64,000 nucleotides of DNA from Macromonas bipunctata (GTDB lineage: Bacteria > Pseudomonadota > Gammaproteobacteria > Burkholderiales > Burkholderiaceae_C). The stretch is taken from positions 1 through 64,000 of the forward strand of contig NZ_NWBQ01000005.1 of assembly GCF_002837135.1 (NCBI RefSeq). Reading direction: 5' to 3'. Positions 1 through 64,000 of this stretch are shown piece by piece; the stretch's first letter is position 1; every line of letters begins with the position of its first letter. The notes below the pieces were generated by a model that saw only the letters and a program-made list of their open reading frames with translations, was not told the origin of the DNA and did no database searches. A program made the translations under genes and the position numbers.

Positions 1-399
1 TGCTTCCATCTTCGCCAACTTCAGCGACTCTCCATCCCAGCGGAACGCGCTGGCGGTGTATTCCGCCGACTGGTGGCCGCCCTTGCGCTTGAACTGTGGG
101 TAACGCCCACGTTTGGCAAAGAAGTTGCCGAATGCTGTTTGCAAATGCCGCAGCGCCTGCTGCAACGGCACGCTGGACACGTCGTTGAGCCACGCGTATT
201 CAGGCTGCTTTTTGAGCAACGTCAACGCGGCAGACGTGTCGTGGTAGCCCATCCGTTCCTGCCGCTGTTCCCACGCCTCGCCGCGCAGGCGCAGCATGTG
301 GTTGTAGACAAAGCGCACGCAACCAAACGTCTGGGCGAGGATGACCTCTTGCTCGGGCGTTGGGTAAAACCTAAAGCGGTATGCGCGCTTGATGTCCAT
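1..399 (-). CDS. tnpB: TnpB-like RNA-guided nuclease/transposase protein, 5' part only
   Basis: About 133 N-terminal residues are in the window; the 3' end lies beyond base 1. The protein starts MDIKRAYRFRFYPTPEQE and continues through FVYNHMLRLR and KRGRYPQFKRKGG, the usual helix-turn-helix N-terminus of OrfB/TnpB proteins of IS200/IS605 and IS1341-type elements. In known members TnpB is an omega-RNA-guided DNA endonuclease that helps retain the element. The RuvC residues would be in the missing part, so activity cannot be judged. The ATG at 397-399 fits the family start; no good ribosome binding site precedes it. No tnpA lies on this side. Confidence 0.85.
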   Translation of the reverse strand, partial: MDIKRAYRFRFYPTPEQEVILAQTFGCVRFVYNHMLRLRGEAWEQRQERMGYHDTSAALTLLKKQPEYAWLNDVSSVPLQQALRHLQTAFGNFFAKRGRYPQFKRKGGHQSAEYTASAFRWDGESLKLAKMEA

Positions 400-497
400 G
401 TGTGCAATTTACACGAAAACCACCCCATCCACCCAGAAGATAGCCAACCTAAAAAGGAGCGGAAACAGGGGCTTGCTGTGCAAGCCGTGCTATCCCT

Positions 498-517
498 CCC
501 CGGCATGAATGCCGGGG
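498..517. mobile_element. Perfect 9-bp hairpin, likely IS200/IS605-type element end
   Basis: CCCCGGCAT at 498-506 pairs with ATGCCGGGG at 509-517 around a GA loop, about 100 bp upstream of the tnpB start. IS200/IS605 family elements carry subterminal hairpins of this kind that are recognised as single-stranded DNA. The sequence just before it (477-497) is also typical of such ends. The exact element boundary is not resolved, and a terminator role is possible but there is no long T-run. Confidence 0.45.
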
Positions 518-533
518 TTTCCCGCACAGATTG

Positions 534-986
534 ATGACCGCCGACACCCCCCTGCCCTCTGCCGCCACCCCTAACCACCCCGCCGACCTGCCTCCGGTGC
601 CGCCCAGCGCCGCCGTGGCCGCCACACGCGCGCTGGCTGTGGGCAGCCTGCTGGCGCTGGTGGCGCTGGGCCTGGCGTGGGAACTGTGGTTGGCCCCACT
701 GCGCCCCGGTGGCTCGTGGTGGGCGCTGAAAGTGCTGCCGCTGACCTTGCCGCTGGCGGGGCTGCTCAAGCACCGCATGTACACCTACCGCTGGCTCAGC
801 CTGATGGTGTGGCTGTACTTCACCGAAGGCATTGTGCGCGCCACCAGCGAAAGCGGCCTGAGCGCCTGGCTGGCCAGCGCCGAAGTGCTGCTGTGCGTGC
901 TGCTGTTTACCGCCTGTGCGCTGCACGTGCGCCTGCGCCTGAAAGCCGCCAAACAAGCCGATGCCGCCACCCCGCCAACCCCATAA
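534..986 (+). CDS. DUF2069 family inner-membrane protein
   Basis: A 150-residue protein with a Pro/Ala-rich cytoplasmic N-terminus followed by about four hydrophobic segments. The block WLAPLRPGGSWWALKVLPL and the later YFTEGIVRA are diagnostic of the DUF2069 family, which has no established function. The ATG at 534 was chosen; a TTG one codon upstream is in frame but less likely. It lies 27 bp upstream of transaldolase on the same strand and may be co-transcribed with it. Its start sits only 16 bp after the IS-type hairpin, so the native promoter may have been altered by insertion. Confidence 0.8.
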   Translation: MTADTPLPSAATPNHPADLPPVPPSAAVAATRALAVGSLLALVALGLAWELWLAPLRPGGSWWALKVLPLTLPLAGLLKHRMYTYRWLSLMVWLYFTEGIVRATSESGLSAWLASAEVLLCVLLFTACALHVRLRLKAAKQADAATPPTP

Positions 987-1013
987 CAACCGCAAGCAAG
1001 TGAGACAACATCC

Positions 1014-1982
1014 ATGAACCAACTCGACGCCCTCAAGCAATACACCACGGTGGTGGCCGATACCGGCGACTTTTTGCAACTGGCCCAGTTCCAGCCGCGC
1101 GATGCCACCACCAACCCGTCGCTGATTCTCAAATCGGTGCAAAAGCCCGAATACGCCCCGCTGCTGCACGACACCGTGCGCCGCTTTGGCGACCGCGCAC
1201 TGGACGAGGTGGTGGACCGGCTGCTGGTGCGCTTTGGCTGCGAGATCCTGGCCACGGTGCCGGGGCGCGTCTCCACCGAAGTCGATGCACGCCTGAGCTT
1301 CGATACCGCCGCCACCGTGGCGCGCGCCGAACGCCTGATCGAGCTGTACCAAGCCGAAGGCATCCACATCGACCGCGTGCTCATCAAAATCGCCGCCACA
1401 TGGGAAGGCATCCAAGCCGCCGCCCAACTGGAACAACGCGGCATCCACACCAACCTGACGCTGCTGTTCTCGTTTTGCCAAGCTGTGGCCTGCGGCCAAG
1501 CCAAGGTGCAACTCATCTCGCCGTTTGTGGGCCGCATTTACGACTGGTACAAAAAGCAAGCGGGCGCGCAGTGGGACGAAGCCGCCCAGTCCGGCACCAA
1601 CGACCCCGGCGTACAGTCGGTGCGCCGCATCTTCAACCACTACAAACGCTTTGGCATCGCCATCGAGGTCATGGGCGCGAGTTTTCGCAACGTCGGGCAG
1701 ATTGTGGCGCTGGCCGGGTGCGACTTGCTCACCATCAGCCCCGAACTGCTGGCCCAACTGGCCGCCAGCGAGGCCCCGCTGCCGCGCGCACTCGATGCCG
1801 ACGCCGCGCGCCAGCTGGACTTGCCGCCGGTGCAATACGACGAAGCCAGCTTCCGCCTGGCGCTGAACGACGACGCCATGGCCACCGAAAAACTGGCCGA
1901 GGGCATACGCGCCTTCTGCGCCGATGCGATCAAGCTCGAAGCCCTGCTGCAACAAGCCCAATCCGCCCAACAACCCCAATGA
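1014..1982 (+). CDS. tal: Transaldolase (TalB type)
   Basis: A 322-residue class I transaldolase of the non-oxidative pentose phosphate pathway, cytosolic, moving a dihydroxyacetone unit between sedoheptulose 7-phosphate and glyceraldehyde 3-phosphate. The family signature [10 protein letters not shown] is at residues 30-39. The Schiff-base lysine lies in [13 protein letters not shown] at about residue 125. Length matches enterobacterial TalB (about 317). The stop codon overlaps the start of the MerR gene in an ATGA arrangement, which suggests translational coupling. Confidence 0.96.
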
Positions 1983-2503
1983 GCACCCCCGCCCCCGCCC
2001 GACACGCCCTGCCGCTGCCCGCCAAACGCTACTTCAGTGGCCCCGAGGTGAGCGCGCTGTGTGGCGTGCAACCCCACGTACTGCGCCAGTGGGAGCAGGC
2101 GTTTGCCCAGCTGCGCCCGCTCAAGCGCCGCCGCAACCGCCGCTACTACAGCCCCGAGGACGTGCTGCTGGTGCGCCGCCTGCACACCCTGATCCACGTG
2201 CAAGGCCACAGCCTGCCCAGCGCCCGCGAGCTGCTGGAGGCAGCACCGGATGTGGCAGACGCCCCCGCCGAGCACGCACCAGCGGCCACCCCACCAGCAC
2301 CCACCTCGGCCCCGAAAGCGCCGCCCACGCCCGCACCTGTAATCAGCGCAGCCACCACCACAATCACCACGCCCAGCGACACCACCACGCCTGCGCCCAC
2401 CAGCGCCAGCGCGGTGCCCCGCCAGCCCGCCGCCACCCCCGACTGGGCCTGGGTGGCGCAGGAATTGCAGGAAATTCGCAAACTTTTACCCCCCCTGCCG
2501 TAA
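1979..2503 (+). CDS. MerR family transcriptional regulator
   Basis: A 174-residue protein. Residues 15-80 form a MerR-type winged helix-turn-helix ([15 protein letters not shown], then [18 protein letters not shown]). The rest is a long Pro/Ala/Thr-rich linker and a short C-terminal helix ([13 protein letters not shown]). No metal-binding cysteine cluster is visible, so it is not a classical metal sensor. In many Burkholderiales a gene of this type lies next to ihfA and tRNA-Pro; here tRNA-Pro follows directly but ihfA is not in the window. The ATG overlaps the transaldolase stop. Targets are unknown. Confidence 0.85.
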
Positions 2504-2521
2504 AAGGCCCAAAACAGGCCC

Positions 2522-2527
2522 TATAAT
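2522..2527 (+). promoter_or_regulatory. -10 element of tRNA-Pro promoter
   Basis: A perfect TATAAT lies 11 bp before the mature 5' end of tRNA-Pro. No convincing -35 hexamer was found at 17 bp upstream, so this may rely on other elements. Confidence 0.55.
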
Positions 2528-2537
2528 TCAAGGCTTA

Positions 2538-2614
2538 CGGCGTGTAGCGCAGCCTGGTAGCGCACTTGCATGGGGTGCAAGGGGTCGCGAGTTCGAATCC
2601 CGCCACGCCGACCA
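2538..2614 (+). tRNA. tRNA-Pro (anticodon GGG)
   Basis: 77 nt with a 7-bp acceptor stem (CGGCGTG with CACGCCG), encoded CCA (ACCA end), D arm, anticodon stem CTTGC/GCAAG around loop ATGGGGT, and a T arm with GTTCGAATC. The GGG anticodon reads CCC and CCT proline codons. It lies between the MerR regulator and a strong terminator. Confidence 0.97.
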
Positions 2615-2621
2615 ACAAAAG

Positions 2622-2655
2622 AAAAAAGCCTGTCAAGCAATTGACAGGCTTTTTT
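2622..2655 (+). terminator. Rho-independent terminator after tRNA-Pro
   Basis: Inverted repeat AAGCCTGTCAA / TTGACAGGCTT around loop GCAA, followed by a T6 run. An A-tract precedes it, so it could work in both directions. Confidence 0.9.
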
Positions 2656-2687
2656 CTTGCCCTGCTGCTTTCTACCCGGCGCCTTCC

Positions 2688-3623
2688 ATGCTCGATATCC
2701 TGGCCATCACCATCCCGATTTACCTCGTCATTGCCATTGGCTTTGGCATCACGCGCACGGGCATGTTTGCGCCCGCCGACATGCGCGTGTTCGGCAAGTT
2801 CGTGATCCAGCTGGCGCTGCCCGCACTGCTGTTCAACGCGCTGTCGCAGCGCAGCGTGGCCGAGATCCTGAACCTGCGCTACATGGCCGCCTACGCCCTG
2901 ACCGGGCTGGTGATGATTGCGGCCGGCTTTGCCTGGACGCGCGTGGTGCAACGCCGCTCCATGAGCCTGAGCAGCGTGATGACGATGGGCATGACCTGCC
3001 CCAACAGCGGCTTTGTGGGCTACCCGGTGCTGCTGCTGACGCTGGGCGGTTCGACCGCCGGTGTCTGTTTGGCGCTGAACATGATCGTCGAAAACCTGCT
3101 GCTGATCCCGATGTTGCTGGCGCTGGCCGACCTTGACACCGACGGCAAAGGCAACTGGTGCCAGGCCTTGAAGCAGACATTGAAGGGCTTGACGCGCAAC
3201 CCGATGATCATCGCCATCGTGGCCGGGTTTACGGCCTCGTTGCTCGAAATTCGGCTGCCAGAGCCGCTGTCGCGCACGGTCAACCTGTTCGCGCAGGCCA
3301 GCGGCGCGCTGTCGCTGCTGGTTATCGGCGGTAGTCTGGTCGGCCTGCGGCTGCAAGGCATGGCCAGCGTGGTCGTGCAAATTAGCGTGGGCAAACTGGT
3401 GCTGCACCCGATCGTAGTGCTGGGCGTGCTGTATTTCGCCATCCCGATGACCAATCCGGTGCTGCACACCGCACTGCTGCTGAGTTGCGCGATGCCTATT
3501 TTTGGCATTTACACGATTCTGGCGCAGCGTCACGGCCATGAGGGCATCAGCTCGGCGGCGCTACTGGCGACAACGCTTGTCTCGTTTTTTACGTTGAGCG
3601 GGCTGCTGTGGATTTTGCGTTGA
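2688..3623 (+). CDS. AEC (auxin efflux carrier) family transporter
   Basis: 311 residues with about ten transmembrane helices in two five-helix blocks separated by a polar loop near residue 150, as in the AEC/bile-acid:sodium symporter-like fold. Conserved features include PNSGFVGYPV in the first half and SCAMPIFGIYTIL in the second, the unwound helix regions of this family. Members export or take up small carboxylates such as malate or malonate; the substrate here cannot be inferred. The stop codon (3621-3623) is one base from the last CRISPR repeat. Part of this gene (3339-3370) resembles the oldest spacer of the array. Confidence 0.88.
   Translation: MLDILAITIPIYLVIAIGFGITRTGMFAPADMRVFGKFVIQLALPALLFNALSQRSVAEILNLRYMAAYALTGLVMIAAGFAWTRVVQRRSMSLSSVMTMGMTCPNSGFVGYPVLLLTLGGSTAGVCLALNMIVENLLLIPMLLALADLDTDGKGNWCQALKQTLKGLTRNPMIIAIVAGFTASLLEIRLPEPLSRTVNLFAQASGALSLLVIGGSLVGLRLQGMASVVVQISVGKLVLHPIVVLGVLYFAIPMTNPVLHTALLLSCAMPIFGIYTILAQRHGHEGISSAALLATTLVSFFTLSGLLWILR
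3339..3370 (-). other. Protospacer-like match to the leader-distal CRISPR spacer, inside the AEC permease gene
   Basis: Identical to spacer 3653-3684 at 26 of 32 positions, in the correct orientation, with CC on the minus strand immediately 5' (plus strand GG at 3371-3372), the known type I-F PAM. Counted from the crRNA 5' end, mismatches are at 1, 3, 7, 21, 27 and 30. Three fall in the seed, so efficient targeting is unlikely. Four of the six differences are at third codon positions, pointing to a homologous gene as the spacer source. Confidence 0.6.
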
Positions 3624-3624
3624 T

Positions 3625-5693
3625 TTTTTGAGCTGCCTATGCGGCAGTGAACGTGGGGCTGCGTCTGCAAGGCATGGGCAGTGCTTTCTGAGCTGCCTAT
3701 GCGGCAGTGAACGGATGCGGCGAAATTTGAGCGCCTGACGGGGTTTTCTGAGCTGCCTATGCGGCAGTGAACGCGCGGGCTTGGCCGGGTTTTGACTGGC
3801 CCACTTTCTGAGCTGCCTATGCGGCAGTGAACGCGACTATGCCGATATTCGACCGGCCCACGGCTTTCTGAGCTGCCTATGCGGCAGTGAACACAAAAGA
3901 ATCCCCCGGCCAGAACAGCATGATTTTCTGAGCTGCCTATGCGGCAGTGAACGATGGTAAGCAGCCGACCGGCGCTTACATCGTTTTCTGAGCTGCCTAT
4001 GCGGCAGTGAACCAGCGGTGCCCAGTGTGTCCAGTAGTCGTTGCTTTCTGAGCTGCCTATGCGGCAGTGAACTTGGGTTTTGGCTATGTTATTTTTTCCG
4101 GCCTTTTCTGAGCTGCCTATGCGGCAGTGAACGGTGCTTTCCAGCGCGGGCACTTGGCCCCGGTTTTCTGAGCTGCCTATGCGGCAGTGAACATCTACAA
4201 CCGCGCCGACTACTGGACGCACTGTTTCTGAGCTGCCTATGCGGCAGTGAACCACATCCCATTCTTGCCAATTGGGAATATTCATTTCTGAGCTGCCTAT
4301 GCGGCAGTGAACGCGGTGGCGCGGCTGGCTTGCACGCTGGCGAATTTCTGAGCTGCCTATGCGGCAGTGAACCGACCATGCGCCAATCGGGCGCAGCGCG
4401 CACATTTCTGAGCTGCCTATGCGGCAGTGAACGTCGGCTTCGGTGGCCAGCGTGGCCACGTCCTTTTTCTGAGCTGCCTATGCGGCAGTGAACCCATGCT
4501 GGACGCCGTGGGCGCTGGTGGCGTTTTTCTGAGCTGCCTATGCGGCAGTGAACGCGGTGGCTTTGTCTTTTGACCACATGCTGATTTTCTGAGCTGCCTA
4601 TGCGGCAGTGAACGCGCGCTGGGCGTTGATCTGGCCCACGGTTTGTTTCTGAGCTGCCTATGCGGCAGTGAACTTACGGACGGCGCCGCCCGTCATCCCG
4701 TTGAATTTCTGAGCTGCCTATGCGGCAGTGAACGCGCTCCAAAGCAGCGGCTTCAATCCGAATGCTTTCTGAGCTGCCTATGCGGCAGTGAACTCGCTGG
4801 AAGATGTCCACACCGAGGTGTACCATTTCTGAGCTGCCTATGCGGCAGTGAACGCGGGTGATGTACTTCACGATGTTGCCCTCCATTTCTGAGCTGCCTA
4901 TGCGGCAGTGAACGCCGGTACAGCCCGATACGGCCCCCGCCGCATTTTCTGAGCTGCCTATGCGGCAGTGAACAAGGAAGTGAAATGCAGAGCAGCGCAT
5001 TGCAATTTCTGAGCTGCCTATGCGGCAGTGAACTAAATTCAGGAGGTTGACCGCGGCCCCGAACATTTCTGAGCTGCCTATGCGGCAGTGAACGCTGGGC
5101 AGGGGTAAGAGCTTTACCCGTGGAATTTCTGAGCTGCCTATGCGGCAGTGAACGATGGATCTAAAGTCAATACCGAATCAAAATCTTTCTGAGCTGCCTA
5201 TGCGGCAGTGAACGCATGTGTGTCCTTGTTGTCGTTCGATTACTTTTTCTGAGCTGCCTATGCGGCAGTGAACTGGCTTGCGCGGTGGTGTCTAAATTTG
5301 TGCGCTTTCTGAGCTGCCTATGCGGCAGTGAACGGTGCCGTGTTTGCTGTCTACGTGGGCGCGAATTTCTGAGCTGCCTATGCGGCAGTGAACACGCCCA
5401 GCTCGGCGGCGGTGCGCTCTACCAGTTTCTGAGCTGCCTATGCGGCAGTGAACGTGCTGGTGCGGATGTCTTGCGCTTGCGCCATTTTCTGAGCTGCCTA
5501 TGCGGCAGTGAACGGCGCGTTTGATGGTCTGGCCGCCCGACTTTCTTTCTGAGCTGCCTATGCGGCAGTGAACGTTTTTCCGTGACCGGGCAGGCCCGTA
5601 ACCAATTTCTGAGCTGCCTATGCGGCAGTGAACTGTATGCGGCAGATCCGGGACGCGCGGAGTGTTTTCTGAGCTGCCTATGCGGCAGTGAAC
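3625..5693 (-). CRISPR. Type I-F CRISPR array, 35 repeats and 34 spacers
   Basis: 28-bp repeats that on the minus strand begin GTTCACTGCCGC and end GCTCAGAAA. The stem CTGCC/GGCAG surrounds a GCATA loop and the 8-nt 5' handle is CTCAGAAA, all typical of subtype I-F. Repeats recur every 60 bp; spacers are 32 nt except one of 33 nt (4433-4465). All repeats are identical except the leader-distal one (3625-3652), which has one substitution, as expected for the oldest unit. Transcription is on the minus strand from the leader at 5694-5826. The last repeat starts one base after the AEC permease stop codon, so there is no trailer. Open frames across the array are artefacts of the repeat. Confidence 0.99.
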
Positions 5694-5709
5694 AAGACAG
5701 AATATACAG

Positions 5710-5722
5710 CAAATACTTGATT
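5710..5722 (-). promoter_or_regulatory. IHF binding site in CRISPR leader (proximal)
   Basis: Minus strand AATCAAGTATTTG fits the IHF consensus WATCAANNNNTTR at all positions. It lies 17-29 bp from the first repeat, where IHF bends DNA during Cas1-Cas2/3 integration in type I-E and I-F systems. Confidence 0.7.
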
Positions 5723-5776
5723 TTTAAAGAACTTGTCTACAAACACAGGCTTGTACCTTTTTTTCAACAGCCACTG

Positions 5777-5789
5777 CAAGTCATTGACT
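5777..5789 (-). promoter_or_regulatory. Possible second IHF site in CRISPR leader (distal)
   Basis: Minus strand AGTCAATGACTTG matches WATCAANNNNTTR with one mismatch (G for A at the second position), 67 bp upstream of the proximal site. Some type I-F leaders use two IHF sites. Confidence 0.4.
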
Positions 5790-5826
5790 TTAAAAGAGGT
5801 AGCAATGGCTGTGTGAAAAAAGGGGA

Positions 5827-6456
5827 TTAGAACCACGGAATGGTAGCACCCTGCACACCTAGGCCATAAGCGTTGAAGTGTGGCCGTACATTTTCAACAG
5901 CATCCGCCTGCGGTTGCAGTGGCCCGTGTGCCACAAACAGCCGGAACGCTTGCCCTGTGCTGAGGCTGTTGAGTTGCACAAATGGCAGCGGCAACCGCTG
6001 ACCCAGCGTGTCAGGGATGTGCTGCAACGCGGCGGCATCGTCCATGCCGGGATGACGGCGCAACCAACGGCGGCGCAGACGCTCAGGGTTGCTGTCCACC
6101 TGCACGCGCCTGACGGTGCGGTAGCCTATCACCACGTCGGGCACTGGGCGCACAGGCGGCGCTGGGTCGGCCAGATGGTCACGCACACCACGCAGCCAAG
6201 GCGTGGCCATCAATGCGGCCAATGCCGCTTGGCTGCCGTGCAGGCGCAAGTGCGTGCCCAAAGTTGGCACCCCATCATCGTGCCCCGGAAAACCCACGCC
6301 CACCCCTGCGCTGCCGCTGTGGGTCGCTTGTTCAGCCGCCACCAGTGCGCGGTGCAGCTTGGCAAACAATGCCGACATCAGCATGGCGCTGCCAAACTCG
6401 GGGTCGGGCTGCACGATCAAGTCCACATAGTGGCCGCACACAATAGGGTTGGTCAT
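5827..6456 (-). CDS. cas6f: CRISPR-associated endoribonuclease Cas6f (Csy4)
   Basis: 209 residues. It cuts pre-crRNA at the base of each repeat hairpin and stays on the crRNA 3' end as part of the Csy complex. The candidate general-base histidine is in LFAKLHRALV near the N-terminus, and the serine region LNSLSTGQ matches the catalytic Ser block of Csy4. The arginine-rich RLRRRWLRRHPG stretch fits the RNA major-groove helix. The ATG at 6456 was chosen because it lies 4 bp after the csy3 stop; an upstream in-frame ATG at 6483 would overlap csy3. Last gene of the csy operon, directly before the leader. Confidence 0.95.
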   Translation of the reverse strand: MTNPIVCGHYVDLIVQPDPEFGSAMLMSALFAKLHRALVAAEQATHSGSAGVGVGFPGHDDGVPTLGTHLRLHGSQAALAALMATPWLRGVRDHLADPAPPVRPVPDVVIGYRTVRRVQVDSNPERLRRRWLRRHPGMDDAAALQHIPDTLGQRLPLPFVQLNSLSTGQAFRLFVAHGPLQPQADAVENVRPHFNAYGLGVQGATIPWF

Positions 6457-6460
6457 GGTG

Positions 6461-7513
6461 TCAGTCCTTGCCAGCGTCGCCAAACACGCCGCCCCGCACC
6501 AAGGTCGCCATCACAAAGTGACGGTCGCCGTCGAGTTCTGGCGGCTGGTCGCGCAACACCCAGTTGTCCAGCAGGGTGTAAAAGTCGGCCTTCTGCTGCG
6601 GGCGGCGATAGGCTCGGCCTTCGGTGGTGACAGAACCGTAGGGCTCTACCGCAATGGGGCCCAATTGCAGGGTTTCGGCATCGGGGTACCAGGTGTCGAT
6701 GGTGCGCAGGGCATTGCCCACTTTTTGCGAGTGCAGGCCCGCCACCCCAGCCACTTGGTACAGGGTCTTGCTTTTATCGCCTCGGCCCCGATCGAGGATC
6801 AGTTCCTGCGACGGGTACACCTCCTGCCCAAACCCTTGGCGCACAAAGGCGGTGACTTGCAGCAACACGTGGCGCTGGCCATCCAAGCCTTGGGCCAGCA
6901 AGCTGGCAAGCTCCGTCAGGGCTGCACCGCCCGCGTTGGTACCAAACTCGCGCAGCGGCAGCTGCAAGGCATCAAACGTCCAGACTTGGGCCGCTTTGCC
7001 ATCGACCAGATGCGCCACTTGCACTTCCACCGCCTCGGCACCCATGCGGTTGCGCCACAAGAAGCGGCCATTGGCCAAGTTGCAAGCGTAACGCCGGGCC
7101 AGCTCACCAAAACCCAGCGTGGTTTTGTAGCTCTCAACCGTTTGGGCCAGCTTGGTTTTGTAGTCGGCGTTGTTGCAGGCCGATGGCACACCAGCCCCGC
7201 CCAGCACGCGCAGCGTGAAGCTGACCTTGAGGGTATCGGCGCTGGCGGGCAGCGCAGCCACATCAACGGTTTGCAGGTTGGGGTTTTCGATAGCGGCATC
7301 GAGCTTGGCTGGATCGAGGTCTTTGCTCTTGAGCCGGTTCGAGATGGTACCTCGCACCGACTTGGGCACCACTTGCACGGCAGGCCAGGTGTGGGCATGG
7401 GCGCGCTCGTCCCACAAACCGGCGTGGAACAGCGCATCCGATGGGTCAAGCTTGCGTTCAAACGCCAGCACCGAAGCGGTAATTAAAGCGGTGGTGTCTT
7501 TTTTGGTGGCCAT
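6461..7513 (-). CDS. csy3: Type I-F Cascade backbone subunit Csy3 (Cas7f)
   Basis: 350 residues, normal for Csy3. Six copies form the helical backbone that holds the spacer RNA in the Csy complex; each thumb kinks the guide so that every sixth base is flipped out of the DNA duplex. Recognised by the N-terminal block ALITASVLAFERKLDPSDA and by KSVRGTISNRLK, both conserved in the family. The ATG follows a GGAGATTG ribosome binding site and lies 18 bp after csy2. This periodicity matters for the guide-promoter match upstream of csy1. Confidence 0.97.
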   Translation of the reverse strand: MATKKDTTALITASVLAFERKLDPSDALFHAGLWDERAHAHTWPAVQVVPKSVRGTISNRLKSKDLDPAKLDAAIENPNLQTVDVAALPASADTLKVSFTLRVLGGAGVPSACNNADYKTKLAQTVESYKTTLGFGELARRYACNLANGRFLWRNRMGAEAVEVQVAHLVDGKAAQVWTFDALQLPLREFGTNAGGAALTELASLLAQGLDGQRHVLLQVTAFVRQGFGQEVYPSQELILDRGRGDKSKTLYQVAGVAGLHSQKVGNALRTIDTWYPDAETLQLGPIAVEPYGSVTTEGRAYRRPQQKADFYTLLDNWVLRDQPPELDGDRHFVMATLVRGGVFGDAGKD

Positions 7514-7531
7514 GACAATCTCCTTGGGGGT

Positions 7532-8620
7532 TTAATCGGCGTAAGCAAACGGGGAATCGGGGTCTTCGGCATCAGCAGTGGCTACCGGGGCTGGTGGTTG
7601 CACCACAGCAGCGCGGTAAGCGTTGCGGCAGCGGTACAGGCCCGCCTCAGCATCAAAGTCGCTCCACCACAGCAGGTCTTCAGCGTTGTGCAGGCGGTGC
7701 GGGCCTATCCATTGCCCAATGGAATACACGCTTTCCACAAAACGGAACGGTACCGAGGGATCGCGCGCGTTGCGTACCGTGTGCGGTGGATGCAAGGACG
7801 ACAGTGCCGCATAGCCCACTGGCACAGGCACCAGCCAACCGGCCTTGGTGTCGGCGCGCCATTCGGCGTGGTCTTTCGCGCTGTCTTTACCGTCTGGTGC
7901 AGCAATGCGCTGGGCACGGTGGTTGAGCCGAGCCAGATCCAGCCAGGCATCCAAAGCGGTGGCGCTGGGGTTATCGGCTTGCAACTGAACCAGACGTTCT
8001 TGCAACAGATCGTCCCGCCCCACCAAAGCAAAACCGGGCAACCATTGCAGGCGCAAGCGGTGCCAAGCTTTGGTGTGCTGCTCGGCTTGGTAATGCAAGG
8101 GCCACGGCAACAGTTTGGGGGTGGTGCGTGGAGCTTTACTGGCTCCAGCTTTGAACAAGGGTGGCATCACGCTGCCTCCGGCAATGCGCATGCCCGCCAC
8201 CACATCGGCCACTTGCCGGGCCAGTGCGCCGCGTGCAGCTTCGTCGGCATCGGCCAGTGCCTGGATGTGCAGTCCCAACACCAAAGTGATGTCAAGGTGT
8301 ACCCGGCCTTCTTCTACAAACGCTGGGGAACTGCCATCGGCGTTCAAAGGGTTGCGCGTCAGGTGAAAGGCGCGGGTAAAGCCACCCTCGGTGGTTTGGG
8401 GTTCAAAGCCGTGACACACCACCCCAATCGATTTGAAGCGCAACGTGCTGTCGGCCCCAAGTTTGCGCTCCAGCGCCTGCATGAACCCGGTAAACGCCGT
8501 GATGGACGGAAAACCCCAGGTCAACGGGCTGGAAATGGCGTTGGCGTTTTGCACCCGCAACCGGGGCAATACCAACAAACCATTGATGTTGGGTGCGTGC
8601 AAAGGTGTTTTATGCGGCAT
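7532..8620 (-). CDS. csy2: Type I-F Cascade subunit Csy2 (Cas5f)
   Basis: 362 residues. Csy2 pairs with Csy1 at the crRNA 5' handle and takes part in PAM-end assembly. The family start is visible (LLVLPRLRVQNANAISSPLTWGFPS), then the FTGFMQALERKL helix. The start overlaps the csy1 stop by 11 bp, so translation is probably coupled. Somewhat longer than the roughly 330 residues of the Pseudomonas protein, with a C-terminal extension rich in Ala and acidic residues. Confidence 0.96.
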   Translation of the reverse strand: MPHKTPLHAPNINGLLVLPRLRVQNANAISSPLTWGFPSITAFTGFMQALERKLGADSTLRFKSIGVVCHGFEPQTTEGGFTRAFHLTRNPLNADGSSPAFVEEGRVHLDITLVLGLHIQALADADEAARGALARQVADVVAGMRIAGGSVMPPLFKAGASKAPRTTPKLLPWPLHYQAEQHTKAWHRLRLQWLPGFALVGRDDLLQERLVQLQADNPSATALDAWLDLARLNHRAQRIAAPDGKDSAKDHAEWRADTKAGWLVPVPVGYAALSSLHPPHTVRNARDPSVPFRFVESVYSIGQWIGPHRLHNAEDLLWWSDFDAEAGLYRCRNAYRAAVVQPPAPVATADAEDPDSPFAYAD

Positions 8621-9944
8621 GGTTCAGTTCCCATTCGTAGGCGGCCAGTGCGTCGCGCAAGTCGTGGTGCCAGTGGGCGTGCTCAACGTCACCCATCCTC
8701 ATGGCATCGGTGGTACCCAATGCAGCGTTGAGCCAGTGGGCGTAACGGGTGGCCAATTCATCGGCCCATTGCGGTGGGCGGGCGACGGGGTCGGCGGCGA
8801 AAGCACCACTGTCGAGCCAAACTTTTTCGCAATCGGGCAGGCGGCATTCAGCGTGATCGCTCCAGCCCTCTGGCAATTCGCGTAACTCGGCCCCAAAGAG
8901 CAGAAATTCGTCCAGCAGTGCATTGGCCAGCGCATCGCGGGTGTTGCGGGTCTCCACCGTTTGGGATGGGTTGCTGGCCAGAAAGGCGCGCAGCGTCTTG
9001 ACGGTCTGGCGCACTTCAGGGCGGCGGCCAAAGCGTTGGAACAGTGTGTCCGTGCGATACAGAGGGGCCACGTTCTGGCTGCGCCACTGCGGCGGCAGCG
9101 AGGCCAGCAAAAAGTTTTGCCCCAGCCGTTCGCTGTTGAGCTGGCTGATGTTTTGCGGCTTGGTGCCCCCCAGTTTTTGCACGGCCAGTTGGGGGTAGTC
9201 GTGGGTGGGGCGTTCGTGGAAAACGCCTTCTTTCTTGGCTTGGCGGGCTGCATGGGCGGCGGTGCTGAAGCGGTCTTGCTGCAAGACATGGTGCAGGCGT
9301 TGTACCAACGAGGTGGGGTACAACGGTGCGAGCAGATGGAAATCGGCCTCGTGCAGCGGATCGTCCCCCACCAGCCAGTACAGTTGCTTGAGCTTGGTGT
9401 GCGAGGCAGGCACAGGACTCAGGGGCGCGTCGATGCTGGCCAACCAGGCGGTGGTGTGTGCGGCTTCGTCCACGGCAAACCCCAGCGCCAACGCAACATC
9501 GGCATCACCCACCTTGAGTAGGTGGAGCAATGAGTGACCATCGAACTGCACGCCCACCAGCAACGCCGCCAGCTCTGCCACCTTCTTGTTGACCGCACCG
9601 TTGCCGGTGGCATCTATGTTGACATGGGCCCCCAGCACGTGGGTACCCACTTCCAACAAGGAAGTCAGGTTTTCAGGCCAGGCCAACACATTGGTGGTCG
9701 ATTTGACCTTGGCATCGGGGTGAATGCCTTTGACCAAGTGCGTGGCCAGTTGCACCTGACAAATGTATTTGGCACCTTCGTCCACCAGATCGGGGAAGCG
9801 AAAAGTACCGCGCAAGGCCTCGCGGCGTTTTTCGGCAGCGGCATCACTGCCTTTGACCTCATCCAGCGCAGCGGACAAGCGGTGCTGAAGGTAGGCCAAC
9901 ACGTGCTGCCGTATGGCGGCTGGCCTATCTGACAAGTGGGACAT
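8610..9944 (-). CDS. csy1: Type I-F Cascade large subunit Csy1 (Cas8f)
   Basis: 444 residues, typical for Csy1, which recognises the CC PAM and with Csy2 caps the crRNA 5' end; it also recruits Cas2-3. Family blocks include YICQVQLATHLVKGIHPDAK and GGTKPQNISQLNSERLGQNF. The ATG at 9944 has a strong GGGAGG ribosome binding site 5-10 bp upstream (9950-9955). It is the first gene of the csy operon. Its 211-bp upstream gap to cas2-3 carries a mini-CRISPR and a matching protospacer, so its promoter is the likely target of autoregulation by the Csy complex. Confidence 0.96.
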   Translation of the reverse strand: MSHLSDRPAAIRQHVLAYLQHRLSAALDEVKGSDAAAEKRREALRGTFRFPDLVDEGAKYICQVQLATHLVKGIHPDAKVKSTTNVLAWPENLTSLLEVGTHVLGAHVNIDATGNGAVNKKVAELAALLVGVQFDGHSLLHLLKVGDADVALALGFAVDEAAHTTAWLASIDAPLSPVPASHTKLKQLYWLVGDDPLHEADFHLLAPLYPTSLVQRLHHVLQQDRFSTAAHAARQAKKEGVFHERPTHDYPQLAVQKLGGTKPQNISQLNSERLGQNFLLASLPPQWRSQNVAPLYRTDTLFQRFGRRPEVRQTVKTLRAFLASNPSQTVETRNTRDALANALLDEFLLFGAELRELPEGWSDHAECRLPDCEKVWLDSGAFAADPVARPPQWADELATRYAHWLNAALGTTDAMRMGDVEHAHWHHDLRDALAAYEWELNHAA

Positions 9945-9988
9945 GGTTTGCCTCCCGCAAAAACAAATTGAATCGAGAAAAATTTAAT

Positions 9989-10016
9989 CCATTGCACGTT
10001 TAGTGCTTTTGTAAAT
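9989..10016 (+). promoter_or_regulatory. Operator-like protospacer with CC PAM upstream of csy1
   Basis: CC at 9989-9990 is followed by a 26-bp stretch (9991-10016) that matches the guide of the adjacent mini-CRISPR (10083-10108) at 20 of 26 positions. Mismatches are at 6, 12, 17, 18, 22 and 26. Positions 6, 12 and 18 are those flipped out in type I Cascade, so positions 1-16 pair fully where pairing counts. The site is 45-72 bp upstream of the csy1 ATG in an AT-rich stretch that also contains a possible -35 element TTTACA (minus strand, 10015-10010). Binding of a Csy-guide complex here would be expected to block csy transcription. Confidence 0.75.
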
Positions 10017-10019
10017 TTT

Positions 10020-10048
10020 TTGCTCTCAGTTTTTTGACAGTGTAGACT
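10020..10048 (+). promoter_or_regulatory. Possible promoter of the mini-CRISPR RNA
   Basis: TTGCTC (10020-10025) and TAGACT (10043-10048) are spaced 17 bp and would start transcription near 10055, the first base of the first degenerate repeat. Each hexamer is only a partial match. Two perfect TTGACA hexamers (10034-10039, 10053-10058) are also present but have no matching -10 element at proper spacing. Confidence 0.35.
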
Positions 10049-10054
10049 ACTTTT

Positions 10055-10082
10055 GACACTGTGTAGCGACACAGCTCAGAAA
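10055..10082 (+). repeat. Degenerate I-F repeat 1 of the mini-CRISPR
   Basis: 28 bp, identical to the array repeat over its last eleven bases (CAGCTCAGAAA). The upper two stem pairs differ but remain complementary (CTGTG/CACAG with a six-base loop), and the lower three pairs contacted by Cas6f-type enzymes are unchanged. Confidence 0.75.
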
Positions 10083-10108
10083 ATTGCGCGTTTTGTGCAG
10101 TTGGAAAC

Positions 10109-10136
10109 CTCTACTGCCGCATAGGCAGCCTGAAGC
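10109..10136 (+). repeat. Degenerate I-F repeat 2 of the mini-CRISPR
   Basis: Seventeen consecutive bases (10113-10129, ACTGCCGCATAGGCAGC) are identical to the array repeat; the first four bases and the final handle have diverged, which is harmless because only the hairpin of a terminal repeat is needed for 3'-end formation. Confidence 0.8.
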
Positions 10137-10154
10137 CGGCCACAGGCCGGCTTC
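10132..10154 (+). terminator. Terminator-like hairpin at end of mini-CRISPR and cas2-3
   Basis: GAAGCCGGCC (10132-10141) pairs perfectly with GGCCGGCTTC (10145-10154) around ACA, followed on the plus strand by TTCATT. It lies one base beyond the cas2-3 stop codon, so it may stop both convergent transcripts. The U-tract is short, so efficiency is uncertain. Confidence 0.65.
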
Positions 10155-10155
10155 T

Positions 10156-13100
10156 TCATTGGCGCTTGACGAAACCCAGTACCGGGTGCCACCACCAGCC
10201 TTGAACGCTGTCGGGCAGGCTGGCGGTGCCAAAACGCTCGGCGCAGGTCTGCAATGGCATGTCCATGCTGTCGGCCAGATGAGCCAACGCTTCGGCATAG
10301 TCCATATCCGCCCACGGAGTGATGCCAAATCCGCTGACGGCGGTATCGGGCCACAGCGTCAGCTTTTTGTGTACCGGTACGTAACGCTGGCCGGTTTTCC
10401 GGCTGTCCAGCACCTCGGTCAGTTGGATGTCGTCGGGGTTGTCGTCGCTGGGACGCAGACACACATCCACCCTGGGTTGCGTGTCGAGCCGGAAGGGCTG
10501 GTGCTGGGGCAGGATGGCGGTCATCAGCGCGGCATCGGGTGGCTGGTGCCACCACCACCAAGCCGCTTCACCCGATGGCACGGGGTTGCCGTCGGCGACG
10601 GCCGCAGGTGGGAGCATGGCGCGCCGAATACGGAAGTGTTCCAGATCGACCCAGTACCGGCTGGGGTTGGGTGTGCTGGCCTCGACAATGCGCGGGCGGG
10701 CATCAATCACGCCAAATTTCTCGCGCCGCAACGCTTGGCTCAACGCATCGTCCGCCAATCGGGTGGTGGGTGTTTCAAAGCCGGGCCGCCAATAGACGAG
10801 CTCGTCAGGGCTGCTGCGGGTAAAGTGCCGCAAGTTATGATCTAACATCAGCACATTGGGCGCGGTACACGCCCCTGGGCGGTGGCGACGCACCCGGCCC
10901 ACCAGCTGGATGAGCGAACGCATGGAGGAAGGCTCCACAATCGCCCAATCGTAATCGTGGTCACGCCCGACTTCCGTCACGGGTGAACCCAGCACAATGA
11001 ACAAGTGGTCGGTGGCGTGCGGATGGCCGTTGAGTCGATGGCGGATGTCGGGCAAGGCAAACACCGCATCGGGCTGGCGGCGGTTGAGTGCGGCATCGAG
11101 CCGACGTTCAATGCTGGAACGCAACAACAGCGGAAACTGCGAGTGGTACACGCACAGGTGGATCTGTACGCCCGGCGGTGCCCCCAGCCGAAACAGCGCC
11201 AGCGCCACATGAACTAAGGGTTCGATGTTGGCCATGCGCATCAACCCGAAGCTGACGCGTCGGGCTGGTTGTTGAAGATCGGGGCTAGCGTGCAACTGGT
11301 GCAGCTTGAGCGCATGATCGCGCAACAGCAGCGCGAACGCTTCATGCAGCTTGGCACTGTTGTGTCCTATACCTTCCAACGTCTTGGTAGCCACCAGCGC
11401 ACAACGCCGACGAGGCTCTTGTTCCGCCAATCTGGCCAGACTGGCGCAACGCTGGGCGGCAAATTGCTGGTGTACCTGTTCAAACGCTTCAGGGGTGGTG
11501 CAGGCGCTGGCCGTCTGGCTGAACTCATCTGCCCACAAGCAAACGATGGCAGGCGCAGTTGGCGCGTCGGACGGTCTGTTGCCCCGGTGGCGCTGGTACG
11601 CCATGCGCCCCGCGCGGTAGGCCTGAAACAACCCTTGCACCAAGGCAGGGGCCAAGGTGGCCGACGACAGCAGCACCCGACTACCCAGCAAACCCGCCCA
11701 ATGCACCAAACGGGTCAGGGCAGGCAAGTCGGCCACATCAAAATCGTCGGGCTCGTCCAGCACCAAATCGCTGGTGAGCAAGCGCAACATGGGGGCGATT
11801 TGATGGCCACCACGCCAGCTTTCGGTGGCGGGTGTCAGGTGGTCAATGGTACACACCAGCAGCGGTGCAGCCAGCAATTTTTTGACGTTCGGATCGTGCA
11901 AGGTGCGTGCCAGCACGGGGTGGCGTTTGTCCAAACCGGCATCGCCTGCAAATTCAATGGAGCCTTCTTCATCGTGCTCCAGCAACAAGGCCTGACGAGA
12001 TGCCGATCCAGCGACCTCGGCGCGTGCTTCAAAGTGCTCGAACAGCACCCGACTGGCACTGCCCCCCACGCGGATGGCCAGTTGCTCATCGTCCAGCGTC
12101 AGCAGTTGTTGAAAAGCGCGCCCCGTTTGCAAAGTCAGCGTGCGCAGGCCCATGGCAAATGCACAGCGCAAACCGCGTACCGGATCGGCCAGTGCGTTCA
12201 TCAACCGGGCGTTGGCCAACGTTTTGCCGCAGCCGGTACTGGCCATGTTGACGATGAAAGCGCCGCTCTCTTGGGCTGGCTCCCGCCAACGGGTGGCCAA
12301 GTCGGTGGCCTTGTTTTGCCAGGCAAAATCCTGATGTTGGGTGCGCTGGCGCAATGGTTTGTGGCCAACCAGCCCCGGCAAACTGTGTACCAAACTCGGC
12401 AAGGCGTGGGCAATGCGTTGACTGCCTTGTGCCACACCCAGCAAATGTTCATCCAGCGGCTGGTTGTGAACGCGCCGACCACTGGCATCAAACCGGGTGT
12501 TGGCCCACAGGGCACAACCCGCTGGCACATCCACACGGCCAGCGGCTTTGCGCCCATGCTCCACGCTCAAGCTGGAATAATGGTGGTCGGCCAACATCAG
12601 GCTCAACCGGCTGAGGTGCATGACGTAAGACTCGTTCAGCCACGCAAAACCTGCGACACGATTGGGGCGTGTTAACAGGGTTTGCAGCCGCAACGCCAAA
12701 CGCCGGGCCTGAGCCTGCCAGTGCGGTAACGTCACGGGCAAGCCCGATGGAAACTGCCAATAAGGGGCCACTTCTGCGGCAGCGGCCGAGCCCACCTTTT
12801 CATTCCAACTGGCCTGCATTTTCAGCAGTGCGGATTGCAGACGGTCTGCATCAAAATTTCTGCACGGGCTGCCCAGCCAATTCTGTTGACCTTGGTCGTC
12901 CTGGTCGGGCAAGACCGGCAGCCGGTGGTGTGTGACGATGAGCCAGCCCACCGCTTGCGCCAGCGGCGCATGGGCCAGTGCCTTGAAAGGTGGCGCACAG
13001 ACTGAAGCAGGATCCAAGCCATCGCGTTGCAACCGTCCGGCGCTGGCATCCGTCCACGTAGTCCAGTCGTCAGGCGTTGGACTGGCCAAACGCGCCAGCC

Positions 13101-13605
13101 AGGTAGCATCATCGTCCGAACCCACAAACGCTTGGAACAAACGCAACGACACCCACTCGTGCCGGTACAAGTTGCGTTGCTTGACATCGCCCGCCATCAA
13201 CCGCTTCTGGAAGGCGGCACAAGCTTTGCCCAGATCGTGCAGCAAAGCGGCCAATGCCGACAGCAGGTGAATGTCTTCTCCGCTGTGCCAGTCGTTTTCA
13301 TCGTGGGTACGCAATACGTTGCGCCGGGTGGTGTTGGTGGGCACCGCCCCACGGGCGTTGAAACGGCTTTTGTCGCCCACCACCCACAACAGTTCGGAAT
13401 GATCGAGGCCACGAATCCAGTGGCACGCTACGGCGGTGTTTTTGCGTGCGGTTTGACGCAGCAGGCGGCGCAGGGTATCAAGTCCGTCCTGCGTGATGGG
13501 GGTTTGCCAAGTGCGCTCGCCACGGCGTTCTGCAAACTGGTCCAGAATGCGGCGGGTTTCGGTCAAAGCGCGTTTGTCGCACTCGGAGATCAGCAGGACG
13601 TTCAT
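10156..13605 (-). CDS. cas3f: Cas2-3 fusion helicase-nuclease (type I-F Cas3)
   Basis: 1149 residues. A Cas2-like domain covers about residues 1-95 (MNVLLISECDKRALTETRR). An HD nuclease follows with LLHDLGKACAAF at 121-132 and further metal-binding histidines at 225-226 and 341-342. The superfamily 2 helicase has Walker A STGCGKT at about 456-462, the DExx-type box LVLDEPDDFD, the SSATL motif and the late arginine motif GRVRRHRPG. It works with Cas1 in adaptation and degrades DNA bound by the Csy complex. The start overlaps the cas1 stop by four bases (ATGA). The HD and helicase motifs look intact, so interference appears functional. Confidence 0.97.
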   Translation of the reverse strand: MNVLLISECDKRALTETRRILDQFAERRGERTWQTPITQDGLDTLRRLLRQTARKNTAVACHWIRGLDHSELLWVVGDKSRFNARGAVPTNTTRRNVLRTHDENDWHSGEDIHLLSALAALLHDLGKACAAFQKRLMAGDVKQRNLYRHEWVSLRLFQAFVGSDDDATWLARLASPTPDDWTTWTDASAGRLQRDGLDPASVCAPPFKALAHAPLAQAVGWLIVTHHRLPVLPDQDDQGQQNWLGSPCRNFDADRLQSALLKMQASWNEKVGSAAAAEVAPYWQFPSGLPVTLPHWQAQARRLALRLQTLLTRPNRVAGFAWLNESYVMHLSRLSLMLADHHYSSLSVEHGRKAAGRVDVPAGCALWANTRFDASGRRVHNQPLDEHLLGVAQGSQRIAHALPSLVHSLPGLVGHKPLRQRTQHQDFAWQNKATDLATRWREPAQESGAFIVNMASTGCGKTLANARLMNALADPVRGLRCAFAMGLRTLTLQTGRAFQQLLTLDDEQLAIRVGGSASRVLFEHFEARAEVAGSASRQALLLEHDEEGSIEFAGDAGLDKRHPVLARTLHDPNVKKLLAAPLLVCTIDHLTPATESWRGGHQIAPMLRLLTSDLVLDEPDDFDVADLPALTRLVHWAGLLGSRVLLSSATLAPALVQGLFQAYRAGRMAYQRHRGNRPSDAPTAPAIVCLWADEFSQTASACTTPEAFEQVHQQFAAQRCASLARLAEQEPRRRCALVATKTLEGIGHNSAKLHEAFALLLRDHALKLHQLHASPDLQQPARRVSFGLMRMANIEPLVHVALALFRLGAPPGVQIHLCVYHSQFPLLLRSSIERRLDAALNRRQPDAVFALPDIRHRLNGHPHATDHLFIVLGSPVTEVGRDHDYDWAIVEPSSMRSLIQLVGRVRRHRPGACTAPNVLMLDHNLRHFTRSSPDELVYWRPGFETPTTRLADDALSQALRREKFGVIDARPRIVEASTPNPSRYWVDLEHFRIRRAMLPPAAVADGNPVPSGEAAWWWWHQPPDAALMTAILPQHQPFRLDTQPRVDVCLRPSDDNPDDIQLTEVLDSRKTGQRYVPVHKKLTLWPDTAVSGFGITPWADMDYAEALAHLADSMDMPLQTCAERFGTASLPDSVQGWWWHPVLGFVKRQ

Positions 13606-14615
13606 GGTCTACCGCCTTCGGTATGCGAGGCACGCTCAAGAGCGGCATTATGGAAAGTCTGGGCCGTGGCTTTGAGGGTCTCGATCATGAAATCCAGCGC
13701 CTCACTGCGGGCCAGTGCCTCAATGCAGGCGTGACGGAATTCCTGTTCGCTGTGGCCACGCATGGCGGACACAAACGCCTGCGGCAATATGAGGGCATCT
13801 TTGACCAGATCGGCCACATCGAACACCAGCCCACCACGCCGGGTTTTGCCGTGCAAAACCGCCAGACTGTGCGGCAAGCCCAGCACCCAAGTGGCGGTGG
13901 CGGCCAAGCCGTAGGCCAAGTAGTTGCCATGATCGAGGAACTGGTTGGCGGCATCCATGCCTTCACCCCGTTTGGCGCGGGTAAATTCACCGTACTGGGT
14001 GGCCTGACTGGCCAGACGGTACAGCTGTTTGGTGAGGCGCGCTTCTGTGGTCATCAGCGTCGTGTGGTCTGGCGCGTTGTGAATGGCCGGTACTGTGCTG
14101 GCCAACAGGGCATCCAGTGCTGGCAGATCGGGACTGAAGCCTTGCTCCTTCAGGCTTTTGCTGCCAAACCAGTGTTGGCGCAACCGTTGCAGGCGCGTTT
14201 GCTGGAATCTTTTGGCTGTGTCCAGACGCAAGGCATCGTCGAACCAGAAACGTACCCACTGCTGGAGGTATTCGGTAGGTCGGTATTCGCTTTGGGGTGG
14301 TATCCAAGCCACATCCAACGTGGCCTCAGTACCCGCGAACAGAGGGGTGCCACCGCCACCACAAAAGCCCAGCATCACCCCAGCTCGGGCCAATTCGCGC
14401 ACGGCGGCTTGGGTGATGGAAGTGCCGGTGCCCAGCAGCACCGTGGTGGTGTTGGCAATCGGGATGTTCCAGTACAGGGATTTTTGGCCCTGCTCGGTCA
14501 CATACTCGACGCGCCCGCCTTTGACCAGCACACGGCAGTGCTCCAGATAGTACAAATTGGCACGTTTGGAGTGCAGAATGGTCTTGAGGTCTGTGCTGGG
14601 TACGGGTTTTGGCAA
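13602..14615 (-). CDS. cas1: CRISPR integrase Cas1 (type I-F)
   Basis: 337 residues, the usual size for I-F Cas1. It integrates new spacers at the leader as a complex with the Cas2 part of Cas2-3. The N-terminal beta domain (TILHSKRANLYYLEHCRVLV) and the helical catalytic domain are complete, including LPHSLAVLHG and VFDVADLVKDA, which carry the conserved histidine and aspartate. First gene of the cas1-cas2-3 operon. The ATG at 14615 is preceded by AAAGGAAG and by a good promoter. Confidence 0.97.
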   Translation of the reverse strand: MPKPVPSTDLKTILHSKRANLYYLEHCRVLVKGGRVEYVTEQGQKSLYWNIPIANTTTVLLGTGTSITQAAVRELARAGVMLGFCGGGGTPLFAGTEATLDVAWIPPQSEYRPTEYLQQWVRFWFDDALRLDTAKRFQQTRLQRLRQHWFGSKSLKEQGFSPDLPALDALLASTVPAIHNAPDHTTLMTTEARLTKQLYRLASQATQYGEFTRAKRGEGMDAANQFLDHGNYLAYGLAATATWVLGLPHSLAVLHGKTRRGGLVFDVADLVKDALILPQAFVSAMRGHSEQEFRHACIEALARSEALDFMIETLKATAQTFHNAALERASHTEGGRP

Positions 14616-14652
14616 GGTTGCTTCTTCCTTTAAATTTCATTGTTCCTGGCAT

Positions 14653-14681
14653 TTTATAACGACAAAATTAAGAAAAAACAA
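14653..14681 (-). promoter_or_regulatory. Promoter of cas1-cas2-3
   Basis: On the minus strand TTGTTT (14681-14676) and TATAAA (14658-14653) are spaced by exactly 17 bp and lie about 40 bp upstream of the cas1 ATG. The region is markedly AT-rich compared with its surroundings. Confidence 0.6.
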
Positions 14682-14685
14682 AGAA

Positions 14686-14970
14686 ATGGAAGTCACATTT
14701 GCGTGTTACACGATGCCACCTTGCATAACCGTCGCATTGGACACCGACACCAAAGAGCGTGCCGCCAGTGCCCCTCAGGCCATGGGGCTGTCGGTCTCGG
14801 ATGCGATCCGCATGCTGATGCTGCGCATTGCCGATGAACACCGCTTGCCATTTGAGGTCAAGGTGCCCAACGCCACCACCCAGCAAGCCATCACCGAGCT
14901 GGAAGCGGGCCAAGGCAAGAAGTTCGCCAATGTGGACGATCTGATGGCGGACTTGCATGCGGACGATTGA
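14686..14970 (+). CDS. RelB/DinJ-family antitoxin, apparently without toxin partner
   Basis: Up to 94 residues. The ribbon-helix-helix region (AMGLSVSDAIRMLMLRIADEHRLPFEV) and the C-terminal GKKFANVDDLMADLHADD are characteristic of DinJ/RelB antitoxins, which bind their own operator and neutralise a RelE/YafQ mRNA-cutting toxin. No toxin gene follows: the next gene (LysR) is on the other strand 24 bp away. The N-terminus is atypical (MEVTFACYTMPPCITVALD) and lacks a ribosome binding site; an ATG at 14713 is an alternative. It may be a remnant left at the edge of the CRISPR-Cas insertion. Confidence 0.7.
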   Translation: MEVTFACYTMPPCITVALDTDTKERAASAPQAMGLSVSDAIRMLMLRIADEHRLPFEVKVPNATTQQAITELEAGQGKKFANVDDLMADLHADD

Positions 14971-14993
14971 CCGCTCCTCCGTTGCTGCTGGGC

Positions 14994-15902
14994 TCACACA
15001 GCGAGCTGTTTGGCTGATGACACGTCCAACCGCTCCGCCAAAAAATCCACCAGTACGCGCACGCGGTGGGGCACTTGGCGGTTGCCGGGCAACATGACGT
15101 AAATGCCCAGCGGTGGAATGGGGTGATCGAGCAGCAGGGGCTGCAAACGTCCTGCGGCCATGAAGGGCGCGGCGATGAAGTCGGGCAGGTACGCGATGCC
15201 CAAGCCTTGGGCAGCGGCCTCGGCCAGCACTTCGCCGTTGTTGGCGGTCAGGTGGGCCTCAACGGGTACTTTGGTCAGATGGCCATCGGTGTGGAATTGC
15301 CACACCTCTTGCTGGCCGCCAGTGGCGTAGACCAAGCAAGCGTGTTGCGTCAGTTCTTGTGGGTGTTGCGGGGTGCCGTGGCGTTGCAGGTACGCCGGGG
15401 TGGCCACCAAGTGCAGCGTGCTGCTGCCGATTTTGCGTACCACGTCGGTGGCGGCCAAGCGGCGGGTGATGCGCACCGACAGGTCTATGCCTTCTTCAAT
15501 CAGGTGTACGCGGCGGTCGCTGTAGTCCATCTCCAGGCTGACTTCGGTGTACCGCTGGCCAAACTCAATCAGCAAAGGGGCCAGTTTCTTGATGCCAAAA
15601 CTCAGTGGCACGCTGATGCGGATGTGCCCCCGGGGGGCCATGTGCGCTTCGGCAATCGAGGATTCGGCGGCATCGACCAAGTTCAGGATTTGGCGGCATT
15701 TTTCCAAGTAAGCCGCCCCCGCCGAGGTGAGGTTCAAGCGCCGGGTGCTGCGCGTCATCAGTTTGACCCCCAGGTGCGCTTCCAGTGCTGCAATTTGGCG
15801 CGTGACCGCCGACGGCGCAAGGTTGAGTTGTTGTGCAGCAGCGGCAAAGCTGCCCAAGTCCACCACACGGGTGAACAATTGCATGGCATGGAGTCGGTCC
15901 AT
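14994..15902 (-). CDS. LysR family transcriptional regulator
   Basis: 302 residues. The N-terminal winged helix-turn-helix (MQLFTRVVDLGSFAAAAQQL, PSAVTRQIAALE) is followed by a periplasmic-binding-protein-like effector domain (from about residue 90). The ATG at 15902 is preferred over one at 15941 because MDRLHAMQLF is the usual start of this group. It is divergent from the cytochrome b561 gene with a 129-bp spacer, the common arrangement for LysR autoregulation and control of the neighbour. Effector unknown. Confidence 0.92.
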   Translation of the reverse strand: MDRLHAMQLFTRVVDLGSFAAAAQQLNLAPSAVTRQIAALEAHLGVKLMTRSTRRLNLTSAGAAYLEKCRQILNLVDAAESSIAEAHMAPRGHIRISVPLSFGIKKLAPLLIEFGQRYTEVSLEMDYSDRRVHLIEEGIDLSVRITRRLAATDVVRKIGSSTLHLVATPAYLQRHGTPQHPQELTQHACLVYATGGQQEVWQFHTDGHLTKVPVEAHLTANNGEVLAEAAAQGLGIAYLPDFIAAPFMAAGRLQPLLLDHPIPPLGIYVMLPGNRQVPHRVRVLVDFLAERLDVSSAKQLAV

Positions 15903-16031
15903 AAAGGCAAAGTTCCCGCTGTACTGTTGCTTTATAAGCAATAAACATTTGCAGATTATGGCCTTTTTTCAACCCAAAGACGCGCCTACACTGCACGGCA
16001 TTGATTCACCCCGCCATTGCGAGCCCGACAG

Positions 16032-16583
16032 ATGCCACACACCCACAGCACGTACACCACCACCGCTAAAGCCCTGCACTGGCTGGTGGGGTTGTTGATG
16101 GTGGCGGTGTTTGCGCTGGGGTTTTACATGGCCGATTTGCCGTTCTCGCCCGCCAAGTTGCAGTACTACTCATGGCACAAGTGGGCTGGCATCACGGTGC
16201 TGGTGCTGGCCGTGGTGCGGCTGGCGTGGCGTTTGACACACCAGCCCCCCGCCCTGCCCACACAGATGCCGCTGTGGCAACAATGGTTGGCGCACGCCGG
16301 ACATGCGGTGCTGTACGGGCTGATGCTGGCCATTCCGCTGTCGGGCTGGCTGATGAGTTCGGCCAAGGGCTTCCAGACGGTATGGTTTGGCGTGCTGCCG
16401 CTGCCCGACCTGGTGGCCGCCGACGCTGAACTGGGCAAAACGCTCGCCATGCTGCACGCTTGGCTCAACTGGGGCTTTGTGGCCGTGCTGGCCAGCCACA
16501 TTGGGGCCGCGCTGAAACACCACTTTATCGACCGCGACGACATTCTGACCCGCATGTTGCCGCACTCCACCCAAGGACACTGA
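16032..16583 (+). CDS. Cytochrome b561 family protein
   Basis: 183 residues with four transmembrane helices and the histidines expected for two haem b groups (ALHWLVGLL, WHKWAG, HAGHAVLYG, ASHIGAALKHH). Members of this family pass electrons from the quinone pool to periplasmic acceptors or superoxide. It is followed 4 bp later by a YceI gene, an association seen widely in Proteobacteria. The ATG at 16032 is preferred over an upstream TTG. Confidence 0.92.
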   Translation: MPHTHSTYTTTAKALHWLVGLLMVAVFALGFYMADLPFSPAKLQYYSWHKWAGITVLVLAVVRLAWRLTHQPPALPTQMPLWQQWLAHAGHAVLYGLMLAIPLSGWLMSSAKGFQTVWFGVLPLPDLVAADAELGKTLAMLHAWLNWGFVAVLASHIGAALKHHFIDRDDILTRMLPHSTQGH

Positions 16584-16587
16584 AACC

Positions 16588-17160
16588 ATGTTGACCTTAT
16601 TTGCCTCCCGCCTGCTGCAAACCAGCGCCATCGCCTTGCTGGGCATGGCATCGGCCCACGCCATCGAATACAACGCGGTGCAACCGCAACAGAGCACGAT
16701 CCAGTTTGTGTACAAACAAATGGGCGTGGCCGTCGAGGGCAAGTTCAAGAGATTCAACAGCCAACTCAGCTTTGATCCGGCCAAACCCACCGCAGCCAAG
16801 GCCAATCTGGACATCGATCTGGGCAGCATCGACGTGGGCGCGCCCGAGGGCAACCAAGAAGTGGCGGACAAGCCGTGGTTCAATACACCGGCCTTCCCGA
16901 CAGCACGTTTTGTGTCGGGCACGGTCAAGGCGCTGGGTGGCAACCGCTACGAAGTGGCGGGCAAGCTCACCATCAAGGGCAAGACGCAAGATGTGGTGGT
17001 GCCCGCCACCTTCACACCCCAAGGCAACACGGGCGTGTTCGACGGCGGTTTCACGCTCAAGCGTGCCGACTTTGCCATTGGCGAAGGCAGTTGGGCCAAG
17101 TTTGACATCGTGGCCAACGAGGTGCAAGTCAAGTTCCGCCTGAGTGCCACCGGCAAGTAA
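16588..17160 (+). CDS. YceI family periplasmic protein (first copy)
   Basis: 190 residues with a signal peptide (MLTLFASRLLQTSAIALLG, cleavage after AHA) followed by the YceI beta-barrel domain, a lipocalin-like fold that binds polyprenyl or isoprenoid quinone-type ligands. The typical GKFKRFNSQLSFDPAKP and GNRYEVAGKLTIKGKTQ blocks are present. Probably in one operon with cytochrome b561 and the second YceI gene. Confidence 0.92.
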   Translation: MLTLFASRLLQTSAIALLGMASAHAIEYNAVQPQQSTIQFVYKQMGVAVEGKFKRFNSQLSFDPAKPTAAKANLDIDLGSIDVGAPEGNQEVADKPWFNTPAFPTARFVSGTVKALGGNRYEVAGKLTIKGKTQDVVVPATFTPQGNTGVFDGGFTLKRADFAIGEGSWAKFDIVANEVQVKFRLSATGK

Positions 17161-17213
17161 ACGCCACTTCCGTTCAGTTTTTTTCTTCTGTTCTTTTTTT
17201 GGAGACTCATCCC

Positions 17214-17792
17214 ATGCAAGCACTGACCCGCATCGCCGCCGCTTTGGCCCTGTCCGCCGCCGCTGCCGCCCCGGCCCTGGCCGCCCCCGAAACGTTTGTG
17301 CTGGATGGCAGCCACACCTTCCCGCGCTTCTCGTACAGCCACTTTGGCTACTCGACCCAGCTGTCGAGCTTCAGCAAGACCACGGGCAAGGTGGTGTTCG
17401 ACAAAGCCGCCAAAACCGGCGCGGTGGACATCGTGATCGACACCAAGTCGGTCAACACCGGCTTTGACACCTTCAACGAGCACATCCAGGGCGAAGATTT
17501 CCTCAACACCGCCAAGTTCCCGACCGCCACCTTCAAGTCCACCAAGGTGGTGTTTGAAGGCGACAAGCCCGCCAAGGTCGAAGGCCAGCTCACCATCAAG
17601 GGCGTGACCAAGCCCGTGACGCTGACGGTGACCTCGTTCCAGGCCATGCCGCACCCGATGATGAAGAAGGACGCGATTGGTGCCAACGCCTACACCGTCA
17701 TCAAGCGTTCGGAATTCAACGCTGGCAAGTATGCCCCGTACGTGGGTGACGAAGTGCGCATCGACGTAGCCCTCGAAGCCATCAAAGAATGA
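17214..17792 (+). CDS. YceI family periplasmic protein (second copy)
   Basis: 192 residues, signal peptide up to ALA-APET and a YceI domain (VLDGSHTFPRFSYSHFGYST, QLTIKGVTKPVTL). The two copies are clearly diverged, so this is not a recent duplication. The gap from the first copy (17161-17213) is T-rich on the coding strand. The ATG at 17214 follows GGAGACTC. Confidence 0.93.
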   Translation: MQALTRIAAALALSAAAAAPALAAPETFVLDGSHTFPRFSYSHFGYSTQLSSFSKTTGKVVFDKAAKTGAVDIVIDTKSVNTGFDTFNEHIQGEDFLNTAKFPTATFKSTKVVFEGDKPAKVEGQLTIKGVTKPVTLTVTSFQAMPHPMMKKDAIGANAYTVIKRSEFNAGKYAPYVGDEVRIDVALEAIKE

Positions 17793-17808
17793 TTGACTGG
17801 AGACCAGC

Positions 17809-18528
17809 ATGATCGAGATCCGACGCTCTGCCCAACGTGGCGAGGCCCATTTTGGCTGGCTGCATGCGCGCCACAGCTTCAGCTTTGGCGGCTACTTTGA
17901 CCCGCAGCAGGTCGGGTTCTCCGATCTGCTGGTCATCAACGACGACCGCATCCAAGGCGGCACCGGGTTTGGCATGCACCCGCACCGCGACATGGAGATT
18001 TTCACCTACATCCTGGAAGGCGCGCTGGCGCACCAGGACTCGATGGGCCAGTCGTCGGTGATCCGCCCCGGCGACGTGCAGATGATGAGCGCGGGCACCG
18101 GCGTGCGCCACAGCGAGTTCAACGCCTCGGCCACCGAGCTGGTACACCTGCTGCAAATCTGGATCGTGCCCGACCGCAAGGGCGTGCCGCCGCGCTACCA
18201 CGAGCGCCACTTTGACGCCGCCGACAAGCGTGGCCGCCTGCGCCTGATCATCTCGCCCGACGAGGCCGAGGGCTCGCTGCCGGTGTACCAGGACGTGCGC
18301 GTCTACGCCGGGCTGTTTGACGGCGACGAGGCGCAGACCTTGACGCTGGCGCCGGAGCGTTACGCCTACGTGCACGTGGCGCGCGGCTCGCTGGAGCTCA
18401 ACGGCCAGCGCCTGCACGCCGGCGACGGCGCGCGCATCCGCCACGAACAAGTGCTGACGTTCGGCCAGGGCCAGCAAGCCGAGGTGCTGCTGTTCGACCT
18501 GCGCCCGAACGAACTGCCCGTGATGTAA
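17809..18528 (+). CDS. Pirin family protein (bicupin)
   Basis: 239 residues, YhhW-like. The N-terminal cupin has the metal ligands HPHRDMEIFTY and later the Glu/His of VIRPGDVQMMSAGTGVRHSEFN. Some bacterial pirins have quercetin dioxygenase activity; the physiological role is generally unclear. It follows the second YceI gene by 16 bp and precedes an azoreductase gene, a combination suggesting a redox or stress-related operon. Confidence 0.92.
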   Translation: MIEIRRSAQRGEAHFGWLHARHSFSFGGYFDPQQVGFSDLLVINDDRIQGGTGFGMHPHRDMEIFTYILEGALAHQDSMGQSSVIRPGDVQMMSAGTGVRHSEFNASATELVHLLQIWIVPDRKGVPPRYHERHFDAADKRGRLRLIISPDEAEGSLPVYQDVRVYAGLFDGDEAQTLTLAPERYAYVHVARGSLELNGQRLHAGDGARIRHEQVLTFGQGQQAEVLLFDLRPNELPVM

Positions 18529-18564
18529 CCCTTTTCAACCCAGAAACCTGACCGAGATACCCCC

Positions 18565-19164
18565 ATGAACATCCTGCAAATCAACACCAGCGCCCGTGCC
18601 ACCGGTGCCAACTCCACCCGCCTGGCCGACGCCATCACCGCACGCCTGAAGGCGCTGCACCCCGACGCCGCCGTGGAGCTGCGCGACCTGGCCACCCAGC
18701 CGCACCCGGTGCTGGACGGTGCGTCGCTGGCCGCGCTGTTCACCCCCGCCGACCAACGCACCGCCGAGCAGTGCGCCCGCGCTGCGCTGGACGACGCGCT
18801 GATTGCCCAGGTACAAGGCGCCGACGCCATCGTGCTGGGCGTGCCGATGTACAACTTTGGCGTGACGGTGCAGTTCAAGAGCTGGATCGACGCCATCGCC
18901 AAGGCAGGCGTGACGTTCCGCTACACCGCCACCGGCCCCGAGGGTTTGCTCACGGGCAAGAAGGTGTACGTGGCGCTGGCGCGTGGTGGCGTGTACCGCG
19001 ACACCGCCACCGACTCGCAAGTGCCCTACCTCAAAACCGTGCTGAGCTTTTTGGGCATGACGGATGTGAGCTTCATTTACGCCGAAGGCCTGGCCATGGG
19101 CACCGAAAGTGCCGACAAAGCCTTTGCCGCCGCGCAAGCCCAGATCGACGCCCTGGCCGCCTGA
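18565..19164 (+). CDS. azoR: FMN-dependent NADH-azoreductase
   Basis: 199 residues of the flavodoxin-like NAD(P)H:quinone/azo oxidoreductase family. Key blocks: [20 protein letters not shown] (FMN phosphate loop) and [19 protein letters not shown], which is nearly invariant in AzoR. Reduces quinones and azo compounds by two-electron transfer, protecting against thiol-reactive stress. It ends the block of same-strand genes beginning at cytochrome b561; recD converges from the other side. Confidence 0.94.
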
Positions 19165-19195
19165 GCCAGCTCATCGAACAGCCTTTGAAAAAGCC

Positions 19196-21433
19196 TCAAG
19201 CGCCCAGCTGCGCCAGCACCCCCGCCAGACCGCTGGCGCGGTAGGCGGGCGCCGCCACCGCCTTGAGCAAAGCATCGCCCCGCGCCTGCACCAGCGAGAA
19301 GTGCTTGCGCGCGCGGGTGATGCCGGTGTACACCAACTGGCGGCTCACCACCTGGCCCACACTGTCGGGCAACACCAGCACGGTGTGCTCGAATTCGGAG
19401 CCCTGGCTCTTGTGTACTGTCATGGCAAACGCCGTCTCGGCGTGCGCCAGCCGGCTCACCGCCACCGAGCGCGCGGTGTCGCCATCCAGGAAATACGCCC
19501 GCAGCAGCTTGGGCTGGCTGAACGCAGGCAGCACCACGCCCACGTCGCCGTTGAACACGCCCAGCGCGGCGTCGTTGCGCGTCACCATCACCGGACGGCC
19601 CACAAACCATTCGCCACTGGATTGCAGCAGCCTGGCCTGTTGCAGGGCCTGTTGCACGCGCAGGTTGAGTGCGCGGTCACCGCATTCGCCGTCGTGGACG
19701 GCGCACAGGATGCGGAAGCGGTCGAAGCTCTTGAGCACGTCCAGCACCCACTGGTGGTGCAGCGCCGCGTCCTGCCCCACCCCGGCGGGCGGGCTGGCGG
19801 CCAGCTCCAGGTAGGTGCGGTAGCCCTGTGGCGCGTGGGGGTGGGCGCCCGGCTGGCCCGCCGCCAGCGCGGCTACGCACAGCGGCGCCTGTGGCCCGTG
19901 CTGCGGCGCCAGCCAGACGGTGCTGACGTCGGCGGACTGGCCGATGGCGCGCTGCAGCAGCGCGGGCGTGACGCCGCCGGTGTTGACCGCCTGCGCCAGC
20001 GTGCCAATGGCGCCCACAAAGCGGCGGCTGCGGCGCAGCATCACGGTCTGCTGGGCCAGCGCCGGGGCCGGGCTGGCACCGGGGTGGTGGTAGGGCGTGG
20101 GCAGGCGCTGGCCGGTGACGGCATGGACGTAGGCCACGGTGTCGGCACTGTAGTGGCCCGCTTGCGCGTGGGTACACAAATCGCCCAGCACCGCACCGGC
20201 TTCCACCGAGGCCAGCTGATCCTTGTCGCCCAGCACGATCAGGCGCGCGGTGGCGGGCAGGGCCTGCAGCAGCGCGGCCATCATCTCCAGGTGGATCATG
20301 GAGGTTTCATCGACGATGAGCACGTCCACGTCCAGCGGGTTGGCGGCGTGGTGGCGGAACTGGCGCGTGCGCTGGCTGGCGCCCAGCAGGGCGTGCACGG
20401 TCTTGGCCTTGCCGATGCGGGTGGTGAGCGCGGCCAGGTCGGGCGCGGCCTCGGGGCTGTGGGTGGTGCCATCGGCGCCCGTGCCGACGCTGTTGAGCGC
20501 GTCTTGCAGCTGCACCAGCGAGCCCTGGATGGACTGGCTCAGGCGCGCGGCCGCCTTGCCGGTGGGCGCGGCCAGCGCCACACGCAGGCGTTGCGGATGC
20601 GGATCCATGGCCAGCAGCAGCGCCAGCAGGCGCGCGGCGGTGTAGGTCTTGCCGGTGCCGGGGCCGCCGGTGATGACGGTCAGCGGTGCGCGCAAGGCCA
20701 CGGCGCAGGCCACTTTCTGCCAGTCGGGTTCGGCATCATCGGAGCCAGCATTGGGCGAGGTACCAGGCACGGGCGCGGGGAACAGACGGTCGAGCCAGGC
20801 GCGGGCGCGGGCGGTGTCAACCGCACAGACCGCATCGGCACTGGCCGCCCCAGACGGCGGGACTTGCAAGCGCTGGGCGATGGCGTGCGCCACCTGTTGC
20901 TCGTAGACCCAGTAGCGGCGCAGGTACAGCAGCGGCTGCGCGGGCGTGCCGCCCAGCACCAGCGGCTGGCCGTGGTCGGGCTGGTGCAATCCGGGCCAGA
21001 CGCAACGCACCAGCGGGCTGGTGCGCAGCTGGGCCAGGTCGGCAGCGGTGTGGGCGTGGACGCTCTCCTCTACGGGGAACAACGGCTGCAGTGCTGTGCG
21101 GGGCCACCACAGCGACCACAATTCTTGCAGGTCGGCGCGCACATCGAGGGGCCAGTCGATTTCAGGCCGCCAGGGCTGGCGCAGGGTGGCCAGGGGCACA
21201 CAGGTGTGGCCGCGCCCTTCCATCTGGCTCAGCAGGGCCGCCGCCAGCAGCACCACGGGCGCGGCTTGCGGATCGAGCTGGAGCAGGAAGCGGGGCAAGG
21301 CGCTGTCGAGCTGGCGCAGGCCGTGCTGGCGCGACCAGCCATAGAGCGTATCGAGCAGGGCTTGGGAGGGCTCGGTGGCGCTGGCGACAGCGTCCGGCGG
21401 CGTGGGGGGCAGCAAGGGGGATGGCAGGGTCAT
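19196..21433 (-). CDS. recD: Exodeoxyribonuclease V subunit RecD
   Basis: 745 residues. The superfamily 1B 5'-3' helicase motor of RecBCD, with Walker A ITGGPGTGKTYTA, motif II VLIVDETSMI and the late motif AMTVHKSQGSEFEHTVLVLP. The N-terminal domain that docks on RecC is present. The ATG overlaps the recB stop (ATGA). Longer than the E. coli protein (608), with Pro/Ala-rich insertions as is common in betaproteobacteria. Confidence 0.96.
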   Translation of the reverse strand: MTLPSPLLPPTPPDAVASATEPSQALLDTLYGWSRQHGLRQLDSALPRFLLQLDPQAAPVVLLAAALLSQMEGRGHTCVPLATLRQPWRPEIDWPLDVRADLQELWSLWWPRTALQPLFPVEESVHAHTAADLAQLRTSPLVRCVWPGLHQPDHGQPLVLGGTPAQPLLYLRRYWVYEQQVAHAIAQRLQVPPSGAASADAVCAVDTARARAWLDRLFPAPVPGTSPNAGSDDAEPDWQKVACAVALRAPLTVITGGPGTGKTYTAARLLALLLAMDPHPQRLRVALAAPTGKAAARLSQSIQGSLVQLQDALNSVGTGADGTTHSPEAAPDLAALTTRIGKAKTVHALLGASQRTRQFRHHAANPLDVDVLIVDETSMIHLEMMAALLQALPATARLIVLGDKDQLASVEAGAVLGDLCTHAQAGHYSADTVAYVHAVTGQRLPTPYHHPGASPAPALAQQTVMLRRSRRFVGAIGTLAQAVNTGGVTPALLQRAIGQSADVSTVWLAPQHGPQAPLCVAALAAGQPGAHPHAPQGYRTYLELAASPPAGVGQDAALHHQWVLDVLKSFDRFRILCAVHDGECGDRALNLRVQQALQQARLLQSSGEWFVGRPVMVTRNDAALGVFNGDVGVVLPAFSQPKLLRAYFLDGDTARSVAVSRLAHAETAFAMTVHKSQGSEFEHTVLVLPDSVGQVVSRQLVYTGITRARKHFSLVQARGDALLKAVAAPAYRASGLAGVLAQLGA

Positions 21434-24400
21434 GCGGGCGCTCCGGTGGCCTCGGGTTCATCGTGGGGGGCGGGCGCCAGCATGGCCTGCAACCCTTGCA
21501 GCGCAGCCAGCGACGGCGACACCCAGCACAGGCCGTGCGTGCCGGGGCGGGCGATGCCGCGCACGAACAGGTACAGCGCGCCGCCCAGGTGTTGCGCGGG
21601 ATCGTAGGCCGCGCCCAGGCGCTGCGCCAGCAGGCGGTGCAGGGCGAACTGGTACAGCAGGGCCTGCACGTCGTAGCGGCGCAGCACCATGTCGTGCCGC
21701 ATGGCGTCCAGGGTGTAGGCGGCGTCGTCCAGACCCAGGCGGCTGGACTTGTAGTCCAGCACCCAGTAGCGCCCGCCGTGCTGGAACACCAGGTCGGCAA
21801 AGCCCATCACCATGCCGTGCAGCTGGGTTTTTTGCAGCGCCGGGCGCGGCAAACCGGCAAAGATGTGCTGGCGGCACAGCTCGTCCAGGCGCTGGGTGTG
21901 CAGGGCGTGTGCGGGCAGCCAGAATTCCATTTCCGGCAAGCCATGGCGAATCTGGGCCAGCGGTGCGCCCAGCTGCGGCAGCGGCGTGCCGACCACCTGC
22001 TGCAGCCAGGCCACCAGTTCGCTCGCCTGTTCGGTGTAGCCGGCGCGCTCGCAGCGTTGTTGCAGCCACTGGGGCCAGGCGGGGGCCGTATCGGCGGCGG
22101 GCTGGCGCGGCGTCATCAGCTCGGTCAGCAGCCATTCCAGCTGGTCGTGCACGAAGTTGCCGCTCAGGCGCCCGGCAGCCAGGCGGTGCTGGATGGGCAG
22201 CGTTGCCAGCGGTGGACGCGCGGCGTGGGCCAGAGGGGGCCACAAGGCATCAGCGGCAGCGGCGATGGCATCCAGCGCTTCGGGGTCGATCTGGCCGGAC
22301 GGCTCAGCCTGGCCGGGCGCGGGGGGCAGCCATTCGTCCTCGGCGCGGCGGGCCAGTGCCAGCGGGCGGGCGCTGGCGTCTTGTGCGGCGCGCGTCAGGC
22401 GCGAGTAGCTGGCCACGCTCCAGTCGCGGTCAAAGTCGGCGCGGTAGGCCGGGGCGTCGCACAGGTCGGGCCGGGCGTCGGGGCGCTGCAAGCCGGTGCA
22501 GGGGATGGTGCCGCCCACTGCCGCCGACAGCGCGATGGTGGCGCCGGATTGTTGTTCCAGGTGCTTCCACAACGGCGCCCACGCCGTGTGCGGGTGCGCC
22601 ACGCCACCGCCCACCAGGTAGCCCAGCGCGCTGCGGTGGGCCTGGCACTCTTGGCCGTTGCCCACCTTGACCGACGCAAACCCGACCCACACCGCGTGGC
22701 GCGCGCGCGTCAGGGCCACGTAGAGCAGGCGCAGATCCTCGCGCAGGCGTTCGGTGTCGGCCTGGTCGATGTCGTCTTCCTGGACGTTGAACCGCAGCAC
22801 CGGCTGGCCGTCGCCGTCGGGCAGCGCCAGCACGCGGGCGGTTTTCTTGTCCACGGGGCGCGACAGGGTGGCAAACGGCAGCAGCACCACGGGGTATTCC
22901 AGCCCCTTGCTTTTGTGGATGGTGACGATCTTGACCAGATCGGCGTCGCTTTCGAGCCGCACCACCTGCTCGTCGCTGTCTTGCGCGGCTTCGGCGCTCT
23001 TGAGCTGCAACCAGCGGATCAGGGCGTGTTCGCCTTCGAGCTCGGCGCTGGCGGCCTGCAGCAGTTCGGCCAGGTGCAGGAAGTTGGTCAGGCGGCGCTC
23101 GCCCTGGCCGTCGGGGCGGGCCAGCCAGCGCGCCGCCCATCCGAAGCGGTGCAGCGCCTGGCGCAACATGGTCAGCACGCCCTGGGTCTGCCAGATCTGG
23201 CGCAACTGGCGCATCTGCTCGCAGTGGGCGTCGAAGGCTTCGTCGTTGGACGACAGCCACGCCAATTCCTCCAGCGTCAGGCCAATGGTGGCCGTGGCCA
23301 GCGCGGCGCGCACCAGCACCGCATCCTGCGGCGTGGCCACCCCGCGCAGCCAGTGCCACAGGTCGTGCGCCTCCGGGCTGTGGAACACCGATTCGCGGTC
23401 GGACAGGTACACCGACGCCACGCGGCGCCGCTGCAGGGCGCGGCGCACCGCCGCCGCCTCCTTGCCTGTGCGCACCAGGATGGCCAGATCGCGCGGGCAC
23501 AACCGCCTGAACGGCTCGCCCTTCTCTTCCAGGCCGGTGCCAGGGTCGTTGAGCCAGGCCACCACCTGCTCGGCGCAGTGCTCGGCAAAGCGCGCGCGCA
23601 CGGCATCGCCCGCACGTGGCTCGGCCCAGTCGTGTACCAGTGTGAGGGCGGGCACGGCAGCGCCCCGGCTGACAAACTGCTCCGATCGGCCCTTGGCCTG
23701 CACCGGCCAGAACGGCAGCGGGTTGGTGCCCTCTGGCGCCCCCGGTGGGCGGAACCGGAACGCCGCCTGCGGGTGCGCTTTTTCTGCGTACCCGAACAGG
23801 GTGTTGACCGCCTGCACCACCGCCTGGGTGGAGCGGTAATTGGTCTCCAGCACGTAATGGCGCCCGGCGGTGGCGCAGCGCGCGCGCAGGTAGCTGTAGA
23901 TGTCGGCGCCCCGGAAGCGGTAGATCGACTGCTTGGGGTCGCCAATCAGCAGCAGTGCGTGCTGGGGCACGTTGTCAGCCACGCGGTAGATGGCATCGAA
24001 CAGCCCGTACTGCAGCGCCGAGGTATCCTGAAATTCATCAATCAGCGCCGCCGGGTATTGCGCCAGGATGCGCTGGCGCAGGCGTGCGGCGTTGTCGCCG
24101 TGCAGCGCGTCGCGCAGGCGCTGCAGCAGGTCGGCAAAACCGAATTCGCCCGCCTGGCGCTTGAGCTGCTGCATGCGCTGCTGCACCCAGCGCGCCGCGT
24201 GCAGGCGCAGCGCCTGCAGCCAGGGGGCGGCCTGGTAGCACGCCACCACCTGCTCGAACCAGCCGAAGTCGGGCGGGATGGCGCTGTGGCCCATGGCGGG
24301 GGCAGCGGCTTTGCGCAAATCCAGCAAGCCGTCGGGCGTCAGGTTCACCGTCCCTTTGCCGATGTCGGGCAACAGCAGCGGCAGATCGAGCTGCGCCCAT

Positions 24401-25317
24401 TGCGTCAACGCCTCGAACCAGCGCGCGGCGATCTTGACGCTGAGGGAGCGGCCATTCCAGTGCTTGGCGTTGTTCGCGAGTTGCTCATCCAGCAGCCACC
24501 GACGCATGGCCCGCACGCGCCGGGCCTTGTTGGACAGCAATTCGGCGAGGCCAGCGGTGGATTTTTCCAGCACCTCGGCCAGGCTGCCACTGGTGGCGGA
24601 CGGTGGCCAGTGCGCCTGGTGGGCCAGCAAGGCGGCCATGTCGGCCTGCAGCGCGCCCACGCCGGGCCACAGCTGCAACACGGATTCCAGCTGCGCCCCC
24701 GAGAGCGGGTAGCACTCGCGGCGCCAGTAGTCCTGCACGGCGGTGGTGAAGATGGCGTGCTCATCGGCCACCAAGGTTTCGTCGAACACGCTGCCGCTGT
24801 CGAACGCGTGCTCGCGCAGCATGCGCTGGCACCAGGCGTCGATGGTGAAGATGGCCGCGTCGTCCATGTTGTCGGCGGCGGTGGCCAGCAGCCAGGCGGC
24901 GTTCTGGCGCTGGGCCGGGTCGGGGTAGTCGGCCAGCAACTTGTCCAGAAAATCATCGGGGTCGCCGTCGGGGGCAGCCCCGGCCCGGAAGTGGCGCGCT
25001 GCCTGCAGCAGGCGGCTGCGGATGCGGTCGGAGAGCTCGCGCGTGGCGGCGCGGGTGAACGTCATCACCAAAATTTCCGACGGCTTGAGCGGCTGGCGCA
25101 GCACGGCTCCAGCTTCAGTGGACGCGGTGGTCTCGGCACGGTCGGGGCCGTCGGCGTCAGGCCGGGCGTGGCCCAGCACCAGGCGCACGTACAGCGCGGC
25201 AATCGTCCAGGTCTTGCCGGTGCCAGCGCTGGCCTCGATCAGGCGGCTGCCGTGCAGCGGGAACGTCAGGGGCTGCAGCGGTTGCAAGGACGGCAGCGGG
25301 AGCGGGCTGGTGGTCAT
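21430..25317 (-). CDS. recB: Exodeoxyribonuclease V subunit RecB
   Basis: 1295 residues. Superfamily 1A 3'-5' helicase with Walker A EASAGTGKTWTIAAL near the N-terminus, a UvrD-type core (LIDEFQDTSALQYGLFDAIY, TIHKSKGLEYPVVLLP) and a C-terminal nuclease domain with the catalytic YWVLDYKSSRLG motif. Makes single-stranded DNA for RecA loading and degrades foreign linear DNA. The ATG at 25317 was preferred; an in-frame TTG at 25335 would overlap the recC stop. RecBCD is also known to supply fragments for CRISPR spacer acquisition in other bacteria. Confidence 0.97.
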   Translation of the reverse strand: MTTSPLPLPSLQPLQPLTFPLHGSRLIEASAGTGKTWTIAALYVRLVLGHARPDADGPDRAETTASTEAGAVLRQPLKPSEILVMTFTRAATRELSDRIRSRLLQAARHFRAGAAPDGDPDDFLDKLLADYPDPAQRQNAAWLLATAADNMDDAAIFTIDAWCQRMLREHAFDSGSVFDETLVADEHAIFTTAVQDYWRRECYPLSGAQLESVLQLWPGVGALQADMAALLAHQAHWPPSATSGSLAEVLEKSTAGLAELLSNKARRVRAMRRWLLDEQLANNAKHWNGRSLSVKIAARWFEALTQWAQLDLPLLLPDIGKGTVNLTPDGLLDLRKAAAPAMGHSAIPPDFGWFEQVVACYQAAPWLQALRLHAARWVQQRMQQLKRQAGEFGFADLLQRLRDALHGDNAARLRQRILAQYPAALIDEFQDTSALQYGLFDAIYRVADNVPQHALLLIGDPKQSIYRFRGADIYSYLRARCATAGRHYVLETNYRSTQAVVQAVNTLFGYAEKAHPQAAFRFRPPGAPEGTNPLPFWPVQAKGRSEQFVSRGAAVPALTLVHDWAEPRAGDAVRARFAEHCAEQVVAWLNDPGTGLEEKGEPFRRLCPRDLAILVRTGKEAAAVRRALQRRRVASVYLSDRESVFHSPEAHDLWHWLRGVATPQDAVLVRAALATATIGLTLEELAWLSSNDEAFDAHCEQMRQLRQIWQTQGVLTMLRQALHRFGWAARWLARPDGQGERRLTNFLHLAELLQAASAELEGEHALIRWLQLKSAEAAQDSDEQVVRLESDADLVKIVTIHKSKGLEYPVVLLPFATLSRPVDKKTARVLALPDGDGQPVLRFNVQEDDIDQADTERLREDLRLLYVALTRARHAVWVGFASVKVGNGQECQAHRSALGYLVGGGVAHPHTAWAPLWKHLEQQSGATIALSAAVGGTIPCTGLQRPDARPDLCDAPAYRADFDRDWSVASYSRLTRAAQDASARPLALARRAEDEWLPPAPGQAEPSGQIDPEALDAIAAAADALWPPLAHAARPPLATLPIQHRLAAGRLSGNFVHDQLEWLLTELMTPRQPAADTAPAWPQWLQQRCERAGYTEQASELVAWLQQVVGTPLPQLGAPLAQIRHGLPEMEFWLPAHALHTQRLDELCRQHIFAGLPRPALQKTQLHGMVMGFADLVFQHGGRYWVLDYKSSRLGLDDAAYTLDAMRHDMVLRRYDVQALLYQFALHRLLAQRLGAAYDPAQHLGGALYLFVRGIARPGTHGLCWVSPSLAALQGLQAMLAPAPHDEPEATGAPA

Positions 25318-25331
25318 GGCGGCGGCTTTCT

Positions 25332-28300
25332 TCAATAAGCGTGGGGCGTGACGTGGCTCTTGGCCCAGTCCAGCAGCGGGACGTAGAGCCGCTTCGCCCA
25401 GTCGGCCAGCTGGCCATCATGCGCCAAGGCAAAAAAGTCGGGGTACTGGCGCGCCAGGCAGGGCTCGGCCCCTTCGGGCTGGAGGCCCGCGCCGAAGCTG
25501 TCGCCTTCGTAAGCGGTGCGTGCCTTGGTGGGGCTGCCGGGGTCGGGCGCCAGCGCCAGCGCGGTTTTCAGGGGCACGGGCAGCGGCCGCTGCATGCCTG
25601 CCCGCCAGGCCTCCAGCACCATGCCCAGCTGGGCCTGGGCGGTGTCGATGGGCATGGGGCGGATATCGAGCCACGCGTCCTGCCCCACGGCGCGCGCACC
25701 CACGGGCTGGCCCAGCGCCGCCGCGCCCAGCAAGCGCAGCCACAGCGGCAGCAGCTTGTCGGGGCGTGGCTCGCCCTTCTTGTCCAGCCACTTGCTGGCC
25801 TGCAACACCAGCCAGACCGGGGTGTCGGCGCCAGCATCGGAAAGGTGCAGCCCGTCCACCCAGTCCTCCAGCACCACGTCCTGATACTGGTAGCGCACCG
25901 CCAAACGCGGCGCAGGCCGGGGGTAATCGCACTGGGCCTGGTGCCAGGCCTCGGCCATGGCGTCCAGCACGGTGCCCAGTTCGGCCTGCTCGCACTCGCC
26001 CAACGCTTTGACCGGCAACGCCCCGGCCAGGCGCTGGCGCTCCAGCGCGCGTTGCACGTGCGCCTTCAGGCCCGACGCATCCAGGCCCGCCGGCCAGGCG
26101 CCGGTTTGTTGCTGCAGCAGCTGGTACCGCTCCAGGCCGTCGATCTGGAACGGCTCCACGTCGGCGTCGGGTTCCTCGTCCCGCTCAAACGCGATGGCAA
26201 AGCGGTCGCGGAAGAACGCCTTCACCGGGTTGCGCAGAAACCAGTCCAGGCGCTGGAAGGTCAGCGGCACCTCGGGGTCGGGCACGAACGCAGGCAGCGG
26301 CGGCACGGGTTGCGGCATCAGCGTGGCGGGGGTTTCGCCTTCATCGCCTGTATCGCCAGCGGTACTGTGCAGATTGCGCCATTCGTGCGCGTAGGTGGCC
26401 AGCGCGGAGTCATGCTCAAAGTAACGTCGGCTGAAAGGTTGCAGCGGGTGCTCCGTGGTGCGTTGCTGGATCGCGTCCTCGCCCCACAGCGCGCCCAAGT
26501 AATCGCGCAGTTGCGACACCAGCACCGACGGCGGCTGTTCGGTGTTGTCGCGCACGCTGCGCCCGCTCCAGCCGATGTAAAGCGCGCGCCGCGCCGACAG
26601 CAAGGCCTCCAGCATGAGCTGGCGGTCGTCGTACTGGCGCGAACGGTCGCCGGGGCGGTACTGCCCCTTCTGGCGCATCAAATCGAAATCGCTGTACAGG
26701 GTGCGGCGCGGGTAGTCGCCGTCGTTCATGCCCAGCAGGCACACCACCTCGAACGGTACCGCACGCATCGGCATCAGGGTGCAAAAGGTGACCCCGCCTG
26801 CGCGGAACTTGTGCTCCAGCGACGGCACTTCAATCGCCTCCAGCCACGCTTGGGCAAAATCGGCCAACGGCAATGGTTCGTCAAAGCGGGCCTGTTCGCA
26901 GGCTTGCAGCCACGTGGCCAAGCCGTCCTCCAGCAGGCCCAGCACGGCGCGGTCGGTGTCGTCGGTGGCCAGAAACAGCGCGTCCAGCAACGTGCGCGCA
27001 CGTTCGGCCCACAGCAGGGGCGTGGCGGTGCGGGCGGTTTGCGCCACCCAGTCCATCAGCGTGCGCAACAGGTGGGCCAGGCCGCCCGCCAGCTCGGCGT
27101 CCAGCCCGCCCACTTCGGCGTACGGGGCAATGTGTTGCCACGGCGTGCCGGTGGTGTTCAAGTCCAGCGCCGCATCGCCCACCGCATAGCCCAGCAACAT
27201 GCGTTGCAGGCCGAACCAGGCGCTGTTTTGGTCGCCGCATGCGCCCAGCCCCAGCGCCTGACGGTGCGCTTCGTTCAAGCCCCAGCGGATGCCCGCACCC
27301 TCCATCCACTGCGTCAGCGTGGGCAGATCGGCGTTGTCGATGCCAAAACGTGCGGCCACGGCGGGCACTTCCAGCACGTCCACCAGCTCGCTCATGCCAC
27401 AGCGTTGGCGCGGCAGCTTCAGCAACCACTCCAGCGCCAGAATCAGCGGGCTGCTGGATTTGGCGCTCACGTCGGCAATGTCGTAGGGAATATGGCGCGG
27501 GTCGTTGCGCTTATGCTGGTCGAACACGGCGCGGATGGCGGGCGCCATCTGCTCGATGTCGGGCACCATCACCACCACATCACGCGGTTGCAAAGGCGAC
27601 ACACCGGCTGGGGCATGGGCCGGATCCAGCAAGTGCAGCAGCTGGTCGTGCAGGATTTCCAGCTCCCGCACGCGGCTGTGCGCCACGTGGAAGGTGATGG
27701 AACGGTCGTGAACGGGCAAGGGCCGTGGCACAACGGCGGCATCGCCCGGCAAGGGCAAGGGTTCCAAATCGCGGATGAGGCGCTGCACCTGCAACAGCAT
27801 CGGTGTCGCGTCGTCGCTGTCGTCCTCGTCAAACAGGTCGATCTTGAGGGCCGGAAAATCTTTGCGCGTTTGCGCGGCATCGTCGAACTCATCCAACAGC
27901 CGGATGAAATCGCGCCCCTGCCGCCCCCAGGCCGCCAGCAGCGGGTGGGCGTGGTGGTGCATGTCCTGCAACGGCACCGCCGCCAGCGCCTGGCCCGCGC
28001 GCGGGGTCTGGCGCTGACGCTGACTGCGAAACAGCTCGCGCCCATCCATGATGTCGCCCCAGTAGTAGCGGCACGGGTTGGGCACCGCCAGCAGCACCTG
28101 GGTGTAGCGGCTCAACGCCGCCAGCACTTGCAACGTAGACCACGGCATGTGGCTCATGCCAAACACCACCACCCGGCGCGCCACGCGGCCGGTGTAATCC
28201 GCATCCGGCTGTTGCAGGCGCTGCAGCACTTTCTGGTGCAAATAGGGCCGGATCGCTTGCTCGCGCCCGGGCTCCAGCGTGGCCAGCACGGCACGCCACA

Positions 28301-28889
28301 GCAGCGGCTGCCAGCGTTGCTCGGCGGGCACCGGCGCTTCCACGCCGTTGTGGCCGATCAGCACGTCGCGCCCTTGGTGCCAGGCCTGCAACCAGTCGGC
28401 GCGGTAGTTCTGGTACTGGTCGAACAAGTCGGCCAGCCGGACGGCCAGCTGCAAGTGGCGCTCAGGCTCCTCGGGCTTGAGGTAGCCGCGCACGGGCGCA
28501 AAGTCGGGCAGCTCCAGCAGGCCGGGCAGCACTTTCATCAGCCGCCACGTCATGGGGATCTTGTCCAGCGGCGAATCGCGCGGCACCGCCGCCGCGCCCA
28601 GCACCTGGCGGTAGGTGCGCCACAAAAAGCGGCTGGGCAGCTCCACCCGCGTGGCCGCACACACGCCCGTGGTGGCGGCCATTTCCATCTTGAACCACTC
28701 GGCAATGCCGTTGCTTTGCACCAGCACCACCTCTTGCTCCAGCGGGGCCAGCGGGTGCTGGGCCAGCCACTGCATCACGGCGTGGGCCAGCCAATCCAGC
28801 CGGTTGCCGTGCAGGGTGATCAAGCCCGGCGTGAGGGGCGCGGGCGACTGAAAGTCATCGGTAACAACACTATCGGCGGGCAAGGACAC
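25332..28889 (-). CDS. recC: Exodeoxyribonuclease V subunit RecC
   Basis: 1185 residues. The Chi-scanning subunit with an inactive helicase-like fold. The N-terminal VQSNGIAEWFKMEMA block and the mid-region VCLLGMNDGDYPR are hallmarks of RecC. It appears to start at GTG (28889) after a GAAAGG ribosome binding site. First gene of the recC-recB-recD operon; recB starts 14 bp downstream of its stop. Confidence 0.95.
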   Translation of the reverse strand: MSLPADSVVTDDFQSPAPLTPGLITLHGNRLDWLAHAVMQWLAQHPLAPLEQEVVLVQSNGIAEWFKMEMAATTGVCAATRVELPSRFLWRTYRQVLGAAAVPRDSPLDKIPMTWRLMKVLPGLLELPDFAPVRGYLKPEEPERHLQLAVRLADLFDQYQNYRADWLQAWHQGRDVLIGHNGVEAPVPAEQRWQPLLWRAVLATLEPGREQAIRPYLHQKVLQRLQQPDADYTGRVARRVVVFGMSHMPWSTLQVLAALSRYTQVLLAVPNPCRYYWGDIMDGRELFRSQRQRQTPRAGQALAAVPLQDMHHHAHPLLAAWGRQGRDFIRLLDEFDDAAQTRKDFPALKIDLFDEDDSDDATPMLLQVQRLIRDLEPLPLPGDAAVVPRPLPVHDRSITFHVAHSRVRELEILHDQLLHLLDPAHAPAGVSPLQPRDVVVMVPDIEQMAPAIRAVFDQHKRNDPRHIPYDIADVSAKSSSPLILALEWLLKLPRQRCGMSELVDVLEVPAVAARFGIDNADLPTLTQWMEGAGIRWGLNEAHRQALGLGACGDQNSAWFGLQRMLLGYAVGDAALDLNTTGTPWQHIAPYAEVGGLDAELAGGLAHLLRTLMDWVAQTARTATPLLWAERARTLLDALFLATDDTDRAVLGLLEDGLATWLQACEQARFDEPLPLADFAQAWLEAIEVPSLEHKFRAGGVTFCTLMPMRAVPFEVVCLLGMNDGDYPRRTLYSDFDLMRQKGQYRPGDRSRQYDDRQLMLEALLSARRALYIGWSGRSVRDNTEQPPSVLVSQLRDYLGALWGEDAIQQRTTEHPLQPFSRRYFEHDSALATYAHEWRNLHSTAGDTGDEGETPATLMPQPVPPLPAFVPDPEVPLTFQRLDWFLRNPVKAFFRDRFAIAFERDEEPDADVEPFQIDGLERYQLLQQQTGAWPAGLDASGLKAHVQRALERQRLAGALPVKALGECEQAELGTVLDAMAEAWHQAQCDYPRPAPRLAVRYQYQDVVLEDWVDGLHLSDAGADTPVWLVLQASKWLDKKGEPRPDKLLPLWLRLLGAAALGQPVGARAVGQDAWLDIRPMPIDTAQAQLGMVLEAWRAGMQRPLPVPLKTALALAPDPGSPTKARTAYEGDSFGAGLQPEGAEPCLARQYPDFFALAHDGQLADWAKRLYVPLLDWAKSHVTPHAY

Positions 28890-28943
28890 GGCGGGGGCCT
28901 TTCAGGGCTGGAGACCAGCCACTATAACGCCAGCCGCGCCGGT

Positions 28944-29969
28944 TCAGAATGCTGCTGGTGGCAATGCGTCCAGCCAGCGGTTGATGCGTTCGGCCATCGG
29001 CGCGGTCGCCTTGGGGGCACGGATGTCGCCTGCCAAAATGTGCTGGCCCACCGATTCGCTGTACGTGACAGCCTCCAGCGTCTTATTCGGGCTGCCGATG
29101 CGCGCAAACGCCACCTCAATTTCAGCGGGATCCACGGTCTGGTCACGCTGCGAGTACAGCACCAGCACCGGGGTCTTGAAGCGCGACAGGTCGCTCTCTC
29201 GCACACGCTCGACCAGCGCCATCATGGGGAACAGCGCACGGGTGGCGTAACGCCCCGTCCAGCCCTGCGCCTCCTGGGGGTCGGTGGACACTTCACCGCG
29301 CATCTCGCCCTCCAGCGCCAGCGCCAGCTGCTGGCCCCACGGGCCGTTGATGAGTTCGGAGCGTTTGTCCTTCGGCCCAAAGTTGGGTGACACCAGCACA
29401 TAGGCGCTCACGCCATCGCCTTCGGGCCGCATGGCCAGCCAAGTGCCCAGCGTGCCGCCGGTGGACGTACCAATGACCAACACCTTGTCGCCCAGTTGGC
29501 GGCCAATGCGCACCGCCTCCACCGCATCGGCCAGCCAGTCCTGCACGGTGGCCTCCCCCATCGCTTCGCCCGTGCGGCCATTGCCCACCAAACGGGTGTA
29601 GAACTGGTTGGCCCCAAGGTGGCGTGCCACCAGATCCGGCAATGGCGACAGCTCCAGCCGCGAGGCCGAGAACCCGTGCAAATACACCACCGCCCACGGC
29701 GTGCGCTGCCCCACCGCACCGTGCCAGACCACGCCCTTGGCGGTGCCGGGCCGGATGTCGGGGTACGCCGCCTCGCTGTGCGCCAGCCAGGCGTCCAGCT
29801 CCAGCAGGTTGGCGGGCGGCGCGGCGCGCGGGGCCGGGGCCTCGGGGCCAAAGCGGTTGCGCGGGCCCAGCACCAGCAATAACGCCACCACCAGCACGGC
29901 CCAGGCCAGCCGCAACCACCAGCGGCGTGGCGCCGCAGAACGGGTATCAAACAAGCGACGAGTGGCCAT
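28944..29969 (-). CDS. Membrane-anchored alpha/beta hydrolase
   Basis: 341 residues. One N-terminal transmembrane helix (LRLAWAVLVVALLLVLG) is followed by an alpha/beta hydrolase domain with the oxyanion segment VYLHGFSASRLELS and nucleophile motif GTSTGG. Later acidic and histidine residues (YSQRDQTVDP, VGQHILAGD) could complete the triad. Related to serine aminopeptidase/lysophospholipase-type hydrolases; substrate unknown. A GTG at 29975 overlapping the murB stop is an alternative start. Confidence 0.85.
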   Translation of the reverse strand: MATRRLFDTRSAAPRRWWLRLAWAVLVVALLLVLGPRNRFGPEAPAPRAAPPANLLELDAWLAHSEAAYPDIRPGTAKGVVWHGAVGQRTPWAVVYLHGFSASRLELSPLPDLVARHLGANQFYTRLVGNGRTGEAMGEATVQDWLADAVEAVRIGRQLGDKVLVIGTSTGGTLGTWLAMRPEGDGVSAYVLVSPNFGPKDKRSELINGPWGQQLALALEGEMRGEVSTDPQEAQGWTGRYATRALFPMMALVERVRESDLSRFKTPVLVLYSQRDQTVDPAEIEVAFARIGSPNKTLEAVTYSESVGQHILAGDIRAPKATAPMAERINRWLDALPPAAF

Positions 29970-29971
29970 GC

Positions 29972-31024
29972 TCACACCACCACGGGTTCAGGTTCCAGCC
30001 GAATACCGAACCGCTCGTACACACTGGTCTGGATCGCACGGGCCAACGTCATCACCTCACCGCCCGTGCAGGGGTGCTCGGCATCGCCCCGGTTCACCAA
30101 CACCAAAGCCTGTTTGTCGTACACACCGGCATGGCCCACGGTTTTGCCTTTCCAGCCACAGGCATCAATCAGCCAACCGGCGGCCAGCTTGATGCTGCCA
30201 TCGGGCATGGGGTAATGCACCACCTTGGGGTCGCGGCCTATGATGTCGGCGCACTGCTCGGGCGTGACGGTCGGATTCTTGAAAAAACTGCCCGCATTGC
30301 CGATCTGGGCCGGGTCGGGCAACTTGGCACGCCGAATGGCACAGATCCAGTCAAACACCTGCTGCGCGGTGGGCACGCTGATACCGGTTTCGGCCATCTT
30401 GCGCTCCAAGTCCAAATACCCCAGCACTGGCCGCCACGGCTTGGGCAACCAGAAGCGCACCCGCGTGATGAGTGCCCGCCCCGCCAACCCATAACCACCA
30501 CCAGCGGGCGGCACGTGCTTGAACACCGAATCGCGGTAGCCAAAACCGCACTGCGCCGCCTCCAAACTGAAGGGGGCCCCCGTTTCCAGATCCATCGCGT
30601 CCAGCGAATGGAAACGGTCTTGCAGCTCCACGCCGTAAGCGCCGATGTTCTGCACGGGCGACGCGCCCACCGTGCCCGGAATCAGCGCCATGTTCTCCAG
30701 CCCCGGCCAGCCTTGCGTCAGCGTCCAAGCCACAAACTGGTGCCAGCTTTCGCCCGCACCGGCTTCCACCAAGTAACCCTTATCGGTTTCCTGCACCAAA
30801 CGGCGGCCCAGTATCTCCACCTTGAGCACCAGGCGCTTGACATCGCCGGTCAGCACCAGATTGCTCCCACCCCCCAGCACCAGCACATCGTCCGCGCGCC
30901 AGTCCGGGTGGCGGATCAGGGCTTCCAGCTCAAGCTCAGAACGGATGCGCGCCAACCGCGCGGCGCGGGCTGCGATGCCAAAAGTATTGAAGGGCTGCAA
31001 CGCCACGTTTTTCTCGACTAACAT
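29972..31024 (-). CDS. murB: UDP-N-acetylenolpyruvoylglucosamine reductase MurB
   Basis: 350 residues, type I MurB (E. coli-like). FAD-dependent reduction of the enolpyruvyl ether to give UDP-N-acetylmuramic acid in peptidoglycan synthesis. Motifs: NTFGIAARA at the start, [13 protein letters not shown] for [13 protein letters not shown], and the catalytic serine in [11 protein letters not shown]. Cytosolic and normally essential. Confidence 0.97.
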
Positions 31025-31142
31025 CAGCGCATTGTCGCACCGCCAGCGCCGCTTTCAGGCCTGCACGCCGTGCAGCGGGGCCACACACAGGCACCGCCCC
31101 ACCCCTTTTACCACCCTATCCAACTTTCTCAAGGATCAACGT

Positions 31143-31628
31143 ATGCCTTCCTTTGACACCACCCTCGAAGCCGACATGGTCGAAGTCAAGAACGCCGTCG
31201 AACAAACCCTCAAAGAAATCGGCACCCGCTTCGACTTCAAAGGCACCAGCGCCACCTTGGAACTCAAGGACAAGGACATCACCCTGATCGGCGACAGCGA
31301 CTTCCAGTTGCAGCAAATCGACGACATCCTGCGCAACAAGCTCACCAAACGCAAGGTCGATGTGCGCTTCCTGGACGCGGGCAAGGTCGAAAAAATCGGC
31401 GGTGACAAGGTCAAGCAAGTGCTCAAGGTGCGCAACGGCATCAGCACCGAAGACGGCAAAAAAATCCAGCAAGCCATCAAGGCCAGCAAAATGAAAGTGC
31501 AAGCCGCCATCCAAGACGGCAAAGTGCGCGTTACCGGTGCCAAGCGCGACGACCTGCAAGCCGCGATGGCCCTCATCCGCAAAGAGATGAGCGAGCTGCC
31601 ACTGGGCTACGACAACTTCCGCGACTGA
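31143..31628 (+). CDS. yajQ: YajQ family nucleotide-binding protein
   Basis: 161 residues, full family length ([20 protein letters not shown]; ending [10 protein letters not shown]). Two RNP-like domains; members bind RNA or cyclic di-GMP in different bacteria. The start at 31143 has CAAGGATC upstream. Divergent from murB with a 118-bp spacer. Confidence 0.96.
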
Positions 31629-31691
31629 ACCTGACTGAGTGACCCCGCACGCTCCCACAAGCGTTCAAAACTTCATGAAAAAGCAGTAACT

Positions 31692-33743
31692 ATGGTCAAT
31701 TTTCAAGAACAGTACGCCTTGTGGGATAAGTTTCTATCGAAGTGGCCTGTCTCCCGCTTGGAATCAATGACGTTGGATGAATACAGCCTCGCGGGGTCAC
31801 AAGACAGCTTCACCTACTGGATCGAATCGCGTCTTGACAAGATGGGCAGCATCTGGGGCGGATCATCGTTCAAGTTCGGCGTTTATTCCCGGAGGAACAC
31901 TGAACACAGAGAAAACGATAACACCCGCTCCTACTCGCCCACCCACGGCTGGCTTACATCGCTGGGCGAAACGGCAGAAGTAGCCTTTGAGCAGGTACGC
32001 TGCTCTATAGTTCAAGTCGCGCAATGGGCAGCTAAAGGTAAGATTGATAATATTGAATCACTATCAGGTCTAGGCGAGGTCTTCAAATGGAAAATTGCCT
32101 TCCACTACCAAGACCGCACAAACCCAACAATCGTAAACATTTTCAAAAGTAAGTGGCTTGCAGCGTGCGTTGGTAGTACCGTAAAACAGAGCATGGCCAG
32201 TTTACAAAAAGCGACGTTGGCCAAACGTTCGCTTGAACTCGGCATTCTGGAGTTCGGGGAAGAGGTGTGGAAAGCAGTGAATCTGGAGGAGGTCGAACAA
32301 CCACCGTCGCTTACAACGATTGAGACCCACAATATGTCCACAAGCACCTGCTTCAACCGCATCTACTACGGCCCACCCGGCACCGGGAAAACCTACACAC
32401 TGATGCAACTGCTCAAGCGCGATTACGAGTTGCAGGCTATGTCCATCTCTGCGGAAGAATGGCGCAGCCAGATAATTGCTGAAAAAATCGCAGTTTTGAA
32501 GTGGTGGGAAGGTGTTGCTGCTGCGTTGTATGACCTCGATGGCAAAGCCAAAGTAGCCGACATTGCAGAGCACCCTTTTGTCCGTGCTATCGCAAATGCC
32601 AAAAACCGAAGTCAAGGAATCAAACAAACCTTATGGGGTACGCTACAGCACCATACGATTGACTCATCCGTCACTGTCAATACAAAACTCCGCATGGGGC
32701 CAGCTATATTTGACAAAACAGCTGACTCATTTTGGCAATTCGCTGGTGAGTGGCCTGATGCTTGTGCAGACTTGATCTCACTGGTCGATCAACTTAAAGC
32801 TGGCCAACACGGTACAGCCACCGTGCAGTGCTACAGCTTCGTGACCTTCCATCAATCCTACGGCTACGAAGAATTTGTTGAGGGATTGCGCCCAGTTTTA
32901 AATGATGCCGCCGACGCGGGCGAAGTGGCGTACGAAATTCGCCCCGGCGCATTCAAGGAGTTGTGTCGCAAGGCCAGACAGGCTCCCAACCAACGCTTCG
33001 CGATGGTGATCGACGAAATCAACCGAGGCAATATCAGCAAGATTTTTGGTGAACTGATCACACTGATCGAACCAGACAAACGCGATCCACTCGATGGCAG
33101 CAGGCCACCTGTCGAGCTGACACTGGCCTATTCGGGGGAGAAGTTTTCAGTACCAGCCAACGTGGACATCATCGGCACAATGAACACGGCAGACCGCTCG
33201 CTGGCTTTGCTGGATACCGCCTTGCGCCGCCGCTTCGACTTTGTACCGCTGCTGCCCGACATCCGCGCCGAGAAAGATGCGGCTGATCCACACAGCGCAC
33301 CACTGGCAGGCTTGGTGGTCACCACGGCGAACGGTGCGATTGATGTGCGGCGGATGCTGGAACGCATCAACGAACGCATCGAAGCCTTGTACGACCGCGA
33401 CCACTGCATTGGCCATGCTTATTTCAAGCTGTTGGCAAATATAGCTGATGGCAATGTCCGTTTTGAAAAATTGGCCGACATCTTCCGCAATCGCATCATG
33501 CCCTTGCTGGAGGAATACTTCTTTGAAGATTGGCACAAAATTCGGCTGATGCTGGGCGACAACCAGAAACCCGAGCCAGCCCAGTTCATTACAGAAAGCG
33601 AGGCCCACGAACAGAACTTGAGTGACTTGTTCGGCAACAACCACAGCCTAGACAGCTACGCCACCAAACGCCGCTATCAACCGCAGCCGCCAGCGTTTAC
33701 CAACCCTGACGCGTACATTGGCATCTACCAGCCCCTGTCTTGA
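31692..33743 (+). CDS. mcrB: McrB-like GTPase subunit of a type IV restriction system
   Basis: 683 residues. The first 210 residues are a recognition-type domain seen on McrB homologues (LDEYSLAGSQDSFTYWIESR, GSIWGGSSFKFGVYSRR), unlike the E. coli DUF3578 domain. The AAA+ motor has Walker A YYGPPGTGKTYT (226-237), Walker B MVIDEINRGNISKIFGELI, the McrB signature region MNTADRSLALLDTALRRRFDF and an arginine finger. With McrC it would cut DNA carrying modified bases. Codon use and GC are lower than in neighbours, notably in the first 1 kb, suggesting horizontal gain between yajQ and plsY. Confidence 0.9.
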   Translation: MVNFQEQYALWDKFLSKWPVSRLESMTLDEYSLAGSQDSFTYWIESRLDKMGSIWGGSSFKFGVYSRRNTEHRENDNTRSYSPTHGWLTSLGETAEVAFEQVRCSIVQVAQWAAKGKIDNIESLSGLGEVFKWKIAFHYQDRTNPTIVNIFKSKWLAACVGSTVKQSMASLQKATLAKRSLELGILEFGEEVWKAVNLEEVEQPPSLTTIETHNMSTSTCFNRIYYGPPGTGKTYTLMQLLKRDYELQAMSISAEEWRSQIIAEKIAVLKWWEGVAAALYDLDGKAKVADIAEHPFVRAIANAKNRSQGIKQTLWGTLQHHTIDSSVTVNTKLRMGPAIFDKTADSFWQFAGEWPDACADLISLVDQLKAGQHGTATVQCYSFVTFHQSYGYEEFVEGLRPVLNDAADAGEVAYEIRPGAFKELCRKARQAPNQRFAMVIDEINRGNISKIFGELITLIEPDKRDPLDGSRPPVELTLAYSGEKFSVPANVDIIGTMNTADRSLALLDTALRRRFDFVPLLPDIRAEKDAADPHSAPLAGLVVTTANGAIDVRRMLERINERIEALYDRDHCIGHAYFKLLANIADGNVRFEKLADIFRNRIMPLLEEYFFEDWHKIRLMLGDNQKPEPAQFITESEAHEQNLSDLFGNNHSLDSYATKRRYQPQPPAFTNPDAYIGIYQPLS

Positions 33744-33753
33744 AGGTGGACAA

Positions 33754-35061
33754 ATGGCTGGCACCACGGTCTACGAATTTGATGCGCTGACTTCTGATGC
33801 TGCCGGCGTACCCGATGCCGTAGGTCTGCGTTCGGTGCCGCCGCCGGTGTTTGCTTGGCTGGAATCGCAGGCCCTGAAATTGGCCGAAGCAGGCGGAACC
33901 GCATGGCTGAGACTGTCTCAACGGCAAGGTCGGCGGGCCGTACAGGTGACCAGTTTCGTGGGGGTGATCCGGGCACCGGATGGGTACCAGATCGAAGTGC
34001 TACCCAAAGTCGCCAAGGCTATCGGCGGCGGGGATATTGAGGCGCGTCAGCTGCTGATTAAAATGCTTCGCTGCTTGGGTGGTTTTCGCCATATCCAGAC
34101 CGACAGCGCCCAACTGGTTGCAACTCGGATGCCGTTGCTCGAAGTGTTCATCGGTGAATTTCTGCGCGCGGTGGAGCACCTCGTCAAGCGCGGCCTGCGC
34201 AGTGATTACAAATCGCGGCAAGGCAACCTGTTTGCCTTGCGCGGCAAATTGCAGATGGCAACGCACCTGCAACGCAACCTGTGTCGTCGTGATCGCTTCT
34301 TTGCCGAGTTCGATGAATTTTCACCTGACCGACCAGAAAACCGACTGTTGCACGCGGCATTGCGGCGCGCGCTGGCTTGGACCGGCTCGCAACCTCATCA
34401 GCAACTGGCACGCGAGCTGTGCTTTGTGTTTGCCGAGGTGTCTGCATCACAGCATCCTGCACTGGATTTCCAGCGAATCCGTTTGGATCGCAGCATGGCC
34501 CATTACGACGGGGCACTGGCGTGGGCGCGATTGATTCTGGAAAATGAATCACCACTCACCGGCGCAGGCGGCCACCGTGCGCCATCTTTGCTGTTTCCGA
34601 TGGAGGCGGTCTTCGAAGCCTTCGTCGCCAAGCACATTGCCCGACAACTTGGGCCGGAATTCATGCTTCGTACGCAGGCTCGCAGTCTGTCGCTGGTCAG
34701 GCATCTCGAGAAAGATTGGTTCTACCTCAAACCCGATTTGCTGGTGCAGGCATCGAAAGTAAATCGCTTGGTGTTGGACACCAAGTGGAAGCTAATCAAC
34801 AGCCAGCAGGCCACAGGCTCGGACAAGTACGGGCTTCATCAAGCTGATTTTTACCAGTTATACGCCTATGGCCAGAACTACCTCGACAGTTCTGGCGATG
34901 TGGTGCTGATCTATCCAAAGACTGATCTTTTCGATAAAGCGTTGCCCGTGTTCAATTTCCCGAAGTCATCGGGCTTGCGCTTGTGGGTGCTACCATTTTG
35001 CTTATGGAATGAGCAATTGACATTGCCAACATGTGGCAGCCTTAATGCTTATTTCACCTGA
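33754..35061 (+). CDS. mcrC: McrC-like endonuclease subunit
   Basis: 435 residues. An N-terminal interaction domain (FVGVIRAPDGYQIEVLPKV) precedes a PD-(D/E)xK nuclease: YLKPDLLVQ then LVLDTKWK supply the catalytic Asp and Asp-x-Lys. This is the McrBC 5-methylcytosine-type restriction nuclease. The ATG at 33754 is 10 bp after the mcrB stop with GAAGGTGG upstream; an in-frame start inside mcrB is less likely. Base composition is atypical, as in mcrB. Confidence 0.9.
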   Translation: MAGTTVYEFDALTSDAAGVPDAVGLRSVPPPVFAWLESQALKLAEAGGTAWLRLSQRQGRRAVQVTSFVGVIRAPDGYQIEVLPKVAKAIGGGDIEARQLLIKMLRCLGGFRHIQTDSAQLVATRMPLLEVFIGEFLRAVEHLVKRGLRSDYKSRQGNLFALRGKLQMATHLQRNLCRRDRFFAEFDEFSPDRPENRLLHAALRRALAWTGSQPHQQLARELCFVFAEVSASQHPALDFQRIRLDRSMAHYDGALAWARLILENESPLTGAGGHRAPSLLFPMEAVFEAFVAKHIARQLGPEFMLRTQARSLSLVRHLEKDWFYLKPDLLVQASKVNRLVLDTKWKLINSQQATGSDKYGLHQADFYQLYAYGQNYLDSSGDVVLIYPKTDLFDKALPVFNFPKSSGLRLWVLPFCLWNEQLTLPTCGSLNAYFT

Positions 35062-35109
35062 AACATGAAGGGGTAGCTTCAAATCTGAAACGCCCCCTTG
35101 ATATGCACA

Positions 35110-35739
35110 TCACCCCTTCTTGCTGCCGATTTTGCTCTCCTGCCCCGCCAGCAAGCGGTTGATGTTGCCCCGGTGCCGCCACAGCAGCAACAAGCTCATC
35201 ACCGCCGTGGCCAGCACCACGGTGGGGGCCACCTGCCACAGGCTGCCGTTGGCCAGCAGCAAGAAACTGGGGGCAAACAGCGCCGCCGTCAGCGCGGCCA
35301 GCGACGAGTAACGCAACCCCACGGCCATGCCGATCCACACCAGCGCCGTGGCCAACCCCAGCAGGGGCTGCAAGCCGATCAACACCCCCGCCGCCGTGGC
35401 TACGCCCTTGCCACCCTGAAAGCGGAAAAACACCGGGTACAAGTGGCCCAAAAATGCCGCCAGCGCCACCAGCGCCAGCGCACCTTCGCCCAGACCATAG
35501 CCCGCACCCCAGTGCGCCACCCACCACGTGGGCAACCAGCCCTTCACCGCATCCAGCAGCAGCGTCACCGCCGCCGCTTTTTTGTTGCCGGAACGCAGCA
35601 CGTTGGTGGCACCGGGGTTCTTGCTGCCGTAGGAGCGCGGGTCGTGCAGCCCCATCACGCGGCTCACGATCACGGCAAACGACAGCGAACCAATCAAGTA
35701 CGCCACCACGGCGGCCAGCACAGGCAAATAATCGCTCAT
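35110..35739 (-). CDS. plsY: Glycerol-3-phosphate acyltransferase PlsY
   Basis: 209 residues, about five transmembrane helices. The three family motifs are visible: [25 protein letters not shown] and [10 protein letters not shown]. Transfers acyl groups from acyl-phosphate to glycerol 3-phosphate, the first step of phospholipid synthesis. The ATG at 35739 fits the family; upstream in-frame codons are not conserved. Confidence 0.96.
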
Positions 35740-35752
35740 AAATGTGTCCTGT

Positions 35753-36817
35753 TCACAGCGCCGGATCGCGCATTTGCCAGCGGATGTCGTCGATGGCTTG
35801 CAACAGTTCGGGCGACAACGTGGTACCCCAAGCGTCCAGACATTCATCGAGTTGCGCCACGGTGGTCACGCCGATGATGGTGCTGGCCACCTGCCACTTG
35901 GTGTAACAAAATGCCAGTGCCAACTGGGTCGGGGTCAGCCCGTGCTGGCGGGCCAGCGCGTTGTAGCGTTTGGCCGCCGACAACGCATCCACCCGGCCCC
36001 AGCGTTGCTTGCGCATGGATTCGTACAGCGCCATGCGGCCCGCCTCGGGCGCAGTGGAAGGTAGCATGCCCGTCGCATCGTACTTACCGGTCAAAGTGCC
36101 AAACCCCAGCGGGGAATACGCCAGCAGCGATACGCCCAAGCGGTGCAAGGTTTCATCCAGCGCGTTTTCCACCGCACGGTTGATGAGGCAGTACGCGTTT
36201 TGCACCGACACCACGCGCGGCAAGCCGTGCTGCTCGGCCAGACGCACAAACTCGTGGACACCATACGGTGTCTCGTTGGACAGCCCCACCGCGCGCACCT
36301 TGCCCGCGCGCACCAGCTCGGCCAGCGTCTCCAACTGTTCGTGGATGGAAGCACAGGCACGCTCCTTGGCCGGGTTGAAATACTGGTCGCCAAACATGGG
36401 CGCATTGCGCGCTGGCCAGTGGATTTGGTACAGATCGATCACATCGGTTTGCAGGCGGCGCAAACTGCCGTCGCACGCCGACAAAATTTCGGCCCGGCTC
36501 AAACCGGCAAAGTCACCACGTATCCACGGCATGCCGCGCGACGGCCCGGCCACCTTGGTCGCCAGCACCACTTTTTGGCGCAATCCAGGGCGGCTGGCCA
36601 GCCAATCACCGATGATGGTTTCGCTGGCCCCGTAGGTCTCGGCACGGGCGGGCACCGAATACATCTCGGCGGTGTCGATGAAATTCACGCCGCGCTCCAC
36701 CGCGCGGTCGAGGATGGCGTGGGCATCGGCCTGCGCCACCTGTTCGCCAAACGTCATGGTGCCCAGGCAAATGGGGGTCACGGCCAGCGTGCTCTGGCCC
36801 AAGGTCACGGTTTTCAT
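35753..36817 (-). CDS. Aldo/keto reductase (Tas/YajO-like)
   Basis: 354 residues, NADP(H)-dependent TIM-barrel oxidoreductase. Visible features: [13 protein letters not shown] with the catalytic Asp and Tyr, the lysine in VVLATKVAG, the histidine in LYQIHWPAR, and the NADP-binding [12 protein letters not shown]. Resembles Tas of E. coli in length and motifs. The physiological substrate is unknown. It ends 13 bp upstream of the plsY start on the same strand. Confidence 0.93.
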
Positions 36818-36911
36818 GTTCACAACGGCTCCTGTCGTGGGTTTTCTGCAAAATGCGGCAAGTTTAAGCGCCAGCCACCGCTGTGCCCCGTCCAACCTCA
36901 CCCTGTCCGCC

Positions 36912-37871
36912 ATGTATTGCCCCCGCCTTCCTTCCCGCAGCGAATGGGCACCCATTCGCCACCACCGCTACCACCTGCGCCACTGGGGCACGCCACAACC
37001 TGATGCCCTGCCGCTGCTGATGCTGCACGGTTGGATGGATGTGTCCGCCTCGTTCCAGTTTGTGGTGGATGCGCTGGTGCAGCCGCGCCACATCATCGCC
37101 CCCGACTGGCGCGGCTTTGGCCTGACCCGCCCACAGAATACCGACCCGCACGGCCCCCAACCCTGGGGCCACGGCGACCACTACCTGTTTGCCGACTACT
37201 TGGCCGACTTGGATTTTGTGCTGGATCACCTCAACGCCCAACTGGGACGCAATGCCGACGCGCCGTTCGATCTGGTCGGACACAGCATGGGCGGCAACGT
37301 CGTGATGGCCTACGCCGGCATTCGGCCCCAGCGCGTGCGCCGCGCCGTCAATTTGGAAGGCTTTGGCCTGCCTGCCACCCGTCCCGTACAAGCGCCCCGG
37401 CAATACACGCGTTGGCTCGACGACCTCAAAACCCTGCATCAAGGTGGCAAAACCCTGCGCCCCTACCCCGATGCCGACGGCGTGGCCCGCCGCCTGATGA
37501 AAACCAACCCGCGCCTGCACCCCGACCGCGCCGCCTGGCTGGCCCAGCACTGGGCCGCCCCCGACGCCAGCGGCCAATGGCACATTCTGGGCGACCCGGC
37601 CCACAAGACCCGCAGCGCCCACCTCTACCGCGCCGACGAGACCCTGGCCCTGTACCAGCACATCACCGCCCCGGTGCTGGCCATCGAAGCCGACACCGAC
37701 AGCCTGCGCCACTGGTACCCGCACGGCGAATACACCCTGGCCGATTACCACACCCGCCTGCACACCGTGCCCAACTGCCGCACCGCCGTGGTGCCCGACG
37801 CGGGCCACATGCTGCACCACGACCAACCCGCTGCCGTGGCCACGCTGATCGAGGCCCACCTGCAGCCGTGA
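36912..37871 (+). CDS. Alpha/beta hydrolase
   Basis: 319 residues. A single alpha/beta hydrolase domain with the oxyanion motif MLHGWMDVSASF, DWRGFGLT, nucleophile motif GHSMGGN and the late histidine in PDAGHMLHHDQP. Family members include esterases and haloalkane or epoxide hydrolase relatives; the activity cannot be assigned. Divergent from the aldo/keto reductase. Its stop overlaps a GTG start of the next gene (GTGA), which suggests coupling. Confidence 0.9.
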   Translation: MYCPRLPSRSEWAPIRHHRYHLRHWGTPQPDALPLLMLHGWMDVSASFQFVVDALVQPRHIIAPDWRGFGLTRPQNTDPHGPQPWGHGDHYLFADYLADLDFVLDHLNAQLGRNADAPFDLVGHSMGGNVVMAYAGIRPQRVRRAVNLEGFGLPATRPVQAPRQYTRWLDDLKTLHQGGKTLRPYPDADGVARRLMKTNPRLHPDRAAWLAQHWAAPDASGQWHILGDPAHKTRSAHLYRADETLALYQHITAPVLAIEADTDSLRHWYPHGEYTLADYHTRLHTVPNCRTAVVPDAGHMLHHDQPAAVATLIEAHLQP

Positions 37872-38302
37872 AAGACCCCAACATCAGCGCGGTAGCCCAC
37901 ACGGTTGATCAGATCGTGGCCATCACCTGGATCAACGGCAAAACCGACCAGGTGGACTTGTCGGCCCTCATGGCCGATCTGGCCGGGCTGGAACCGCTGG
38001 ACAACGCCCCCACCTTTGCCGCCGTGCAAGTGGGTGAGGACGGGTGGTCGCTGCTGTGGCCCAGCGGCATCGAAATCGGTACCGACACCCTGTGGCGCAT
38101 GGCGCGTGAACAAGCGGGCGATGCCACCCCCGTGAGCGAATTCACACGCTGGCGCAAACGCAACGGCCTGTCACTGAGCGACGCCGCCGCTGCCCTGGGC
38201 ATCACGCGGCGCATGGTGTCGTACTACGAAGCTGGCCGCTACCTGATTCCGCGCATGGTCGGGCTGGCCTGCAAGGGCTGGGAGGCCGAACACTCACGCT
38301 GA
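37868..38302 (+). CDS. DUF2442 domain protein with C-terminal helix-turn-helix
   Basis: 144 residues. The N-terminal 80 residues resemble DUF2442 (VAITWINGKTDQVDLSALM, WPSGIEIGTDTLWRMA). The C-terminus is an XRE-like helix-turn-helix (RKRNGLSLSDAAAALGITRR, MVSYYEAG). Proteins of this type often regulate their own operon. Start GTG at 37868 overlaps the hydrolase stop. No toxin partner is apparent. Confidence 0.75.
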   Translation: MKDPNISAVAHTVDQIVAITWINGKTDQVDLSALMADLAGLEPLDNAPTFAAVQVGEDGWSLLWPSGIEIGTDTLWRMAREQAGDATPVSEFTRWRKRNGLSLSDAAAALGITRRMVSYYEAGRYLIPRMVGLACKGWEAEHSR

Positions 38303-38384
38303 GGCAATTCCAGCGCAACATGCGAAAATCCCCCCTCAGAATTCCGACATCTGCCTGACAACCTACACCGAAAGATTCAAGAAC

Positions 38385-39489
38385 ATGGAAGCCGAACGCC
38401 TCAACGCCATCTCCAACCGCCTGACCGACCTGACCGCGCGGGTGGCCGAGTTACGGAGGTATCTTTGACTACGATGCCAAAGCCCTCAAACTGAGCGAAG
38501 TCAACGCGGCATTGGAAGACCCCACCGTCTGGGACAACCCCAAACGCGCACAAGACCTGGGCAAGGAAAAGAAGCTGCTGGAAGACGTGGTGCTGGTGCT
38601 CGACCGCCTCAGCAGCGAACTGGCCGACAACACCGAGCTGTTCGAGATGAGCAAGGAAGACGGCGACGACGCCGGCCTGCTCACCATTGAAGGCGAAGGC
38701 GACAACCTGGCCGCCGACGTGGAAAAGCTCGAATTCCGCCGCATGTTCAACCAGCCCGCCGACCCGCTCAACTGCTTCCTGGACATCCAGGCCGGCGCGG
38801 GTGGCACCGAGGCCTGCGACTGGGCCAGCATGCTGCTGCGCCAGTACACGCGCTACGCCGAACGCAAGGGCTTCACCGCCACAGTGGAAGACCTGACCGA
38901 CGGCGACACCGCCGGCATCAAGAGCGCCACCATCAAGATCGAGGGCGAGTACGCCTTTGGCCTGCTGCGCACCGAGACCGGCGTGCACCGTCTGGTGCGC
39001 AAGTCGCCGTTCGACTCCTCGGGCGGGCGCCACACCTCGTTTGCGTCGGTGTTCGTGTACCCCGAAATCGACGATTCGGTCGAGATCAACATCAACCCCG
39101 CCGACGTGCGGGTGGACACCTACCGCGCCAGCGGTGCCGGTGGTCAGCACATCAACAAGACCGACTCCGCCGTGCGCCTGACGCACATCCCGACCAATAT
39201 CGTGGTGCAGTGCCAGGACAGCCGCAGCCAGCACAGCAACCGCGACCTGGCCTGGCAGCGCCTGCGCTCGCGCCTGTACGACCATGAAATGCGCAAGCGC
39301 ATGGAAGAGCAGCAAAAGCTCGAAGACACCAAGACCGACGTCGGCTGGGGCCACCAGATCCGCTCCTACGTGCTGGACAACAGCCGCATCAAGGACTTGC
39401 GCACTGGCGTTGAAATTTCCGCCACGCAAAAAGTGCTCGACGGCGACCTGGACGCCTTCATCGAAGCCTCGCTCAAGCAGGGCGTCTGA
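38385..39489 (+). CDS. prfB: Peptide chain release factor 2 (programmed +1 frameshift)
   Basis: 367 residues after the frameshift. Codons 1-27 run from the ATG at 38385 to CTT, followed by an in-frame TGA at 38466-38468; reading then continues at GAC (38467). The tripeptide anticodon SPF is at 207-209 and the peptidyl-hydrolysis motif GGQ at 252-254. RF2 decodes UGA and UAA, and low RF2 raises frameshifting at its own UGA, giving autoregulation. Confidence 0.97.
38453..38469 (+). promoter_or_regulatory. prfB programmed frameshift site
   Basis: The segment ACGGAGGTATCTTTGAC contains an internal Shine-Dalgarno-like GGAGG, the slippery CTT and the UGA stop followed by C, the arrangement that drives +1 slippage in bacterial RF2 genes. 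Confidence 0.95.
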
Positions 39490-39591
39490 CGCACCCGCTG
39501 CGCCGCCTGCGGGCGGCCCAGGCCAGCACGGCGCTGACCTGGCCGCCCCCTCCTCTGCTCCGACCTTCCACCCCTGAACGGACACCTTCCC

Positions 39592-42273
39592 ATGATGAAC
39601 TCTCTGCATGAAGGCGCGCCCACCCTCATCCGGCGCGAAGACTACGCCGCGCCCGCTTTCCTGATCGACTCGGTGGCCCTCACGTTCGATCTCGATCCGG
39701 CCAAAACCCGCGTGCTCAACCAGATGCGCGTGCGCCGCAACCCCGACGTGCCCGCGCAAGCCCTGCGCCTGGACGGCGAAGACCTGAATTTGGCCCGCGT
39801 GCTGGTCAACGGCGCAGGCACCAGCTTCAAGCTGGACGGCCAGCAACTGGTGCTGGAAAACCTGCCCGAAGGCACCGAGCCGTTCGACCTTGAAATCTTC
39901 ACCACCTGCGCCCCGGCCAGCAACACCCAACTGATGGGCCTGTACGTGAGCCAAGGCACCTTCTTCACGCAATGCGAAGCCGAAGGTTTCCGCCGCATCA
40001 CCTACTTTCTGGATCGCCCCGACGTGATGGCCAGCTACACCGTGACGCTGCGGGCCGACAAAGCCACCTACCCGGTGCTGCTCTCCAATGGCAACTTGGT
40101 GGAAGAAGGTGCGCTCGAAGACGGCCCCAACGGCCCACGCCACTACGCCAAGTGGGTCGATCCGCACAAGAAACCCTGCTACCTGTTTGCGCTGGTGGCG
40201 GGCCAACTGGTGCGCCGCGAACAAAAAATCATCGCCCGCAACGGCCAGGAACATACGCTGCAAATCTACGTGCGCGCCGGTGATCTGGACAAGACCGAAC
40301 ACGCCATGAACTCGCTCATGGCCTCGATTGCGTGGGACGAAGCCCGCTTTGGCCTGCCGCTGGACCTGGAACGCTTCATGATCGTCGCCACCAGCGACTT
40401 CAACATGGGCGCGATGGAAAACAAAGGCCTCAACATCTTCAACACCAAGTTCGTGCTGGCCAACCCCGCCACCGCCACCGACGTGGACTACGCCAACGTC
40501 GAAAGCGTGGTCGGACACGAGTACTTCCACAACTGGACGGGCAACCGCGTCACCTGCCGCGACTGGTTCCAATTGAGCCTGAAAGAAGGCCTGACCGTGT
40601 TCCGCGACCAGGAATTCAGCATGGACATGGTGGCCAGCGCATCGGCACGCGCCGTCAAGCGCATCGAGGACGTGCGGTTGCTGCGCACCGCCCAGTTTGC
40701 CGAAGACGCGGGCCCAATGGCCCACCCCATTCGCCCCGACCAGTACCAGGAAATCAACAACTTCTACACCCTCACGGTGTACGAAAAAGGCGCCGAAGTG
40801 GTGCGCATGATGCAAACCCTGGTCGGCCGCGACGGTTTTGCGCGTGGCATGCGGCTGTACTTTGAGCGCCACGACGGCCAGGCCGTGACCTGCGACGACT
40901 TTGCCCAAGCCATTGCCGATGCCAACCCCGACAGCCACCTCGCGCTGCTGCTGCCCCAGTTCAAACACTGGTACAGCCAAGCCGGCACCCCACGCCTGCA
41001 CAGCCAAGGCGAGTACGATGCCGACGCACAGACCTACACCCTGACTTTGAGCCAAAGCTGCCCACCCAGCCCCGGCCAGCCGGTCAAGGCCCCATTTGTC
41101 ATCCCCGTGGCCGTGGGCCTGCTGGACGCACAAGGCCAAGACATCCCCGGCACTGCCCGCACCGTGGTACTCAGCGACACCAGCGCCAGCGTGGTGTTTG
41201 AACACGTGCCCAGCGCGCCGGTGCCCTCGATCCTGCGCGGCTTCAGCGCCCCGGTCGTCCTGCAACACGCCTACACCGATGCCGAACTGCTGACCCTGCT
41301 GGCCCACGACAGCGATGCCTTCAACCGTTGGGAAGCCGGACAACGCCTGGCCCTGCGTCTGGCACTGGCCGCCATCCAAGCCGACGGCGACGTGCCGACC
41401 GAACCGCTGGACAGCGCCTACATGGATGCCATGCGCGCTGTGCTGCAAGCACCGCAACTCGATGCCGCGTTCAAGGAACTGGTGCTGACCCTGCCCAGCG
41501 AGACCTACATCGCCGAACAACTCGACATGGTCGATCCGCAACGCATCCACGCCGTGCGCGAAGCCATGCGCCTGCAACTGGCCACCGCCTTGCAGACCGA
41601 CTGGGCACACACCTTCGAGAGCCACCACGACAACGGCGCTTACCGGCCCGATCCCGTCTCCAGTGGCCGCCGCGCGCTGGTGGGGCTGGCCTTGCACATG
41701 CTGTGTCTGGCGGCACGCCACAGCGGCGATCCGGTCTGGCCCGGCAAAGCCTACCAACGCGTCAAAGACGCGGGCAACATGACCGACCGCTTCCAGTCGT
41801 TGAGCGCGCTGGTGAGCAGCGGACACGAACTGGCCACTGCGGCACTGGAACGCTTCCACGCCCGCTTCCAGCGCGAAGAACTCGTGCTGGACAAATGGTT
41901 TGCGCTGCAAGCCGGCGCACCCGACCACGGCGGCCATATCCTGCCCATGGTGCAGCAACTGCTGACGCACCCCGACTTCCACATCAAAAACCCCAACCGC
42001 GCACGCAGCTTGATCTTCAGCTACTGCAACGCCAACCCCGGCGCATTCCACCGCGCCGACGGGGCCGGTTACACCTTCTGGCGCGACCACGTGCTGGCCA
42101 TCAACGCCTTCAACCCCCAAGTGGCCGCCCGTCTGGCGCGCGCGCTGGACCGCTGGCGGCAACTGGCCGAGCCGTACCGCAGCGCCGCGTGTGCTGCCAT
42201 TGAACACGTGGCCGCCCAACCCGACCTGAGCAACGACGTGCGCGAAGTCGTGACGCGCGCGCTGGCCGACTGA
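39592..42273 (+). CDS. pepN: Aminopeptidase N
   Basis: 893 residues, M1 family zinc metallopeptidase of the cytosol. Substrate-binding GAMEN is at 273-277, and the zinc site [14 protein letters not shown] begins at 309 (HExxH with a downstream Glu). Removes N-terminal residues from peptides with broad specificity. An ATG at 39595 directly following is equally possible. Confidence 0.96.
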
Positions 42274-42295
42274 CCCTTTATTGAGACAGACCACC

Positions 42296-43324
42296 ATGTC
42301 CATTACCCTGACCCGTTACCTGATCGAACAGCAGCGCACCCAAGGTGCCCTGCCCGCCGAACTGCGCCTGCTGCTCGAAACCGTGGCCCGCGCTTGCCAA
42401 CACATCGCTATCAGCGTCAACAAAGGCGCACTGGGCGAAGTGCTGGGCAGCGCCGACACCGAAAACGTGCAAGGCGAAGTCCAGAAAAAACTCGACATCA
42501 TCGCCAACGAGGTGCTGATCGATGCCAACGAATGGGGTGGCCACCTCGCCGCCATGGCCAGCGAGGAAATGGACACCATCCACCCCATCCCCCACCGCTA
42601 CCCGCAAGGCGAATACCTGCTGCTGTTCGATCCGCTGGACGGCTCCAGCAACATCGATGTCAACGTCAGCATTGGCACCATCTTCAGCGTGCTCAAAAAG
42701 CCCAACGACGACCCCAACGTCATCGAACCCGTCAGCGAGCAGGACTTCCTGCAACCGGGCGCGCAACAAGTGGCGGCGGGCTACTGCATCTACGGCCCGC
42801 AAACCACGCTGGCCCTGACCGTGGGGCGCGGTGTGGTCATGTTCACGCTCGACCGCGAACAAGGTGTGTGGCTGCTGACGCAAGAAAACGTGCAAATCCC
42901 GGCCGACACCAAGGAATTTGCCATCAACATGAGCAACATGCGCCACTGGGATACCCCGGTCAAGCGCTACGTGGACGAATGCCTGCAAGGCAAAGAAGGC
43001 GTGCGCGGCAAGGACTTCAACATGCGCTGGATCGCCAGCATGGTGGCCGACGTGCATCGCATCCTCATGCGCGGTGGCATCTTCATGTACCCGTGGGACA
43101 AGCGCGAACCCCACAAGCCCGGCAAACTGCGCCTGATGTACGAAGCCAACCCGATGGGCTGGCTGGTGGAACAAGCGGGCGGCGCAGCCACCAATGGCCG
43201 CCAACGCATCCTCGACATCGCGCCCACCGAACTGCACCAGCGCGTCAGCGTGGTGCTGGGCTCCAAGAACGAGGTCGAGCGCGTCACCGCCTACCACCTG
43301 GAAGCCGACAAAACCTCGGTATAA
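42296..43324 (+). CDS. fbp: Fructose-1,6-bisphosphatase class 1
   Basis: 342 residues. Gluconeogenic and Calvin-cycle-type phosphatase. The metal-binding signature DPLDGSSN is at 112-119. Other conserved blocks: [11 protein letters not shown] and [19 protein letters not shown]. The ATG at 42296 is preferred over an upstream TTG. It is 22 bp downstream of pepN. Confidence 0.97.
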
Positions 43325-43358
43325 TCAAGGGCTGTTTTCAGCACCACGCTGAATGCGT

Positions 43359-43434
43359 GCCGGAATAGCTCAGTCGGTAGAGCAGCTCATTCGTAATGAG
43401 AAGGTCGGGGGTTCGATTCCTCTTTCCGGCACCA
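43359..43434 (+). tRNA. tRNA-Thr (anticodon CGT)
   Basis: 76 nt. Acceptor stem GCCGGAA/TTCCGGC with encoded ACCA end, D arm AGCTCAGTCGGTAGAGC, anticodon stem CTCAT/ATGAG with loop TCGTA giving CGT, and T arm GGTTCGATTCC. Reads ACG codons, frequent in this GC-rich genome. Confidence 0.96.
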
Positions 43435-43454
43435 CAAAAAACCGCCATTTCTTC

Positions 43455-43482
43455 AGCCCACTTGGTTCAAGTGGGCTTTTTT
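43455..43482 (+). terminator. Rho-independent terminator after tRNA-Thr
   Basis: AGCCCACTTG pairs with CAAGTGGGCT around GTT, followed by TTTTT. Confidence 0.88.
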
Positions 43483-43558
43483 GTGCGCGAAAACGGCCAA
43501 GTGGTGGCATAGAATGCCAGATTCGGTGATTTAGAACAGAAAAATCTGGCGACCCGAC

Positions 43559-46409
43559 ATGCCACAGCAACACCGCAGTCTTTTTAGAACCCTTTTTCTT
43601 CGTGCCACCTTTGTTGCGCTGGGCTGCGTGGGGCTGATTGCCTTGGGCGTGTACCTGGTGGTGATTCGGCTCGAAGCCCAAAACGCCACCGAACAGGCCG
43701 CCAGCGCCGCGTTCAAGAGCCTAGACCAACAGTTGGCCACCAAAGAATCTGCGGTGGTGGCCACCAGCACCGCACTGGCACGCGACCGTCGGATTCAACA
43801 AGGTTTGCTCACGCGCAACCGCGCGCCGCTGTTGGAAGTCGTCACAGATTTGCAAAAAGATTTTGCCGAAGTCACGTCGTACAAACACGTGCGCGCCCAA
43901 GTCATCAACGCCGATTTTGAGATCGTGGCCCGCTCTTGGGACCCTGCTTTTTTTGGGGCCAAAGCGCCCCACCCGCTGGGCCCCATTGTGGCCCAAACGC
44001 GCACCGCCCACGCCCACTTTGGGGTGGGCAACGCGGGCGCGGGCATTGTGGGCTTTGCACCCGTGCTGCACCAAGGCCAATTGCTGGGTTTGATCTCGGT
44101 CACGCAAGGCGTGCGCTCGGTGGTGCAAGACCTCCAGCGGCAATCGGTGGGCTGGGTGATGGTGATTGACGAAGCGCGGCTGCGCGCGCGCACACAAGGT
44201 GCGTTGCCCGCCGTCTTCCAGCGCAACCCCCGCATTCAGGATGGCCAACTGCTGGCACACGCCGAATGGTTCGAGGCCGCCGACGTGGCCTTTGTGCGCC
44301 AACACTGGAACACCATCGCCCAACTCTCGCAACCCGTGCTGCTGGGGCAGCGGCTGGTCACCGTGCGCGATATCCACGACGAGAGCGGCACCACCATTGG
44401 TAAAAACATTTTGCTGGTGGATGCCGGGCCCACCAACGCCGTGATTGCCAAGTACGAAGCCAAAATCTGGCTCATGATGCTGGGCAGCGCCTGCCTGATA
44501 CTGCTGATGGCGGCCATCATTTTGTGGGACGTGAAACGGCTCATCATGGTGCCGCTGCAATCCATGCTGACCAGCATCCGGCTGGCCACCAGCTTGCAAC
44601 GCTTTGATGTGCCGGTGGAAGTGGGACAAGCCGACGAAATTGGCGAGCTGCAACACAGCTTCAACAACCTGTTGTGCAGCCTGCGTGCTGCGTTGGACGA
44701 TGCCAATCAAGCCGTGACCGACGTGGCACAAGGGGATTTTTCGGCACGGATGAGCGGCACCTACTTGGGCAGTTTGCGCGAACTGCAATCCGGCATCAAC
44801 GCGGGCATTGAGGACTTGCGCAAGGCCCACACCTCGCTGGTGGAAGCCAACAACGCCAAGAGCATGTTTTTGGCCAACATGAGCCACGAAATCCGCACGC
44901 CCATGAACGCCATCATTGGCATGAGCTACCTCGCGCTGCAAACCCCGCTCAACGAGGAACAGTGCGAATACGTCAAACGCATCCACTCGGCGGGCAACTC
45001 GCTGCTGCGCATCATCAACGACATTCTGGACTTCTCCAAGATTGAGGCGGGCAAACTGGAGCTGGAGCGCGTGCCGTTCCGGCTGGAAGACGTGCTGTCC
45101 AACTCGCTGGTGATGGTGCGCAAGCAAGCCGCCGACAAAGGGCTGGAGCTGCTGTTGGACATGCCCGATGCCCAATTGGTCAACGAACAAGCGGTGTTTT
45201 TGGGCGACGGCCTGCGGCTGGAACAAATCCTCATCAACCTGTTGAGCAACGCCGTCAAGTTCACCACCACGGGGGGCGTGGTGGTGTCGGTGCGCAGCAC
45301 CACCACACCCGGCGCAAACCCCGTGGGCATCGCCTTTACGGTCGAGGATTCCGGCATCGGCATGAGCGCCGAACAAATGGCCGGACTGTTCCAAGAGTTT
45401 ACGCAAGCCGATGGCTCCACCACACGCCGCTTTGGCGGCACCGGGCTGGGCCTGGCCATCACCAAACGGCTGGTGGGCATGATGGGCGGCCACATCGATG
45501 TCCACAGCGAAGTGGGCAAAGGCACACGCTTCACGTTCGAGCTGGACTTTGAGCCAGTGCCCCCCCAGCGCCGGCACCCACAGCGGCGCGCCAGGCCTGC
45601 CGCAGCCTGTGGCCTCGTCCACTTGCTTGGTGGTGGACGACAACGAAGACGCGGCCCGCGTGCTGGCGGGCATGCTGGGCAGCATGGGATTGCAGGTGCA
45701 ATGGGTCACATCGGCCCAAGCGGCGCTGCAAACCCTGCACAGTGGTGCGCGCTTTGACCTGCTGTTTGTGGACTGGGTGATGCCCGGCACCGATGGCGAG
45801 GCGTTTGTGCGCGACATCCGCCGCTTGCCGCAACTGGCGGCCACGTCGGTGGTGATTGTGTCGGCGCACGACATGGCCGGCCTGCAACACATGGCCGAGG
45901 GCTTGGGCGTGCAGCGCGTATTGACCAAACCCGTGCTGCCCGAGCACATCCGCTCCATCTTCAAAAACCGCCAGCCGACCCCGGTACCCACGCCTGCCGC
46001 ATCCCCCACGTCCGACGACACCGCCCGGCTGGCCGGCATGCGCGTGCTGCTGGTGGAGGACAACATGGTCAACCAACTGCTGGCACGCAAACTGCTGGAA
46101 GCCAAAAAAATACAGGTCGATGTGGCCGCCGACGGCCAGCAGGCGTTGGACAAACTGCACGCCCACGCGCCCGACCACTACCACCTGGTGCTGATGGACA
46201 TGCAAATGCCCGTGATGGACGGCTACACCGCCACCCAGCGCCTGCGCACCCAACCGCAGTTTGAGCAACTGCCCATCGTCGCCCTGACCGCACACGCCAT
46301 GGTGGAAGAAGCCGAACGCTGCAAAGCCTTGGGCATGAACGAGCACCTGAGCAAACCCATCCACCCGGAAAAGCTGTACCAGATGCTGCTGCGCTACGCA
46401 CCAGCCTGA
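43559..46409 (+). pseudogene. Hybrid sensor histidine kinase, frame broken at a poly-C tract
   Basis: With one base removed from the C7 run at 45560-45566 the two frames join into about 949 residues. Order: transmembrane helix (about 17-36), a large periplasmic sensor region, second helix (about 305-325), HAMP, HisKA with [11 protein letters not shown] (phospho-His about 443), HATPase with LLSNAVKFT and [10 protein letters not shown], then two receiver domains (LLFVDWVMPG and LVLMDMQMPVMDG). In the sequence as given, the kinase part stops at 45757 and the receivers are in the +1 frame. Both halves look under normal selection, so a sequencing error or a phase-variable tract is likely. Confidence 0.85.
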
Positions 46410-46461
46410 AGATTTGCCCCCGCACTGCCACCGTTTGGCCCACTTGCCGGACAATCGGCGC

Positions 46462-47844
46462 ATGACGACCCTCAAAGCCCCTGAACTGCTGTTACCCGCT
46501 GGCTCGCTGGACAAAATGCGCGCCGCTTACGACTTTGGTGCCGATGCGATTTACGCCGGCCAGCCCCGCTACTCCTTGCGCGCCCGCAACAACGAATTCC
46601 GGCTCGAACAGATTGAAATCGGCATCAACGAAGCCCACGCGCGGGGCAAAAAATTCTTCGTCACGAGCAACCTGCTGCCGCACAACGACAAGGTGCGCAC
46701 CTACCTGCGCGACATCGAACCCGTCATCGCCATGAAGCCCGACGCGCTCATCATGGCCGACCCCGGCCTCATCATGATGGTGCGCGAGAAATACCCCGAA
46801 GTGGCCATCCACCTCTCGGTGCAGGCCAACACCGTCAACTGGGCAGCGGTCAAGTTCTGGCAAAAGGTGGGCGTGACCCGCATCATTTTGAGCCGCGAAC
46901 TGAGCCTGGACGAAATCGAGAAAATCCGCCAAGAATGCCCCGACATGGAGCTGGAAGTGTTCGTCCACGGGGCGCTGTGCATTGCGTACTCGGGGCGCTG
47001 CCTGTTGAGCGGCTACTTCAACCGCCGCGACCCCAACCAAGGCACCTGCACCAACGCCTGCCGTTGGGACTACAAAACCCAACCCACCGCCACCGACCCC
47101 AACACCGGCGAAGCCATTCCTGTGGCAATGGAGCAAGGCTTCAACTTCAACCAGGCGCAAGAGGAAGCCGAACAATCCTTTGCCGCCTGCGGCGGCGGCC
47201 AGCGCCACCCTAAGGCCGATCAGGTGTACCTGATCGAAGAAGCGGGCCGACCGGGGCAGCTCATGCCCATCATGGAAGACGAGCACGGCACCTACATCAT
47301 GAACAGCAAAGACTTGCGCGCCATTGAGCACGTGCAACGTCTGGCCGAAATTGGTGTCGATTCGCTCAAGATCGAGGGCCGCACCAAGAGCCTGTACTAC
47401 GTGGCGCGCACGGCGCAAATCTACCGCCAGGCCATTGACGACGCAGTAGCGGGCCGCCCGTTCAACCCCCGGCTCATCACCGAGCTGGAAGGGCTGGCCA
47501 ACCGAGGCTACACCAGTGGCTTTCTGGAACGCCGCCCCAGCCAGGACTACCAAAACTACGAAACCGGCCATTCATTGGTGGGCCACAGCCACTACGTGGG
47601 CGACGTACACGCCATCCAAGACGGCTGGGCAGAGGTGGAAGTCAAAAACAAGTTCTCGGTTGGCGACCAGCTTCAAGTCATCCACCCCAGCGGCAACCAA
47701 ATCATCACGCTGGAACAGATGCAAAAACTCGATGGCGAAGCCGTCACCGTGGCACCAGGCAGCCCGCTCAAGGTGCGTATCCCGCTGCCCGAACAGTACC
47801 AAGGTGCGCTGCTGGCGCGCATCCTGCCCGTGGCCGGTGCCTGA
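46462..47844 (+). CDS. trhP: U32 family peptidase, tRNA hydroxylation protein TrhP-like (YegQ)
   Basis: 460 residues. The U32 signature MELEVFVHGALCIAYSG with GRCLLSGYFNRRDPNQGTC supplies cysteines for an iron-sulfur cluster. In E. coli the homologue YegQ/TrhP is required for 5-hydroxyuridine formation at tRNA position 34 using prephenate. Length and C-terminal beta domain (VEVKNKFSVGDQLQVIHP) match. The ATG at 46462 is the family start. Confidence 0.9.
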   Translation: MTTLKAPELLLPAGSLDKMRAAYDFGADAIYAGQPRYSLRARNNEFRLEQIEIGINEAHARGKKFFVTSNLLPHNDKVRTYLRDIEPVIAMKPDALIMADPGLIMMVREKYPEVAIHLSVQANTVNWAAVKFWQKVGVTRIILSRELSLDEIEKIRQECPDMELEVFVHGALCIAYSGRCLLSGYFNRRDPNQGTCTNACRWDYKTQPTATDPNTGEAIPVAMEQGFNFNQAQEEAEQSFAACGGGQRHPKADQVYLIEEAGRPGQLMPIMEDEHGTYIMNSKDLRAIEHVQRLAEIGVDSLKIEGRTKSLYYVARTAQIYRQAIDDAVAGRPFNPRLITELEGLANRGYTSGFLERRPSQDYQNYETGHSLVGHSHYVGDVHAIQDGWAEVEVKNKFSVGDQLQVIHPSGNQIITLEQMQKLDGEAVTVAPGSPLKVRIPLPEQYQGALLARILPVAGA

Positions 47845-47904
47845 CACCGCGCTGCACCGTTAAAATTGCAACCCCGCTTCTTTCACACACTCACAGGTAC
47901 CTCC

Positions 47905-49101
47905 ATGTCTCTGTTTTCCGCCGTTGAAATGGCCCCCCGCGACCCGATTCTGGGCCTGAACGAGCAATTTGCCGCCGACACCAACCCCAACAAGGTCAAC
48001 CTGGGCGTGGGCGTGTACTACGACGACAACGGCAAGCTGCCGCTGCTGCAATGCGTGCAGCAAGCCGAAGCCACGCTGATGGAAAAGCCCACCGCACGCG
48101 GCTACCTGCCCATCGACGGCATTGCGGCCTACGACAACGGTGTCAAGGCGCTGGTGTTCGGTGCCGACAGCGAGCCGGTGCAGAGTGGCCGTGTGGCCAC
48201 CGTGCAAGCCATTGGCGGCACCGGTGGCCTCAAAATTGGTGCCGACTTCCTGAAGAAACTCAGCCCCAACGCCAAGGTGCTGATCTCCGACCCGAGCTGG
48301 GAAAACCACCGCGCGCTGTTTGCCAACGCTGGTTTTGAAGTGGACACCTACGCCTACTACGACGCTGAAAAACGCGGTGTCAACTTTGAAGGCATGCTGG
48401 CCAGCCTCAACGCCGCCGAAGCGGGCACCATCATCGTGCTGCACGCCTGCTGCCACAACCCGACCGGCTACGACTTGACCCCCGCACAGTGGGATCAGGT
48501 GATCGCCGTGATCCAGGCCAAGGGCCTGACCCCGTTCCTCGACATGGCCTACCAGGGCTTTGGCTTTGGCATTGCCGAAGACGGTGCCGTGATCGGCAAG
48601 TTCGTGGCCGCTGGCCTGACCTTCTTTGTGTCCACCAGCTTCTCCAAGAGCTTCAGCCTGTACGGCGAGCGCGTGGGTGCCCTGAGCGTGCTGTGCGACA
48701 ACAAAGAAGAAGCCGCCCGCGTGCTGAGCCAGCTCAAGATCGTCATCCGCACCAACTACTCCAACCCGCCCACCCACGGTGGTGCTGTGGTGGCCGCTGT
48801 GCTGAGCAACCCAGAACTGCGCGCCCTGTGGGAGCAGGAACTGGGCGGCATGCGCGTGCGCATCAAGGAAATGCGCCAGAAGCTGGTGGATGGCCTCAAG
48901 GCCGCTGGCGTGGCGCGCGACATGTCCTTCATCACCACCCAGATCGGCATGTTCAGCTACTCGGGCCTGACCAAGGATCAGATGGTGCGCCTGCGCAGCG
49001 AATTTGGCGTGTACGGCACCGACACCGGCCGCATGTGCGTGGCCGCGCTCAACAGCAAGAACATCGACTACGTCTGCAAGGCCATCGCCGCCGTGCTGTG
49101 A
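47905..49101 (+). CDS. tyrB: Aromatic amino acid/aspartate aminotransferase
   Basis: 398 residues, class I fold type I PLP enzyme (MSLFSAVEMAPRDPILGLN). The PLP lysine is in STSFSKSFSLYGERVG and the substrate-binding arginine region near FGVYGTDTGRMCVAALN. Could act as aspartate (AspC) or aromatic (TyrB) aminotransferase; sequence alone does not decide. It ends at a strong terminator. Confidence 0.92.
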   Translation: MSLFSAVEMAPRDPILGLNEQFAADTNPNKVNLGVGVYYDDNGKLPLLQCVQQAEATLMEKPTARGYLPIDGIAAYDNGVKALVFGADSEPVQSGRVATVQAIGGTGGLKIGADFLKKLSPNAKVLISDPSWENHRALFANAGFEVDTYAYYDAEKRGVNFEGMLASLNAAEAGTIIVLHACCHNPTGYDLTPAQWDQVIAVIQAKGLTPFLDMAYQGFGFGIAEDGAVIGKFVAAGLTFFVSTSFSKSFSLYGERVGALSVLCDNKEEAARVLSQLKIVIRTNYSNPPTHGGAVVAAVLSNPELRALWEQELGGMRVRIKEMRQKLVDGLKAAGVARDMSFITTQIGMFSYSGLTKDQMVRLRSEFGVYGTDTGRMCVAALNSKNIDYVCKAIAAVL

Positions 49102-49130
49102 CGCCATTGGCTGCACCGCAGCTGATGTCC

Positions 49131-49156
49131 AAAAGCCGGCTCGTCCGGCTTTTTTT
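49131..49156 (+). terminator. Rho-independent terminator after tyrB
   Basis: AAAAGCCGG pairs with CCGGCTTTT around CTCGT, followed by further T residues. Confidence 0.9.
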
Positions 49157-49203
49157 ATGGCCCGACATCGACTGGAAATACGGTGTCGGCGCGCCAAACC
49201 TGC

Positions 49204-49221
49204 TATATTGCTGCACTGCAA
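49204..49221 (+). promoter_or_regulatory. Possible phaZ promoter and palindromic operator
   Basis: A -10-like TATATT (49204-49209) overlaps TTGCTGCACTGCAA (49208-49221), an inverted repeat of TTGC and GCAA around six bases. It lies 25-42 bp before the phaZ ATG. GC-flanked palindromes of this kind control PHA granule genes through PhaR in related bacteria; assignment here is tentative. Confidence 0.35.
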
Positions 49222-49245
49222 CATAATATTGAATGAGAGAAAAAC

Positions 49246-50901
49246 ATGCTCTACCAGATCTACGAAACCCAACGCTCGTTGATGGAGCCGTTCTCTGACC
49301 TGGCGCAAGCCGTCTCCAAGCTGTACAGCAACCCGCTGTCGCCGCTGGGCCAGAACCCCTGGGCGCAACGCATTGCCGCCGGCTACGACCTGCTGCACCG
49401 CCTGGGCAAGGATTACGAAAAACCCGCCTTCGACATCCGCACCGTGACGGTGAACGGCGTGGACGTGGCCATCTACGAGCGCGTCGAGATCAACAAGCCG
49501 TTCTGCGAGCTGCGCCGCTTCAAGCGCTTCACCGATGACCCGGCCACCCTGACCCAGCTCAAGGGCCAGCCCGTGGTGCTGATCGTAGCACCGCTGTCGG
49601 GCCACTACGCCACGCTGCTGCGCGACACCGTGCGCACCATGCTGCGCGACCACAAGGTTTACATCACCGACTGGCGCAACGCGCGCCTGGTGCCGCAGTC
49701 CGAGGGCGACTTCCACCTCGACGACTACGTCAACTACGTGCAGGACTTCGTGCGCTACCTGCAAGAACGTTACGGCAACTGCCATGTCATCAGCGTGTGC
49801 CAACCCACCGTGCCGGTGATGGCCGCCGTGTCGCTGATGGCCACGCGCGGCGAGAAAACCCCGCTGTCCATGACCATGATGGGCGGCCCGATCGACGCCA
49901 GCCGCTCGCCCACCGCCGTCAACACGCTGGCGGTACACCGCAGCTTCGAGTGGCTCGAGAACAACGTGATCTACCGCGTGCCGAGCAACTTCCCCGGTGC
50001 GGGCCGCCGCGTGTACCCCGGCTTCTTGCAATACGCGGGCTTTGTGGCCATGAACCCCGACCGCCACGCCAACAGCCACTACGACTACTTTCGCGACCTC
50101 ATCAAGGGCGACAACGAAAGCGCCGACAGCCACCGCCAGTTCTACGACGAGTACAACGCGGTGCTGGACATGGACGCGCACTACTACCTGGAGACCATCC
50201 AGACCGTGTTCCAGGAGTTCAAGCTGGTCAAGGGCACCTGGGACGTGCGCAGCCCCGACGGCGAGCTGGAGCGCGTGCGTCCGGCCGACATCACCACCAC
50301 CGCGCTGCTGACGGTGGAAGGGGAACTGGACGACATCTCGGGCGCAGGCCAGACCGCCGCCGCACACGACATGTGCACCGGCATCCCCGAGGCGCGCCGC
50401 CAGCACTACAAGGCCGAAGGCGCGGGCCACTACGGCATCTTCAGCGGCCGCCGCTGGCGCGAGATGGTGTACCCGGCGGTCAAGGCCTTCATCTGGAGCC
50501 ACAACGGCACCGCCCAGCCGACTGCAGCCGCTGTCACCACACCCGTCGCCACCCCGGCCGTGGCCGAAGCGATGACGGAAGCCGTGATTGCCCCGGCCCC
50601 GCTGGCCGCACAAGAGACCACAGCAGCACCGGAAAGCGTGGCCGCCGCAGAACCGGAGGCCGCCGTCACCAGCCCGACAGCAGCCGCTGAGGCAGAAACT
50701 GTGGCCGAAACGGCTGCGGTAACGCAAGAAGCCAGCGGCGCCAGCACCGAAGCGCAAGCCACAGCACCACAAGCCGCTGAGGCCACGGCCGCGGCACTCG
50801 CTGCTGCGGCGGCACCGGCCAAGCCTGCCGCTGGCACCGCCCCGGCACGCCGCACGGCGGCCAGCGGCAAGGGCTACGCCGGTCGCCCGGGCCGCCGCTG
50901 A
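49246..50901 (+). CDS. phaZ: Intracellular poly(3-hydroxybutyrate) depolymerase
   Basis: 551 residues. The first 415 match intracellular PHB depolymerases of the PhaZ1 type, with catalytic Cys185 in [11 protein letters not shown] instead of a serine lipase box, and late acidic and histidine residues near [11 protein letters not shown] and AGHYGIF. Degrades native PHB granules. Residues from about 418 onward form an unusual 130-residue Ala/Thr/Pro/Glu-rich tail ending in a basic patch ([18 protein letters not shown]). Such AP-rich tails occur on granule-associated and DNA-binding proteins, so it could tether the enzyme to granules or the nucleoid. Confidence 0.92.
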
Positions 50902-50906
50902 AGCCC

Positions 50907-51620
50907 ATGGCAGGTGCTGTGCCGGAGGCTTCCTCCCTCACCGGACTGGCGGCGCAGCTCAACGCTGCGCTGCCGCAAACCCAATGCACCCGCTGCGGCT
51001 ACCCGGACTGCGCGGCCTACGCGCAGGCCATCGCCCACGGCGAGGCCGCCATCAACCAGTGCCCACCGGGCGGTGCGCAAGGCGTGCGCAAGCTGGCCGC
51101 GCTGACGGGCCAACCCCTGCAAGCCCTCAACCCCGAACACGGGCAAGAAGCGCCGCGCACACTGGCCGTCATTGATGAGGATTGGTGCATCGGTTGCACC
51201 CTGTGCATCAAAGCCTGCCCCACCGACGCGATTGTGGGCACCCACAAACGCATGCACACCGTCATCGAGCCGTATTGCACCGGCTGCGAACTGTGCATTC
51301 CGGTGTGCCCGGTCGATTGCATCCAGCTGGAGAACGCGAGCGGCACCCAAACCGGCTGGGAAGCGTGGTCGATGCAACAAGCCGACACCGCCCGCGCACG
51401 CTACACGTGGCGACAACAGCGTCTGCAACGCGAAGCGGTGGAACACCAAGCGCGCCAAGAACGCAAGGCCGAAGACAAACTGGCCCATCTGGCCGAGCAC
51501 TCCAAGATCACCGACCCGGTGGTGCTGGACAAGAAACGCGTGCTGATTGAAGCCGCGCTGGCGCGTTCACGCCAGCAACGGCAAGCCGCCACAACGGCAA
51601 GCCCCAGCTCAAGCGCGTAA
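50907..51620 (+). CDS. rnfB: RnfB-like electron transport ferredoxin
   Basis: 237 residues. A Fe-S domain with [12 protein letters not shown] and a later Cys (four-cysteine cluster), then two ferredoxin 4Fe-4S motifs, [12 protein letters not shown] and [15 protein letters not shown]. This matches the soluble part of RnfB/RsxB, but the N-terminal membrane helix is absent and no other rnf genes are nearby, as is usual for the stand-alone form in Burkholderiales. The C-terminus is charged and helical. It starts 5 bp after phaZ, and its end overlaps the convergent P450 gene by 12 bp. Confidence 0.9.
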
Positions 51621-52805
51621 GCGCAAAGCGTGCAGCCCCCGGTACACAGGGTTGCCGTTGCGCTGTGGCGCAGCCGCCAGTTGCCAATGGGCGCAACGCT
51701 GGGCCAACGCCTTGAACACCGCTTGGGCCTCCAACTGGGTCAACGCAGCACCAATGCACACGTGCGGGCCACTGCCAAACGACAGCGCGCCCACGTTGCT
51801 GCGCGTGATGTCCAGCGTGTCCGGGTCGGGGTGGCGCTCAGGGTCGCGGTTGGCCGATCCGATCAGCGCCAGCACCAGTTGACCCCGACGCACCGGCTGG
51901 CCCGCCAGTTCCACGTCAGTGGCCGCACGCCGCCCCGTCCATTGCACCGGGCTGTCAAAGCGCAACAGTTCGCGCACCGCTGGAGCGGCCAGATCGGGTT
52001 GCTCGCACAGACGCTGCCACTGGTCGGGGTGCTTGAGCAAGCTCAACATGCCGTTGCCCAGCAGGTTGCGCGTGGTCTCGTAACCGGCAAACAGCAACAT
52101 GGCGCATTGGGCCACCAGCTCCGCCCCGGCTTCAATGCGGCCATCGGCTTGGGCTTGCGCCAGCAGCGTTACCCAGTCGTCGGCAGGCTCGCGCAAACGG
52201 CGGGGCAACAGGTCACGCTCAAAGTACGCGGCCATGTCCAGCAGGCTGCGCTGGGCGGTGCGGGCTTGCTCCAGCGTGGGCTGGGCCGCGCCGATGAAAG
52301 CGGCCAAATCTTCGCACCACAGCAAAAAATCGTCCTGCAAATCGGCATCCAGCCCCATCAACCGCGCCACCACCTGCGCGGGCAAAGCGCGGGCCATGTG
52401 GGCCATGAAGTCGAATTCGCCCTCAATCGGCACCGCATCGATCAGGCGTTCCACCATCAGCGCCACTTCGGGCTGCAACGCGGCCAGCCGCTCAGGCCGA
52501 AACGCCGGTTGCAGCACTTGGCGCAGCCGCTGGTGGTCGGGCGGATCGCGGAACAGCATGGCGCGCGCAAACAGGCGTTGCAGCGGGGCCAATGTGCGGC
52601 GTTCCTCGGCGTTGTCGGTGGTGTCCATCACCCAGCCGCCCGTGCGCTGGGCCGACAGACGCGGATCGCGCAACGCAGCCTCCACGTCGGCGTGGCGGGT
52701 CAGCACCCACGCGCCGCCAAAAAAGTCGTCGCGCCAGTGGATGGGCCCCGCCTCGCGCCAGGTGCGGTAGGTGGGGTAAGGGTCGTCCAGGAACTCAGGC
52801 GTCAT
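51609..52805 (-). CDS. Cytochrome P450, last gene of the biotin operon (BioI-like role possible)
   Basis: 398 residues. Haem-binding [13 protein letters not shown] with Cys350, I-helix oxygen-activation motif [11 protein letters not shown], and the K-helix ELLR. A soluble class I bacterial P450 needing ferredoxin. The ATG at 52805 overlaps the end of bioB by 11 bp, so it is translationally coupled to biotin synthase. In Bacillus subtilis the P450 BioI makes the pimeloyl moiety by cleaving fatty acyl-ACP. bioC and bioH, the usual pimeloyl genes, are absent from this operon. A BioI-like role is inferred from context only; the RnfB-like ferredoxin gene lies tail to tail with it. Confidence 0.9.
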
Positions 52806-53856
52806 GGCGCGGGGTGCAGCACGACGACGGCGCATCGGCACGCACCGCCGGGCGCTCGCCCTGGGTGTGCAGGCCCAGGCGCTCGAACAGGCGGCGGTCG
52901 CGTTCGGCCTGCGGGTTGGTGGTGGTCAACAGGCGGTCGCCATAGAAGATGGAGTTGGCACCGGCGGCAAAGCACAAAGCCTGCAGCGCGTCGTCCATCT
53001 GCTCACGGCCCGCCGACAGGCGCACCATGGTGGTGGGCATGGTGATGCGCGCCACCGCAATGGTGCGCACGAACTCGAACGGGTCGATAGGTTCGGCGTT
53101 TTCCAGCGGGGTGCCGGGCACGGCCACCAGGTTGTTGATTGGCACCGATTCGGGGTACGGATCCAAGTTGGCCAACTGCGCGATCAGACCGGCACGCTGT
53201 TCCCGTGTTTCACCCAAGCCCACAATGCCGCCGCAGCAGACGTTGATGCCCGCATCGCGCACATTGTTCAGGGTATCAAGACGGTCTTGGTAGCTGCGGG
53301 TGCTGATGATGCTGCCGTAAAAGTCGGGGGCGCTGTCAAGGTTGTGGTTGTAGTAATTCAACCCAGCGTCTTTGAGCTGGTGCGCCTGGTCGGCATCGAG
53401 CATGCCCAGCGTCATGCAGGTTTCCAGGCCCAAGGCGCGCACACCTTGCACCATTTCGGTCACGCGCTCCATGTCGCGCTCCTTGGGGCTGCGCCACGCC
53501 GCGCCCATGCAAAAGCGTGTGGCACCCTGGTCTTTGGCGGCTTGGGCGGCTTGCAACACTTCGTCCAACGGCATCAGTTTGCTGGCTTCCACGCCCGCGT
53601 CAAAGTGCGACGATTGCGGGCAGTAGCCGCAGTCTTCGGCGCAACCGCCAGTCTTGATGGACAACAGGGTGGAGAGCTGCACCTCGTTGGGGTTGAAATG
53701 CTCACGGTGTACCTGCTGGGCGCGGAACAGCAAATCCATGAACGGCAGCTCGAACAAGGCGGCCACATCGGCCACGCTCCAGCGGGCATCGGGCGCTGCC
53801 GCAGCGGGCACCGGGCGGCGCAGGGAACTCAGGGGAACAGAAGCGACAGTGGTCAT
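52795..53856 (-). CDS. bioB: Biotin synthase
   Basis: 353 residues, radical SAM enzyme. The [4Fe-4S] motif C72-x3-C76-x2-C79 ([12 protein letters not shown]) is present, as are the residues for the [2Fe-2S] cluster ([32 protein letters not shown]). Inserts sulfur into dethiobiotin. The ATG at 53856 follows the family start; it lies 13 bp after bioD. Confidence 0.97.
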
Positions 53857-53869
53857 GGTGTCTTGAAGT

Positions 53870-54610
53870 TCAGACGGAGGAAACGGCCTGCGCGTGCAGT
53901 GGCCCAAAATGGGCTTGCAACACATCGGCCTGGAAAAATCGGGCGATGCTGGCGGCATCGGGCGGGCTCAGGTGCGGCACAATGCCCCAGCACGGTACCT
54001 GGTGGCGGCGTTGCAGTTCGTGCGTCAGGGTGCGCACATTGTCGGACAGATGCGGCATGGCCGGATCTATGGTGTTGCCCACCCAGCCCACCAGACGCAA
54101 ACCGCGCGCGGCCACAGCTTCAGCGGTCAAGATGGCGTGGTTCAAGCACCCCAGGCGCAACCCGACCACCAGCACCACCGGCAAGGCAAGATCAGCCATC
54201 AGATCGGCGCTGTCCCAGTCCGGCCCCAGCGGAATGCACAGGCCGCCGGCTCCTTCCACCACCAGCACATCGGCCTGAGCGGCCAAGGCCTGCGCTCCTT
54301 GGAGCAAAGCGGCGCGGTCGATGGGACGCTGCTCCAGCGCAGCGGCAATGTGCGGAGCACAGGCGGTACGCAACTGGCACGGCCCCACCTGCGCCATCGA
54401 CACCGGCACCGGGCTGTGGCGCTGCAACAATGCCACGTCCTCGTTGATCCAGACCCCCTCGGCGTTGGGTTCCATGCCCGCCGCCACTGGCTTGTAGCCT
54501 GCGGCCCGTACACCGCGCTGGCACAGCCAGTGCAACAAGCCCGCGCTGATGTGGGTTTTGCCGACTTCGGTGTCGGTGCCGGTCACAAAAATACCGTTGA
54601 TACCGCTCAT
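53870..54610 (-). CDS. bioD: Dethiobiotin synthetase
   Basis: 246 residues. N-terminal P-loop [20 protein letters not shown] and the [15 protein letters not shown] block. Carboxylates 7,8-diaminopelargonate with ATP. The ATG overlaps the bioF stop (ATGA). Confidence 0.96.
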
Positions 54611-55815
54611 GCGGGCTCCAGATGTTGTGCCACATCGGCCAAAGCGTGCAGCAACTGCGCCACATCGGCCATGCTGTGCGCGGCGCTGAAGGTGATGCGC
54701 AAACGCGCTGTGCCCACCGGCACGGTGGGCGGACGGATGGCGGGCACCCACAGCCCTTGCGCCTCCAACGCAGCCGACAGGCGCAAAGCGGTCTCGTTGC
54801 CCCCCACCACCAGCGGCTGGATGGCGGTGTACGAATCCGGCAGTGACCAATCGGGCCGCTGGGCCAGCACAGGTTGCACCCCAGCCCGCCATTGGGCCAG
54901 CAGATTGCGCAGGTGGGCGCGCCGCACATCGCCCTCCGGGCTTTCGATCAGGGCCAGACTGGCGCGCAGCGTGTGGGCCTGCACGGCGGGCATGGCGGTG
55001 GTATAGATGTAGCTGCGGGCGCGCTGCACCAGCCACGCAATGATGGTGGGGTGAGCGGCCACAAAGGCCCCGGCCACCCCTGCGGCCTTGCCCAGCGTGC
55101 CCATCACAATCAGGCGCTCGCTGCACAAGCCGAAATGCTCCAGGGTGCCGTGGCCGTGCGCGCCCAGCACCCCGAGGCCGTGCGCGTCGTCCAGCACCAG
55201 CCAAGCGTCGTGGGCCTCGGCCAGCGCCAGCAAGGCGGGCACATCGGCCACATCCCCGTCCATGCTGAACACCGCATCGGTAACGATGAGCTTGATGGGC
55301 GTGTCACAGGCGCGCAATTGGCGCTCCAGCACATCCAGCGCGCCATGTGGGTAGCGCAACCGCTTGGCCGCCGGTGCCAACAAGCTGCCGTCGATCAAAG
55401 ATGCGTGGTTGAGCTTGTCGGAAAAAATCGTGGTCTGGCCATCGGCCAAAGCGGTCATCAGTGCCAAATTGGCGGCGTAACCGCTGCCCAGCACCAGTGC
55501 GCGCGCGCCCGGAATGTGCGGTGCGAACCAGCGCGCCAGATCATCCTCCAACTCGGCATGGGCTTGGGTATGGCCACTGACCAGGTGCGAGGCCCCACTG
55601 CCCACCCCCCAGCGTTGCGCGCCCTCGCTCGAAGCCGCGACCAACGTGGGATGGTGGGCCAAACCCAAATAGTCGTTGCTGCAAAAGGCCAGCAACGCCT
55701 GGCCTGATGCCTGCGTGACCTGCGGCGCGCAGGGACTGGCTACCGTGCGGGGTCGGCGGCGCAACCCGGCAGCGTCCAGTTCAAGCAGTTGGCGGTGGAG
55801 ATGGCGAATCAGCAT
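54607..55815 (-). CDS. bioF: 8-amino-7-oxononanoate synthase
   Basis: 402 residues, alpha-oxoamine synthase family. ALLAFCSNDYLGLAHHP near the N-terminus, GSGASHLVSGHTQAHAELE, DDAHGLGVLG, and the PLP lysine in IVMGTLGKAAGVAGAF. Condenses pimeloyl-ACP or -CoA with alanine. The start overlaps the end of bioA by 35 bp. Confidence 0.96.
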   Translation of the reverse strand: MLIRHLHRQLLELDAAGLRRRPRTVASPCAPQVTQASGQALLAFCSNDYLGLAHHPTLVAASSEGAQRWGVGSGASHLVSGHTQAHAELEDDLARWFAPHIPGARALVLGSGYAANLALMTALADGQTTIFSDKLNHASLIDGSLLAPAAKRLRYPHGALDVLERQLRACDTPIKLIVTDAVFSMDGDVADVPALLALAEAHDAWLVLDDAHGLGVLGAHGHGTLEHFGLCSERLIVMGTLGKAAGVAGAFVAAHPTIIAWLVQRARSYIYTTAMPAVQAHTLRASLALIESPEGDVRRAHLRNLLAQWRAGVQPVLAQRPDWSLPDSYTAIQPLVVGGNETALRLSAALEAQGLWVPAIRPPTVPVGTARLRITFSAAHSMADVAQLLHALADVAQHLEPA

Positions 55816-57160
55816 CGAGACAAGCCGTCGCCTCGTCCAGCACCGCCATCAGGCGCTGTGCCAGCCACTGCGACAGGGCTTCATTCAACAGGTAAGGGGG
55901 CATCAGGTACACGGTGCGGCCTATGGGGCGGATCAGCAACTCGTACCGCCGTGCAATCTGGTGGAAACGTTCGGCAAAACGCCCTTGGGCGTGTTCGGGC
56001 CGCACATCGAAGGCCCAAATCATGCCACAACGCCGCCAGTGTTCGATGCGTGGGTCTTTGTGCAGGGGCTGCAATGCAGCGTCCAACGTCAAGGCTTGCT
56101 GGGCGTTGTGCGCCAGCACGTCGTCTTGCTCAAAACGATCCAAGACGGCCAGCGCCGCCCGGCATGCCAGCGCGTTGCCGGTGTAGGAGTGGGAATGCAG
56201 AAAACCGCGCGCCACATCGTCGGAGAGGAAAGCGCGGTACACCGCATCGCGCGTCAACACCAGCGACAACGGCAAATAACCGCCCGTGATGCCCTTGGAC
56301 AGGCACACAAAATCGGGCCAGATGCCTGCCTGCTCGCAGGCAAAAAAGGTGCCGGTGCGACCACAACCGACCGCAATCTCATCGGCAATCAAATGCACCT
56401 GGTAACGGTCGCACAGCGCACGCACTTGCCGGACGTAAGACGCATCGTGCATGGCCATGCCCGCCGCGCACTGCACCAGCGGCTCAATGATGACGGCGGC
56501 GATCTGGCCTTGGCGCTGTTGCAACACAGCCTCCAGCTCGGCAGCAGCGCGTTGCGCTACGGCGGCAGCATCCTCGCCGGGCTGGGCTTGGCGTGCATCG
56601 GGGCTGGCAACCTGGTGCGACCGCATCAACAGCGGGTCGTAAGCATCGCGGAACACGGCCACGTCGGTCACGGCCAATGCGCCCAGCGTCTCGCCGTGGT
56701 AGCCCTGACGCAGGCAGACAAACCCGCGCTTGTCGCCCTGCCCCACGTTGCGCCAGTAATGGAAACTCATCTTCAGCGCAATTTCCACCGCCGAAGCGCC
56801 ATCACTGGCGTAAAAAGCGTGCCCCAGCACGCCACCTGTACGTGCCGACAGGCGTTCGGCCAATTCCACCGCCGGGGCGTGGGTACACCCGGCCAGCATC
56901 ACGTGCGGCAGCGTGTCCAACTGCGCCTTGAGCGCGGTGTTGATGCGCTCATCGGCGTGGCCAAACAGGTTGACCCACCAGCTGCTGTTGGCATCGAAGT
57001 AGCGTTGTCCGTCTTGGTCGAACAGCCACGGGCCACTGGCGCGGGCAATCGGCAAGGGCGGCACCACCTCGGCACGCTGCATCTGGGTACACGGGTGCCA
57101 CACGCTGGCCAGCGTGCGGCGTTGCCATTCGGCGTTGGAACTGACGGGGCTGGAACTCAT
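55781..57160 (-). CDS. bioA: Adenosylmethionine-8-amino-7-oxononanoate aminotransferase
   Basis: 459 residues, class III aminotransferase. WHPCTQMQ at the start and the SAM-pocket region [14 protein letters not shown] are specific to BioA; the PLP lysine is in [13 protein letters not shown] and the aspartate in [14 protein letters not shown]. Its ATG overlaps the stop of the VOC gene (ATGA), which links biotin synthesis to the carboxylase genes upstream. Confidence 0.96.
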
Positions 57161-57633
57161 CCCGCCAATGTAGCAAATGCCTGCACCACCTCGGGCGGTG
57201 CCTGCACCAACTCAATCAACACGCCCTCACCGGCGATCGGAAACTCGTCGCTGGCCTTGGGGTGCAAAAAGCAGATGTCAAAACCCGCTGCGCCCTTACG
57301 GATACCGCCCGGCGCAAAGCGCACCCCTTGGGCGGTGAGCCACTCCACGGCCTGCGGCAGGTCGTCGATCCACAGCCCCACGTGGTTGAGCGGCGTGGCG
57401 TGGACAGCGGGTTTTTTGTCCGGATCCAGCGGCTGCATCAAGTCCACCTCGACCTTGAACGGGCCCGTGCCCATCGCGCAGATGTCCTCGTCCACGTTCT
57501 CGCGTTCGCTCTTGAACGTGCCGGTGACTTCCAGCCCCAACATGTCCACCCACAGCTTTTGCAAGCGGGTCTTGTCGGGGCCACCGATGGCAATTTGCTG
57601 GATGCTCAGCACCTTGAACGGACGCTGGCTCAT
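57157..57633 (-). CDS. VOC superfamily protein, methylmalonyl-CoA epimerase-like
   Basis: 158 residues, two betaalphabetabetabeta modules. The second half ([33 protein letters not shown]) closely resembles methylmalonyl-CoA epimerase and keeps a His and a Glu metal ligand. The first module has QQIAIG where epimerases normally carry a His ligand, so metal binding may differ. Position between pccA and bioA, with mcm in the same operon, supports an epimerase role in propionyl-CoA to succinyl-CoA conversion. A glyoxalase-like activity is the alternative. Confidence 0.75.
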
Positions 57634-59678
57634 TTCTCAAACTCCACAATCGGTTGATCCACCACCAGCGATTCGCCCTTGTGGGCCAACACCTTGGCCA
57701 CCACGCCATCGGCGGCGGCAAACAGCACGTTTTCCATCTTCATGGCTTCGATGACGGCCACGCGTTCGCCCGCCTGCACCTTCTGGCCGACCTGCACCGC
57801 CACATCCACCAGCAAGCCCGGCATCGGCGACAGCACAAAGCGGCTCATGTCCGGCGGGGCCTTGAACGGCATCATGGCTTGCAGCTCGGCCGCGCGCGGC
57901 GACATGACCATGCACTCCAGCTTGGTGCCGTTGTGCTGCACCACCAGCGCCAGCGGGTTGCGGGCTGTACCGCGCTCAATTTGCGCGGTAAACGGGTTGC
58001 CGTTCACCGTGCCGGTGATGACAATATCGTTCAGGCGCGAGGCGGAACAGATGTGGTAACGCTTGCCATTGACGTAAGCAGTGGCCGAGGTGGCGGTATC
58101 GCCATCGTCCACCTGCACGCCGGTGTGGCGGTGTTGTCCATCGCGCGACAGGCTGACCACGGTGTAGGCCTTCTCGACCTGGACGCCGTAACCCGGCAAT
58201 TGGCCCGACATGCCCGAAGCGCGCTGACGCGACTTGCGGCGCACGAACGCGGCCAGTGCCACCAGCAAATTTTCGTCGTCGTGCGGCACATCCTCGGCGT
58301 GGAAGCCACCGGCGTAATGGTGCGCAATGAAGCCGGTGTTGAAGTTGCCCGACACAAAATCCGGGTGCGCCAACAGCGCCGCTTGGAACGGGATGTTGCT
58401 GTTGATGCCACGGATAACAAAACCGTTGAGCGCCTCGCGCATCTTGGCAATCGCATCGTTGCGGTCTTTGCCATGTACGATGAGCTTGGCGATCATCGAA
58501 TCGTAGTACATCGGGATCTCGCCACCCTCGAACACGCCGGTATCGACGCGCACACCGTACTTCTGCGACGGATCGGCCTGCCACATGGTTTCAGCCGGTG
58601 GCGTGAAACGCACCAAGCGGCCTGTGGATGGCAAAAAGTTGCGGAACGGGTCTTCGGCGTTGATACGGCACTCCATCGCCCAGCCGTCGCGCTTGATGTC
58701 TTCTTGACGCAGGTTGAGCTTCTCGCCGGCGGCCACGCGGATCATCTGCTCCACCAAGTCCAGCCCGGTGATGCACTCGGTGACGGGGTGTTCCACCTGC
58801 AAGCGGGTGTTCATTTCCAGAAAGTAGAAGTCCTGGTTCTTGCCCACCACAAATTCCACCGTGCCGGCGGACTGGTATTTCACAGCCTTGGCCAATGCCA
58901 CAGCCTGCTCACCCATCGCCTTGCGGGTTTCTTCGCTGATGAAGGGCGACGGTGCTTCCTCGATCACCTTCTGGTGGCGGCGCTGGATGGAGCACTCGCG
59001 CTCATTGAGGTACACCACGTTGCCGTGGCTGTCGCCCAGAATCTGGATTTCGATGTGGCGTGGCTGCTCCACAAACTTTTCAATAAAGATGCGGTCGTCG
59101 CCAAAGCTGTTGCGCGCTTCGTTCTGACAAGCGGTAAAGCCTTCCAAGGCTTCCTTGTCGTTGAAGGCCACGCGCAAGCCCTTGCCGCCACCACCCGCCG
59201 AGGCTTTGATCATCACCGGATAGCCGATACCCTTGGCGATCTCGACCGCCGCTTCGGCGTTGGCAATCGGGTCGTTGTAACCCGGAATGGTGTTGACCTG
59301 GGCCTCGTTGGCCAGCTTCTTGGAAGCGATCTTGTCGCCCATGGCGGCAATGCTGTGGGCCTTGGGGCCAATGAAGGCAATGCCTTCGTCTTCACAACGT
59401 TGGGCAAAGGCTTCGTTTTCGCTCAGAAAGCCGTAACCCGGATGGATGGCCTGGGCCCCCGTGACCTTGGCGGCGGCAATGATCTTGTCGGCCACCAGAT
59501 AGGACTCGCGCGACGGGGCCGGGCCCAGCAACACGGCCTCATCGGCCAGGCGCACATGGCGCGCTTCTTTGTCGGCCTCGGAATACACCGCCACAGTGGC
59601 GATGCCCATTTTCTTGGCGGTGGCGATGACGCGGCAGGCAATCTCGCCCCGGTTGGCAATGAGGATCTTCTTAAACAT
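57630..59678 (-). CDS. pccA: Propionyl-CoA (acyl-CoA) carboxylase alpha subunit
   Basis: 682 residues. Biotin carboxylase domain ([20 protein letters not shown]-grasp loop [26 protein letters not shown]), a BT/linker domain and a C-terminal biotinyl domain with the biotin-accepting lysine in EAMKMEN. Carboxylates biotin for transfer to propionyl-CoA by PccB. An in-frame GTG directly precedes the chosen ATG. The stop overlaps the start of the VOC gene (ATGA). Confidence 0.95.
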
Positions 59679-59728
59679 CACATGTCTCCATCGGGTTGGG
59701 TTGGGTCTTTGGGGTCAGGTGCGGGCCT

Positions 59729-61126
59729 TCAGCCCCGCCTGCCTTTTCTGGGAATCACTTGTTCCAGCAGGCGCACTTGCTCGCGCTCCAGGCGCGCCTG
59801 CAGCCAGCGTTGCAGGCTGGCGCGCTGCGTGGCACTCAGCGCGCGGGTGGTCTCGACCAGCACCACTGCATCGTCGCTGGTGGCGGTGGTGTCGTCGGTG
59901 GCGCGGGCACCAAAGGCAAGCGTCACCGACGCCACCTGAGGCTGCTGGGCCTGCATCTCGCGGCGCAGCGCCAGCACGTCCACCTGGGGTGGCTGTGCCG
60001 CAGCCTGGGCCTGGGCCAGAGCCTGTTCGGCGGCGGCATCGCGCACCTGCTGCACGGCGGCCTCCAGGTGCTGGATCTTCTTGTCGCTCACCTGCAGCTG
60101 CTGCAGGATGGTCTGGTTCACGTCTTCGTGGAACTGGCGGCGCAACTGGCCCAGGTCCACCGGCGCATCACCCGCACGCCGCAGCTCGATGCGGGTGTTG
60201 CCCAGCCCCTCGCGCGACAGCAAGGCCTGCAGCACCGGACGCAACCGGGCCTCGTCAAAGCCGCCTACCAGCGTCAGGCGCAGCGTGCGCTGCTTGGCGT
60301 CCACGCGGTACGACACCACATTGAACGTAGGATCGCTCTCGATCTGCTGGGCCACGCGCGACACGCCACGGGTAAAGAACTCCTGCTGCACAAAGCGGTA
60401 GCCCAGCCAGACGCTGGGCGCCATGACGCAGGTGATGCCGATCACGATGACGATGCGGTGCAGGCGCCGCGTGGCCAGGTTGACACTGCCCCGGCGGCGC
60501 AGGTGCAACGCCTTGGAGATGGCCAGCGTGGCAGCGGCAATGAAGACGCTGTTGATGAGGAACAGGTAGGCCGCACCGCCAAACATCTCCCAACGGCCAT
60601 GCGCCAGCCCAAAGCCCGCCGTGCACAGCGGCGGCATGAGCGCGGTGGCAATCGCCACGCCCGGCACCACGTTGTTCACCGCCTTGCGGGTGGCGGCAAT
60701 CATGCCAGCGGCTCCGCCAAAGGCGGCAATCAGCACGTCCCACAGGGTCGGGCTGGTGCGCGCCAGCAGCTCGGAACCGGGCTGGTCCAGCGGACTGAGG
60801 GCAAAGTACAGCGTCGATGTGACCAGGCTGATCAGCGTGAAGATGCCCAGGGCGCGCGCGCCTTGGCGAATCAGCTGCAAGTCCTGCACCGCAGCGCCGT
60901 AGCCTATGGCCAGGATCGGGCCCATGAGTGGCGAGATCAGCATCGCGCCGACAATCACCGCCGTCGAGTTGACGTTGAGCCCGACCGAGGCGATCAGGAT
61001 GGCAAAGAACAGCACCCACAGGTTGGCCCCCACCGGGCGGGCGCCCGCGCGGATGTCGGCATCAATCGCGTCAGGATCGTCCTGATCCTGACGCAGATTG
61101 AAGAGGCGCCAGACGGTGGAGTTCAT
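59729..61126 (-). CDS. DUF389 family membrane protein
   Basis: 465 residues. About six transmembrane helices in the first 240 residues with the DUF389 core (STAVIVGAMLISPLMGPILA, VVPGVAIATALMPPLCTAGF), then a long soluble C-terminal region with coiled-coil (about 330-390). Function unknown. It sits between pccB and pccA in the same orientation with gaps of 26 and 50 bp; whether it serves the pathway or is a chance insertion is not clear. Confidence 0.88.
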   Translation of the reverse strand: MNSTVWRLFNLRQDQDDPDAIDADIRAGARPVGANLWVLFFAILIASVGLNVNSTAVIVGAMLISPLMGPILAIGYGAAVQDLQLIRQGARALGIFTLISLVTSTLYFALSPLDQPGSELLARTSPTLWDVLIAAFGGAAGMIAATRKAVNNVVPGVAIATALMPPLCTAGFGLAHGRWEMFGGAAYLFLINSVFIAAATLAISKALHLRRRGSVNLATRRLHRIVIVIGITCVMAPSVWLGYRFVQQEFFTRGVSRVAQQIESDPTFNVVSYRVDAKQRTLRLTLVGGFDEARLRPVLQALLSREGLGNTRIELRRAGDAPVDLGQLRRQFHEDVNQTILQQLQVSDKKIQHLEAAVQQVRDAAAEQALAQAQAAAQPPQVDVLALRREMQAQQPQVASVTLAFGARATDDTTATSDDAVVLVETTRALSATQRASLQRWLQARLEREQVRLLEQVIPRKGRRG

Positions 61127-61152
61127 GGGCGGCGGTGGCGGGTGTCAGCGCA

Positions 61153-62686
61153 TCAGAGCGGAATGTTGCCGTGCTTGCGCCACGGGTTGTCCAGCTGTTT
61201 ATCTTTGAGCATGACCAAGCTGCGGCAAATGCGCTTACGAGTTTCGTGCGGCAGGATCACGTCGTCAATGAAGCCACGCGCGCCCGCCACAAACGGGTTG
61301 GCAAAGCGGGACTTGTACTCGGCCTCGCGCTCGGCCAGCTTGGCCGGGTCTTTCTTTTCTTCGCGGAAGATGATTTCCACCGCACCCTTGGCCCCCATCA
61401 CCGCAATTTCAGCGTTGGGCCAAGCCAAGTTCACGTCGCCGCGCAAATGCTTGGAGCTCATCACGTCGTAAGCGCCGCCGTAGGCCTTGCGGGTGATGAC
61501 GGTGATTTTAGGCACCGTGCATTCGGCGTAGGCGTACAGCAACTTGGCACCGTGCTTGATGATGCCGCCGTATTCTTGGCTGGTACCGGGCATGAAACCC
61601 GGCACGTCCACAAACGTGACCACCGGAATGTTGAACGCATCGCAAAAGCGCACAAAACGCGCGGCCTTGATGGACGATTTGATGTCCAAACAGCCCGCCA
61701 GCACCAGCGGCTGGTTGGCCACAATGCCCACGGTTTGCCCGCCCATGCGCGCAAAACCGATGAGGATGTTGCCCGCGTAATCGGGTTGCAGCTCAAAAAA
61801 GTCACCGTCGTCCACAGTCTTGACGATCAGCTCTTTCATGTCGTAGGGCTTGTTCGGGTTGTCGGGCACCAAAGTGTCCAGACTCAGCTCGGCACGCTCA
61901 ATCGGGTCGGTGCCGGGGCGCACCGGGGCTTTTTCTTTGTTGTTGAGCGGCAGGTAGTTGTAGAGGCGGCGCAGCATCAGCAACGCTTCCACATCGTTTT
62001 CAAACGCCAAATCGGCCACACCGCTGCGAGTGCTGTGGGTAATGGCACCGCCCAACTCTTCGGCGGTCACTTCCTCGTGCGTCACGGTCTTGACCACTTC
62101 GGGGCCGGTCACGAACATGTAGCTCGAATCCTTGACCATGAAAATAAAGTCGGTCATGGCCGGGGAATACACGGCCCCCCCCCGCGCACGGGCCCATGAT
62201 CATGGAAATTTGCGGCACCACACCGCTGGCCATCACGTTGCGTTGGAACACGTCGGCGTAACCGCCCAGCGATGCCACACCTTCCTGAATCCGCGCTCCG
62301 CCCGAATCGTTGAGGCCGATCACCGGTGCGCCCACCTTCATGGCCTGGTCCATCACCTTGCAGATTTTTTCGGCGTGGGCTTCCGACAGCGCACCACCAA
62401 ACACGGTGAAATCTTGGCTGAAGGCAAAGGCCAAGCGGCCATTGATCATGCCATAGCCCGTGACCACACCGTCGCCCGGGATCTTGTTGTCGGCCATGCC
62501 AAAGTCGTTGCAGCGGTGCTCAACGAACATGTCCCATTCTTCAAAGGTGCCTTCGTCAAACAGCAGCTCCAGGCGTTCACGCGCCGTCAGCTTGCCTTTG
62601 GCGTGTTGGGCTGCGATGCGTTTCTGGCCGCCACCCAAGCGCGCAGCTTCGCGCTTTTGTTCCAGTTGTTGCAGGATTTCGTGCAT
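61153..62686 (-). pseudogene. pccB: Propionyl-CoA carboxylase beta subunit, frame broken at a poly-G tract
   Basis: Removing one base from the nine-base run at 62175-62183 (C on plus, G on the coding strand) gives 510 residues, the standard PccB length. The N-terminal part runs to [11 protein letters not shown], where the oxyanion-forming glycines lie; reading resumes with [19 protein letters not shown] in the other frame and ends KHGNIPL. The C-terminal carboxyltransferase motifs are intact. The gene would be essential for the operon's function, so a homopolymer sequencing error is the simplest explanation; a real null allele or phase variation is possible. Confidence 0.88.
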
Positions 62687-62714
62687 GGTCTTGTCTCCGG
62701 GAAAAATCGGTCAC

Positions 62715-63719
62715 TCAGTTAAAAAGCTCCAGCAGCTGGCGTGCGGCGGTGGAAGCGGGCACCTGCCCGGCCAGCACTTGCTGGGTCGTGGTATCCAGTG
62801 CCGCGCGCACCGCCGGGTGGGCACGGAAGCGTTGTTTCAGCCCCGCTTCAATGCGCTCCCACATCCAGGCACGTGCCTGCTGCTGGCGTTTGGCCTCAAA
62901 ACGGCCATGAACGGTCTGGGCGTGGCGGAAGGTACACACATGTTGCCAGAAAGCGTCCACGCCCTGCCCGTGCAATGCGCTGATTTGCATCACCTGCGGC
63001 TGCCACAACGGCACATCGTGCGGGGTGTGGTCGTGCTGGCCGTGCATGCCCAGCAGGCGCAAGCTGGAGGTGATTTGCGCCTGCGCACGCATGGCGGCAT
63101 CGGGGTCGATGTCCGCCTTGTTGATGACGACCAGATCGGCCAGCTCCATCACGCCTTTTTTGATGGCTTGCAAGTCATCGCCCGCATTGGGCAATTGCAG
63201 CAGGCAAAACATGTCGGTCATGTTGGCCACGGCGGTTTCGCTCTGGCCCACGCCCACGGTTTCGACAATCACCACATCGTAGCCCGCCGCTTCGCACACC
63301 AACATGGCCTCGCGGGTTTTTTCGGCCACACCACCCAAAGTGCCACTGCTGGGGCTGGGGCGGATGTAGGCCTGCTCGTGGACAGACAAGTGCTCCATGC
63401 GCGTCTTGTCACCCAGAATAGAGCCCCCCGACACGCTGGACGACGGATCCACCGCCAGCACCGCCACGCGGTGCCCTTGGGCAATCAGGTACAGCCCCAG
63501 CGCCTCAATGAAGGTGGACTTGCCCACCCCTGGCACACCGCTGATGCCCAAACGCAAAGCGCGGCCCGTGTGCGGCAACAACGCGGTCAGCAACTCATCG
63601 GCTTGCAAACGGTGGTCGCTGCGGGTGGACTCCAGCAACGTGATGGCTTTGGCCATCGCGCGGCGCTGCACCGGCGCGCTGCCCCGCACCAGGCCTTCAA
63701 GCAACGCAGCGGGTGTCAC
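62715..63719 (-). CDS. meaB: Methylmalonyl-CoA mutase-associated GTPase MeaB
   Basis: 334 residues, G3E family GTPase. Walker [13 protein letters not shown], switch region [31 protein letters not shown] and base-recognition [10 protein letters not shown]. Protects and reloads the B12 cofactor of methylmalonyl-CoA mutase. Start GTG at 63719 overlaps the mutase stop (GTGA), strongly linking the two. Confidence 0.94.
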
Positions 63720-64000
63720 CCGACGGCCTTCTTGATTTGCTCCAGCACGTCCTTGGCGCTGGCGGGAATGGGGGTGCCGGGGCCGTACACACCCTTGACA
63801 CCCGCTTCGTACAGCATGTCGTAATCCTGGCGCGGAATCACGCCGCCCACGAACACAATGATGTCGTCCGCACCCTGCTTTTTCAGTTCGGCAATGATGG
63901 CGGGCACCAGCGTCTTGTGACCTGCGGCCAAGGTGGACACGCCCACGGCGTGTACGTCGTTCTCGATGGCTTGGCGGGCGCATTCCTCGGGCGTTTGGAA
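63716..64000 (-). CDS. mcm: Methylmalonyl-CoA mutase, C-terminal cobalamin-binding part
   Basis: The last 94 codons are in the window; the rest lies beyond base 64000. The sequence has the B12-binding DVHAVG (DxHxxG, with the cobalt-coordinating His), then [13 protein letters not shown] and [12 protein letters not shown], as in the large subunit of the mutase. It converts methylmalonyl-CoA to succinyl-CoA. First visible gene of the propionate/biotin operon. Confidence 0.9.

Follow-up and report, generated by a model that had tools for sequence, protein, structure and literature searches.

A cytochrome P450 gene conserved in beta-proteobacterial biotin gene clusters, encoding a candidate BioI-like pimeloyl-ACP-forming enzyme

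Organization of the biotin genes and the P450 gene

The window, that is, the whole analysed stretch of 64,000 nucleotides from Macromonas bipunctata, contained a minus-strand run of genes in the order carboxylase alpha subunit, VOC protein, bioA, bioF, bioD, bioB and cytochrome P450, with a convergent ferredoxin gene at its end:

50907..51620, plus strand: RnfB/RsxB-like ferredoxin, convergent, with a 12-bp tail overlap with the P450 end
51609..52805, minus strand: cytochrome P450, candidate BioI-like pimeloyl-ACP-forming enzyme (398 aa plus stop, ATG start)
52795..53856, minus strand: bioB, biotin synthase (TIGR00433, 418.5 bits, cut-off 225)
53870..54610, minus strand: bioD, dethiobiotin synthetase (TIGR00347)
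54607..55815, minus strand: bioF (TIGR00858)
55781..57160, minus strand: bioA, DAPA aminotransferase (TIGR00508)
57157..57633, minus strand: VOC-family protein, methylmalonyl-CoA epimerase-like (TIGR03081, below cut-off), with a 4-bp overlap with bioA
57630..59681, minus strand: biotin-dependent acyl-CoA carboxylase alpha subunit (pccA), a biotin-consuming enzyme encoded in this run

In the profile search, bioA, bioF, bioD, and bioB each scored above the curated NCBIfam cut-off. The P450 open reading frame was intact, and its start overlapped the bioB stop by 11 bp (52795-52805), in agreement with the initial annotation, which had placed the P450 gene at the end of bioA-bioF-bioD-bioB. Spacing was tight throughout the operon, with overlaps of 4-35 bp and a single gap of 13 bp; upstream of bioA, the VOC gene and the carboxylase alpha subunit gene (57157-59681) were joined by 4-bp overlaps each. 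By inspection of the open reading frames and by profiles, none of bioC, bioH, bioW, and bioZ was seen in the run, which bears out the earlier description of an operon lacking bioC, bioH, or any other pimeloyl gene.

Linkage of the P450 to biotin genes in other genomes

To place the P450 in context, 200 genomes of the window's family were surveyed. Among the matches listed, full-length P450s in these genomes showed either 46-67% or at most 38% identity to the window P450. Stretches around 20 family P450s were inspected. Bio genes were present in 14 of the 16 stretches whose P450 shared at least 47% identity (tblastn), the exceptions being L050 and L041, the latter with a contig end just upstream, and in none of the four with less than 47% identity (L053-L055, L057). 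With equal flanks of 1.5 kb, bio genes were found at 14 of 20 loci with about 44% identity or more (L008-L027), and at none of ten loci of distant family P450s with at most 38% identity (L028-L037).

A scan of named genomes gave 153 P450 relatives, of which the best 80 were analysed as loci. At 53 of these best 80 loci, bio genes occurred in the stretch, and at 51 of them the P450 gene directly followed a same-strand bio gene (bioB in 33, bioD in 16, and bioF in 2). The hosts included Comamonadaceae, Burkholderiaceae, Sphaerotilaceae, Thiomonas, and Thauera. Gene orders varied, comprising bioA-F-D-B-P450, bioA-F-D-P450, bioB-P450-bioA-F-D, bioF-P450, and bioB-P450 alone; since the association persisted in these changing orders, the linkage has been kept through rearrangement. 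In one genome (L048, G161), P450 and BioA formed a single open frame of 897 aa, an in-frame fusion; in a relative of this locus (L184) the two were separate. The P450 belongs to these biotin clusters as a conserved member and is not a chance neighbour.

The remaining 27 of the best 80 loci had no bio gene in the stretch, eight of them with less than 2.5 kb of upstream sequence. They comprised a Massilia/Pseudoduganella group, a terC-like group, Cupriavidus replicons, and single cases, and their P450 genes may have been relocated or may serve other roles. In the terC-like group (L186 and about ten relatives), a clade of unlinked P450s, the P450 gene precedes a terC-like gene and has a gene of the succinyl-CoA ligase type upstream of it. 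On large replicons, in Cupriavidus and in Massilia plasmid records, P450 orthologues of 51-57% identity were found. At two loci (L147, L154), a P450 orthologue lay beside a biotin carboxylase-like protein of 1199 aa. Further, Caballeronia sordidicola S170 carried two distinct P450 copies on the same contig (L144, L190), one following bioB and the other divergent from bioA.

Distribution of the P450 in the family

The P450 was found in 21 of the 200 family genomes, a count made up of orthologues of at least 44% identity plus, from G103, a fragment at a contig end that lay outside the P450 search matches, so that further fragments may have been missed. A bioD gene was present in 19 of the 21 P450 genomes vs. 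71 of the 179 others (Fisher p 7e-6, kinship ignored), and bioB in 18 of the 21 vs. 111 of the 179 (p 0.02, kinship ignored). Both P450 genomes without bioD (G056, G103) were fragmented assemblies, as were two of those without bioB (G042, G056); the third (G167) had its P450 in pieces on two contigs. In G038, the P450 lay in two frames and may be broken.

In four close relatives (G166, G190, G088, G178), bioB faced the RnfB gene with no P450 in between (L115-L118). Complete bioA-F-D-B sets were retained at three P450-free loci (L116, L117, and L120 of G072), while L118 showed bioD-bioB at a contig start and L115 bioB alone. Since the P450-free loci keep the RnfB gene opposite bioB, the P450 was gained or lost at that spot and the RnfB gene stayed.

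The adjacent RnfB-like ferredoxin had been proposed as a conceivable electron donor of the P450. This proposal was not supported: besides occupying the same place in the four P450-free stretches, an RnfB-like gene was near only 7 of the 80 named P450 loci (best 80 of 153). A dedicated partnership with the P450 is thus unsupported, and the RnfB-like gene is best regarded as a resident neighbour.

Sequence motifs, predicted structure and phylogeny of the P450

The window protein matched PF00067 with 77.8 bits and carried all the features of a cytochrome P450, namely the heme-ligand Cys, the ExxR motif, and the I-helix acid-alcohol pair. Cys350 (heme ligand), Glu279/Arg282 (ExxR), and Glu243-Thr244 (I-helix pair) were invariant in all 16 aligned orthologues. 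Like BioI, it is encoded within a biotin operon. Its identity to P450BioI was about 31-32% (3ejb/3ejd/3eje) and to CYP107P2 (8yhn) 34%. In CYP naming, 40% identity defines a family and at least 55% a subfamily, and the window P450 falls below the identity needed for the name of BioI (CYP107H). When three queries were compared by sequence with solved structures, P450BioI came 8th, 6th, and 3rd.

The predicted structure was of middling confidence (pLDDT 79, pTM 0.84). In a Foldseek search with this model, BioI entries appeared from rank 5 on. When the best 1000 chains were realigned, the entries of P450BioI with acyl-ACP took ranks 1-3 (Z 38.1, 38.0, and 37.8; rmsd 3.2-3.3 over 366-370 residues), followed by CalO2 (Z 36.2). 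P450BioI is the best structural match to the predicted model of the window P450.

A quick tree was built from 62 of 86 rows, 24 being left out; the 86 rows included 64 of the 80 named loci. The beta-proteobacterial P450s of this group formed one clade (SH-aLRT 100), within which bio-linked and unlinked copies were interspersed. BioI fell outside this clade, among other P450s. The tree thus did not show BioI as the specific sister of the clade; the topology test rejected neither BioI (p-AU 0.27) nor another P450 (p-AU 0.26) in that position. Judging from these sequences, the beta-proteobacterial P450 may represent a recruitment separate from BioI.

Other pimelate routes in the window genome and its family

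In the literature consulted, BioC/BioH, BioI/BioW, BioZ, and BioE are described as pimelate routes. The window genome (completeness 99.86%) was searched for BioW, FabH-type enzymes, BioH, and BioC. No match to the BioW profile (TIGR01204) was obtained, while the B. subtilis control was matched. A single FabH (TIGR00747) was found, between plsX- and fabD-like genes, and the same search gave no second KAS III as would be used in the BioZ route. A search for bioC and bioH had been suggested as a check of the P450 proposal, and neither was found above its curated cut-off. The best BioH match reached 79.7 bits (cut-off 206.95) with a profile that does not extend to non-homologous esterases, while as PcaD the same protein reached 254.1 bits, slightly short of the 255.85 required. 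The best BioC match reached 77.9 bits (cut-off 184.95) and covered only model positions 97-242.

The gene of this BioC-like protein (L001:1126-2055, C65) adjoins a comF-like gene, and the protein lacks SAM motif I. Among 56 BioC-like proteins aligned with E. coli BioC, the motif was clear in five (L109-L113) and partly kept in three (L098, L099, L101), while its first glycine was missing in 46. Matches to the BioC-like gene occurred in 195 of the 200 family genomes and in 106 of the 110 genomes without a bioD match, showing that the gene is not tied to biotin synthesis. As it is kept in bioD-free genomes with a mostly degraded SAM motif I, the BioC-like protein is not favoured as a hidden pimelate enzyme. 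The protein encoded beside the comF-like gene is possibly a former methyltransferase with another present role. We also discarded a pairing of P450 presence with BioC decay, because decay was seen in P450-free genomes too and two P450 genomes (G048, G164) keep an intact-looking motif.

Only one of the 200 family genomes had a BioC above the curated cut-off, with one more just under it. The gene above the cut-off (G125, C197:35187-36541) adjoins a very divergent bioD (29%), which suggests transfer or contamination.

P450-free relatives with bioA-F-D-B (G190, G088, G072) were likewise without a BioC above the cut-off. Across the family, bioD was present in 90 of 200 genomes, most of which had neither the P450 nor such a BioC. 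Given these counts (P450 21, bioD 90, curated BioC 1, each of 200), another pimelate route or precursor uptake in the family is likely. Thauera (L187) combined a canonical BioC (236 bits) and bioA, F, D, and B with the P450, together with a BioH-like protein under the cut-off (112 bits), so that the P450 there may be only an addition.

Proposed function of the P450

The P450 is probably dedicated to the biotin pathway and acts as P450BioI does, cleaving acyl-ACP to supply pimeloyl-ACP to BioF. It would bind long-chain acyl-ACP and oxidise the neighbouring carbons C7 and C8, consuming O2, with a general ferredoxin or flavodoxin system as the source of electrons; cleavage of the C7-C8 bond would yield pimeloyl-ACP, to be taken up by BioF of the same operon. 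Substrate, reaction, and electron donor are proposed as the most likely ones on the basis of the gene context and of BioI as described in the literature.

P450BioI (CYP107H1) of Bacillus subtilis resembles the window P450 in its biotin-operon location, intact motifs, identity of about 31-32%, and best structural match. It differs in that it did not group with the window clade in the tree, although a sister position was not rejected, and that the window genome has no BioW. Published descriptions further present BioI as an enigma, non-essential in B. subtilis and yielding a product that the BioF of this species cannot use (PMC7645780), and a 2025 paper calls it unique to B. subtilis (PMC12915131). 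Two reports describe such enzymes in action. A Moraxella mutant without pimeloyl-ACP methyl ester esterase was rescued by B. subtilis bioI (PMC7026016), and the BioI-like P450 MkpG of Streptomyces was essential for alpha-methyl-KAPA, its deletion abolishing the product (PMC13336041); together, these show that BioI-like P450s are able to feed such steps. MkpG, by its description in the latter paper, is also alike in being proposed to act just before a BioF-like enzyme, although it serves an antimetabolite made from branched chains and has its own ACP and ketosynthase within the mkp cluster. BioE, a ferritin-like diiron oxygenase, is described as converting long acyl-ACP to pimeloyl-ACP in an O2-dependent reaction that bypasses BioC/BioH (PMC12915131), as proposed here for the P450, but it contains non-haem iron and belongs to another enzyme family. 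The BioC-BioH route of E. coli likewise supplies pimeloyl-ACP to BioF; it differs in that a BioC above the cut-off was found in only 1 of the 200 family genomes, with a BioC-like protein devoid of SAM motif I in the window genome.

The initial annotation had suggested this P450 as a betaproteobacterial source of pimelate. In favour of this are the linkage to biotin clusters, the BioI-like predicted structure, and a window genome without BioW, a second FabH, or BioC and BioH above the cut-offs. The suggestion is weakened by the P450-free relatives that have the same operon and also lack BioC, and by Thauera, where BioC, a BioH-like protein, and the P450 occur together. In the window genome, the P450 may be the main pimelate source, or it may supplement, in an O2-dependent manner, an unrecognised route shared with the P450-free relatives. 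A further-reaching reading, which we put forward tentatively and with less than even confidence, is that in a broad set of beta-proteobacteria that no longer have a working BioC a P450 recruited independently of BioI is the physiological, and possibly the only, source of pimeloyl-ACP, making the first step O2-dependent and having been fused to BioA in one lineage.

The formation of pimeloyl-ACP by a P450 has so far been credited almost only to Bacillus BioI. Among the papers listed by our literature searches, in which subscription journals were thinly covered, none dealt with a beta-proteobacterial P450 of biotin synthesis. If the P450 were the sole or physiological source, it would be, as far as the literature found tells, the first BioI-type P450 to feed its host's own biotin pathway, and biotin synthesis would be O2-dependent at its first step. 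The large clade of biotin-operon P450s, many of them beside bioF, offers hosts for testing what role acyl-ACP cleavage by a P450 has in nature. The window genome has neither BioW nor a BioC above the cut-off, and 199 of the 200 searched family genomes are without such a BioC.

A role late in the pathway, with dethiobiotin, biotin, or a by-product of BioB as the substrate and, for example, a modified vitamer or assisted BioB turnover as the outcome, appears unlikely. It would fit the position of bioB directly upstream in 33 of the 51 adjacent loci, the bioB-P450 pairs without adjoining bioA or bioD (L143, L144, L206) or without bioF, and the occurrence in Thauera of the P450 together with BioC and a BioH-like gene. 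However, the gene directly upstream is bioD in 16 loci and bioF in two, the fusion partner in L048 is BioA, and the nearest structures are those of BioI bound to acyl-ACP.

Still less likely is cleavage of free fatty acids or acyl-CoA to pimelic acid or pimeloyl-CoA, with a CoA ligase finishing the conversion if needed. According to a review, BioI can cleave not only fatty acyl-ACPs but also long-chain fatty acids (PMC11089781), and Cupriavidus metallidurans has a gene, pauA, annotated as a pimelate-CoA ligase (PMC2864759). The closest structures, in contrast, are P450-ACP complexes, and the absence of BioW from the window genome also argues against this route. Finally, we consider it very unlikely that the P450 is an operon passenger serving some other purpose, for example detoxification or the hydroxylation of fatty acids: although bio genes were missing nearby at 27 of the best 80 of 153 loci and the P450 is absent from closely related genomes in which bio genes remain at the same place (L115-L118, L120), the linkage spans several bacterial families and many gene orders, and both the P450-BioA fusion and the co-occurrence with bioD argue against a passenger.

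Apart from the P450, biotin-dependent carboxylase genes were encoded near biotin genes or bioB-P450 pairs in the window (57157-59681) and at three other loci (L156, L206, L195), as if the carboxylase were travelling with its own cofactor supply. In the window, the acyl-CoA carboxylase beta gene (61153-62686), also a gene of a biotin-dependent enzyme, was split over two overlapping frames by a real or an assembly frameshift, with positions 170-512 of the mmdA profile in one frame and the apparent start in the other.
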